In this document: positions 1 through 64,000 of the stretch, in pieces
Layout: every line of letters begins with the position of its first letter
Position numbering within the stretch: the stretch's first letter is position 1
Assembly: GCA_032358165.1 (NCBI GenBank)
Contig: JAALGY010000033.1
Coordinates: forward strand, 1,426,001 to 1,490,000
Direction of reading: 5' to 3'
Length of the DNA: 64,000 nucleotides
Source: Diplosphaera chodatii
Taxonomy: Eukaryota; Chlorophyta; Trebouxiophyceae; Prasiolales; Stichococcaceae
Translations under genes and position numbers: made by a program
Notes under the pieces: generated by a model
The model's database searches: none
Told to the model about the DNA's origin: nothing
The model's input: the letters and a program-made list of their open reading frames with translations, nothing else

Positions 1-2067
1 AAGTGCGCTTCTGACTGCAGTGCTGACAGCAAGTTGACGGTCGGGCACTAACGTACAGTGACCCTACTGCTGAAATTCCATGTGAACAAAAGTGCACACA
101 TTGCAAGAGTATGCCATCGTTCTGCGTCTCAGGGGCCTGCGAAAACATGGTGGCAAGATCCAGCTGAAGTCGCATGTGGAGGAGATCCTGCTAGAGCGTG
201 GCAGAGCAGTTGGAGTACGATTGAGCAACGGCAGAACTATTCGCGCTACCAAGGTCAGCAGGTTTCATGAAGCAATCTGTTGCTCCAATGGGACATCAAC
301 AATTGCGCATGCACTGCAAGACAGTACAAATACCTGTGGTTTGCATCGTTCCTGAGCAGGCGGTGGTGTCCAACGCGTCCATGTGGGACACTCTCAAGCT
401 GCTGCCGCCGCACGCGGTGCCGGACAGCTACAGGCAGCAGGTGGAGCAGACGCCCGCCAACCGCAGCTTCATGCACCTCCACCTGGGCTTTGACGGCGCA
501 GGTGTGCCTTGTGAAGGTCTCGCTGGTCACAGGAGAAGCTGACCGATCATCAAAGCTGCCATCTGCAAAATTTCGTGCTGCACAGCGCCTAGCCTCAGTG
601 GCAGTCCGAGTGCCAGCAGTCAGACCCGAACATACTCCGTGCTTCCGATGCTGCTACAGGGTTGCCGCCGGACCTGGAGCTGCACCACATCGTGGTGAAC
701 AGCTGGGAGCCGGCGGTGGACAGCGAGCAGAACGTGGTGCTGATCAGCATCCCCAGCGTGAAGGACCCCAAGCTGGCGCCGCCCGGCAAGCACACCCTGC
801 ACGCCTACCTCCCCGCCACCGAGCCCTTTGCCATCTGGGAGGGTGCGTGCCCCGCTGCCCCGCATGCTGCCCCGGCATCGTGACCATGCCTGGGCACGGT
901 CGGCATGCAGAGCACACCACCCGCTGGTCATCCTTCCTCTCCGACGTGTCTACACAACTGCTGTCGGTGCTGCTGCTTTCGTCTGCGATGCGGTGTCTGC
1001 TGTGAGTACGAGGCTGTGCGTGTCCTGCGACACAGGTCTGGAACGCGGCAGCCCAGAGTACGAGAAGCTCAAGGAGGAGCGGTCGCAGGTCATGCACTTT
1101 TCGGTTGTGCAGTTGCCGTTCAGAAGAGTCGAAACCATAGCAATTAGGATAGCCTGCTATGTCAAGAGGTGACCAGTGCCATCCGTTGCAGGTTATGTGG
1201 CGCGCAGTGGAGCGCATCATTCCGGACATCCGGGAACGCTGCGAGGTCACGCTGGTGCGTCCAAGAGGCTGTCAAACATGCAGATACTGTGCCATGCTAG
1301 TACTCCAACCTCCTGCTGCCATGGGCACCTGCTTTGTTTGCCAGAATCCAGGCCTGCGGTGCCCTTTCTCGATGAATGAAGGTGCATCTGCCCGCCTACC
1401 CGCAGAATGCCCACATGCGCACTCCTTCTCGGGTTGCAGGTCGGCACGCCGCTGACGCACCGACACTTCCTGCGACGCGCCATGGGCACCTACGGCCCGG
1501 GCATCAAGGCTGGACAGGGAACATTCCCGGGCCCCAAGACGCCCATCCCAGGTGGGCGTGCAGCCCATGACAAGCATGGCACATCACCGCCCGCCAACAT
1601 CGCGCGCAGCCCTGTGCCCTGATGTGCAGCCTGCAGCAACAAACGTGAGGACCCGTGCGTGCAGGCCTGCTGGCATGTGGAGACAGCACCTTCCCAGGTG
1701 ACAACAGAGAAACAAATGGGCCATCTTTTGTGCGATGCCTCTTGTGCGTGTGCATCGATACATCATCGTGTATAGTTGCCCGTGTGATGACAGTACCACC
1801 TGAGGACAGAGCAGCAGCGGTTGCCCAACAGCTAGTGATGCGTCGCCACAGGTATTGGATTGCCAGCCGTTGCAGCGTCGGGTGCCGTGGCAGCAAACAG
1901 CTTGGTGTCTCCCCTTGCTCATTGGAGGTACGACCTCAGCTCTGTTCAAGCCCGCTGATTCCTTCAGCTTGCTCTCAGGCTGCTGCTTGCTTGGTATATG
2001 ATTTGATCAGCCTTTGATCAGCCAGTCTTGGGTCATCTGCAGGCTCCTGGACGAACTGCAGACCTAG
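1..2067 (+). CDS. CRTISO: Carotenoid cis-trans isomerase (CRTISO/prolycopene isomerase), C-terminal part; 5' end lies outside the window
   Basis: This is the 3' half of a plastid carotenoid isomerase, an FAD-dependent, phytoene-desaturase-like enzyme that converts poly-cis lycopene to the all-trans form. Nine exons join in frame: 133-253, 360-501, 660-842, 1036-1088, 1192-1254, 1440-1551, 1665-1697, 1852-1927 and 2043-2067, giving about 268 residues. Recognisable family blocks are GLRKHGGKI, VRLSNGRTIRA, VVSNASMWD, TPLTHRHFLRR, GTYGPGIKAG, the FAD-binding CGDSTFPGIGLPAVAASG and a final LLDELQT with TAG at 2065-2067. Bases 1-132 look like intron. The amino half, with the Rossmann dinucleotide motif, must lie to the left. 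A CRTISO-like paralogue cannot be excluded, but the C-terminal block fits CRTISO well. Confidence 0.88.
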
Positions 2068-2586
2068 GTGGGCCGCCGCCCCGTCGGACATGCATGTAAC
2101 GCCTACATGTACCGGTTTTTGACCCGCCGGGACCGAGGCTTAGCTTGTAGTTATATGCCGGGTTATTCTGTTGATAAGTGCATTGAACTGCGGTATCTGC
2201 ATTGTGGTACCCGCTCTATCCATGAGCTGCTTGGAACAAGCTGCCTGCAATTGCTAGAATTTTACAACTTCAACCGTCCGACGGTCTGTCCGGGGTGTTG
2301 CAAAGGACAGCACACGGGAAGCTGTGCGGCACATGAGTGTGAGCAATCAATAGCGGTCAAGCGACTCGTAGTGCTCATCCTACCTGCGTCTCCTTGAACG
2401 TAGCCTGCAGGCGCGCCCTTCAGCAGTCTCGCATTCTGTCAGCGAGCGTTGCGAGCATTGGTTTCACTTGGGCACTTGCTGATGACCCAACAGTGCATAC
2501 CCTAGTTTCGTGACCCGCGTCACTATTGGAGAAAGGAACTCCAGTTGGCACTGTCTGCTGCTTCAGAATCCGCAAATTGCGTGCCA
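2068..2586. other. Intergenic: CRTISO 3' flank and upstream region of the calredoxin-like gene
   Basis: No convincing coding exon was found. A TGTAA pentamer, the usual green-algal poly(A) signal, lies near 2094, about 27 bases after the CRTISO stop, and could be its signal. The rest is probably the promoter and 5' UTR of the next gene on the same strand. Confidence 0.4.
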
Positions 2587-5148
2587 ATGGTGGCCCTGCA
2601 TCGTTTGCCCTGGTCGGCAGACATGGTGCCATGTCGGCACCCATTACCTCCGCGCACCTCACACACAGCGCCAGCCCGCAGCCGCAGCGTGATGCAATGC
2701 GACATCACATTCAATCGCGCCTGCGTAAGGAGACCACCACTGCTTGCGGACGGCCGCAGCTGCTTGAGACCCCAGGGCGGCCGGCATGCGGCGGGCAGGA
2801 TGCAAGCAGCGGCGGAGGCGCCAGCGGAGCTGCAGAAAGGGCAAGCTTCACACCGACTGCTGTGACAACTGCACGCCAACCAAGCTGCAAGGATCCGCTG
2901 TCCTCGTTGCACGACCTGCTCGCAAATAGGCATGCTTGCAGACAGAATGCGCTTGATGCATGGTGATTTGACAATGTTTTTGAATTTGTAGGTTGTGGGA
3001 GCCGGACCCGGAAAAGCTCCACGACGAGATGATTGCACGCTTCCGATCTGCAGACCTGGATGGCAACGGTGGGCTGTCGAGCTCATTCCGCCTGGATGCT
3101 TGCTGACCAGAGTGATCATGTGCTCACTGGGGGGTATCCCTGCACAGGTGTGATTGACCGCCATGAGCTCAGGATTCTGCTGGAGGGATTCGAGGATGGC
3201 AAGGTCGCACCTGGCGAGGTGAGGAGGTTACTGACGTGCGTGCGCTGATGGCTTTACGACCCGCATAGATGCAAACATCCGTCGGCTGTCTGCAGCATTG
3301 GCTCACTGACGAGGAGGTCAACAGCGTCATGAGCCAGTACGACCAGGACGGTGCGCCTGCCACGCACCCACCAGACGCCCCTCACATGGCACGTCTACTG
3401 CACGTGAGGCGATTTGTGAGCCGGCTTTGAAGCGTTCAGGGCGCATGCCGTCACGACAGGTGATGGCTCCATCACCAAGGAGGAGTTCGAGCTGCTGGCA
3501 AAGGATGGCGTGCTGCTCCACGGCACCCTGCAGCAGTACTCGGACGCATTCGAGGCCGTGGACAGCGACCACGACGGTGGGCTGCGCTGGGCCATCTGCT
3601 GTTGCCAGCAGCCCTGCGAGTGCGGCGCTGGGCCAACTCGGGCCAAGCTCCGCAGTCCTGATTTGATGGCCATCACTTTGAGCGGCTGCATGCGCAGCGC
3701 TCCGCAGCATGACTGCGCCTGTGCCTGGTTGGACAGGCATGGTGACTGCTGCCGAGCTGCGCAAGCTGCTGAGCGACTGCGACAGCGCGCTGGACAGCTG
3801 CACCATCGAGGACAGTTTTGAGGAATTTGACCAGGACCACACCGGCAAGATTGGCTTCTACCAGTTCCTGCGAATGTTCCGGCGGCACCTCATCGACCTG
3901 CAGGTGCGTTCTCCGGGCTGCACCTCGTTGGGTGCTGCGATGCACCTGGGCAGCCTGTGCCTGCTGCATGTCTGGCAGGGCTGCGCAAGCTGCCCGATGC
4001 ATCTGACACGGAGCAGAGACGGTTCCACCGCCATCGCGTCATGTGCTGCAGTCGGTGGTGGCGTACCTGCACAAGCCAGTACCAGCAGAGTCCGCCACGG
4101 ACTCTGCGGCATCCCCGGCGCCTGCCGCTGCTGTGGAGCCTGGCCAGGTGATCACCTGCCACGTTGCTTCAAAAGCCTACTGCACGGTGGGCAAGGTGAC
4201 ACCGCCCCTGCCCAGGTGAGGCGAAACTGAAGTTTGGTGCGCTGAAATGCACGCTGAAGCTGGGCACTGTCGAGCAGGTGAAGGAGATCGAGTCGGAGGA
4301 GGAGCTGGATGACATATTGAAGGCCGACGACCGGCCGCTGGTGCTGCTGGCGGGCTTCACCTGGTGCAGGCCCTGCAAGGTGGGCCGGTCCTGCTGTCAG
4401 CTTGTTGCCCTTGCAGGCAAAACAGTCCCTTGTTCGGTAGGAAGCATTGTGTACCCTGCGCACTGGAACATACCTCTTGTTGTGTGCAAGCCGCAGGGTC
4501 TGCAGATGCCCTTTCAGAAGCTGGCAGACAAGTACCGTGATGTCAAGTTTGTCAAGGTTGGTCCCTGCCTTGTCGCACGACACTGCAGGCAGCAGCGTGC
4601 AGCTTGCAATCCTGCACCTGCATGTGTGAGTGCTGTCATGGTAACACCATGGCATTGGTCCATGCCTCACGGCATGTGTGCAGAGACATTCCTTCTGACA
4701 CTGGACGCGTTGTATTGCTGCAGTTTTACGGCAACGCCAACGAGAACACAAAGCGCCTGTTCCGTGACCGCCTCAAGGCGCGCGCGACGCCCACGCTTGC
4801 AATGTTTGACGCCAGCGGCGAGATGCGCCACCAGCACAGCGGCGCCAACAAGTCGCGGCTGGAATTCTACCTGCGCGAGTTCATCGGCGAGACTGACAGC
4901 GAGACGATCTACCCGCCCTACCAGCTGACAGGTAGGGCCGTCAAGCCATCTGGAGTATTCATCAAGCTGGCACACATCGTGATGTATTATATGATGCCGT
5001 CTTTCTAGGGGTGCTCTTGCAAAGCCAGGGTTATGATCCAACAACCGAAGCCTGTCATTGGACGTGAGCATGTGTCAGGTATGCATGTGCAGAGAAGGAG
5101 CTTGAGGAGCGTAACGCAGCTGCAAGCGCAGCCGGTGGCGCTGCATGA
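2587..5148 (+). CDS. CRX1: Calredoxin-like protein: four EF-hands followed by a thioredoxin domain, plastid-targeted
   Basis: The order of four EF-hands then thioredoxin is the signature of calredoxin, a calcium-dependent redox sensor-responder of the Chlamydomonas chloroplast. Exons: 2587-2861, 2992-3068, 3148-3218, 3296-3350, 3460-3576, 3737-3903, 4052-4147, 4221-4379, 4497-4556, 4724-4931 and 5093-5148, about 446 residues. The Arg/Ser-rich N-terminus from the ATG at 2587 resembles a transit peptide. EF loops read DLDGNGVIDRHE, DQDGDGSITKEE, DSDHDGMVTAAE and DQDHTGKIGFYQ. The last has Gln at position 12 instead of Glu. The redox motif is WCRPC rather than WCGPC, and the cis-Pro loop reads ATPTL. 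The tail is acidic then Ala/Gly-rich. The first exon and the weak acceptor at 4219-4220 are the least certain joins. An AG-rich linker of about 30 residues separates the two halves. Confidence 0.82.
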
Positions 5149-5365
5149 CAACATAGGGTAGCACTGTTTCAGGTCGGCAGCAGAGCGGTTCTGTACATGT
5201 ACTGTGGTGCAGCTCCTGTCGTTTTCAACACCATCTTGTTGGCCATTCATGCCACACGCAATTGCTTTTCTTCTCATACACTACTACTGTATCTGTTCAG
5301 GCAAGTGTCCAGTCCCTCAAGCGACCTCAGACAAGTCATAGACTCTGCACCTCGCGCTGCCAACA

Positions 5366-5773
5366 TCACCGCATTTCTGACATCGCACCATCCTCCAGCG
5401 GCTGCATGTCGTTCGGCAGGAACGACCGTGCTGTGGTGAAGAATAGCGAAGCAGCCAGCAGAAACGACAGGAGCGTCCACATGATGAGGTTGCCAACAAA
5501 GCCCAGCGTCTTCTCGCCACCTGACTCCTCAACTGCCTGCTTGGCATCTTCAACAAGCTGTGCGCCCTGCTGCTGCGGCTCGCCCTGCTCATCCTTGCCG
5601 TTCTCAGTGGCCCTGCAGCGCCCACTTTGACGCACTGCATGTCTGCGCATCCTGGCAGGCAGAGCCGGCCTGTAGCTCGTAGCTACACGGTGAGGTCTGA
5701 CCACGGCGAACGCTGCAGACTGCTCAATGAGCGCGCCTCGCATGCATGTTCGTGAGTGCATGCACGTCACCAT
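5366..5773 (-). CDS. Small single-pass membrane protein with a plastid-type transit peptide, function unknown
   Basis: An intronless 135-codon frame with a true ATG (CAT at 5771-5773) and TGA. The first 60 or so residues are rich in Arg, Ala and Ser with few acidic residues, ending near RQSGRCRA, as in chloroplast transit peptides. A Gln/Glu-rich stretch follows, then one hydrophobic helix (GFVGNLIMWTLLSFLLAASL) and a short polar tail ending DGAMSEMR. This looks like a nuclear-encoded, single-helix thylakoid or envelope protein. I do not recognise the family. It is one of very few uninterrupted genes here, so a chance open frame is possible, but the transit-peptide-plus-helix arrangement argues for a real gene. 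Confidence 0.55.
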   Translation of the reverse strand: MVTCMHSRTCMRGALIEQSAAFAVVRPHRVATSYRPALPARMRRHAVRQSGRCRATENGKDEQGEPQQQGAQLVEDAKQAVEESGGEKTLGFVGNLIMWTLLSFLLAASLFFTTARSFLPNDMQPLEDGAMSEMR

Positions 5774-6425
5774 CGTGATTCCGCTCGTGACTGTGACTGA
5801 CTGCTGCTACAACCGCCGAATCAGATTGAGCAGCTGCGAGATCTGGCACCCGAGCTGTGAGTGCTTCTCATCAACGCTCAATCCTCTGCTGCACCTGTCC
5901 TGGAAAAAGTTGTGTCCGACGTAAGCATGACTCATCTGCACTGCAGGGCCGTCTCCTCGATCGCTCGGTACTAGCGAGGTAGTAGCGCAATGCAGCCAAC
6001 GGTGCTGGTTGACTTTCGGCAATGTAAAGAGTTGAGTTCACACCTACTGATGATGACGGCTACAGCTGCTGCACCAGTTCAAGAGGTGGCTGGGCTGCAT
6101 GCACCCTCGCTGGCATATGTTGCAGTACTTCCGGTGCTGAGGCACACGGACGGTTGCCTCCTGAGCAGTGTCTGCGCGACTTAGACAAATGACGGTGTAT
6201 GCTCAAAAGCGGCAGGCAAAGGGGTCAGACTTGCTGGCGGTTGGTGCACTAACATCCTCGGCCTGCCAATTGTTCCAGACCACTGGGTAGGGCTGCTGCT
6301 GATTTCTATTGCTCGCTATTGCTGATGCTGCCGCTGCTGCAGTCGTCGCTGCTGAAGGAGATCCCTGCTACAAGTACACACTGAGTGCCGCACAACCCAC
6401 TTGTTGCCCAGACTTGCCCGGAGTA
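5774..6425. other. Intergenic between CDKA 3' end and the small membrane protein gene
   Basis: Both neighbours are on the minus strand, so this holds the CDKA 3' UTR and the promoter of the small membrane protein. No exon or structured element was recognised. Confidence 0.35.
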
Positions 6426-8432
<2,007 letters not shown>

Positions 8433-9268
8433 GCCTGTGTGTCAATGATGTTGACGGCACAAGTGGCACCACTCACCACTGGTGCCGTCAACAGGAGGCG
8501 TCGACTGCTGACATGATCAAGAGACCTGCGATCAGCAACCATGCTTCAGCGATGGTTCTGGGGGTGTACTATCGGCCTTTGATCACAAAGGGCGTACTGA
8601 CCAGCCTTTGGATCATGGCGCTTCACCTGGATGTGGCCGCGGCACACCGGCCAAGCTTTAAACCAAGCTACATCATGTTCCGTCGGCTTTGCACGAGACA
8701 CAAGCACGAAGGGTAAGTCCGAATGATGAAGCCTCAGCGCGTGGACAACGTGCTGCGGACCGTGGCGGTCCTGTAGCGAAGACGACTGATCAGACCGATT
8801 TGAACGTCTGCGCTTCGCCTTCGCAGCCTACGCCGATTGATGTCCACGGATCAGGTGATGACAGCAAGTGATGCAAGACGTCGCTCTGGACTGATCGCGT
8901 ATGTTACTATGCTGGATTGCTGGTTGGTAACCATCTGAGCAGTTGAGCCCGCGGGACTCCACATGAACAGTCACCCTGATGACTGTGATGAGCACGCCAA
9001 GGCAATTGCGCGAGACACCGCCACAGTAGATAGTCACACATGTAACGCTGAGTTGCTGCGGCAGTGCAACAGTATTCCGTTCCGCTCCAACTACGAAGTC
9101 AGATCAATGTGCACTAGCTGCTAGCTGGCTGGCGAGGATTGGCGCAGTGCATGTCCTTGGATGCGCATGACATCAGCTGACAGATAGGCCAGTCGGTCTG
9201 TTCTTTGTTCTATTCATCTTGTGATGGAAGCGCCCCACAGCATGCACTGATGCGGCAACGGCAGCGGC
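8433..9268. promoter_or_regulatory. Shared 836-base intergenic region between divergent CDKA and CDK10-like genes
   Basis: This stretch lies between the start codons of two divergently transcribed kinases and must contain both promoters and 5' UTRs. No coding exon was recognised and no specific motif (such as an E2F site) could be assigned with confidence by eye. Confidence 0.4.
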
Positions 9269-11495
9269 ATGGACGCCGAGGCACCGCCAGCCGCAGCAGA
9301 GGACCAGCTGCCGCCGCTGCCCGTGCCACACCCGGTGCACGACTACGAGAAGATACGCAGGGTGGGGGAGGGCACGTACGGCATCGTGTACCAGGCCAGG
9401 CACCGGGCCACCGGGGAGATCGTGGCGCTGAAGAAGCTGCGCATGGACCGCGAGCGGGACGGCATGCCCGTAACGTCCGTGCGGGAGGTGAACACCAGTG
9501 TGTTTTCCGTGTGTGCACAGCGTCCAATATGGACCTGCTCGACGCGCTAAGATACCAGAAGCAATCGCAGTGGTGGATGCAAATGCGCAGGTGCGCGTGC
9601 TGCAGGGCTGCCAACATGAGAACCTGGTGCAGCTCAAGCGCGTGGTGACCGGGTCCAAACTGGACAGGTGAACCTTGCCTCTGTCTTCAGGCGTTGTTCT
9701 CTACACGTTGAGCGGGCTGCGTGGCGTTGCAGGTTGCACGGCTATCATGTTCAGGTGGATCAGGTCACAGGGCTTCTGGATGAATTGCGTTCAGTGTGTG
9801 AATGGTGCACTGGTGTGCAACTGGCGTGGCACAACAGATGATACAGCATGAGTGTGCATAAGCTAATGCTCACCATGACTATCGCATGTGTGCTCCTGGC
9901 AGCGTGTTCCTGGTGTTCGAGTACTGTGCGCACGACCTGGCGCGGCTGCTGGATGTGGCGGGGGCACGCTTCGAGGCGGGCGAGGTCAAGTGCCTGCTGC
10001 AGCAGCTGCTGCGGGGCCTCGCCTTCCTGCACTCCCGCTGGATCATCCACCGCGATCTCAAGCTCAGCAACCTGCTGCTGACTGACAGGTGCACCGCCCT
10101 TGCTCTGCGCCGCCTGCACCGCAAAATGGGCAATGCAGTGGCCGCTGCTGCAGCTGCCAGATCTGCTAAGGTGCATGTGCGAGGAGAATCGAAGTGGGCA
10201 GCTGCTGGGAGGCCTGACCAGTGCACCAGCGTCATCACCCCCTATCTCTGTGACCGTGCCTTGTGCAGGGGCGTGCTGAAGCTGTGTGACATGGGCCTGG
10301 CTCGTTTCTTCAAGCCGGAAAATGCCGCCTATACGCCTCGCGTCGTGACCCTCTGGTGGGTTGGCTGCAGACTACTCAAGGCTTGGCTGTCTTTGCTGGG
10401 TTGGTAGCCTCCTGTCGGTGCCTGATGTTCAATTCCTGCTTCAGACGTCCGTGTGTGCTGGGGGCGCTCATTGCTACTCAGAATGACGACGAGCCGGTCT
10501 GCGTTTCAACCCACCTCCTTTCGGAGCTGCTGTGGCAAACGTAGCAATCTGCCTTCATTGCACAAGGGGCACGTTGTGCTAGGCGGGTGTTCGCAGGTAC
10601 CGGGCGCCAGAGCTGCTGCTGGGGGCTGTGCGCTACACTGAGGCGGTGGACATGTGGGCTGTTGGGTGCATCATGGCAGAGCTGCTACGCGGGTCGCCGC
10701 TCTTTCCTGGAAAGACGGAAGTGGAGCTGCTGAACATGCTGTTCCAGCTGCTCGGGACGCCGTCAAGTCGCATCTGGCCGGTGCGCTTCTGCAATGTGGC
10801 ACACTGTCTGCCCATGATATGCTTGTCGTGCGGCCGGCCTGAAGGTTATCCAGATGCCATGAGCTGCTCTTGACATGCTGTTGTGCTGTCAAGCAGGGCT
10901 TCGAGCGGCTCCCCTTGACCTCTAAAATCGCGTTGCCTGACCAGCCGTACTCGTACTTGCGCAAGGTGAGATGCACGCTCAGTGTTGAAGTTTGCCTATG
11001 CTTCGCAACATCAGAAGATTAGTTCGCCACGCAAATCATGATGGTATGGATGAGCATGATGCTGCGACAGGAGTTTCTGGGGCTGTCGGCAGCGGGCGCA
11101 GACCTGCTGAACCAGCTGCTGACGTATGACCCCGAGAAGCGCATCTCGGCAAAGGCAGCGCTGCGGCACCCGTGGTTCTCTGAGGCCCCGTTCCCACGGG
11201 ACCCCAGCCAGATGCCAACGTTCCCAGACACTCTCGATGGCAGCACCAGGTAGCTGCATGCAAGGACGCTTTCATTGGTTATCGTAAAGCTGCTTCTGTC
11301 ATAGCATCCGTCGTCATCGGCGCCTGATTCCTCCCGGCTGTGCAATGGTGCGAGATGGCGTTGTGTCGTGGCTGCAGGGATGAGCAGCACGCGGGTGCGC
11401 ACGGCATGAAGCGCCGGTACGAGGGCCGCCATGCTGATGACCGCTTTGGCGAAGCCTTTGGGCCAGTCAAATCCCGGAAGAGCCGCGGGCATTGA
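9269..11495 (+). CDS. CDK10-like cyclin-dependent kinase (CDK10/CDKG family)
   Basis: Eight exons (9269-9487, 9591-9667, 9903-10088, 10269-10355, 10597-10780, 10897-10965, 11071-11249, 11378-11495) give 372 residues. After an Ala/Pro-rich leader come [23 protein letters not shown], a cyclin-binding helix PVTSVRE (PISSLRE in animal CDK10), [35 protein letters not shown] and [12 protein letters not shown]. The tail QMPTFP then [10 protein letters not shown] is like the CDK10 end. The DFG motif reads DMG. CDK10/CDKG kinases act in transcription and splicing control. The terminal intron is unusual: its donor forms AGGTAG, so a retained intron stops at 11253. CDK11 is the alternative, but the MPTFP tail favours CDK10. 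Confidence 0.9.
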
Positions 11496-12126
11496 GCACA
11501 GACAGCTGCAAATTGCTCTGGCCCTCTGCTTTACCCTCTGCAGGCCGTGAACAGCTGCGCATGAGGTGATTGCAGACACTGCCTGACTGAGCTCAGATCA
11601 TCAACTACCTCTTGTTCCCCTGTCCAGTCATGATGATGACCTGAGCTTTGCACTATCCTCCCGCAGGTGCATCGTTGGGCAGTGCGCTCTATGGTGCTAT
11701 CTGGGGCTGCAGCAACAGATGTGCATATCGCAGCTGGTGCGTGGCGCTGATGTTCTGCATGTAACATTGTGCACATGGCACACGCGTGTTGCATGGCTTT
11801 GCGCCGGGCAGATTATAGAGCTTCCAACACAATTTGAAAGAATGTCAACACATCAACAACAGGCCCTCTGAAATACCCTACTGTACAAACAAATCGGCAA
11901 TGGTGGTTGCCCAAAGACTACGAAAACACATCTGAAGAAACGATGACGCCGTCATCTGTTGGAGCATGGTTCAGCCACACCAGTGGTGGCCCATATGAGG
12001 GTGGGAGGGGCATCTGGCACTGCGACTGGTTTCACACACTGGGGCCTCACACGCCATTGCCCTGCTGCCGCTGCCGGCTGTCCCACGACAGCCCCTGTGC
12101 AGATGCCACACGGCAGTGGTGACCAC
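11496..12126. other. Intergenic between convergent CDK10-like and NAD kinase genes
   Basis: The 3' UTRs of two convergent genes lie here. A TGTAA near 11760, about 265 bases after the CDK10-like stop, is a candidate poly(A) signal for that gene. No exon was recognised. Confidence 0.4.
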
Positions 12127-15100
12127 TCACGGCAGGCGGGTAGCAACAAGCGGTCCTGCGGCCTGAAGGTGAGTCAGCAGCATGATGCCACCGGATGACA
12201 CCATTGCACCGCAGCAGCCCGCACCTGCTGCATGGAGCGGAACCAGTCGTGGGAGGCGTCCGACTTGCACACCATGGGCATGGGCCACCTGCTCTGCCGC
12301 ACTATGACGGCATCCCTGCAACCAGCACGTGACTTTGTTCAGCATGCGACCTGCATCAGGTGCTACGTGACAACAGCGACAACAAACCTGCACATGCTGG
12401 GTGCTGCTGGTGATGCTGCGCACCCTGGGCACAGGCGCTGGCGGCCCTTGCCGTCAAAGGAGCACCACATGTCCGAGCGGCTGTCCTTTGGCACCTGCAC
12501 GTGCAGTGTGCAAGTCGATGCAATGCAGCAACCAACCTGCTAGCCAGTAGTCGTCTGACCCAACAATGCAGACTGGACAAACAGCCATGGATGCCGCAGT
12601 CTTGCAGAAGGCCAGAAAGCAGCAGTGCATGCTGCACCTCGATGCGGAGCTGGATGTGCTCGGGGAAGACCAGCGGGCGGCTGGTCAGCGAGTGCGGGCA
12701 GATGGGGCAGAACAGCACGCACGGCACCTCCGGGTGCACCATGCTGCCGCCCGCCGCCAGGTTGTACGCGGTGCTCCCCGTGGGCGTGGCAACAATCAGG
12801 CCATCGCCCTGCACCACCAATGCGCTGCTTGCAGCAGTTTGCACATCATTTGCAATGCAGCAGGAAAGGCGCAAAAGACGTCGTGCCCTGGTCAGGGGCA
12901 CTGGCAGCCCACCCACCTGCACATTGGTGACGTAGTTGTCGTCGCAATAGCAGTCCAGGGACGTGAGGAATGGCGACATGCCGCGGTCCATCACCAGCTC
13001 GTTCAGCACCTGCAGAAGAACTTCGAGAGTGCTGACTTCCATGCAGTAGTCTTTCGTGGCTTAGCGCATGATCGTGCACAGGGTCTTCAGGCTGTGTCCT
13101 GAATGCATGCTGCCAAGCTGTGTGCCGAACACAGCACCTCGTGCTCGTCCGGGACAATGTCTGGAGTGGCGCCGCCACCCTGCTCCTCGCCACCAGTGGC
13201 GCAGCCGTTGGCCAGGTGGCAGGCGCCGCGCACAATGGTGCAGTGCAGTCGGTGCCGCAGCATCATGGAGAAGCCGCCCTGCAGCACCTGTGGACCGGCA
13301 TGATAACCATCAGCACAGTGCAATAGTGATCGTGGTCATGGAATTGTCCTGCCGTAGAAGATGTGCTAGGATGCAGCTTGGCTGCATGGCCGGGAGGGAC
13401 AAGAAAATGCGGGCTTCTGGAGGCACGAGACAGACGTGGGACGATGGCCACAGGGCTGACAGTAAAGATGGCTTGCAGAGCATTTGACAGCGTGCGCACC
13501 GAGGACAGCACGAAGGGCATGGCGTCCAGGGGGAAGGGGGTCATGAAGCCCAGGGAGCCCAGCGCGAAGGAGACGAGCGGCGGGACGGGCCCCGTGCCCA
13601 GCAGCGCCCCCGTCCACAGCACCGTGCCGTCGCCGCCCAGCGTCACCACCAGGTCCAGCTTGTCCGCCACCTGCCAGCGCGCCCAGTGAAACGTCTGCTT
13701 GTGTTGCACCCGGCTCGGAGCGCCACTTCCGAGGTCACCACTGGCACAGTGCCTGCTTCTGTCACCATTGCACACTGCTGCCGGCGTGTGCAGTGGTCAG
13801 TGGTGCAGCTCAAGGACCAGCTACTCGAATGAGTGCACAGTGCGGGATAGAGCAGTGGACCCTTGATGCTGCAGTTCAATTCTTTCAGCTGATTTCCGTC
13901 ACAGGGGAACAGGCGAGGGCGAGACTTGCCGAACGGGGGACGTGGTTTGGAGGCACGCCCTCTGCCGACGCCTCCTCAGGGGTCCAGGAGCGCAGCCCGC
14001 CATGGCGGCCGGACTCCGAGCTGATGTCAGCCGGCAGTGACGCCGCTGCTGCCAGCTGGGGCCCCATCTGCGCCAGCACCTGCAGCAGCCACAGCCGCCA
14101 TGCGCTCACCTGTGCACCAACTCCATTCAGGCGACGGTGAGGCATGTCTCAGGCTGCTTGCAATACTTTCCCGCACAACAGCACGATGATGTGATGGGCG
14201 AGTGGCGTGCCCTGGACATGCCACGAAACCAAAGGCTGTCACGAACCTGGGGCTCCAGCACTACTGAGATGCGACGGTGCAGCAGCCAGGCCACCACCTG
14301 GTGCAGCGCCTGCTGCACGCGGGGAGATGGCTTGGCTACCACCAGCACTGACGAGGGCGAGCTGAGCCAGTGCAGCTTGAGTGTTGCGCCTGTAGGGCAG
14401 CGAGATCGGTGGCGTAAGCCGCAGAACGACAAGGCACAACAGAGAACATGTCAGATTCCTCAAAGTGCAACCACATGCACAGCACATGTAGCTATCGCAG
14501 CCATTGCACGCACCCAACAGAAGTGGTGCCTCATCCGCTGACTTGCGTGGGGAGGGGCTGTCCGGCGGGAGGGCGCCCACGAGCTGCTGCCCGTGCATGC
14601 TGCTGCCGGGGCTGCCGATGCCGCCGTCGCCCGCCAGCTTCATGAGCGACGGCGCGCTTTCGTTGCGGTACCGTGAGCGCGCTGTGGCTGCCAGGCTGCC
14701 GCCCTGCATGCATGCGTGGCGATGAACACATGCGGGCCACTTGCCTGACGGAAATTGGAGCTTTGCTTGGTCACTAGAGCAGAACTGCACGGTTGTTGGT
14801 CGGTGGTCGCTTTGATTTGAGTTGGTGCTGGGGTCCACCTGCGCAGGGGAGTGACTGGCAGGCGTGCTGGCGCCGCTGCCGGTGCTCCTGGTGGACATCG
14901 CCCGCGGCCGCACCGCTGTGAGGCGGAACCCCGCCCTGCCCAGTCGCGTCGCGCCATTTGCTGTCTGCTCCAACATGCCCTGAGACTGCGCACCACAGAC
15001 GGCTGCTGGTCAGAGCCCTGAGATATGTGTGGTGATAAGTGTGGAGGTGGAGTGGCAGGGCTGAGGTGATCGTGGCTCAGAGGCACACCTGCTGTGCTGC

Positions 15101-16520
15101 TGTTGCCCAGGAGCGTGCCAGCGCGACGGACACTGCCGCCGCCGCAGCTGCGCCCACCCCAGACGCGCCGTCGTCCTCGACCGAGACATGCGACTGCAGC
15201 TGCTCACCAGCATCGCCAGTTGATCCGCCGCCACTGTCGCTGCGGGCTGCCGGCGAGAAGGGTATGCCCTCACCCGCCTCCTCTACTGAGATCCTCCTTC
15301 CGGGCTGCCGCAGCACAGCAGTACGGCTTCAGCACACACAGACACGACCCCAGAAGCTCTGTCCATGGTGCAGGCGGATATGTGCAGGTCGCTGGAATGC
15401 ATAGAGTCAGCGCAACAACCCGTGCCGTCATGAATCAATACGATGGTCACCTGTAGGAACGAGCACGCCATGAGCATGGTGGCCAGGGACCCCAGCGTCG
15501 CCTGAGGCGGTACCGAGTCGTGGTGCCCCGACGCCAGCCGCGCCAGCTGCAGCGACCGGATCGCGCTGGTGGGATCCCGCAGCGGAAGTTTTGTGCGCAC
15601 AGCCGGACACTTGCCACGCCCCGGCAACTCTGGCAGCGTCCGCCGCCGCCCTGCATAGCTCTCGCTCTGCGCGCGTGCGGCCACCTGCACGCATCAGGTG
15701 CAGAGCCGACGTTCTTGCTACGAATGCTTTTCACGATGACGGTATAGCTTCCGTGTGGCAGTTTACCTGCTGTATGCATTATATCATGATGTCATGATGT
15801 CAACATGCATGCTGCGACCTGAAGATGCATGCTTCCTGTACACCAGCAGGTTTGCAACTGTGCATGAAGGAGTGTCTGCGGCGAGGCCTCACCGTGGGCG
15901 CGGCATCAGCACCCGCATCGCCAGTCAGCTCATCGCACGGCTCCAGAGTGGTGCCGCTGCCCGCGTAAGCGGACACGCCGCCGTCCCGCGCGTCTGCCGT
16001 GCCTTCAGCAGACACCTTGCTCTGGGATCGCAGGAGCTGCACCTGCTGCACCTGCTGCTCATACTTCTGGCGCCAGTCCTCGGCCTGCGTGCGCCAGCGC
16101 TTGGCCTCGGCTTGCGCAGCCGCCTCCGCATGGAGCGCACTGCGTAGCGCGGCTTCAATGCCTGCAACGTCGAGATGGGACCAGCTGTCTATCTGGAGTA
16201 CCAGCGTCCTCAAGGGCATTCCTTCATGCGTTAAACATGTCAAGACTGGCAAACAATGTTACGGCATCCGTTGATGATGCATGCAATATGCGACGGGCGC
16301 ACTCGGCCAGCACGTCGATGTGGTTGCCGCTGCAGTGTGTCAACTGACCTCGGGTCCGAAACTCACCCGAGAATGACGACCCTAAGATGGCGTGGACCCT
16401 CGCCTCGGCGGGCTGCTCTAGTTGCATGGCTGCCACCGAAGCGAACGCCGTCGGCAGCGGGCGATCGGTGGCAACCCTAGCTGCACAGCGCTCCTCCGTT
16501 GGGTGCGATCTCGCAAGCAT
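12127..16520 (-). CDS. NAD kinase, plastid NADK2-like, with a long N-terminal coiled-coil extension
   Basis: Phosphorylates NAD to NADP. Catalytic exons are 13670-13500 ([12 protein letters not shown]), 13287-13138, 13009-12917, 12808-12638 ([31 protein letters not shown], in the order expected), 12494-12424 ([11 protein letters not shown]), 12315-12225 ([13 protein letters not shown]) and 12162-12127. Upstream, [16 protein letters not shown] (exon from 14389) and [18 protein letters not shown] (about 14977-14840) match the region before the kinase core of plant NADK2. Farther out lie a Ser/Gly-rich exon, an Ala-rich exon, a coiled coil rich in Gln/Glu/Arg at 16167-16000 and an N-terminal exon from the ATG at 16520. 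The exon at about 14110-13910 and the first exon are the least certain. One intron (14546-14390) is GC-AG. The last exon could instead read through to a stop at 12174. Confidence 0.85.
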
Positions 16521-16775
16521 CTCGCAACGTGCAAACCCTGCATCTCATGTCATGCCACGGCCGCACCGACCCACCGAGGGCGTGCGCTTCAACACACCCC
16601 TTGAACCCACCGGAAGCAGTGCGCGGATCGCTGCTGGCCAGGGAGACTGCACATGCGATTGCAGGCTCTCACTTGCGAGCGGCCGTCGTGCGTGCTGATA
16701 CAGCATTGTTCAGAGCTGGTTGAGAGGGGCAGGGCCCACTTCTGTTGAGCGCCTAAGCTGGCGACCGGGCCAGCG
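16521..16775. promoter_or_regulatory. Short divergent promoter region between NAD kinase and HCF244
   Basis: Only 255 bases separate the proposed start codons of two divergently transcribed plastid-function genes, so the promoters must be shared or overlap. No specific element was identified. Confidence 0.4.
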
Positions 16776-19115
16776 ATGGATGCTATGTTGAGAACAGGCA
16801 GGACAGCGCCACGCAATGCAGACGCCAGCAGCTCAGCATGCAGAAGCAGAGCTGCGTGTTTGCCAGATGCACGGTGCAGGCAGCGCAAGGCGTTCACGCC
16901 TGCTCGCAGCAGCCCAGGTGCGCGCCAGACATGGGCAACAGAGGGCAGCGCTATGGATCACAACCACATGCTGAAAGATAGCAAGTGCCAGTGGTGATCG
17001 AATTGCAGTGCACTGAGTTTTGTCGTGGATGCTCGCGCATGCTGGTGTGCCGTGGTGACCATTAACTGTGCTCCGCTTACAGCCCGCCCCAGCCGCACCC
17101 AGCACCTGATCCCCAGGGCAGCGGATGCCGCAGCCGCGTCAGACGAGCCAGTGCGCAGCGTTGACGGCATGGGGAAGGCGATAGGCGGAGCTCAGGTCAA
17201 CAAGCAGTCGGTGTTGGTGGTTGGGGCCACCGGCACGCTGGGGCGGCAGGTGGGCTATGTTGAGCACCATGGTACACTGGTGGCCTGATGGACATGGACG
17301 GTGCCGCCACTGTGTTCATGCAGTATACGGACACGAAGCCACAGTTCGCTCGAAGTTGTATTCTTCGCATGGGCACCAGGTGGTGCGGAGGGCGCTCGAT
17401 GAGGGCTATGAGGTCCGCTGCACGGTGCGGCCCCGGCAGAACCCGGCAGACTTCCTGCGCGATTGGGGCGCCACCACTGTGCAGGCGAGACCTCGGCGTC
17501 GCATATCATGTTGATGCAGGTTGTGCCTGGGGAACCATCTGCAGTTGCAGCTGTCCATCTTCAGCAGGATGCTGACGGCAGACGTGCTGTGCTGAGCGGC
17601 AGGCGGACCTGAGCGACCCGACCTCGCTGCCGGCAGCACTGGTGGGGGTGCACACCGTCATCGACTGCTCCACAGCCCGGCCGGAGGAGCCCACCAACAA
17701 AGTTGATTGGGAGGGCAAGGTGAGGACATGGGCAGCATTTGGGATGCAACAACCCCGCGTCCACGAGCATGCTAGCACAGCGACATGCCACTAAGCCACA
17801 CACATCCATTGGGCTGCAGGTGGCACTGATCCAGTGCGCTCAGGCGATGGGCATCCAGCGGTACATCTTCTTTTCCATTCACAACTGTGAGCGGCATCCG
17901 GAGGTGCCGCTCATGCTCATCAAGAGCTGCACAGAGGAGTACCTGCGGCAAAGCGGCCTCAACTTCACCATCTTCCGCCTGTGCGGCTTCATGCAGGCAG
18001 GCACCCATGTCGCCCTGCAGCTGCAACGATGGACAGCGAGTGGCGTGTCTGGCAGTCGCAGAGAGCTTTCAGCAGCGCACATGATGCAAGCCAGTTGCTG
18101 ATCTCTGCAGGCCATCATCGGCAACTATGCGGTGCCTATCCTGGAGGAGAAGCAGGTCTGGGGCACCAACGACCAGACCCGCACAGCATATCTCGACACC
18201 ACCGACGTTGCACGCATGACGCTGGCTGCACTGAGGCGAGTGCTGCAAATCATTGTTGTATATTTGGAAGCATGCTGCAGCAACCATTGACACGCCACAC
18301 CAAGGTGGTACCCACCTGGCACATGCCGCAGCATCCTACTCCACGAATGCCAGTGACGTCACCACTTGCTGCACTGAGCTGCAGGAGTGACGCAACGGCG
18401 GGGGAGACGATGACACTGGCGGGGCCGCAGGCGTACACCGTGGAGGAGGTGATCGAGCTGTGCGAGAAGTATGCGGGTGCCGATGCCGATGTGACAAAGG
18501 TGCCGGTGTGGCTGCTGCGCCTCACGCGCAACCTGCTGCGCGGCTTCCAGTGGGCTCGCGACGCCGCCGACCGCCTGGTGCGCGTCTGCCGCCGTCCAGC
18601 CATGAGCTTCTGCTGCCCAACCGATGCCTGTTTGTCCTCTCCTGATGCCTGACAGTACATCGTGCCCCTTGCACGTTCAGCACGAAGATGCACCAAGCAC
18701 AGTTCAGCAAGGCTGAAACTGTGCATGTGGCGGTCTTCCAGGCGTTTGTGGAGGTGCTGGCCAGCAACGAGACGTTCAGCGCGCCAATGGACGAGACATA
18801 CAGGAAGCTGGACATCGACCCCAGCTCAGTCACTACTCTGGACGCATACCTGTCTGAATACTACAGCCAGATCCTGAAGAAGCTCAAGGAGGTCGGCGCG
18901 CAGGGTCGCCAGACAGGTGCTGCTGCTGTCCCATCCTGCTGTTTACCATTGCTGCCCATGCATAGTTCCGTGGCAGACCCGATGATACTGTCAACCGATG
19001 TGTCTGGTTGAGGGGCAGTGCATGCTGTGCATGCGAGATCACATGTTGACCGACCAAGGCTGGACATCTGGGTTTGAATACTGGCTGCACTTACAATGCA
19101 GATTTCTACATTTGA
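16776..19115 (+). CDS. HCF244: HCF244/Ycf39-like atypical short-chain dehydrogenase, photosystem II (D1) assembly factor
   Basis: Nuclear homologue of cyanobacterial Ycf39 and Arabidopsis HCF244, needed for psbA translation and D1 assembly in the chloroplast. Exons 16776-16917, 17083-17249, 17380-17484, 17603-17719, 17820-17996, 18111-18235, 18385-18577, 18742-18916 and 19102-19115 give 404 residues, close to the 395 of HCF244. It has an Arg/Ser-rich transit peptide, the NAD(P)-binding VLVVGATGTLGRQ, then VRPRQNPADFLRDWGAT, STARPEEP, VDWEGKVALIQCAQAMGIQRYIFFSIHNC, RLCGFMQ, GNYAVPILEEKQVWG and a tail SQILKKLKE ending TDFYI, all close to HCF244. Three introns appear to use GC donors (17485, 17997, 18236). 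The third is forced by phase. Confidence 0.93.
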
Positions 19116-20628
19116 GGAGCGCAATCATCAGTGTGGCTGTGACACCATTACTGGCAGCCTTCCGGGGATGCTGCCGGTCGTCCTCGAGCTTGACGTGTCT
19201 GGAACAGATATCACGAAGGCCGCAATGCTGGACTTGCAGAGTGTCCAGCACGCCTGGTTGTGAACGGTAGCTCAAGTGCCAACACTTGCTGACCGTGTGT
19301 TTGTTTTTGATACGAGAGTCAACAGTTTCCAGCATCGAGTCACAAACTTGCAATGGTTGATCTCAGGATGATCTAGCGAAGCCCATTTTCCGCATGACTC
19401 TGGCATAAGCATCGTGCATTATGTTCTCTCCCCGCAAACGCCGATTGCGCCTTGGCCCCTTCACCCACCGCTTGTGTCTGTGCCCTGCACGCAGCAGGTT
19501 GCGAACATGCGCACGAAGGCTGCCAGGATTAGCCCTCCTCAGTCACGCATGGTACCCTTGAGCTTTGCACCAGCTCACCTGGCTTGCTGTAGCGAACCTT
19601 GCCGCTGGCAGTAGCCCTGAAGCGCTCTTTGTATGATCTGCAGAGCAGGGCCATATCTTAGCGCAAGCCTGACGCTACCACTATCACCAAACAGGAGCCT
19701 CTGATTACAGCTACTGTGCATGACTCACGTGTATGTTCTCATCTTTCCCCCGACGAACTCAGGCGCCCCAGCTTTCGCCGCTGGGTTGGCAGCAAATCCA
19801 CGCCAGCCGCTGATCGACAATGCCTGCGATGAGCGCTATGCACTGAGCCCTGTATATCGTGCATTACTCAATATGCAGCGCCGTTGACGCTGGCGACCTT
19901 CAGCAATGCACTCTCCGGACCTGCGCTGCTGTGCACGGCGGTGCATGCAGAAGGGGCGGCAGCGTCTGCAGCGGCAAGCTGGCCGGTAATATCGACTGAC
20001 ATGCTGCTGCGGATGCCATCGCTATCTGGGATGAGAACAGGGGGCGGGTCGCATGCGAGCCATACAGCATGGCGGCAGCCCGCTCCAGCAGCCGCGCCAT
20101 GCTCGCCGTCAGATGTGTCGCGTGCGCTGGGTCGGCAAAAAGGCAGTCCTGTGGCAGCTGTTGATATAGTGTTTGGTATTGCGACTCCGCTGTGCCAAGC
20201 AGACGGACGAGAGTTTCACCGGATGTACCAGCGCATGCTGCGCAGCCGCGAAATGGCAGAAGGCGAACCAATGCTGCGATCACTTGACGCTGTTGCTGCT
20301 GGTTGCCTGGACCTGTAACTTTTATAATAATAAGCTGATGCAGGTAGCCGCTGGAGATGTACACCTTCGTTCTGCCCAGGCAAAGCGTTCTTCAATGGCC
20401 TTTCATGCCACCACGTGATGTTTATTTAAGGATGGTACTTTGGTGTACACCCCCGCCCCCAGCTTACTTGGCGGCTCATGGCCAATCATGCCAACTACTG
20501 TATGTCGAAGAAGTGCGTCCTCTTCTATCTGATGGCTTCGAATCTGATCGTCGGGCCATGCTGTGTAGACCCAGCACAACCATTGCTGGTTGATGACTGA
20601 GCATCTGCTGCCGGCTTGGAGATTTCGG
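19116..20628. other. Convergent intergenic region; weak open frames only
   Basis: The stretch lies between the HCF244 and JmjC-like 3' ends. A frame is open on both strands around 19900-20360. The plus reading ends in VFGIATPLCQADGREF and a basic Met-rich helix; the minus reading contains a long helical stretch (QQLPQDCLFADP, MARLLERAAAML). Neither has a proper start, and no family is recognised, so no gene is called. The remainder appears non-coding. Confidence 0.3.
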
Positions 20629-23037
20629 TTACACATCCGCATGACTTTGGGTCTTCGGCATGTTGTAGCCAGGGATTGGCACCGTGCTGTGCGATGGGGG
20701 CACAGTCCAGCCTTCCCCTGCAGGCACATAAAGATGCATGAAGTAGTGTCGCTGCCTGCGAGCTTGCTTGCAACTGCATCCTTGCATGACGGTTTTCAGC
20801 ATGGAACAGAAGTGACATTGCAGACGCAACCTCAATTACTCAGGGCTTACACATACCCTGCAGCTTCTGCCTGAACAATTCTGGGTACTTGCGCTCCTCT
20901 TCAGAACGTGTGTCTTCCGTACGTACCGGTTTGTCTTTGAGGTAGAGCGGCTCCCGAAAGGTCTGCATGCACCATATCATTCATATGGGGTATGTGCGCA
21001 AGGTGGACATTGACAAACAGACCAGGATGTCATGCACAATCTGAGCAAGTCATCGTGCCAAGTGGCCTGATGATGATGTGCATGAGCAGCTTCATTTGTG
21101 TAAGCAGCAGACCTGGTTGAGCCAGGGCGTTGGCATGAGTCGCCGCTGGATCATGCCACCAAGTAGCTGCGAGCAAGTGCCGGGGGCTTCGCCCAGGTTG
21201 CTTGCGACTTCTTCGCGCACTGCCTCGCACATCACAGTGCGCCTGTAGCCTTGCACGGTGTCCAGGTCTATCCAAGCCTCCTCCTCATTGGCAGCTGCAC
21301 ACAGGCGTACAGACCCTTGTTTCATGTCAACCATGATTCCGCAGCTGGTGTCGGTGTGCTCGGGCACATGAATGCTCCACAGAGTGACAGCAGTTCCATC
21401 CCATGTTGACAGTGCATGTCAAGAAGACTGCAAAAGTGGCAGCCTACATCATCTGTTGTGCACCTATCAGGCTGAGCCAGTGGCGCACATCCCTGATTTT
21501 TTCTGCGTCCGCAACCCTCTCCTCGAGCAGCCGGGATACCTGCAGCGGCACGCACTCGGGCGACCGGATGCGGGCGCCTGCAGAACTGAGGTGCAGCGTA
21601 TCCGCAACATAGCATGCAGCAGTGCGGGCTGCTCCCAAACAGCTCTGTGCATTGCAATGCCTCAATAACACTTGATGCACGACAAACCTGGATGCAGATA
21701 GAAGGTGAGGTCTGTGTTGTCCTGATCCAGGAACTGCACATGCGCAAACCTGTACATCCATGAGTTGTGTCTGCAATGCTTCACTTAGCGGCGCACACGC
21801 GTCGAAGGCAAGCACCAAGCGCTGTGGATGCTGAGCAGCAGCGCACCAGAACTGCGGCACGAACAGCAGGTCCCCGGGCTCCATGATGCACACGGACCCG
21901 CGCACGCCGCCAAAGCCGGGCCACTCCTCAGCGTCCACAGCGTCCAGGTCCACCATGGAGTACTGGTCGTAGGGGTGGTGCACCGGGTACGGGTACATGC
22001 CTCGGAACGCCTGGCGAGCGTTCAAGGGGCGAAGTCTCTCAGCAAGCGCCAAGAAGTGAATAGGTGCCGACTAGCTTGGCCACCAAGACTACGGCCGCAA
22101 GGGTTGCAGCTGCTGCATTTCGAGGCACAGCACGCAGCCTGGCAACCGCACGCTCTCCGAGAGCTCACCTGGGATGGCGGGATGAGAAGGATGCGGCGAC
22201 GACCAGTCACCTGGGCGAGCAGGCGATCGATGCACTCATAGCGTGCCGGAAGCAAGCCGTTGGGCGGGCCAGCCTGCAACTCCAGCCGTAGCACAGGGCC
22301 ATGCTTCTGTGCGTGCAGCAGACTGTGCAGCCAAAGCCAATCAATCCCTCCTGCACGATGCATGTGCATGATGGTACCTGTGTCTGATTCAGGCACAGGA
22401 ACAGTCGCTCTGTCAGCAAGCTGTTAGACTGCAAGCCTCTGCACCTTCCAACTCCCCCTGAAAGGCGCGACCCAGAGGGTCTGCCCAGTCCAGTTGCCCC
22501 CGCACCGAAAGCTTGCCCATGGCTGCAGATCCGCAGTTGTTATGTATCATGATGGTATCCTGCGGTTCGCCAACATTCTGCTTGTCATAGTGGCAAAACA
22601 CGGGTTGGAGCTGAAATGTGGCAACACATGCATGCAGTGTGGGCACATGTCCACACGTAGTCACCTTCAAGTATAGCGGCCTGCTGCGCCACTCCTGTGT
22701 ACACTGCACGAACTCTCGCAGAGACATGTCCAGGCGCTGGCTCTCGGGCTCACGAACATGATAATAGCTGCCGAATGTGTTGGAGGCACTGCGACATTCT
22801 ATGAAGCGATTCTTGCCAGGGATGGAGCACAGGACTGTGCAAGGCTTGCTGCTGTCTGGAATGCTGGTAATCTGCGCACATGAAGCGGGCTGATCAACTG
22901 CCGAGGCAATGAAAATTGGAAATAGACTGACGGCAGATCAGGAAGAGGATCCGCACCAGATGCTGAGGTGTCCAGCGATGCTGCAGGGCAGACACAAGCG
23001 GCGCCTTCCGCATCAGGCAAGGCTGAGATCGTGACAT
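20629..23037 (-). CDS. JmjC/cupin-like domain protein with degenerate metal-binding residues
   Basis: Exons run from an ATG at 23037 through ITSIPDSSKP...NRFIECRSASNTFGSYYHV (22871 downward), MSLREFVQCTQEWRSRPLYLK, LQPVFCHYDKQNVG, GIDWLWLHSLLHA, LLAQVTGRRRILLIPPSQ, a MYPYPVHHPYDQYSMVDLDA exon and EPGDLLFVPQFW. This order is the core of JmjC cupins of the HSPBAP1/JMJD5 type (WLW, then the sheet with the HxD motif, then GR+R+LL-PP, then PGD-LF-P--W). However, the HxD segment reads PVLRLELQAG and the distal His after VPQFW is absent, so Fe(II) binding looks lost. Downstream exons (DLTFYLHPG, CGIMVDMKQGSVRLC, FREPLYLKDKPV) lead to a stop at 20629. Several joins between 22000 and 21300 are unresolved. 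Confidence 0.68.
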
Positions 23038-23723
23038 GAGCTTCAGTGTTCTGTAGCCCTGTGCAGCATCGTCCAAAGCGACGGGCTCTAGCCATGAGGC
23101 GGCTGTGTCTGGTGGGTATCTCGCACTATAGTCGTTCTCTCTGGCCCCATGCTGCGCCTCTCTGCATCACGTCAGGTTTCATGCAGGTTGTTCTACAATC
23201 CAGTCACATGATGTGGTCTAGAGCAGCACGATTACTGTCACTTACATGTGGGTTATTCCCGTCAAACGCGGCACCCCATGCCCGCTGCTTGCATCCCGGC
23301 TGCGCGCAGCTGGCACGACTTTGCCTTTGCCCTTCGATGTGGAGATCCACTTCGATGTATTCACTGAACTCACTGGACTCGTCAAAGCTGACAAGCATCT
23401 TTCATGATGTTCATCGACCGTCATGTCGTCTGCTGCTGCACCGAGCTACTGGTGCTTAGGCACTTCTGAGGACATTGTACCGCACATCTGGATGAAGCAC
23501 AGAGGATTGTATCGATACAAACTGTATCTCTGACCAGCATTTTCTTATATGCGTGGTGCCGCTGCAGATGCAAATGCGCAAACGCTTCAGTGCCCATCCA
23601 AGAAGTGTCATCACACGAGTCTCCAGCTGGTTTGGACATGTTTGGTGTTAGCACTTTGTATTAAAACACCTACTAACAGAACAGTGTACAGGTGCAATTC
23701 GCATAGTCAGTCGACATGTGAGC
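23038..23723. promoter_or_regulatory. Divergent promoter region between the JmjC-like gene and OS-9
   Basis: Nearly 700 bases separate the two proposed start codons on opposite strands. No coding exon was recognised. The JmjC-like 5' end could extend somewhat into it. Confidence 0.35.
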
Positions 23724-25644
23724 ATGGAGGACAACAGGAAGTGTTGGGCTAAGGCTACATCTTGCAGCGCCACACGCCTTGCACTATTTGCGGCGCTGTG
23801 TGCGCTGCTGCCTGCCTGCGCCAGCGTAGTTGAGATCATTGCAGGTGCGGTACAAACATGCGCAACACACATGCGCTTCTCAGAGTCAATACAGCGCGAA
23901 GCCGCCTGAAGATGACAAGCACGTTGTGCGGCATGCAGATCCCCCTGTTCAGTTCCTGGATGGCGAGAAGAAGGCAAAGTACATCGTTGCTGTAGACCGA
24001 GATGGTGAGATCACCTCAGTGTGTCGAATGTCGAGCACCTGATCTACAGTGCAGTCGGTACATAGCAGTTATGGCTAATGCGCAGGTGACGCAGCGGAGC
24101 CACCTGCACTGCCTGGCGTTCGGACTGTCATCATGGCGGACAAGACTGGCAAGAAGTACACATGCAACCTACCATCAGCAGATGCGGACGCAGCGAAGAA
24201 CGGCAGCGTGAAAGGCAACGAGGTGATGCACTGTGCCGCTGACTGAATGCCCGCCCGCCAGCTCTTACTACCATTCATGTGATACCGAGGTGACAGCTGC
24301 TGCAGGATCCTCAGTCGGAACGGAAGCAGCAGGCAACGCCATCCGAGCTGCTGGATGATCTGAGTGAGCTGCACTTGCCACCTCGAGAGGCACAATGGCA
24401 AGCAACAGCCAATGCTGCTCAAGCGCCATGTGCAACCCTCCAGTCTGGAGCTGACATCTGCTTCGCCATGCAGCGGGGCTCTGTTTCTACCGGGCGGAGG
24501 ATTGGTGGACATATGAGATCTGTTACAAGCGGCACGTGCGGCAGTTCCACAGGGAGCACACGCAGGATGACAGCATGAAGATTGCGGTCGAGTATTCGCT
24601 GGGCGAGTACAATGCCACCGCCGTGAACACAGACATAGTGCAAGTGAGCTGGGCATATCGATGTGTGCCGTTCTGCTCCTGTCTGGCCATCGCTTTGATG
24701 CACATATTGGAGACGTGTGCAAGCAAGACTGCATCAACCAGCAACGCGTCTCGCTACAGGTGGACACCAGCCCAGGTCAGAAGCAGGTCAAGTATGTCAG
24801 TCAGCTGTACGACACAGGCGAGACATGTGACATCACCGGCGGCAGGCGGCAAACAGAGGTCTGAGACGAGCAGAAGTCCTGCACCTTCGCCTTTAGACAT
24901 GTGTCGAGTACCTGCAAGCATGACGCGCTGACTGCTCACCCTGCAGGTTAGATACAGTTGCGGCGAGGGTGCCAAGGACCTGGTCGTGTCTATCAAGGTG
25001 ATTGCCAATTCAAAATGTTGATGAGCAGTGGCGCTGGTTCTCCTCGCGGGCCCACCGTCGTTGGCCCTGCAATGAGGCTGGCACTCAACATGCAGGAGCC
25101 GTCAACGTGCCACTATGTGATGAACGTGCGCACGCCACGGGTGTGCGCCCACCCCGAGTTCACGGTTGAGCAGCTGCCGGTTCTGCACATCCTATGCAGC
25201 GCCCTGCCCGTGCAGCTCGGTGCAGAGCAGCAGGTAATGTGGCACACAAATATCAGCAGCTCAGAGCACTCGTCTGGTGGTGGCAACATACATGTCATGG
25301 CAGGAGCATGTGACAGTAGGGATTGACGCTTCGTGCAGACAGAGTCAGAGCAAACAGAATCTGGCGAAACCAGTGGTCAGCCGCAAGGCGGTGAGGCAGC
25401 AGCGCAGGAGCCTGGCATCACGGATGCTGTGGATAGTCACCAGGGAAGGGATGACAGCCTGAATAGCGAGCCGGACAGCAGCCCGACTGATCCTCTGCGA
25501 TCCGAGGCAGCACATGCCTCTGACGAAGAAACGGAAGATGCAAATGCCAGGACGCAGGAAGGGTTTGCTGATGTGGGCACTGTCCAGCAGGCGGCCGGTG
25601 AGGGCTCTGCGGATGCGCCAGCTGTGGAGCATGATGAGCTTTGA
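23724..25644 (+). CDS. OS-9/Yos9-like ER lectin (MRH domain) with C-terminal HDEL
   Basis: OS-9 proteins recognise trimmed N-glycans on misfolded proteins and hand them to the HRD1 ubiquitin ligase in ER-associated degradation. Exons 23724-23849, 23884-24004, 24086-24222, 24306-24363, 24474-24643, 24760-24858, 24947-24997, 25096-25233 and 25339-25644 give 401 residues. A signal peptide (SATRLALFAALCALLPACAS) is followed by a variable region and then the MRH domain: CFYRAEDWWTYEICYKRHVRQFH, YSLGEYN, YDTGETCDITGGRRQTEVRY, the Tyr-Cys-Gly-Glu-Gly element, then CHYVMNVRTPRVCAHPEF. The tail is acidic and low-complexity and ends in HDEL, the ER-retrieval signal. Sugar-binding Trp pair, Arg, Glu and Tyr positions all look preserved. 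Glucosidase II beta also has an MRH domain but lacks this layout. Confidence 0.92.
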
Positions 25645-26164
25645 TTTCAAGGGGTGCTCTGACCACCTGGTCAATGATGTTGCAGATTCTGACGAGCCTG
25701 CTTGTCAATCTGTCCCTTTGTCCCGCACATACAGCAGCAAGAGATAGATAGTCTGCGCGGTCACCATTGACATCACGCAGCGGCAGCTGTGTCCGGTCAG
25801 AGCAGGACAGCGGGACGCCTGCGTTAGTGCAATGGAAAGTGATCATGCGATGGCATGTCTGGGTTCCTCCTGCAGCCAGCATTCTGGCAGATCAGGAGAT
25901 CACACTTGCCGATGTCAAATTTGACATACCAGGTTAGATTAGGGCTAATTGCAAACGGGTGTTAATCGCGCATGTCTGGGTACCGAGCTCTGGCCTGCAG
26001 CCGCCACAGTTGCGCACGCTCAGCGGCGCACTTGCTCCCTTATAACGTTTACTTGCAACCCCCGCCTCCTTCGCACACCTCTGGTGTAGCTGCAGCCAAA
26101 CGGCAGCAGCTTTTGTTTGTCGTCCAGCGACTGATTGAACGGTCTTCTCACCGAGCCTTCCAAC
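25645..26164. other. Intergenic: OS-9 3' flank and eIF4A promoter
   Basis: Both neighbours are on the plus strand. No coding exon was recognised. The last 60 bases form the leader of eIF4A, with an AACATGGCG start context. Confidence 0.4.
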
Positions 26165-27830
26165 ATGGCGGGCGAGGGCAGCTTCGATGACAAGGCGTAC
26201 GATGAGAAGATGGCAGAACTGACAAGCGGCGGCTCGAAGGAGTTCTACACCGAGTGGGAGGAGAGCTTCGACAGTTTCGACCAGATGGGCCTCAAGGAGA
26301 ACCTGCTGCGCGGTATCTACGCATATGGTTTTGAGCGGCCCAGCAGCATCCAGTCCAAGGGCATCGTGCCGTTTGGCAAGGGCCTGGACGTTATTCAGCA
26401 GGCGCAGTCGGGCACGGGCAAGACCGCAACGTTCTGCGCCGGCATCCTCCAGTCGCTTGACTTCAACCTCAACGAGTGCCAGGCGCTCGTGCTGGCGCCC
26501 ACCCGTGAGCTGGCGCAGCAGATCGAGAAGGTCATGCGCGCTCTGGGAGACTACCTTCAGGTGAAGTGCCACGCTTGCGTGGGCGGCACCAGCGTGCGGG
26601 AGGACACACGCATCCTGCAGGGCGGCGTGCACGTGGTGGTGGGCACCCCGGGCCGCGTGTACGACATGCTGCGGCGGCGCGCGCTGCGGGCGGACAGCAT
26701 CCGCATGTTCGTGCTGGATGAGGCCGATGAGATGCTGTCTCGCGGTTTCAAGGACCAGATCTACGACATCTTCCAGCTGCTGCCACCCAAGCTCCAGGTC
26801 GGCATCTTCTCAGCCACTCTGCCGCCCGAGGCGCTGGAGATCACCCGGAAGTTCATGAACAAGCCGGTGCACATCCTGGTCAAGCGCGACGAGCTGACGC
26901 TGGAGGGTATCAAGCAGTTCTACGTGAACGTGGAGAAGGAGGAGTGGAAGCTGGACACGCTCAGCGACCTGTACGAGACGGTGGCCATCACCCAGTCCGT
27001 CATCTTCGCCAACACCCGCCGCAAGGTGCCCCCTGGCTGGCTGCTGTGCCAGCAACACCGTGGCCCGTGTTTGTCCTTCCTAGGGGAGTTCTGCCCACCA
27101 TACGAGGCTGTGCTTTTGTAATCAGGTAGCCTGCTGAGAGGGGGAACGCTGCGGGTGTGCTGCTTAACGACACACACTGTCATGGCGACCCGCTTATGTG
27201 CCTGTGGCGCTGCAGGTGGACTGGCTGAGCGACAAGATGCGGGAGCGTGACCACACCGTGTCCGCGACGCACGGCGACATGGACCAGAACACCCGGGACG
27301 TCATCATGCGCGAGTTCCGCTCCGGCTCGTCGCGCGTGCTGATCACCACCGACCTGCTGGCCCGCGGCATTGACGTCCAGCAGGTGAGCGTCGATCCTGG
27401 GTGTGGCTCGGGTGTGTGGCGGCTGCACCGGCCTGTGACGCTGCACATCTGCTGATGCTGTACATGTTCCGACACTCCTTCAACGATGTCACATCTCACT
27501 TTGCAGGTGTCCCTGGTCATCAACTTCGACCTGCCCCAGCAGCCAGAGAACTACCTGCACCGGATTGGCCGCAGCGGGCGGTTTGGACGCAAGGGTGTTG
27601 CCATCAACTTCGTGTCGCGCGATGACGAGCACATGCTCAAGGACATCCAGCGGTTCTACAACACCGTCATCGAGGAGCTGCCGTCCAACGTTGCTGGTGC
27701 GCCAGCCGCGCATGGGACAATATCACACATCGGAGGTGTTGTTGGCTGCTGCCTGTGCCCCTGCTCATGCCCAGCTTTGCAACCAGACTGATTGCGGTGT
27801 TGTCCGCTCGTTGCTGCAGATCTGATCTAG
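26165..27830 (+). CDS. eIF4A: Eukaryotic initiation factor 4A (DEAD-box RNA helicase)
   Basis: ATP-dependent RNA helicase of the eIF4F cap-binding complex that unwinds mRNA leaders. Four exons, 26165-27025, 27216-27383, 27507-27696 and 27820-27830, encode 409 residues, the standard eIF4A length. Motifs in order: FERPSSIQ (Q motif), AQSGTGKT (Walker A), PTRELAQQ (Ia), GTPGRV, DEADEM (Walker B), FSATLPP (motif III), [22 protein letters not shown] and [13 protein letters not shown] (VI). The closing ELPSNVADLI is the conserved eIF4A C-terminus, completed by an 11-base final exon. The long first exon and strong codon bias fit a highly expressed gene. eIF4A-III is excluded by the C-terminus and N-terminus. 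Confidence 0.97.
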
Positions 27831-28665
27831 GCCAGCAATGGTCGACAGACCGGTCGTCAGCTGAGGCGCACTCAGCACTGCCAGCCAGGCGGCTGAACAA
27901 TGAAGAGGAACAACTACGGCATGCCACATGGCGTGCCAAGTCAAGACAGTGGGCGGACACAGTTGGGACGGGCTGTGCGCGGCGCATCTCGCCTCGCATT
28001 TGTGCGCCACGCCTGGTCCGGCAAGCTCCACAGCCGGGGACATTGTTTAGTGAGGCAATTCAGATTCAGCAAGCAGGCGGTTACCGTATGCAGCACCTCG
28101 TGTTTTGCTTGTCGTGTGAACCACAGTGGAGTAAATACATTCTTCGACTCGTGGGACCAACCAAAAGACGTTTGCTACCGCCGCGTGGCCGTGCAGTCTC
28201 CTGCATCTGGAACAGCTGGAACATGTTGCAGGTCAATCTGGAAGTTCCTCTGATGCCCGCCTGCCCAGCTGGCGCGTGCCAATCCGCAAGGGTGATGAGG
28301 TGGCTTGGGGTGGAAGCTGGGCCGAAACATTTACCGAAATGGGTGATCGAAGGCGATGCAACCTTGCAGTGTTGCGCGCTGATGTGACGACTTTACAGCC
28401 ACATATCTGCATCCTTGCACTGCAGTAAGCCGGCCACACTGACGAGTGTGCATTCTTGCTGGCTGAAGCGAAGTGACCTGCGAAACTGTCGTAATTACCG
28501 TGCAGACACAGCCCTGGTTGCCGCTTCGCACACTCGATCATCCGAACGTTTCGCACGCAATTCAATTGATTTTGTTTGCAAGCAACACTGCTTCACAGAC
28601 GGATCATCTCGTAAACTGCATGGCCATAGCACTTGCTGGAACTGAGGTCGTCTGAACACACCATC
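27831..28665. other. Intergenic: eIF4A 3' flank and STE20-like kinase promoter
   Basis: Open frames here are short and show no family pattern or splice continuity. It presumably holds the eIF4A 3' UTR and the promoter of the next plus-strand gene. Confidence 0.35.
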
Positions 28666-30799
28666 ATGTCGAACATGCACGCAAACGACTTGGCGCGGAC
28701 TGTGGTAGAGGAAGACGTGGTGTGCCCAGCATTCTCGGCGGATTCGTCCAGGTGGCTGACTTTGTTGATGGCATCAAGCGGTGTTGCAGTGTCCCAGCCG
28801 ACTGTAGGTGGCCGGTAAATGATTCGTGCGTCATGCCAGGTACCCTACGGAGGCAGCTGGGTACGACCTGCAGCATGAAGTGGGACGTGGCGCAACTGCA
28901 TCAGTCTGGGCCGCACACGCCAAGGCGTGTCAGGAGGTAGTGGCGGTGAAGATGTTTTACCTCGACCGCTTGAAGGGCGACAAGGTACTGCAACGTGTGC
29001 GTCCAAAACGCCCCCAGTCGCTCCATGAGCCGACTAGCCTCCAGTGTCTGGACCTGCGCCTGCTGCAAGCGTGAGCTGGGCTGCTTGCAGGGGCGCGCAG
29101 TGCAAGAGGTTGTCACCATGCGGATGCTGAGGCACCCCCACGTTCTGCCTGTGCTCGCGCACTTTCAGGTTGGTCTCACCTCAAGCAGCTGGGGCGGTGT
29201 GAACTGATTCACAGCCACAACAGCTGTACAGGGTCCAAAACTTTGGCATTTCCATGTCACCCAGGATGACGGACATGTTTGGCTGGTGCTGCCATTTGTG
29301 AATGGCGGCTCAGCAGAGTCTATCATCTCAGAGCGCCACCCACAGGTGCTTGCAGTGCTGGAACACCCCAAAGTTACATCAGTTGCACTGGCGTAGTCAG
29401 GGTCATGCTTGGCAATCAAACCCAGAACCATGGGAATCAGCTGGTTACCTCTGACCATCGTGTGTGCATGCTTTCTGTAGGGGTTGACAGAAGCAGCGGT
29501 GATGGGCATAGCGTTCCCGGTATTGCAGGTCCTGCGCTTCATGCATGAGCTGAGCCTCATGCACCGTGACGTGAAGGTGCAGGCACCCACAGCGCCCTTA
29601 CACAGTGCCCTTACATTTGCTGGTTGTGCCTATCGCAGTATGACATGCTGCGATGGCATGAGACGGTAGGCAGCACATGATGCGTTGACTTTTAGACGCA
29701 GAGTTGTGCTGCTGCTGAGCGCCTGACGAGCAACGCTTGTTGACAAACTGCGCAGGCGGCCAACGTGCTCATCAGCGCCGAGGGCAGAGTGTACCTGGCA
29801 GACTATGGCGTCGTGGCGCCCGTGGAGCATGTCACAGGCAGCAGCTCGAACGGTGGGCCAGAGCGCGAGCTGGTGCGGCGGCGGCATGCGGCTGTTGTGT
29901 CCACCTTCACTGGCACACCTGCCTGGATGGCGCCAGAGGTGTGCCCAGGACCTGCCTACACCAATGGCATCAGACTGCACATACAGGCTTGGTTTGCAAT
30001 GTTGCCATCCCTATGTTGGTTGGTGCCTCGATGCCATACGCAGTGTCAGCTCTGCAGGTGGTGGCCCCAAACGAGAATGGATACGATGAGCGGGCAGACA
30101 TCTGGTCTTTTGGCATCCTGCTGCTGGAGCTGGCGCACGGCGAGGTGAGCATCGGACTCACCTGTTGAACTGGACCCAGGCCTCGCTGATGAATGTACTT
30201 GCAAATTGAACCATGCTGTTGCATGTGGCATACCATCGACCATGTTCCCTGCAGGTGCCTCACGAGGATGAGCCGCTGCGCAGTGTGGTCACACAAATCG
30301 CAAATGGAGATGCGCCACAGCTGGAGGAGAACTGTGAGGACCGGACATTCTCGATGGTGTGCCCTCCACGCACGAGACATGCAGGCCTCATTTTGCCGAA
30401 ACCTTCAGTCACATGAATGTGTCTGGCGTCGATCAGTGAACGTGCACAGCATGGCACGATGAACACAGTATGCATACTCTAGTTTGACGGTGACTTGACT
30501 ATGCGGCAGGAGTTGAGGGATCTGGTCCAGAAGTGCCTTCAGAAGGAACCCGCAGCACGTGCCACAGCATCCCAGCTACTCCACCACCCAGCGTTCAAGG
30601 TGATCACAGTTTCCAACACGCCAAGAGCAGTCCCCGAGAGACGTTGCTGCAGCAGACGCATGATGGACCACCAGATGTCAGGCACGTTCCATACTGTGTG
30701 TTGCAGAATGCAATTGAGGGCGAACGGCTGGTCCATGAGCTCTTTGCAACTGACCACAAGCGCGTGTCGCAGTTTCCCAGCCGTGCCAAGGTGCGCTGA
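28666..30799 (+). CDS. STE20/FRAY-like (GCK-VI, SPAK/OSR1/BLUS1-type) protein kinase
   Basis: Ten exons (28666-28751, 28840-28984, 29091-29168, 29265-29345, 29481-29576, 29756-29938, 30058-30144, 30255-30356, 30483-30599, 30707-30799) give 355 residues. The start SSRYPTEAAGYDLQHEVGRGATASVW is the FRAY/BLUS1 pattern (YP...YxL...GxGxxASV). Then come VAVKMF (catalytic Lys), HPHVLPVLAHF, HRDVKAANVLI, DYG in place of DFG, FTGTPAWMAPEV, DIWSFGILLLELAHG and a C-lobe ending PAARATASQLLHHPAF. Such kinases regulate ion transport or, in plants, stomatal blue-light signalling; the substrate here is unknown. The last exon either ends two codons past a consensus donor (stop 30797-30799) or is spliced onward at 30790 into the SYLF exon. 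Confidence 0.85.
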
Positions 30800-31142
30800 T
30801 CGTTCCTTTGTGTTTTGCATCGATTACTCATGCCGTGACATGTTGAAGGCAAACAATACGAGCCTGCTGCGTGTACAGCACGCACATGTTGCAATAGAGT
30901 CATGTTGAGTGCAGCACATGATGGTAATGGAGTGATGTGTGCCACACTGCAAGACCACGCTGGCCATGCTGATGTTGATAGCGGTGCTGTCAAGCATGAC
31001 ATGCACACTTAGCAGGCGTGCACAATGCTGACAACATATTGGAGAAGGAGGGGTCTAACCTGGAAAATGGATACTGCCTGCTGCAAACTGCTGCAGTCAA
31101 CATCGAGCATGTGATTCACATGACTTGCGCAAAATACAGAGC
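30800..31142. other. Spacer or intron between the kinase and SYLF genes
   Basis: About 340 bases. It is either an intergenic region or a large intron joining the two genes. A short open stretch (NADNILEKEGSNLENGYCLL, near 31025-31090) is protein-like and could be an exon, but it could not be joined in phase with confidence. Confidence 0.3.
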
Positions 31143-32417
31143 ATGGGCAAGAAGGGCGTGTCAGCGGTTCTGGAGGAGGAGGTGGCAAATGCCATGAGCG
31201 TGCTCGCCAGGGCCACGGCGCCCGCCAACAGCCCGGGCGACGGCGAGGCGCACGAGCACAAGCACTGGATCCTGCACCGCAAGCACCATGCATCGTCAAA
31301 CGCCACCCGCATCACTCAGGAGGACCTTGCCAATTGCAAGGTGTGCAGCTATGCAGTAGTGTGCTGATGTGAGTGGCTGCCTGTCCGATGTTGACACGCT
31401 TGTCCTTCCTGCACAGAGTCCAAGCCACAGATGGGCAAAATGTTCTGACTGCTTCGACGACATGTACATGTTTGCTTGGTGTGGTCGAGGCCCTGCTTCG
31501 ATTGCATCACGGGTGTTCCGCCATGGCAGGGCATTGTCTTTGGACGGGCGCACCGGCAAGGCTTTGGCCCGATGAGCATGGCGCATGGTGCCGGCTTTGC
31601 CATGGCACGCCATGTCAGCCAGGAGGGTCAGCTGTATTGGAGCGCGCCCACCTTTCTGCATGTCGTTGGTCATGGGGTCGGGCTGTCACTTGGTGCGCTG
31701 TGCTGAGCATCAAAACTTGGGAGACATATGCTTGTCTGAGCATTCGTGTTTGCTGGGTAGGTATCCGTGCACCCCGAGCTGTTGCTGCTGCTCTCCAGCA
31801 ACTGCAGCACAGAAGTTGTCCATAACATCCTTGTCCTGGCATCTGCAGGAGCAGAGGAGTTGCAATTCGTCCTGGTGCTGCGTGACTATGACCACTTGCT
31901 GACGGCTGCTGCGCCTGAGACTGTGGTGAAGACCAACCTGAGCCAGTCGCTGGTGGGACACCGGATGGCGTTCCAGATCAGGCTGCGTCACGGCAGCCAC
32001 AGCGCCAAGCTGGTGTCCTTCGCAGACGGAAAGATGCTGGCCATGTCTGTGCTGGCCATCAATCTGGGCCCAGACGAAGACATGAACGAGAAGGTGCCTG
32101 TCGTGTTGGTCCCCCACAGCCTGTGAGCCTTGATAGTGTGTGTTGCACATTCGCACAGTCGATTGTTTTGCGTATCTACTTGAGAATACCGATGTCCGTC
32201 TGTTGCTACCATCCGACAGGTGTATGGAGAGGGCGACCGGCCGACGGATCCCACAACCATCCTGGACGGTGGTGTCCGCCCGCCCAAGGAGTTCGATGTG
32301 CTAATCGACGAGCTGCAGGGCATCGAGTCCCACACTGCCCCTATGCGCATTGCATCAGATTTGTCTCTGCAGACGCGATCTGGCCGCACAGCGCCAGTCA
32401 CGGGCGGGAAGCGCTAG
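31143..32417 (+). CDS. SYLF (Ysc84/SH3YL1-type) lipid-binding domain protein
   Basis: SYLF domains bind phosphoinositides and, in yeast Ysc84, actin. Exons 31143-31340, 31530-31692, 31849-32093 and 32220-32417 give 267 residues. The domain pattern is visible: ITQEDLANCKGIVFGRAH (usually LxxAKGIVIL), AGFAMARHV, LYWSAPTFLHVVGHGVGLSLGAEELQFVLVLRDYDHLL (usually W-xPxxI...G...G-E--D-V-VL), LVGHRMAF in place of AGPVGR, and a closing VYGEGDRPTDPTTILDGGVRPPKEFDVL. The N-terminal exon has a short helical stretch and a His-rich HEHKHWILHRKHH. The ATG at 31143 is only a candidate start because a splice acceptor (AATACAG) ends seven bases upstream. The gene might continue from the kinase. Confidence 0.75.
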
Positions 32418-32665
32418 GAAAAAGCTGCTGGACAACGCACAGCATTCGGAAGCGCAGTGCGTCAAGATTTGGTGGTAGTGTGAATCCTGCCGTTGCATGT
32501 TATATGCAATACTGGTAGACCTTGCAGCCAAGAACTGATCATGTCACGGTATGGTTGTGGTTTGAGCTGTTCATCTCTCTACACAACACACAATGTTTCG
32601 GCATTCATGTGACGTGCACTTAGTCCGTTCATTCTGCAACAGAAGCAGGCCAGCAGGCCGTTTTG

Positions 32666-34309
32666 CTATGTCACAAAGTCGTGCAACAATACTGATTTAT
32701 CGTCTGAGACAGACGCAAGCCGTGTGCCGTCCTCTCGGAATGCCACGTTCCACACCTGCAGATGCAAGCTTATGAACATCTGCACAACAGCGCATCTGGT
32801 CCAGCTGGCATCATCAATAACACATGGAGGTCTACCTCATCCTCATCCAGCTCGTTTGATATATGCAGACGGCTGAGGCAGCACCTGATCACTGTGCTCG
32901 GCCACTGTCTGCGTGCATTGCCGCTGCTGCAGGTCGAACAGCCTGACCTTGGAGTCACTCGACCCCGTGACAAAGGCACTCCCACTGGGGTGTACTGCCA
33001 CACTCAGCACCCACGACTCGTGCCCTGCACGATCGCCACCAGCCTGATGCCCAAACTTCCCAGGGTGTTGGAATGTATGTTGAACGAGACAAGGCTCTGG
33101 ACAGATCGGGGATGGTCTGGCCAGCAGGTCAACCAGTTGATACCTGAGAATGCCTCTATGAGTGAAGCAGACTCCACATCGTACAGGTGCGAATGCATGT
33201 CGTCACAGGCTGTCAGCAGCATCTTAGAGTCTGCAGGTACAGAAGCATAGATTTTCAAGATGCGAGCGTTGCAGCGATGCTACAGGCACATGTAAGACAA
33301 TGGTACGGGTTGGGTGACTTGCCTGGTGTGAATGTCAATGCTCGGACTGGTTTGAAGTGGCCGTCTAATGTGTGCAGCAGCTTGCCGCTATCTGTGTCAA
33401 AGACTCCTACAGTGCCATCCATGCTGCCGCATGCGAGTCGCTTGCCATCAGGGCTGTATGCCACGCTGAGAACAAAGCGTTCCTTTTTGAAGTTGTCCTC
33501 GCCCTGCGTACAATTTTGAACGACACCCATCCATCGAAGTTGATATCAGTAGACACAGCACATGCAGAGGTGATTTGCCAGCAGTGCCAAGATGCTTGTA
33601 TGTCTGGAAACCCACTCATGTGCGTGCTTACCGCAGGAAGGGCCAGGGCTGCTACTTCTGCTGCTGTCTCAGCAGAGTCAGCCGACCATATCTTCACCAT
33701 ATTGGTGCTGCCGCCTGCAATTTGCACGCTCACAGCGCTCGCACGCTGCGCTTCAATCCTATCAATGTTTGACAAGGTAAGGGACGCTGCTGCTGACTGA
33801 CGACGTATCTGTCAGGCCTGCAGCGCAGACTGCACCTGCTGCTGCGATCTGGAGCTGGTCGCCAGGGGGGGCAAACGTGATCTGCCAGGTTTCTGACGGC
33901 TGCGTCTCTATGATCGCCTTCGTGGTGCTGTCCTTCAGATTCCACACCCGAATGAAAGAGTCCAGCGCACTGGATGCTGCGTAGGTCCCTGTGGCTTCCA
34001 CTGCCACTGACACAACGCCCAGGGTGTGCCCTGTGTATGTGTGCTTCGACTCTAGCCGGTCCTCAGTCTCACCCCAGAGCTTGACACTCTCGTCCACAGA
34101 GCCTGCAGGATGTTGCAGATGGGCTGAGCACAAATGCGCAGCGCATCCCTGTGCTGAAGGCATGATTTAGCACCGGCTCGTTGTGTGCGATACGCAAACC
34201 GTCTGCGCATGATCTGACCTGTGATGAGCAGATCTGGTGTGGCCCATGCGCAGCTCCACACCGCATCATCATGCGCATCTTCAACCTTGCTCAGCAGCGA
34301 GAGCCTCAT
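32666..34309 (-). CDS. SKI8: SKI8/VIP3/WDR61 homologue, seven-bladed WD40 protein
   Basis: A WD40 adaptor shared by the Paf1 transcription-elongation complex and the cytoplasmic SKI RNA-decay complex. The start at 34309 gives [22 protein letters not shown], like plant VIP3 (AHEDSVWAATW). In order: LLITG then [121 protein letters not shown] and a last exon [27 protein letters not shown] ending in TAG (CTA at 32666-32668). Length, blade number and the GSMDG and TGSSD blades match VIP3/SKI8 throughout. The minus-strand gene converges on the SYLF gene, 248 bases away. Confidence 0.94.
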
Positions 34310-34806
34310 GGCTTCTCACGCACTTATCTACCACAGGCGCGCACGCTCAGGACACTAGCCAGTTTGAGGCCTCAGCCGGATCGTTGCTCAGTTGCTGCTA
34401 TCGTAGACTGATGACTACTAGCAAGCCAGGCAAAGAGGCAACCATCCACAGACCAGCAGCTACACGACCGGCTTGCGAACCCGACCTGTCTAGCAGCAGC
34501 ACAGCAGGAATGTATGCTTGCTGGGAGTGAAGTGGGGACATGCGCAAAATTATCCCTCGATTTACAAGGATGCTGCAGTGGCAGGTGTTGATGGAAGCAC
34601 TTTCACCCAGCCCACCCAGAGTCCACGTCAGCTTGTCACACATGCGCAGATTTGCATGTGCAGAACATTGATAATTGTATTTCTGCGCCTGCGGTCGTCC
34701 AGTAATCGAGCTCAGACGGTAGCCAAGATCGTCATAGAGTGCGGAGCGGATCTTCCGGGATCTGGCAGCAATTCACTCACCAGGTTGGCTTTGACCACCG
34801 TTGAAC
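34310..34806. promoter_or_regulatory. Divergent promoter region between SKI8 and the EF-hand protein
   Basis: About 500 bases between two divergent start codons. No coding exon was recognised. Confidence 0.35.
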
Positions 34807-36621
34807 ATGCGATGCCTCGGACACCATCGGGGCTGTAGCTTTAGACAGCGTGTGTTCCAGTCGTCGTTCTCTCCATGCTCGTTGCGCCAGCCTCGGCATA
34901 TCCCTCCACGTCCACCAGGCTCGCGCCGCGTGGTCAGGCTGCAGGTGTGCCACATGTGTCTTGCTTCCATATGAATGCAATTCATTAGTTGCATTCACAG
35001 ACCAGGCTGTCGAATGATTTCCCAACAACACAACACTTCACAAATTTTGTGAGGTCTTCTCACGGTTTTGTACAGGCTAGAGCGCCTGGCCAATGGTCCA
35101 TTGGCAGCCTGGATGAAGGCGACGACGTGTCGCAGCGGTCAGCGGAGCGGGCTTCAGCAGTCATAGGTCACGATGTGTTGCGGCTTGCAGAGCATGACCT
35201 GTCGGGTGGGCGCACACCAATGGCTGATGCTTCTGGTTGCTAGTTGTTGCTGGTTGTTGTTGGCCTGCAGCCGCATCTACTGCTCCTCTAACTGCTTGCC
35301 CGCAACAAGTTGGGAAAGGCTTCAGCCTGTACCTCGCAGACTACTGCACAAACCTTTACGGGGACAACGAAACAGAGCGGTGTTGGCTGGCGTACAACTA
35401 TTTCGAGGAAAGGAAGAAGGCTGCAGAGGAGGGCTGCTCGCTAGAGGTAGCCACTGGTTGCTGTTGCGGCCTCCTTGGACTTGGCCGGTGACACTTCTGC
35501 CTGCACTGTTCCAGCCACCTAAGATTGCCTGACGTGCTCAGGTGAAGGATGGTGTAGTGGGCGGCGTGGATTGCCAGCGGCTTGACAAGTTTGAGGACTT
35601 CGTGCGGGAGATGGTCAAGGAGGGACGCATTGCCAGCATGGTGCGCTCTGCTCGCTGCTGTTGGTGCAACGCATACCTGCTGTTGGCACAGCATTGAGTG
35701 CAGTGTTGGTCCTTGTTGCTGTTCGGTGCAAGATATGACGCTCTGCCATGTAGGCCAAGACCCTGGCTACGCTTGCGGGTGCAGAGAAGCGCAAGTCTGA
35801 GCGAAGTGATGGTGGTGGTGGTGCGTCGACTGCATCAAATGCATACTGCACCTACACATGCAATGCAGTGTCGATGCATTTGTCCACCTCCACATGCCTT
35901 GCTTTTGCATGGGGCCATAGCATACTTGCAGACCACATGCATGCAGCATCATAGCATCGTCCTAGAGCGTGCTCATGATGGTTTGACTGCCTGCAGAGTC
36001 CGCATCGCTGGGTTCGCTGGTGTCGGAGCTGGACGATGCGGCGCCGGGCGATGCGACGCCGGCCCGCGACGCCCTGAGGGCGGTGCTGGCGGAGGTGTTC
36101 AACGCCCACGACTTCAACAAGGACGGCCGCATGGACGTGCAGGAGTTCCGCGCAGCGATGCGGTCCATGGGCGACGAGCTGTCAGCCAGGGTGTGCTGCT
36201 GCAGACTTATCCAGCTGCCTCTGGGTGCTTGTCTCTGGCAAATAGTGTGGTGCAAGCATCACCTGAACTGGCTGGTTGGCACTGCAGCAACATCATATCA
36301 TCTGCATGAGAGGAGGCATGTAGGTCACCAAAATGTGTTCTGCTGCAGACCGTCAGCACCATCTTCAGTGCCATGGATGTGCACGGATGGCTCACCTTCA
36401 ATGAGTTCGTGCAGATCGTGGAGGTGTGTTGCCGAAAGCTTGCCTCTCCTGTCGTGTGCTGTAGTGATATCTTTCTGATAATAGCTGTGTCCAATGGTCA
36501 CCGCGCTTTGCCGCAGGCTGAGGAAGTACGCGCTCACAGCCGGTTTGCCAAGGGTCTAAGAACACTGGCGCCCAAGTCAAAGTGGTGGACAGAAATGCCA
36601 CACGACTTGGACATGCTCTGA
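34807..36621 (+). CDS. Plastid-targeted EF-hand protein with an unassigned Cys-containing helical domain
   Basis: Eight exons in frame (34807-34944, 35076-35235, 35310-35446, 35542-35640, 35754-35805, 35997-36190, 36349-36423, 36517-36621) give 319 residues. The first exon (MRCLGHHRGCSFRQRVF onward) is Arg/Ser/Pro-rich without acids, a typical transit peptide. An acidic segment follows, then a conserved-looking block GKGFSLYLADYCTNLYGDNETERCWLAYNYFEERKKAAEEGC with three cysteines. An EF-hand follows (FNAHDFNKDGRMDVQEF, canonical loop), then a second degenerate one (MDVHGWLTFNEF). The C-terminus is WWTEMPHDLDML. The Cys block is not a domain I can name. It probably binds calcium in the chloroplast; the role is unknown. 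It converges on SF3A3. Confidence 0.72.
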
Positions 36622-37077
36622 ACACGTCGTCACCCAAGCGCAGCTGTACCGGTATGAGATTGATGAGGGAGGAAGTGGAAGGGATTGTTGGCCCCATTGG
36701 GCAGGAGGGCAGTTAGCGTTGGAGGAAAGGAAGAGGGCAGCACAACTGATCCGACCTACAACAGGGTCGGCTGGTAGTGAAGGTTGCAAGCATACTGATT
36801 GCAGTGTGGTGTGGACGAGGACAGTGTACGCTATCAGGTTGGCATGGCGAAATGCTGTGCACTTCGGCTTCGACATAGATGTAGACGGGGAGTTTGCCGC
36901 ACGGTACACTGCAATGGCCATACCAGCCAGCAGTGGCAGAGGGGCTGATGGCATCATTGATTAACCCAACGGTTTTGCAGTAGTGGCGCCAACACTTGGC
37001 ACGTGCCAGCTCAGGCATGTCGACTAGCATCCCGCTGATGACAGTGCAGCAATTTGAGACCTCGGCGCATCTGCTTT
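36622..37077. other. Intergenic between convergent EF-hand protein and SF3A3 genes
   Basis: The 3' flanks of two convergent genes. One 82-codon open frame (from 36719) lacks splice continuity and family similarity and is taken as chance. Confidence 0.35.
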
Positions 37078-40000
37078 TCAGTCAATGATGCCCTGGCGTT
37101 TGAGGTCCTCGTACGTCTTCTTGTTGTAAACGTTACCCTGTGCATCCTCATATTCCTCCTCTGTGTCGCGCACAAAGCCGCCCTTCTCCCTCGACTGCAG
37201 TCGCCGTGACCAAAGAGTATGCACTCAGCTGCCAAAACGCGGTGTATGGACTACAGCCATGCCATGCAGCTCCCGATGAAGCACGGGTTTGTGCCGAGTT
37301 AGGGTAGATGCAGATGGCACAGAACTGGACGACACCAGCAGCGTCTGGTGGGGGTGAATCACCTGTACATTGCGCCACAGCTCCTGCGCGTCTGCAATGC
37401 TGGTGACCTCGAAGAACAGCTTGTTGTTGGGGATGCCCAGTGCACGCATGCCATTCTGGTGGCGCCACTCCTTGAAGTGGCGCTCGAATGCCCGCCGTCC
37501 CCAGTAGCTTGCCTCCCCGCAGATCTCGCACTTGAACTCCTGCACTGAACAGTGTGCAGTGACAGCAAGGTGACTAGCGCACGGCCAGACAACACACGAG
37601 TACAAACACAACCGGGAGTTTACGTCTGCTGGAACGAACACGGTGGCAGCTGGCAGCCAAAGAGGCACCTGATTGAGGCCGTGCAGCTTGTACAGCCAGT
37701 AGGGGATTGGCTTGCCGTCCCAGCCCATCGGCAGCTTGAGGGGGTTGTAGATGAAGTCGTCTTCCTCCTCTGAGTCGTCGTTCACGGCCTGGCAACATGC
37801 AGCACGTGTTGTTAGATGCATTTGCTGATCAAAGAAGCCTTGGATCAGGTGCCTGTGCACTCCAGCGACTTGTGCTCTGCTGGCCCTGCAGGGAGGCCGC
37901 CCGGATCCCCCTCACCTCCTCGGCCTCGGCCTGCTCGGCCTGCAGCTCCTCGAAGGACAGCGCGGCGCGCTTCTCCACCTGCGCCCTGGTCGCCTCCGCC
38001 ACCGCCGCCAGCCCCTCCAGCAGCCGCCCCACCTGCGGACGTACCTCCACCAGCTGATTTGGGTATGCTGACACCAACATGGCTACCATAGCAAGCACCC
38101 CGAGCTACATCGACCACGCATGCTGGCTGTCAAACCCTGACTGGGAGCATCAGGACAGCCAGAGCTGCGGCTGGTCGGACCTGTGACTCCAGCTTGGCCG
38201 CCTCCTTGGCGGCGGCAACCGCCTTGGCGCGCTCCGCCTCGCTCTGGGCGCCCTGCGATGCCCAGGAGGCGAGGCGGGTCGGGGCTGGCAATGTAAGCAG
38301 CACAACCTTCTCAGGAAGCAGTGTTCGTTGCCACGGTGACCCCGAGAACGAAGCAGCGGGCAGCAGGACGGTGCCCACATACAGTGCTGCAGCGGGGGGC
38401 GCACCGCGGGCAGGACGCCCTTGGCGAAGTGCTTGCGGTCCAGCTTCTCCAGCGGCGTGTCGCGCAGCAGCATGAGGCGCGCCGCGCGCTGCTCCACGGT
38501 GCCGCCCGCCTTGAGCCCCGCCGCCTGCAGCGCCTCCTTCAGCCGCTCCGTGCCTGTGGACGCACAGCCACGCGGGTCGGGGCCCTGGGCTGCATGTAGA
38601 GCAGCGTCCCATTCGCTGCACAACGCCCCGCACAGCAAGCGCGCGGCTGCACGCTGCGGCGCAACAGCCGGACAGGGTCTTGCGCCTGCAGGGGTTGTCC
38701 ACCGACTGCGCACCCAGCTGCACGAGCTCCTCCACGCTGTCGAAGGCGTCGATGTCGAGCGCGCCCGCGGCAGCGGTGGACGGCGGGCCGCCCCGCCCGG
38801 CGTCCGCCCACCCGGGCACCGCGCCCACCGCCCAGTCCGCCTCGAACTGCTCGTCCCCCTTGGCCAGGTGCCCCGTGGCGTCCTGCAGCGGCTGCGTGCG
38901 CTGCAGGAACCCCAGCAGGTAGTCCCGCAGGCTGCGCAGGTACTCCCTGCATGCAGCAGCGGGAGGGTCCACAGCTGTTCAGTGGGCAGGGTGCGCATGG
39001 CCAACCGACCTTGTCTGCGTTTGTGTCACACACGGCACCCAGCTGCGGCACTGACGTGCAGCCTGGCTGTCGCAGCAAAGAGCCGGCTGCACGAGCACGG
39101 CCTGGGGTGCAGCTGGTACCTGTAGGGCTTGCTGGCGCGCAGGTGGCGGGGCACATCCTCAAAGGCGTCCAGCGCGGCCAGGTACCCGGCGTAGTCCAGC
39201 TGCCGCCCGAACTTGCTGTTGATGAAGCGGTTGTAGTGCTCGTGGACGTCCAGGTAGCGGCCCAGCGCCTCCTCCCCGCTGAACTCCACCGGCAGCTCCC
39301 CGCCCCGCAGCGCCAGCGCATCGTTCTCCGCCTGCCAAGGCGCAGGTGGGCAACCTCGGCAAGATGAGCAGCATGACATCTCAGTACGTGCCAACAAGGC
39401 TGGCAGCCTCAGGCTTCACGAGAGCACACGGTCAAAAGTGATGCGCTTGCAAGCCCTGACACTCAAGCACAGGACTGCAGTTTCGATTCAGAATGGCATG
39501 GCCCCAGCTGTGAGCTGACCGACAACTGTGACACCGCTGAGACGCCGACTTGGCGGCCGCTGATACGCACCTCTGTCACGTCCATGCTGGGATACCTTTT
39601 GTGATAGTCCTCCACCTCTCTAAGTCGGTCATAGAATGTCCTGCAGGGTACACCCCGTGTCAACAAAGCGGTGGGAAAGTAGCTTTCAATGCACCCCTGT
39701 ATGTGAAGTTTGGGCAATGCATCAACCAGCACTCACTGCAGGGGTTCCTCGCCCTTCAACGACGTGATTTCCTCTTTGCGCGAGCCATCTGCGTCCTCGT
39801 ATACTTGGAGCTGCAGTGCATACAGCCTTGCACGCTGCAGCACGCGCCTACAGCATCGCATGCTGCATGCATTCTCTCAGGCATGCTGGAGAATGCCACA
39901 GTAATAGGGTCCCACCAGCCGTTCGGCCTGCGCCTGCATGGACTCCAACGCCTGCTTCACCCTGTGGTTCTGGTACAGCTTTTCTTTGTGGGATTTGGCT

Positions 40001-40209
40001 TCAGACTGGAAGTCCTTCACGATCAAGCGCTCCAGCCGCTCAATCTCCTCATGCCCAGCTACACGGCACAGCAGGCGTAACAGTCGGCGAATGTCAGATG
40101 ACACTGCAGGCTTTCTGGACTGCACGCCACACACCTGGACAGAGGGCACGATTTGATGACAGCCATGCCGCCACCCACCTCTGGTCTGCTCCAACAGCGT
40201 GCTAGCCAT
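37078..40209 (-). CDS. SF3A3: Splicing factor 3A subunit 3 (SF3a60/SAP61/Prp9), U2 snRNP
   Basis: Subunit of the SF3a complex that helps U2 snRNP bind the branch point. It starts at 40209 with [10 protein letters not shown], the conserved SF3A3 N-terminus, then [74 protein letters not shown], a [30 protein letters not shown]-like motif, [41 protein letters not shown] and the C2H2 zinc finger [30 protein letters not shown]. The end is [31 protein letters not shown] with the stop at 37078. It has more than ten exons over 3.1 kb. The family's diagnostic YWLYKLHGL and zinc finger are intact, so the identity is secure; exact boundaries of the Ala/Gly-rich middle exons (38000-38900) are less so. 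Confidence 0.94.
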
Positions 40210-41590
40210 GGCGGCCGGCCGCGCTGCTGGCGGCCGCTGATCACACCTGACTAGAACGTGGTGTGATTGCAGCAAAGCAAACGATGCAAGGTCTACAGTC
40301 CGGGTGGCATGGCGTGCATGGACTGTCTGATTGGAGAAAGATATCGGCTCACGCCTGGAGGCACCTCACCACCAGCACATAGTAGCACGAGTCTAGAACG
40401 ACTGTTGGAATTGCACCTTTGCAATTCACAGGCTAGATAGCAGAAGGGTGTGGAGACTGGGCCTGTTGGGCATGGCTGCCCGTGCTACATCCTACTGCTC
40501 TGTACTGCGTGTGTACGGCAGACATGCATGAACTCGCTGCAATTTCTGAAGTTGACGTTTGCGGAACGCATACAGTCAGCAGTGCCATTTAGGAGTTTTG
40601 CTGTTAGTTAAAGCAACCATCCACTGTTCTGCTGGCCAGAAGCTCCGTCAACAACTGATTGCGCAATGCACATGGAGGTCCATGAGCAGGCAATCATAAT
40701 CAGGACGGTCACAGCGCCATCAGATGCGTGACAGATGAAGCAGTGTCACCTGCAAAGTCTTTCACGAGGCCAAGCAGGGCCGATCATGCCAGCACATGTA
40801 GCTTGAGGACCAGGCGCACAACAGCATGCCGGCTGACAAGTCTGCACAGGACCGCACAGCGCAGCTGCAGACAGAGCTGGCAAACTGTGTAATGAATAAC
40901 AGCTGGTTCTGGTGTGTCGGTGAGCAGGTTATAGAGTCTGCAGGCCCGTGTCACAGCACTTTTTGTCTGCACCATTGCTGGCATTTGCCCCACGTCAGAC
41001 TGTCACCAAACTGATCGCCGGTGTGACTGCTCAGCTGGAGTGCTGCTGTCGATACCGCTTGGCATCAAAACAAGGGTAGGCTCACATGCAAGTTTCCAAA
41101 CGACATGTTTTGGATCGCCTGTCACGATGAATGAGCAGTAAGATGGTGCAACAGCAGGACCACCTGCTGCTGTGCAGTCATACGCGCCGCTGCTTTTCCT
41201 TGGGGCAGGCGGTTCTGGTATCGATATCCTGCACGGCTGGACTTCATGCATCGAGCAGCGCGAGGCCCTGGCTGAGCACCAGCGCAGGCTGGAGGAGATG
41301 AGCAAGGGGACACAGTGACGCACGCCGCAGCTTGACAGTCGCATGGGTGGAACCTTGCTGGAGCCTCCCAACCGTGGCGGTGCCCATGCCATGAAGCGGG
41401 CTTGGTTCCTGACAAGCGGTTGCATCGGCAGGGTTCACAACGTGGCAAGTGCCAAGAATACTGGTGAAGCACTGAGGCAAAACAAAGCCCACAGGGCTTC
41501 AGGGTTCAACAAATGAACAGTTCTGGCTATCATCTAGGTGATCTGCCCCCACTCTGTACACAGGAGTTCTATCTCTATCCCCGCAGCTAT
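40210..41590. other. Intergenic between SF3A3 start and the GT2-GH9 gene end
   Basis: The longest plain gap in the window (1.4 kb), flanked by two minus-strand genes. Open frames here are short, lack family patterns and do not join across splice sites. It should contain the SF3A3 promoter and the 3' UTR of the large gene. Confidence 0.35.
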
Positions 41591-44500
41591 CTATCCACAG
41601 ACCACATCCTGCACGTCAGGGAGGGGTGTCAAGTCAGAATATGTTTGGCGGCCAACTGGCAGGGGAGACCCACCAAAGGGGACACAAAAATACATAGGTG
41701 CGACAGGCACATGCCAGGTCATGAGCACCAGCGCTGTCACGCACCTTTGAGAAGTAGCCAAAGCCCTGGAGGCATTGCGGCCAGGTGGGGCTGGTGAGCT
41801 CCTCAAAAGCTGCCAGAGCTGACGTGTAGCCCGCATTGTACTCGATCCCGACACGCGACTCGTTCCGTGTCCGGGTGTCTGCCCACGAGTCGAAGCCTGT
41901 GGTCGAGCCCTGCACCAGCGCGCCGCGCAGCGTGTGCGGGTTGTCCTGCGGAGCAGAGCAGACGGGTCAGTGCGTGGTCGCGTGGGCCCGCAGTAGTGGC
42001 ACCACCTGTGCTGTCCGTTGTCATGCCTCTGTGTCGACATTTCAACAGGCTGGTTTCAATTGGCTGGTGCATGTCAGGAGCGCCGCGCAACACGCGGGAT
42101 ATGAATGAGCCGCAGCACCACACCAACCGGGCGATGCAGCAGCCAGCACGCCTGCTCACCGAGGGGTTGTACAGCCCATTGATGAAGTTGCACTGCGCAG
42201 GCGGGGCGGGGCACGACGCTGCGCGGTCCTGCGCCTGCTTCGGCCCGTGGTTCCCGATGCGCACGATGCCGCTGTGGGTGAAGGTCTGCTGGAAGCCCTG
42301 CAGCAGAAGAGGCAGCAGGACCTCTGTCAAACACCGTTGGATGACCCGCAAGCTGTTGACGACTGGCACACGCCAAGCGGTACCCTGTGAAGCGCACAGC
42401 AGCGTGCATACAGTGCATGGGCAGGCGCTGTGGATAGCTCACCACCACTGCAGCGTTGACGACATCGCCCAGCAGGAAGCGGATTTGGCCCTTGGCCCAG
42501 CAGATGTACCGGTTGGCACGGTCGGGGTTCTTGGCCATGATGGACTTGCCATACACTGCCGCCATCATTGCTGCGTTTGCTGTCACATCCATGCTGCCTG
42601 CACATGCACCATGCAGGTGTTGCATGGGATCACAATACTGCAACACTGGGGATGGAGCACCAGCCCACCAAGAGGAGTCCTGCTCACCCTTGTTGGCATT
42701 CCACGCCCGCCCCTTCTGTGTGTATGTAATGACCTCTGACGAGCAGATCCAGTCGTGCAAGAACTGCTCTGCCTGGTAGTGATACGCCTCCAGATCCGTC
42801 TGCAGCATCGACATCAGCCAATAAGCCTCCTGCTGCTCGTATGGGTCGACTTTGTGGTACAATGAACAGGAATCTAATAAATGACTTGGCAGGGCAGCCT
42901 TGGGACTGTGAGTGCGGCTGATGCTGACAACAACCATGCACACCTGGCTGGCCAGCAGGATGGCGGTGGACCAGAAGTTGTTGTTCCAATCGACAATTAG
43001 GTTGGGTGACAGCAGTGACTCTGGGCTGCTCTGGTAGGCGCCGAAGAACTGCTTGGCGTCATTCAGGTACCCGCCATCACCGGTAGCCCTGATTGCAAGA
43101 AGGGGAAAAACATGTAAAGTAGAGTGCTGTCACGCTGCGTGCAAACAGAAGAGCAGTGCAGCACCCAAGTCCCTTGAAGACGGCACCAATGCTGCCACAG
43201 CTCCATCCTTGCAGCTGCGGTGGTGCTGAAAGCCGAACCTGTACATCCACATGGCGGCCCAGGCCAGGTCGTCGTTGTAGGACGTGGAGTTGTAGGTGTC
43301 TGCCGATGAGCCATTCAGCGGGTAGGTGGGCGGGATGCAGTTGATGCTGCGCCGGATGCGGAGGTTGGGCGCCACGATGCACTCTGGCTTCTTCAGGTTC
43401 TGCAGGTAGTAGTTCTGGTACTGCCCTGCAGCATGCAAATAGCATTAGCATCAGCAAGCTGAAGTTGATGATACAGATGGGTTGCAGCAAGCAACTGCAG
43501 CATGGTTGCACCCCTTGGAGACCATTACTGCCGCACTGACGGTACGATGGTCACACACAGGTGACGGACACAGAGCTCAGTGCATGCGCACCGATGGCCA
43601 TGCCGTACAGCGGCAGCGCCACGTTCATGTACTTGTCGTACAGGCTGGGCTGCTTGGTCTTGAAGACCGCGGCGGTGGAGGCGAGCGCGCCCACTATCTG
43701 CCCATTGAGGTCGGACGCGCCGTTCAGCGCCAGCTTGTTGTAGTAGAAGGAGCGTGGCGTTGTGATGTCCTCCGGCCGGGTCCACGACAGCTGGTCCACC
43801 GTCTCATTGCCCACCTGCACGCGCGCAGCTGTGGACGTCACGCAAGCATTGCACTACAGTGCTGTGGCAGGCAGCAGAGTATGAGCATGAGCAGGACACG
43901 GCAGCGCAGCCTCCACGCAGGGCTGTTTGTGTGGTGCTTCAATGGCTCTACGCACCTGCCACACGACCGCCCAGGTGGACGGTTTGACGCTGCCGCCAGT
44001 GATGATGGTCTTCAGCAGGTACTCGCAGCCCCACACCAGAAACTCGTACCTATCGGGCCATTGCAAAGAGGTTGGCAACCATGGCTGGCATTGCACAGCA
44101 GGCAATGCAACTCCTCTCACTGGACTGACTGACTGACACTGGCACGATGTGTCAGACTAGGCCGATCATGCCAAGGTGCGCATGTAGGCAAAGACCGCAC
44201 TGCGGCGCTCACCCGGCCTGCATCTCGCCTGCCTTCTGGTAGCCCTCCTTGAAGTCCAGCATGCCCCATGCCACCATGCCCGTAGTCCAGGCAATCGGCA
44301 TCGTCATCTTGACAGTGCCCACGCCAGAGTTCTGTGGCACGACGAGAAGGCAGGCCATCAGGCGAGTTGCGCCACACTCGGCAAAATGCAGACCAGCACA
44401 GCAGCCCCGCCAACTGCAGGGCATGTGCACACCTGAGATAGCGCAATCCAAGAGGCAAGGCAGGGCGCCCACCGTCATGTAGCCGCCGCTGAGATCGTAG

Positions 44501-44730
44501 GCCGACGTGGAGGTGGAGATCTTGATGGCCTCCTCCTGCAGCAGCGCATCGGCGCGCCACGACACGCCGTTGTTCGCGGGCAGGCGGCCCACGCGCTGCG
44601 TCTTGAAGAAGTAGTGCGAGTCGCCCAGCGCCTGGCCGTAGTCGTAGGAGCTCGGGAAGAACAGCCAGATGAGGATGAGCGCGCCAAATGCCAGGAGGGT
44701 GGACAGCCAGAACAGCGCCTTGCACACCAT
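41591..44730 (-). other. Module: glycoside hydrolase family 9 (endo-beta-1,4-glucanase fold), catalytic motifs altered
   Basis: Exons 44730-44473, 44331-44213, 44049-43956, 43814-43592, 43425-43239, 43088-42944, then 42850-42688, 42597-42443, 42297-42160, 41945-41745 and 41608-41591 give a GH9 barrel: SGRLP-like VGRLPANNGVSWRADA, DLSGGYM, MTMPIAWTTGMVAWGMLDFKEGY, YLLKTIITG, DDLAWAAMWMYRATGDGGYL, the Asn/Trp-rich DWNNNFWSTAILL, AMMAAVYGKSI, SCPAPPAQCNFINGLYNP and IEYNAGYTSALAAFEEL. Where GH9 enzymes have DAGD after GGYY, this reads GGYM then NSGVG. The HHR motif before ASCP reads QDR. The junction after 42944 is open-frame but lacks a clean in-phase acceptor. KORRIGAN-type membrane GH9 enzymes work with cellulose synthase, so the partnership has precedent. 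Confidence 0.8.
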
Positions 44731-47700
44731 CTGCAGGACAGCGAAGGTTGATGACATCAGTCGCAGATCTGGGAAAAGTTCAACTCACCGCTGGATGCAC
44801 GCCCACACCATATATGGTGGTGACATTAACATCAGCTGCAACAGTCAGCGACCAAGTGTGCTGAGGAGGGTGAGCGCACCCGCAGCGTGCTGCCCTGGCC
44901 CACCCATGTGTACCAAAGCAGCAAGAAGGGCGGGATCATGTTGTACACCACCCACACGAGCGAGATCATCAGCGTGTTCTCGGGGTTCTGGCTGCTGATC
45001 AGCTTCTTCAGGCCGTAGATGAAGGAGATCAGGAGCAAGATGAAGACGACGCATGGCATCCACAAGTCACCCCAGTTTCCTGCTGCCAACCTGCCAGCAC
45101 CCTTCAGCGTGGTCTTAAAGGAGATCTTGGTGCCAAACGCTGACACCAGGCCACGCCACAGCGCCTTGACGTATGTGAACCACATGATCTGGTTGGCGAT
45201 GTTGGAGAACCACAGGGGCCCGATGTGCTTGCGGTTCCGCACATAGTACAGCACGAAGGAGGTGGCCAGGTAGTAGATGGTCAGGCCCACTGCGGCCCAG
45301 AAGTTGAGCACGATGGGGAAGACGCCCGCCCAGATGGTGACGATGGGCACGATGATGAAGGTGGGCGTGCACAGGGAGCCGACGATGTAGGACCACACGC
45401 CCTGGAGGTACATGATGCGCTGCAGCCACGACAGGTCGCCCTGGAAGATGGGGCAGTGCTCCCTGTCGAACAGCACCTGGAAGTGGCCCTGCAGCAGGAA
45501 GCGCACAGTGGGGGATGTCAGCCGCTGCTGTATCCTGCCATAAAGTTCAGCATGACAGCTGAGCACCGACCAAGCTGTAAAGGAGGTGTCAGATAACAAG
45601 TAAAGCGCAGCAAGTGAGACTTGACAGCTGCCTCACCTTGCACCAACGCGACTTCTGCTGGAAGCAGTTTCGGACTTGGTGCGGCGCCTCGCCCACTGCC
45701 AGGAACTCGCGCATGTAGCGGCACTGCCACTTGCGCTTCTTCAGCTCCATGCCGAGCGCAAAGTCCTCTGTCAGGGTCCAGGTGGGGGACCAGCCGCACT
45801 CCTGGAAGGCGTTGGCGCGGATCAGGAAGTTGGTACCTGCAATGTCAAAACTTCTTTTAGTCAGTGCCAAACTATACGGGCGGATTCACATGGGACGCGC
45901 TAGGTATCAGCACATGGAAAGTGCAGCTCCCTTGGGAAAGATCTCATATACAGAGATGCAGATGCCCTCACCCGAGCAGGAGATGAAGGAGAGGGCATCA
46001 TAGCCGATCTGCATGTACCTGCACATGTATACAAACACGATGAGGGAACCTGGCGAACGGAAACAGAGGAGACATCCTGCAGCACAGGGTGCTACAAATG
46101 ACGGCCAGGTCTGCAGAGGTCACGCACTCCCAGAAGTGGATGTTGGAGTGGTTGAAGATGTCGGCGTCGGCGTTGGTGTTGTAGAAGCACTGTGGCGACA
46201 GCACCATGGCCACGTCATCGCCGTCGTCCAGCAGCGGCACCGTCTTCATGAAGAACTCGGGGTTGGCCACCTGCAGTAGAGATGGCGAGAGCAGGGATGA
46301 GGCCCTGAGGGTATGTACCGAGTAAAACTGACGCTGACAACCTGGCTGAGTTGCGCCGACCAGGGTACGCATCTCAGGGCATCGTGCGGAGCCAGGTACT
46401 GCACCTCGCCCTTCATCGTTCCTCAGACACAGAGCAGGGCGACAACGGCAGTTTGGCGCACCTGATCGGCATCCATGATGCAGACGACCTCGTTGCCCGG
46501 GATCCTGCAGCTGTCGGGGTAGATCTGGGACAGCGCATTGTTCAGGTTGCCAGACTTGCCATTGGACTCGTCCGCGGGCCGCTTGCGCCCCGACACATAC
46601 ACCACATCAGGGCCCAGCTTGGTGCACCACTTCCGCTTCGCGCGGTCCTTGCCGTCGTCCAGCAGGTACACCGTGCGGTCGCAGCCTGCAAGGAGCATGC
46701 AAGCATGGCTTCACAAGCGGCACATGTCTGAGTAGATGCAAGGTGGCTACAGCAGCTGACTGCAGAGTGCCAGCAGATCCTCCGGGAGGTGCAGCCACAC
46801 ACCAGCGCCGGATGGAACCAAGCCCAACAGACGAGGCTCATGCGCATCAACTCACCAGCAGGCAGCGCAGCCTCGCGGATGGCATTGAGTGTCTTCTGCA
46901 CGATGTGCAACTCCTCCTTGTAGCAGGGGATCAGCACGCGGATGTGGTAGGCCTGTCAAACATTTGAGGTGCCACGGTCGGTTGATGTCAACATAGTCGA
47001 CATGTAAGGACGCAGAGTTCGAGCTGCTGGTCACTGTTGCAGACATTGCTCCAGGATGGCAGCACAGCACCACGGTATTGCTGTCATCACCTGGTCCAGC
47101 TCGGGACCAATGACCGTGCCCATTGTGATGTCGCTGCGTGCGCTCTGGCTGGGCGTCTGTGACTTGCTGGACAGGGTGCTGGCAAAGGAATCCATTGACC
47201 GCTCCACATCCAACTGCGAGGAACGGTGCACATGGCCATCAAACCGATGTCAGCAGATTCCTGTTCCTGTGATGCATAGCCAGCCGGCCAGCCAATGCCT
47301 GTGCTCGATTTGTGAGGGTTTGAGGGTTTGCCTGCCCTGCAATGTGCAGTCGCATATCTGCTGCAGCTCGGCAGCGCCACGGTGATGCGATTGATCCCAC
47401 CTTGGAGTCGTTGCCAGTGTCTGCATCGCTGACGTCTGACACCTCTGCCTCCTTGGCATCGCCCTTGGCCTTGCGGCGCCACCACCACTTCTTCTGCTTG
47501 CCCGGCTTGGCGGCTGCCTTCTTCTGCTTTTTGTCCGAAACCTCGGGGTGCAGCTTGTACTGCTCAGGCGGCACCGGGTTCAGCAGCAGGTTGATGCCAT
47601 ACAGCGCTGTGGCTGAGGCGCCAAACACCTAAACAGCACAATGTTTTGATTGTGCGGGCCCGGCGTCACAAGTAGACAATTGTGCGAATGTGGTGCTCAA

Positions 47701-50266
47701 GACACCGAGCCATCTGCAGGCAGCTGCTGGGGGAAAGCATTCAATGAAGGGGGACTGGGGGACTGGAGACTTCCCGTGATGGCAAGCATGTACTAAACTT
47801 GTGCTCACCTCAACGACCAGGACGTAGATGCCATAGGCCAGGTACTGGCCAAGGTCCATCGTCTTGGTGATGCGGATGTACATGTAGAAGATGAAGGCGA
47901 GCACCCAGCAGATCATGACAAGGCACCCGGACTTGTTGATCTGCATGGCATGTGAAATGAGCGTTGTGGGACATGTTCTGAGCAGCAGTGCTCGTGGGCT
48001 TGTTGATGTGTAAAGGTGCACGACGCCAAGCCGCATATCACAATGGCATATCCATCCCCTTGCCTTCCTGCGTCAGTCAGCAGGACAGCGGAGGGTTTGG
48101 GGGCCGCACCGTCACGCGGCGCTTGAAGCGCTTGCGCCACCGCTCCTGCTCCTCGCCGTCGCTCTCGTCCTCCGAGAAGATGGACCCGGTCTCCAGGTCC
48201 CGCCCGTTGAAGGCTGTCGCCATGTACTCCATGGGGTTGTCTGGATCCGATGCCAGGCTGGCTGCCTGAGCACAGGCATGCGGGATGTGCCGTCAGCACC
48301 GCCAGCCGGCAACAAGGTGCGGGTCCAGCACCACGACAGCACACCAGGCGGCAGCGGCAGCAGCTGGGTGTGCAGCTGTCATGCCACACACCGCCTGTGC
48401 ACGCTCGCTGCCCACGGCAGGGGGCACATCTGGGAAGGGACGCGCCTTGAGGGAGGCGAGCGACTCATTGTCTGTGCCCAGCCCCATCTCCTTCTCCAGG
48501 CGCGCCGACATGCGGTCGAAGTCGGCCTGCGACCCCGAGTACTTGTGGTGCGCCGCTGTTCTGTACTGCCCCGCAATGAACGCGGAGTCCGCCAGCGACG
48601 AGTCCTCGTCGTCTGTGCCGGAGTACTCCGAGCCATGCTGCAGGAAGGGCAGCCGAGCGTCAGGGTAGTGCAGGCCTCTGGAAGGCTACCACCCAAACTA
48701 CAGCTGTATTCGCAGGCACCCTCCCGCTGCAGGTCTCCTGTGCTGCAACACGAGTGCGAGGCAAGACAGAGGATGGGGAGGGCTGACGGGCCATGCCCAC
48801 TGCACACCTCAGTGCCGTGCTCATGGTCCAGCAGGCCCCGCCGGTCATCCCGCTGCTCGCCGCCCAGCGCCTCCTCCACCCTGCAGTGGCGTTCATTCGT
48901 TGTCAGCTGCACACACATCTGATCCGAACGGTGTTGAAGCGCTTGCCAGGAAGGCAGCATGTTCGCATGCACATGCAGCGGCAGCCAGAGCGCAGCTGAC
49001 AGCACCACACATAGAGCGGTGCCTGCCCCACTCACCGCCGCAGCAGGTACTGCGCGTGCATCTTCCTGAGGGCGCCGATCTTGCTGTCCGACACCTTCAC
49101 CATCTCGATGGCGTCCTGCAGGTCGCGGTCCAGCCGCGAGTCTGCTCTGGACGCCCGCGAGAAGGCCGCCGCTGAGCGCCCCGCCATGGATTCGCCGGCG
49201 AGCGACTCCCCTTCCTGTGCAGATGCAGGAACAGAGATCCATCATGCCCAGTACTGACAGACAGCACTGATCAGGGGTTGCACCGCTGCCTATCTGCGTG
49301 CAGGTCCATGACGCAGGAATGACAGCTGGGGGGGCGCTGCCAACCATGAACCCCACCAAACACACTTCTTCACGGCGAGCCAAGGCCACCGAGCATCGCA
49401 GCCATATGCAATGGTTCATCTATGACCGTGTTGACAAGCGAGCAACGCAGCATGAGGCGGTTGCACCTCCCGGGCGGTTGAACAGAAAGCTCAAACCAGA
49501 AGTCACCCCGTCATCGGCGTGCGCTGACGGCCACAGGCGCGGATCTGGCTGCAGGTGCATGCTGCAAACACAGGGCACGCAGACGGGCGCCGCAAAACGT
49601 TCGGCGCGCCATCTAGCGACCGGACGTTCAAGGACCTCCAAGGCTGCGACTAAGGCGGGCAGCGTCCTTGCTGCCCAGGACACACGACCTCCAGCTGTCG
49701 CATCCGGACATGTTGACCCCCCACGCTTGCTCGTGTTGTCAGAAGAGTCGCTCACCAGCTCGAACTCCGAGTAGTCCTGCCCATAAGCAAGGTCCTCCTC
49801 GCCATGCTCCGCGGCCTGCTGGCCGTCCAGCGCCGGGAGCCTGCACAGCACCAAGGAGCCAGGGTGAGCAGCCTGTGTCGTTCCCGGCGCTGCGTCCGGG
49901 CTGGTCGCTGGCCGCGTCTAGGGCACGGACATGGGGCCACTGCCAATATGGGGTGGCCGGGCAGGTGGCAGCGGAGTCGACGCACTGCTCCTCCGTCCAC
50001 TCATCGTGGCCCAGGCTGCCGCCCTCTGCATGATCCGCGGCATGATCGCCCGGCTCCATGCCGGGGTGCCGCCCGCAGTCGGCCAGAAACCGGCTCTGTT
50101 GCTCCAGCGACAGACACTCGGCCAGCGGTTCAGGCGACGCGCTGCTCACGGTCGTGGAGCCGCGGCCTGCGGCGGTGTCAGCTCAACCCGTGTACACTGC
50201 TGCAGAAGCATCGCCCGGCAGCACGGCCGCCTCGATGCGCGGGTCCTGCGTTGTGGCCATGCGCAT
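41591..50266 (-). CDS. Probable fusion protein: cellulose-synthase-like GT2 followed by a membrane-linked GH9 endoglucanase module
   Basis: Minus-strand exons read first as a processive family-2 glycosyltransferase, then as a GH9 cellulase fold. The last GT2 exon (45488-44880) ends after VGQGSTLR at a GTGCGC donor. A 149-base intron then leads to an exon beginning MVCKALFWLSTLLAFGALILIWLFF (44730), with phase 0 on both sides. That exon supplies the next transmembrane helix and runs straight into GH9 sequence (YDYGQALGDSHYFFKTQRVGRLPANNGVSWRADA). If the two were separate genes, the GT2 frame would stop at 44832 and the GH9 start (ATG at 44757) would be only 74 bases away, far closer than any other gene pair here. 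Topology fits: GT2 active site in the cytosol, GH9 outside or in the Golgi lumen. The proposed start is the ATG at 50266; the first intron is uncertain. The stop is at 41591. Confidence 0.72.
44880..50266 (-). other. Module: cellulose-synthase-like glycosyltransferase 2 with N- and C-terminal membrane helices
   Basis: A long acidic, Ser-rich cytosolic N-terminus (50266-48100, including RLEKEMGLGTDNESLASLK and a basic RWRKRFKRRVTVRPP) precedes membrane helices (CLVMICWVLAFIFYMYI, GQYLAYGIYVLVVEV) and a very basic KQKKWWWRRKAK loop. The catalytic domain begins HIRVLIPCYKEELHIV and carries the processive GT2 set: DDG (about 46660), GRKRPADESNGKSGNLNNAL, DAD (about 46470), TED (about 45765, in WTLTEDFALGMELKKR) and the QxxRW-type QQKSRWCKG (about 45640-45655). 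Five or so C-terminal helices follow. All catalytic residues of a beta-glucan synthase are present. The product, cellulose or another beta-glucan, cannot be told from sequence. Plant CesA zinc finger and class-specific regions are absent, so this is CSL-type. Confidence 0.88.
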
Positions 50267-50649
50267 GATGCCAGCAGAGCTGACAAAGGAGAGTCAATAG
50301 GGAATCCTATACTCCTTCTGTTCCTAGCATGGAACAGAAGGGGAACAGCTATTTTTAGCCCCCCTGTAGCTTGAGCTGCACCCGATTGCAGAGCCATCAT
50401 GGCATGTGGGTCTGCTCATATGCATGCCAAGATTGCTATCTAGACCAGTACATAGTGTCTGCTCAGACTTTTGCGGCGTTTGCAGCACGGTGCAGCATTT
50501 GCCCGTGTTGCATCGGTGTCGGTACCTCGTCGCGCATCGTTGCGAGCGACGTTTCGCGTCCACACCTGGGTCCATGGTGACAAATCATACACTGTTTAGC
50601 ACGTGTTCCTGAAAGAAGGGACCACATGCACTACAGCTGAGGCTGCAGC
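50267..50649. promoter_or_regulatory. Divergent promoter region between the GT2-GH9 gene and gyrase A
   Basis: About 380 bases between two divergent starts. No exon was recognised. Part could be a missed 5' exon of the minus-strand gene, whose first intron is unresolved. Confidence 0.35.
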
Positions 50650-55803
<5,154 letters not shown>

Positions 55804-56393
55804 GAATTACGAAGCACGAAGCACAGCGATCAGCTCAGTAGTCCTCAGCAGCTCCAGCTGCATATGTGCTTGAACTTCCAGGATTACATGGGGGGCAGCA
55901 AGTCCCACAGCATGCTCAGCTTCCTGCATCAGCCTAGGGTTCTGTCGGACTGCTGTCAGACACGAGTGAAGTGCTCCGGGCGACATGTACATGTTCTAAC
56001 GCCAGTTCACCATCACATGTCCCAGAGGCACTGCTGTCGAAAGGTCGCGACGCTTGTCTAGCTATCATCGAGCGGCAATCTGCGGACCTTGATGTGCATC
56101 AAACCTGCATGCGTACGCAAAGCGGCATTGGCGCATGATCGAATCGCCGCTACGTGGCCGCTGGTGCTGCACGTTCAACTTGAACTATCGTTGATGGATA
56201 CCATCTGCCTTTAGAACAGCCATCTGCAGGGATTGCTGCATAAGTGTGCCTGTTGCGCGACCTGCCGTCTAGGCGGGACACATTGCGCCTGATTAGGGCA
56301 CCAGCTAGATATTGAAGGCCCGCCACTGCACTCGAGCGGAGTCCCAATGCTTTGTCAGCCGCTGCGGCGCTCGCAGCCGCAAGTCGCCCTCAA
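55804..56393. other. Intergenic: gyrase A 3' flank and methyltransferase upstream region
   Basis: About 590 bases between two plus-strand genes. Small open frames show no splice continuity or recognisable domain. Confidence 0.35.
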
Positions 56394-57888
56394 ATGAGCC
56401 AGGACTGGGTGCGCTGGAACGGCCACCTTGATACATTGGTAAGCTTCGAGGGCGGCATGCAGCAGTTACTGTGGAACGTGCACCACAAACAGCGTCAGGC
56501 TTTCTCAAAGTTGCTCAGCAAAGCTTTCATTGATGGTAACACAGCAACGCCGGTTCGACCCTCTGCATCACCTGTTGCGGCAGGTTGAGGTCGAGGTGTT
56601 CGATCACACGCTGAAGCTGCAGCAAGCCCCTGACTCGCATGATCTTGGGCAGACAGGCAAGTTTGCTGCCGTTACAGCTGCATAATAGCATCATGTTTCC
56701 GCTGGCGCTGATGCTGACTGTGACATGAGTGGCTTCGCCAGTGCGGCATGGGGACTGCACATCATCAACGCCATCTTGACCAATGCAGTATGGGATGCTT
56801 CAATAGTGCTGGCGCATTTTCTGGCACGCAACGCCAGAAAAGGCGAGTTTGCTCGTCACAAGGTCAAGGGCAAGCGGGCACTGGAGCTAGGATCCGGCAT
56901 GGGCCTTGGAGGCCTGGCGCTTGCAATGCTAGGTAATCCAACCATGTTGCAGCTGACGCAAGGCTCAATTTGCCTTGACATCACCTGCCTACGAACACCA
57001 TATAACCTGCTGCGTGTATGTGCATATGCATGTCCTGGTCACAACGAGCAGTACATCGCAGGATGCGACGTTGTTCTGACTGATCTGCCGTCAGTGCTAC
57101 CGCGACTACAGCGCAACTATGAGACGAACCTGTCCCCTTCGGCACTCAGAGGTTTGTGCCGACTACTTGTGCGCCTGCCATTGCAATATCATTGGATTTG
57201 CCGCAGTGATCACATCGAAGGTGCTGTATGAGTTGCAGCTAGTGGGTCTCCACTAGTGGGCAACGTTGGCCATGTCGAAGTGAAAGCACTCGACTGGAGC
57301 CAACCAGAGCAGAGGGAGGCTTTTGCAGACACCTCGTGGGATTACATCCTTGCTGCAGGTGGGTTGCATGGTATTTCAGGTACAGAACATGTGCCGCAGC
57401 TGTCTGGAGCATGTGCTTCAGTTTTGGGCATGATGGAGCCTTATCTGCTCACGTTTGTTGGGATGCAGACTGTATCTACCACGAGCACATCATTGAGGGC
57501 CTGCTGCAGACTTGCCTGAGACTCTGCTCACCCAGGACCACTGGTACGTTGCTGCAGAACTGCCTACCTGCTGGCTTGACTGTACACCAATGCTTGCAAT
57601 ACGATGCTGTCAAGGGCTATCAGCAGCGCTTACAATCTGCTCACTGTCGCTCAGCTTTCCTGCCCTGCAGTGCTCATCGTGAACGAGCTCAGGTCGGACA
57701 GCGTCCAGAGCGTGTTTCTGCAGATTTTCGGCGAGCACTATAGCATCAAGCGGATCGCCGCCTCCAAGCTCCATCCCCTATACCAGCATCCAGCTATTCA
57801 GGTCTTCCAGCTGAAGCTTAGACGGCAGGGCAGCGACAAGGGGTTGCATGTGGTCCAGGCCACCCCACATGCTGCACAGCCGCCGTGA
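56394..57888 (+). CDS. METTL21-type (methyltransferase family 16) protein-lysine N-methyltransferase
   Basis: Exons 56394-56438, 56584-56656, 56789-56932, 57062-57151, 57257-57358, 57469-57543 and 57671-57888 give 248 residues, typical for METTL21 proteins. Visible features: a short N-terminus, VEVEVFDHTLKLQQ strand, TVWDASIVLAHFL (the family TVWDA), the SAM-binding LELGSGMGLGGLALA, TDLPSVLPRLQRN (family D-x-P/L block), VKALDW, DYILAADCIYHEH (where METTL21 has D-V-Y) and VNELRS near the end. Substrates of the family include HSP70, valosin-containing protein and eEF1A; which one applies here cannot be told. The second intron (from 56657) has a perfect GC donor, GCAAGT, and phase supports it. 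Confidence 0.88.
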
Positions 57889-58363
57889 AGGGATGCACGC
57901 TGCTTGCAACCGACTGTAGTTGTGGACTAGCGTTTCATTGTCACAACTACGATGAACATTTTGCAGGCCAGCAGAGTGGTCTGTGCTGACCTCCATGCTG
58001 ACCATGCATGAGAAACTTGACGTGGCACCCTGTAGCGGCTCCACAGACTGCCAGCAAAGCCTTCAGTCTTGGCACAGAGTATATATAGCAGTGTCCGGAC
58101 CCTCACTGGAACTCATGCACGACCAAGATGTTAAAACTCTGCGCCCGGGCGACCACCTGCTACGCAGACATGTGGATGTATGCATGTGCGCACCTGCCAG
58201 TGAGATGTAAAGTTCAGCCACTTGCTTACAAGGCCTCTTTTAGCAAAGCTGGCTGAAAGTGCTGCTCACTCTGCACTAGGCTGAGCAGCCTGATGTGCAG
58301 TTTACACATAGACCAGATTGCTGATCATCAGCTTCGGCATTTTATGTGTCAAGAATCCTCTGC
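57889..58363. other. Intergenic between methyltransferase and histidine phosphatase genes
   Basis: About 475 bases between two plus-strand genes. No coding exon was recognised. Confidence 0.35.
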
Positions 58364-59768
58364 ATGCAGCCTGATCGTGCTGCAAGGAGAGCTGAGCAGA
58401 CTAAGCAGGTAAGCAGTTGATCCGTGAAAGTGCGAAGCCAGCTGCAGAGTCCCGATTCGACTGCATGTCAAGACCCAAAATCACTATGTGACATTGCATG
58501 TGCAGCGTGCGGGCAAGGCGCTGCTGCGGATGTCCACGATGGCGACGACAGTGTTGTTGCTGCGTCATGGCGAGACGGACTGGAACCTGGAGCACCGGCT
58601 GCAGGGGCAGCAGCAGCCTGGACCGCCCCTAAATGCAGTCGGCCTGCGCCAAGCAGAGGCGGTTGGTACCATTCTTTCGGACCTTGGTCCGAAAATGCAA
58701 GTGCACCTGCTCAATGCGAAGGGACTTGACTCCATACAGACATGTGTGTGTGCACAGGTGGCAATACGTCTTCGAGATGAAGCGCTTTCTGCCGTCTATT
58801 CGTCCGATCTTTTACGTGCAGTGCAGTCTGCCGACAAGTTAGCCGCTGCAAAACAGCTGCAGGTAGGTCTGCGTCACGTGCAGTTGCATAACATGCTGCT
58901 AGTTCTGGGCATCTAGTCACGTCATGACTACTGCTGTTGGTGCCATGTGTAGACTGTTACCGTGCCAGACTCGAGGGAACGCCACCTTGGCGACCTCACG
59001 GTAAGACGCCCCTACCTTCTCCAGGCAGGCTATGCTATCTGCCCAGGATTCTGTGTCGACATACATAGCACAGTAGCGTAATGACTGTGCATGCAAGGGC
59101 TTGACATACAAGGAGGCGCAGGAGGACATGCCAACGGCTTACGCTTTGCTGCGTTCAAGCAGACGCGATGCGGTCCTGCCGGTGTGATGTATGTGCAGTT
59201 TCAGTCATGTGACGAAGCTGGAAACGCCACTGGTTTTATCACCTGACATCGAGAGTCTGTAGCAGCTGGGTTGCGCTGGGTTGGCAGGGTGGTGGCGAGT
59301 GTTTGGACCAGCTGCAGCGGCGGGCTCATGCAGCTGTCACTGCGCTTGCTGCACGGCATCCTGGACAAGTGATCGCCCTCGTAGTCCATGGTGCGCTGTC
59401 ATTCACCGTGTCACCTGGACCCGCCGCCGCATGGTACTATCATGACATTCTATCAAACAAGGACGTCACTGACCTGGCGCAGGTGGCTTTTTGACAGCTG
59501 TCTACAGGTGTGCCCCTTTGCATGCGGGCACCAGTGGCAATCCTGCAAAGAACAGCAAATCAGTTGGTCAAGGTTCTGATGCACGTGTTGTGAGCTATGC
59601 AGGCAGGCCACCGGGGAGTCTTGCCCGACACGGAACCTGAACGGCGCGCTGAATGTCATCAAGGTGGACAGCAATGGTGCATGGGCACTCGTCAGCTGGG
59701 GCGATGTTTCGCACCTGCAGACAACTGGCTGTTGCGCCAGTGCCTTCGGAGGAGGAGAAGCTGGATGA
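58364..59768 (+). CDS. Histidine phosphatase (phosphoglycerate-mutase-like) family protein
   Basis: Exons 58364-58408, 58506-58661, 58758-58862, 58953-59000, 59098-59181 and from 59288 onward. The catalytic RHGETDWN at about 58561-58590 gives the phosphorylated His. Further family marks are GLRQAEAVAIRL, VYSSDLLRAVQSA, the VPDSRERHLGDL loop (usually LRER-xG), and a second His in VIALVVHG (about 59370-59393). The first exon, MQPDRAARRAEQTKQ, joins by a strong GTAAGC donor in phase; its positive charge suggests a possible organelle signal, though it is short. The last exon (GESCPTRNLNGALNVIKVD to the stop at 59766-59768) is clear, but the join from VVHG around 59394 to about 59606 is unresolved, perhaps with a missed small exon. 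The substrate is unknown. Confidence 0.82.
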
Positions 59769-60145
59769 GCGCCATGGGCAGTGTCAGCTCCTAGTCTGAG
59801 CCACCGCAGCACCTGGCTCTTGGAACATGTACAAGACCTGGTTAGGCCAGTGCAGTTGATCTTTCCTACTGGCGCACACAGCTACGGTAACCTAGGCTAC
59901 GAATTCTCAAAAGCTGCGCCATGCAGCAGTTCAGGGCACAAGCTCATCTGCCATCGCCTCAACACGCCCGAACCTACTATTAGAGCATTCTGCAATGTGG
60001 CTGCCAAATCCACTCTGCATACTCAGTCATGTGTGCAACAACACCAGGTGCTGCATGCGGCCACACAAAGTCATGTCACAGTCAAGTAAAAGCGTCAGTC
60101 AGGCCTCGCACGCTCGTCACGCATCATCCTGCACCCCGAGCTGCC
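59769..60145. other. Intergenic between convergent histidine phosphatase and orphan genes
   Basis: About 380 bases holding two converging 3' flanks. Nothing else was recognised. Confidence 0.35.
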
Positions 60146-60620
60146 TCATTTGCCCGTGGCCACCTTCCGGAGCTTGAACCAGCAGCCCTTTGGCTTCACT
60201 GCTGCCGGTGGCGTCTGCTCCAATTGCACGTATGCACCCTTGCCGAGTTTGCTGTTGCCCTTGTGTCCCTGTGTGCAGGGGCCCTCAATGCCCTCATTCG
60301 GTGCTGCCAGGGTAGCAATGGCGCCATGTTGAGTTGCAGTCACTAACTGCACCTGTTGGGTCACGCCGCTCGTGTTCGAAATGTTGCGGAACAGGCTGCT
60401 GATGGTGTGGTTGGGCGTCACGATACCTGCAGGGAGTTTAGTACGCTGGTCAGGTTTCCCGGCTCTTCGCACACGCAATTGATCGCGACCGAACACCTCC
60501 AGGCAGCTGGTCCACACCTGGGCTGAACACTGTGTCGTCTGCTCCGGTGCCGGTCACGTCGACATGCGGTTTCGCAGCTGCAAGCGGAGTGCTCGGGACT
60601 TGTTCCTGCTCCGCTGCCAT
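60146..60620 (-). CDS. Small two-exon protein of unknown function
   Basis: Exon 60620-60497 (MAAEQEQVPSTPLAAAKPHVDV... ending DQLPGG) joins in phase to 60426-60146 through a GTGTTC donor and a CTGCAG acceptor, giving 134 residues. The second exon contains GIVTPNHTISSLFRNISN, a beta-rich QQVQLVTATQHGAIATLAAPNEG and a basic C-terminus KPKGCWFKLRKVATGK. There is no signal peptide or membrane helix. I do not recognise the family. In-phase splicing and a proper ATG and TGA support a real gene. It is head-to-head with the mTERF gene, 323 bases away. Confidence 0.55.
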
Positions 60621-60943
60621 TGGTGCAGTCCACACCCGCCTGTGCCCTCAGACAAAGGTGCACAGATACAGGGCAGCGCTCCGCAGCCCGTTGCCGCTTG
60701 CCCCCACACACTCAGGACGACAGCGAGGCCACAGTTGCGTGTCTGCTATAAGGGCTCAGACCCGCGGCAGATACAATGCGTTGTGCGCTGGTCTGGACGA
60801 ACTGGACCGCCAGGTCGGCGGAGGTCGCCTGTCGACTTGCCCTTTGAACTCAGAAAGGAGCACGTCATCGACCCTTTGCCAGCTCAGACGTCAGAGGGCG
60901 CTGAGCTCAGAGCCGTCATGGCTGCCACTCCACGCTCCCAACC
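60621..60943. promoter_or_regulatory. Divergent promoter region between the orphan gene and mTERF
   Basis: About 320 bases between two divergent start codons. No specific element could be assigned. Confidence 0.35.
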
Positions 60944-63343
60944 ATGCAAGGCACCCTGATGCTGGGAGCTGCAAGCAATCTCCTTGTTGCTCCACCTTTC
61001 ACGTGCTGCCGCTGTCGTGCGTTGCCTCAACGCCGTGCAACGTGCTTACCAGTTTGCTCGATCCCGACCACAGTTCAGGCTGCTGCAGCTGTAGCGTACC
61101 GGGATGAAGTGCTAGAGCAACAGGCGGATCTTCTCACTGTCAGCAGTGCTGTTGATGGTGCGGAGGATGTTTTGCATGGCCGTCGAGCCGTCGCAGACAA
61201 CCCTCAGTCAGCACCAGGGTCAACACCCAGCACCTCGCCCTGGCAGCAGCAGCGTGCGCACTCAGCCATCTCGGATGCGCAACAGATGCAGGCCGGACTG
61301 ATGGCTGCCGAAGCGCAGGCGGTCCAGCATGCAGCCAGTCAGCCTCGCCAACAGCAGGGGTCACACCCACCCACCCGGAGGCGACACCCCATCGCCCGGG
61401 CCTCAGACGCAGCCCAGGGGCAGCAGCACGCCGTGCTGCCCCAGCAGCAGCAGCGGGAGCAGCAGTCCCAGCTGCAGCATCAGCCCCCGCGCCATCAGCA
61501 GCCGCAGCGGCGGCGCCGGCCGTCGCCGCAGGACCTGCAGCGCAGCAGGCGGTCGGCGCCACTGCAGACGGCCGTGCGCAGCAACAAACAGCATGACTGG
61601 CAGGTGATGAACTGGGAGATCCGTCAGGCCATGTCATGTCCTGCAATGCAAGCATGTGACCGTGTTGCAAGCACACATGCATCATGTCATGGTGCCGAGG
61701 GGCTGTGCGTTGGCGGAACAACAGGTGACCAGGGACTGGCTGCTCATGGAGATGAGCGATACCAACCTCAACGACAGCATCTTTGAGGACATTGCGAATG
61801 CAGCCGACCTGCCAGACAGCTGTCGACCCCAGGTGATTTTTCCATGCTGTGTGTGTGGCATCGTGCAGCCTGCTGCGCGCTTTGGCAACAGACTGCTGCG
61901 CAGCACTTTCTTCTTGTGGGCAGACCAGCAGCCCACGTCATATTAGGCACGTTGACAGAACCCCTGCAAGCTGTTGCAGGTGGCGTTCTACCACGAGCTG
62001 GGGATGTCCAAGGCGGAGATCGCCCGCATGGCGCGCTCGCGCACGCAGCTGTTCTACCTGGCGCTGCCGACCATCGAGTCAAAGCTCAAGTTCCTGCGAG
62101 AAGAGGCCGGCATCACCAGCGCCGAGGACATGCGGAAGCTGCTGCTCAAGTTCCCGCGCATCGTGGAGTACAAGACGGAGCGCACGCTGCGCCCCCGCCT
62201 CGACTTCCTCAAGCGATACGACATCAGCGGCGCCGACATCTCAAAGGTGCCGACCGCTCCCGCGCTGTGTGGTCCTGAGCGCTCACCTCTCACTGTCGGC
62301 CACATGTCGGCAACAAAGCAGTCCACAGGCTGGTGGTTCGCACAGCTGGATGCTGAGGGTTTTGGCAAACTCATCTCCACAGGCAGTTGCTCGTGTGCAG
62401 CATCATCCTGTCACGGTCCATCTCAGGGAGGTTCCTTCAAAGGCAACTGCGTGCCGCGGTGCAGGTGGTGATGCGGGCGCCGGCGATGCTGGAGCTGAGC
62501 GTGGACGACACGCTGGAGCCGCGGGTGGAGTTCCTGCGCACGGCGGCGTGCGTGCCGGAGGACAGCCTGGCCAAGGTGCTGGTGCGGTGCCCCTCGCTGC
62601 TGACGTGCACGGAGGCGCAGATGGCGACGCGCGTCGACTTCCTGCGCCGCGCCGGCGTGGACGACCTGCAGATGGCCAAGGCCGTGGTGGCCTTCCCCCA
62701 GGTGCGCCGCGTGCAGGTCCGTCAGGCGCCGTGCGCCCCGGCACGCGCGTGTCCCTGGACTGTCACAGCTGTTGCGTGCGTGTCTGCAATCACGGCGCCC
62801 TGCATGGCTGTTACACAAACCACGGCGGCAGTGCGCCATGTGCCTCCCTGAGGAGCAGCAGCAGCCGACAGGGCTGGCGCTGTGCCTGAGGCGCGCCCCC
62901 CCGCGCCGCAGGTGCTGTACCTGCGGGTGGACAGCATGGAGGAGCGGGTGCGCTACCTGGCCAGCATCGGCGTGGGCGCGCTGCAGATGGGCAAGGTCAT
63001 CTCCCGCCTGCCGCAGCTGCTGTCCCTGGACGTGGCCAACAACATGGCGCCCAAGTTCGAGTACCTGCGCTCCGAGCTGGGCGGCACCGTGGACACCATC
63101 GCCGGCTTCCCCGCCTACTTCTCCCTGTCCATGCCCCAGCGGATTGTGCCGCGGCACCGCTACCTGCAAGAGGTGCACACCCAGCGGCACTGGCCGTTCC
63201 CGATGACGTTTCTCAAACTGACAGACGAGACGTTCGCGAGGGACGTTGCACGCCGGCCCCTGGACGAGTTCATGGCATTCAGGCAGCACCTGACCGGCGG
63301 CATGACAGCAAGCAGCGGACCAGCAGCCGCACGCAGGGGGTGA
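60944..63343 (+). CDS. mTERF-family organellar nucleic-acid-binding protein
   Basis: mTERF proteins bind organelle DNA or RNA and act in transcription termination or intron splicing. Exons 60944-61603, 61725-61832, 61980-62246, 62465-62701 and 62912-63343 give 567 residues. The N-terminus (MQGTLMLGAASNLLVAPPFTCC then Arg-rich) is an organelle presequence. A long Gln/Arg/Pro-rich low-complexity region follows (about residues 85-215). Then come repeated mTERF motifs of about 35 residues: LGMSKAEIARMARSRTQLF, RKLLLKFPRIVEY, LAKVLVRCPSLLTC, MAKAVVAFPQVLYL and MGKVISRLPQLLSL, each with the family's Pro in a -hPxhh- turn, and finally GGTVDTIAGFPAYFSLSMPQRIVPRH, the usual last repeat. Chloroplast versus mitochondrial location cannot be decided. 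Confidence 0.93.
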
Positions 63344-63810
63344 TGGCCATCGGCTGCTGCCCGGTCAGCCTGTGCAGGGTCCGCGAGCCCGTGTGGCTTG
63401 CTGTGCGCTGCGCTGGGGACAGACTTTTCCTTTGACTGGTATGGGGGATTTGTTGCTTCATGGCAGGCGGATCCTGCATACTCCGGCCTGGCTTCAGATG
63501 AAGAGTAGCTTCCATGCTGCAAACAGCGAGCTGCAATGGGCCACCATCGAGTTGGAGTGTGCGACAGCGAGTTGAGAACTGTATATCACGTGTGGGCAAA
63601 CCCACCATGTAATGTCAGGCAGTCATGACTCCTCGCTAAACAGACCTTGGGACAAGACTAGCCGGCTGAGTGAGCCACTTGAACGTGCCCACCCTCGAGT
63701 GCTCCGCTGCGCAGCATTGCGCAACACTGCGACGGGACGCCAACACAGTGCAGCATGCATGTCGGCTTGCATTAGCTCATGGCTGGACTGCATGAGCAGT
63801 GCGGACGACG
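63344..63810. other. Intergenic: mTERF 3' flank
   Basis: A TGTAA near 63608, about 265 bases after the mTERF stop, is a candidate poly(A) signal. No exon was recognised. Confidence 0.4.
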
Positions 63811-63885
63811 ATGCTGTTGGACAGCGCCCACATAGCTGCACTTGCTCTGAACATCATCGAGGAGCATTTCGGCGACGTCGTGCAG
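63811..63885 (+). CDS. First exon of a further gene, possibly RNA polymerase III subunit RPC3 (C82)
   Basis: An ATG at 63811 opens MLLDSAHIAALALNIIEEHFGDVVQ, ending at a GTGCCG donor at 63886. The HFGDVV pattern preceded by a hydrophobic helix resembles the start of RPC3/C82 winged-helix domain 1 (LHISxxFGxxV). If not spliced, the frame runs on to a stop at 63961-63963. The exon is short and the gene is cut by the window edge, so the assignment is tentative. Confidence 0.3.
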
Positions 63886-64000
63886 GTGCCGTCAGCGCAA
63901 GTCGCAGAAGCTGATGCACATGATCACGATGTACTCAAGATCCATTTCCGCTTTGCCCAGTGATCCCAACTGTCGTATCATGTGCGGTCGGCTGCAGAGT

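Follow-up and report, generated by a model that had tools for sequence, protein, structure and literature searches.

Hydrolase partners of cellulose synthases

Whether KORRIGAN-type GH9 proteins serve cellulose synthesis by cutting the chains or by handling them has long been asked. KORRIGAN (GH9A) is a separate type II GH9 protein with a single transmembrane (TM) helix and an intact catalytic triad; in bacteria the synthase BcsA carries a PilZ domain, and BcsZ is a GH8 enzyme. According to PMC9099982, plant KORRIGAN is a membrane-tethered GH9 found with the cellulose synthase CesA, and its hydrolysis of amorphous cellulose in vitro has been reported. Tunicate CesA is described, in the available portions of PMC6523144 and PMC10986139, as a seven-TM GT2 with a glycoside hydrolase of family GH6 past TM7. 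Closest to the present case are four GH9-synthase fusions of the green alga Coccomyxa subellipsoidea C-169, in which Blanc et al. 2012 (PMC3446292, accessible in part) called the domain a glycosyl hydrolase and predicted cellulose from it.

The gene studied here lies on the minus strand of a 64,000-nucleotide stretch of the Diplosphaera chodatii genome (the window) and has the same domain pair as the Coccomyxa C-169 fusions, the Coccomyxa proteins among our search matches being 48-49% identical to it. Indeed, its gene models, its Pfam profile and a joint tree with Coccomyxa sequences place it among the green-algal GT2-GH9 fusion synthases. The architecture, which an earlier note on this DNA did not know to be described, had already been published by Blanc et al.; the catalytic residues, the topology, relatives with an intact triad and the loss of the catalytic acid are not discussed in the accessible part of that paper. 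In the literature searched, which included few subscription journals, we found no mention of an inactive triad or of ulvophyte forms. Like tunicate CesA, the window protein has a hydrolase-type domain past TM7 of a predicted seven-TM GT2, but this domain belongs to another family, GH9. As in the plant system, a membrane-tethered GH9 goes with a cellulose synthase; however, this GH9 is fused to a multi-TM GT2 and has lost its triad, which sets it apart from KORRIGAN. Of the solved structures, BcsA is the one that the GT2 half most resembles in sequence, yet the algal protein has a fused GH9 instead of a separate GH8, and Pfam reported no PilZ domain in the 1406-aa model.

A single gene spanning both domains

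The first protein search returned 42 matches, some not full length, headed by P0001 (1417 aa, 80% identity). Using a purpose-written spliced aligner, all residues of P0001 (1-1417) were placed on the minus strand of the window from 50059 to 41591, giving one gene of 26 exons and 25 introns for about 1400 aa; a hand-made model with 25 exons gives one open frame of 1406 aa (Table 1). The earlier note had proposed a fusion starting at 50266, of which the fusion stands and the start moves to 50059. The Pfam check on the joined protein found GT2 families (residues 411-709) and a full-length GH9 (878-1378) in the one model, PF00759 being matched at profile positions 1-444 of 444 with 238.7 bits, which identifies a GH9 fold.

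Table 1. Features of the fusion gene in window coordinates
Feature	Positions	Strand	Basis or remark
Whole gene: acidic N-terminus, TM1-2, GT2 domain, TM3-7, GH9 domain	41591..50059	-	Spliced alignment, hand-made model, Pfam
Exons with TM1 and TM2	47401..47940	-	Hand-made model, hydropathy
GT2 catalytic exons	45489..46952	-	PF13641 residues 411-644, PF13632 507-709; aligned to bacterial BcsA structures
GT2 motif DDG	46651..46659	-	Position hand-counted
GT2 motif DAD	46465..46473	-	Position hand-counted
GT2 motif TED	45763..45771	-	Position hand-counted
GT2 motif QQKSRW (QxxRW)	45643..45660	-	Position hand-counted
Last GT2 exon, with the TM3-TM6 region and FKTTLK, which resembles a gating loop	44880..45488	-	TM4 from the model of a relative, not from the hydropathy of this protein
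Junction intron, phase 0, 149 bases	44731..44879	-	This copy only, among 10 fusion loci
First post-junction exon: TM7 and start of GH9	44473..44730	-	Hand-made model, hydropathy
TM7 and GH9 exons	41591..44730	-	PF00759
Codon matching catalytic Asp54 of termite GH9 1ks8, now Thr	44473..44475	-	Alignment; hand-counted
Codon matching catalytic Asp57 of 1ks8, now Gly	44317..44319	-	Hand-counted; exact column hinges on a two-residue insertion
Codon matching the catalytic acid Glu412 of 1ks8, now Arg	41853..41855	-	Alignment; hand-counted

Around the junction, the donor GTGCGC (44879-44874, minus strand), the acceptor CTGCAG ending at 44731 (minus strand), the TGA met by reading through from GT2 (44834-44832), the in-frame ATG (44757-44755) and the 74 bases between these two are all exactly where the earlier note had put them. 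Its phase 0 for the junction intron agrees with the spliced alignment to P0001 and with the hand-made model, which joins in frame there, and its reading of the next exon as TM7 followed by GH9 agrees with the same model, with Pfam and with hydropathy. The stop and the ATG would also allow two adjacent genes, a GT2 ending at 44832 and a GH9 starting at 44757, and two Coccomyxa proteins (P0035 and P0036) do consist of GT2 only. However, P0001 is continuous from end to end, and we take it to be RNA-derived since its contig of 4668 bases is 1.10 times the coding length, with room for almost no introns, where the window gene needs 25. Furthermore, P0034, P0043 and P0119, which are named as assembled transcripts with complete open reading frames, contain both domains. 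In C26, the partner copy of the window gene, TM6 through TM7 is encoded in one uninterrupted exon with neither intron nor stop at the junction, and all nine other modelled fusion loci lack an intron at that position and read through within an exon. As for the two Coccomyxa proteins, they are nested within the fused clade and thus look like secondary losses of GH9, P0036 ending just past TM7 with a short GH9-like stub. Given the continuity of P0001 and a junction intron peculiar to the window copy, the two-gene model is hardly credible and is effectively excluded, so that the single polypeptide proposed by the earlier note holds.

Copies in the same genome were sought by GH9 and GT2 family searches, which give minimum counts, and by spliced alignment of 17 loci. 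With the window included there are at least 10 fusion loci in five pairs (window/C26, C25/C19, C3/C10, C13/C44 and C21/C32), at least four GH9 loci without a GT2 match (two pairs) and at least four loci of other GT2 genes; 14 GH9 loci account for all 38 GH9 matches listed. All seven GH9 gene families (five fused, two unfused) are two-copy; the two members sit on separate contigs and their DNA is about 74-82% identical. In the five fused pairs, the proteins are 95-99% identical over GT2 and GH9 once badly aligned stretches are dropped. A reading of the pairs as two haplotypes was dropped in view of this DNA identity against that of the proteins; the copies suggest that the genome contains two diverged subgenomes or that two related algae were assembled together. 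Among the other GT2 loci, C52 and C35 look pair-like by eye, C2 and C10 (34 kb) being more different.

The junction intron was rejected as a conserved feature, being confined to the window copy among the 10 fusion loci: in four loci a phase-2 intron lies four to seven residues past the junction, and in four others a phase-1 intron lies within TM7. Since none of the nine other loci has an intron at that position, it looks like a recent gain. C26 (locus L019) differs from the window by 2 bases about 40 codons past the junction, which shifts the frame within the first part of the GH9 exons and may reflect a genuine lesion of this copy or a mistake in the assembly; this limits C26 as a clean control, its junction lying upstream of the shift and being intact. 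The models of C13a and C21 contain one stop each, where the distant template aligns poorly, and their partner copies have none.

When the GT2 half was compared by sequence with solved structures, 7 distinct sequences matched; bacterial BcsA chains came first (best E 3.3e-23) and CslF6 came last. The predicted fold matches BcsA and CesA8. Among the 7994 best word-sharing candidates scored, the closest non-algal relatives are bacterial proteins that share about 24-31% of residues; several belong to genera that we take to be actinobacteria. The window protein displays DDGKD, MDADQ, LTEDF and QQKSRW, the motifs of processive GT2 cellulose synthases, and its FKTTLK aligns with the bacterial gating loop FxVTxK, in keeping with a channel and gating loop of this type. 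Across 67 algal sequences, gaps set aside, DDG, DxD, (T/G/C)ED and QxxRW recur with isolated exceptions (one sequence has DDKKD, for example), and the FxxTxK loop is found in the 53 filled rows that belong to the commonest forms listed. Judged by sequence, the GT2 half thus carries the motifs expected of a working synthase, and its product would, from the family to which it belongs, be cellulose, a beta-1,4-glucan.

Hydropathy of the window protein shows two helices before GT2 and TM3, TM5, TM6 and TM7 after it, TM4 falling below threshold. In an AlphaFold model of P0006, a relative from Elliptochloris (1159 aa, about 50% identical, 41-row alignment, pLDDT 85.6, pTM 0.80), helices lie at 88-112 and 116-141 ahead of GT2 and at 425-458, 467-484, 490-523 (an interface pair), 544-570, 576-606 and 619-649 after it, followed by GH9. 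The model therefore predicts seven TM helices, and since five of these follow the cytosolic GT2 domain, GH9 is predicted on the extracytoplasmic side.

Catalytic residues of the GH9 domain and their phylogeny

The window GH9 has none of the three residues expected of an active cellulase (1ks8 numbering), D54, D57 and E412 all being replaced. The same comparison was extended to 74 aligned fused sequences, 10 of them from this genome and some partial: the acid is absent from 57, the full triad is present in 13 and four are unreadable, so that the acid is lost in 57 of the 70 readable ones. The idea that catalysis is lost in every fused protein was rejected when the second and third protein searches gave fused sequences with D54, D57 and E412 all kept, and two proteins of the ulvophyte Bryopsis are among these 13. 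Some fused relatives are intermediates that lack the acid only. The residue found at its place in relatives is R in 35 of 58 (one of them the row P0039, whose C-terminus is unreadable), W in 7, I and G in 4 each, Q in 3, A in 2 and N, M and S in 1 each.

We surveyed 126 columns invariant in 1ks8, 3wc3, P0048 and P0050, the latter two serving as references because their triad is intact, and scored them in 55 other fused rows with gaps set aside. The GH9 stubs P0051-P0054 and four unfused rows of this genome were left out of the survey, and P0042, which has no GH9, out of the GH9 alignments. Six residues are kept in none of the 55 rows by column (A55, D57, W301, H359, Y408 and E412) and three are rarely kept (H124 2%, R305 4%, D54 13%); W301, H124, H359 and R305 are presumably sugar-contacting in GH9. 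The figure for D57 depends on the alignment, as C21 and C32 lose it by column and keep it by pattern (DFGD one column off), and D54 of P0041 is absent by pattern count and present by eye. Ten columns, including W74, W221, D213, R405 and C372, are kept in all 55 rows, C365 is kept in 98%, and the groove aromatics are mostly kept (W127 94%, Y206 94%, W253 83%). The GH9 fold is predicted to be intact in the modelled relative.

Given that the acid, both aspartates and several residues of the cleavage site are lost, the window GH9 should not hydrolyse glucan. The suggestion of the earlier note that glucan synthesis and trimming are joined in one protein thus finds no support for this gene; such a combination is plausible for relatives such as Bryopsis, whose sequences keep the full triad.

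Trees made separately for GT2 and GH9 agree in their main groups; several forks are open and there are long branches. The joint tree, a quick one of 59 rows made without bootstraps and with its root set on the intact rows, has one branch (SH-aLRT 100) that splits 50 rows from 9. On the 50-row side, which holds the window, no acid is readable and two rows have no readable column; on the 9-row side the acid is present in 8 and absent in P0116. At least two changes of the acid are needed, one of them where the 50-row clade begins. This tree leaves out fused rows in which the GT2 or GH9 part is short (P0050, P0106, P0109, P0114 and P0117 among others, these five keeping the full triad), and own_C13a and own_C21, with one stop each, were left out of all trees. 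The direction is read as intact to lost since GH9 enzymes outside fusions keep the triad: it is found in 7 of 8 non-algal GH9-only sequences (1ks8, 3wc3, P0124, P0126, P0133, P0145 and P0158). The eighth, P0121 of Ciona savignyi, is a tunicate GH9 without a GT2 match and has a degenerate triad (DGAG, with Ser at the acid).

The named rows of the side without the acid come from Coccomyxa, Elliptochloris, Trebouxia, Symbiochloris, Apatococcus, Micractinium, Chlorella, Myrmecia and Botryococcus, the acid column of the last being unreadable. Six of these nine genera belong to the Trebouxiophyceae by taxonomy look-up, and the other three we assume to do so as well. The named rows of the intact side are Bryopsis, placed in the Ulvophyceae by the same look-up.

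Selection and possible roles of the tethered domain

Nei-Gojobori dN/dS values were calculated with our own script between genomic copies, badly aligned stretches being dropped. The two copies of the window gene give 0.055 for GT2 and 0.057 for GH9, and in the other four pairs both parts range from 0.021 to 0.089, the GH9 values lying at 0.04-0.09 over the five pairs; a 46-codon stretch at the N-terminus of C3/C10 reaches 0.156. As its dN/dS is about as low as that of GT2, the catalytically dead GH9 domain is under strong constraint, that is, purifying selection.

We consider it probable that the window gene encodes a synthase with its own extracytoplasmic pseudo-cellulase, which handles the glucan as it emerges but does not cut it. 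The synthase part, a processive beta-glucan (cellulose-type) enzyme from the bacterial BcsA lineage, would extrude the chain through its seven TM helices, TM7 would carry GH9 to the extracytoplasmic side, and there the domain may sit at the exit of the translocation channel. Unable to cut, the tethered GH9 could hold or align the nascent chain, as a KORRIGAN-like module from which the cutting step has been dropped.

That the domain might still trim, by means of substitutes for the lost triad, we hold to be quite improbable. An active form of the architecture probably exists, as the 13 fused relatives with all three residues suggest, and Blanc et al., in the accessible part of PMC3446292, do write of a glycosyl hydrolase and predict cellulose. 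Against this, the window has lost the acid and both aspartates, W301, H359 and Y408 are retained in no row surveyed, and the varied residues at the acid's place do not suggest a new catalytic one. General loss of catalysis in the clade, together with the GT2-only relatives of Coccomyxa and the 2-base shift within GH9 of C26, could instead mark a relic decaying towards loss; we regard this as very improbable, given the low dN/dS of GH9 over five gene pairs, the kept fold core with the cysteines C365 and C372, and a GH9 domain at 10 of 10 fusion loci of the genome.

The main rival is a structural or oligomerisation part that makes no contact with glucan, which we judge unlikely and still worth weighing. 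Many core residues are fully kept while those of the cleavage site are replaced, and the constraint on GH9, about as strong as that on GT2, is also what would be expected of a domain that serves structure alone, for example in oligomerisation. Moreover, since W301, H124 and H359 have gone along with the catalytic residues, glucan binding in the groove may be weak or absent. The conserved groove aromatics W127, Y206 and W253 speak, weakly, against this rival.

Extending that glucan-handling reading to the whole group is a tentative step: in a large green-algal clade the acid would have been lost once at the base, with ulvophyte relatives left intact, and the dead module would have become a fixed, selected glucan chaperone at the synthase exit. 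Were this true, and we advance it with some reserve, cutting would be dispensable for the job of the GH9 partner in these algae. A fused dead cellulase offers a natural way to ask whether the partner of a synthase must cut or only hold the chain, and among the algae there are natural fusions to set against each other, with the triad intact (Bryopsis and its kin), dead (the window clade) or lacking the acid only. As covalent attachment fixes both the stoichiometry and the location of GH9, deletion or exchange of the domain would give a direct answer.

Among the 14 GH9 loci behind the 38 family-search matches listed, no intact triad was seen. In the unfused GH9 genes (C13 820-822 kb, C44 1265-1268 kb, C7 36 kb and C18 52 kb) the aspartate motif is altered to EAGG. 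Head to head with the fusion gene, a neighbour on the plus strand at 50700-52160 reads like what we presume to be DNA gyrase subunit A.
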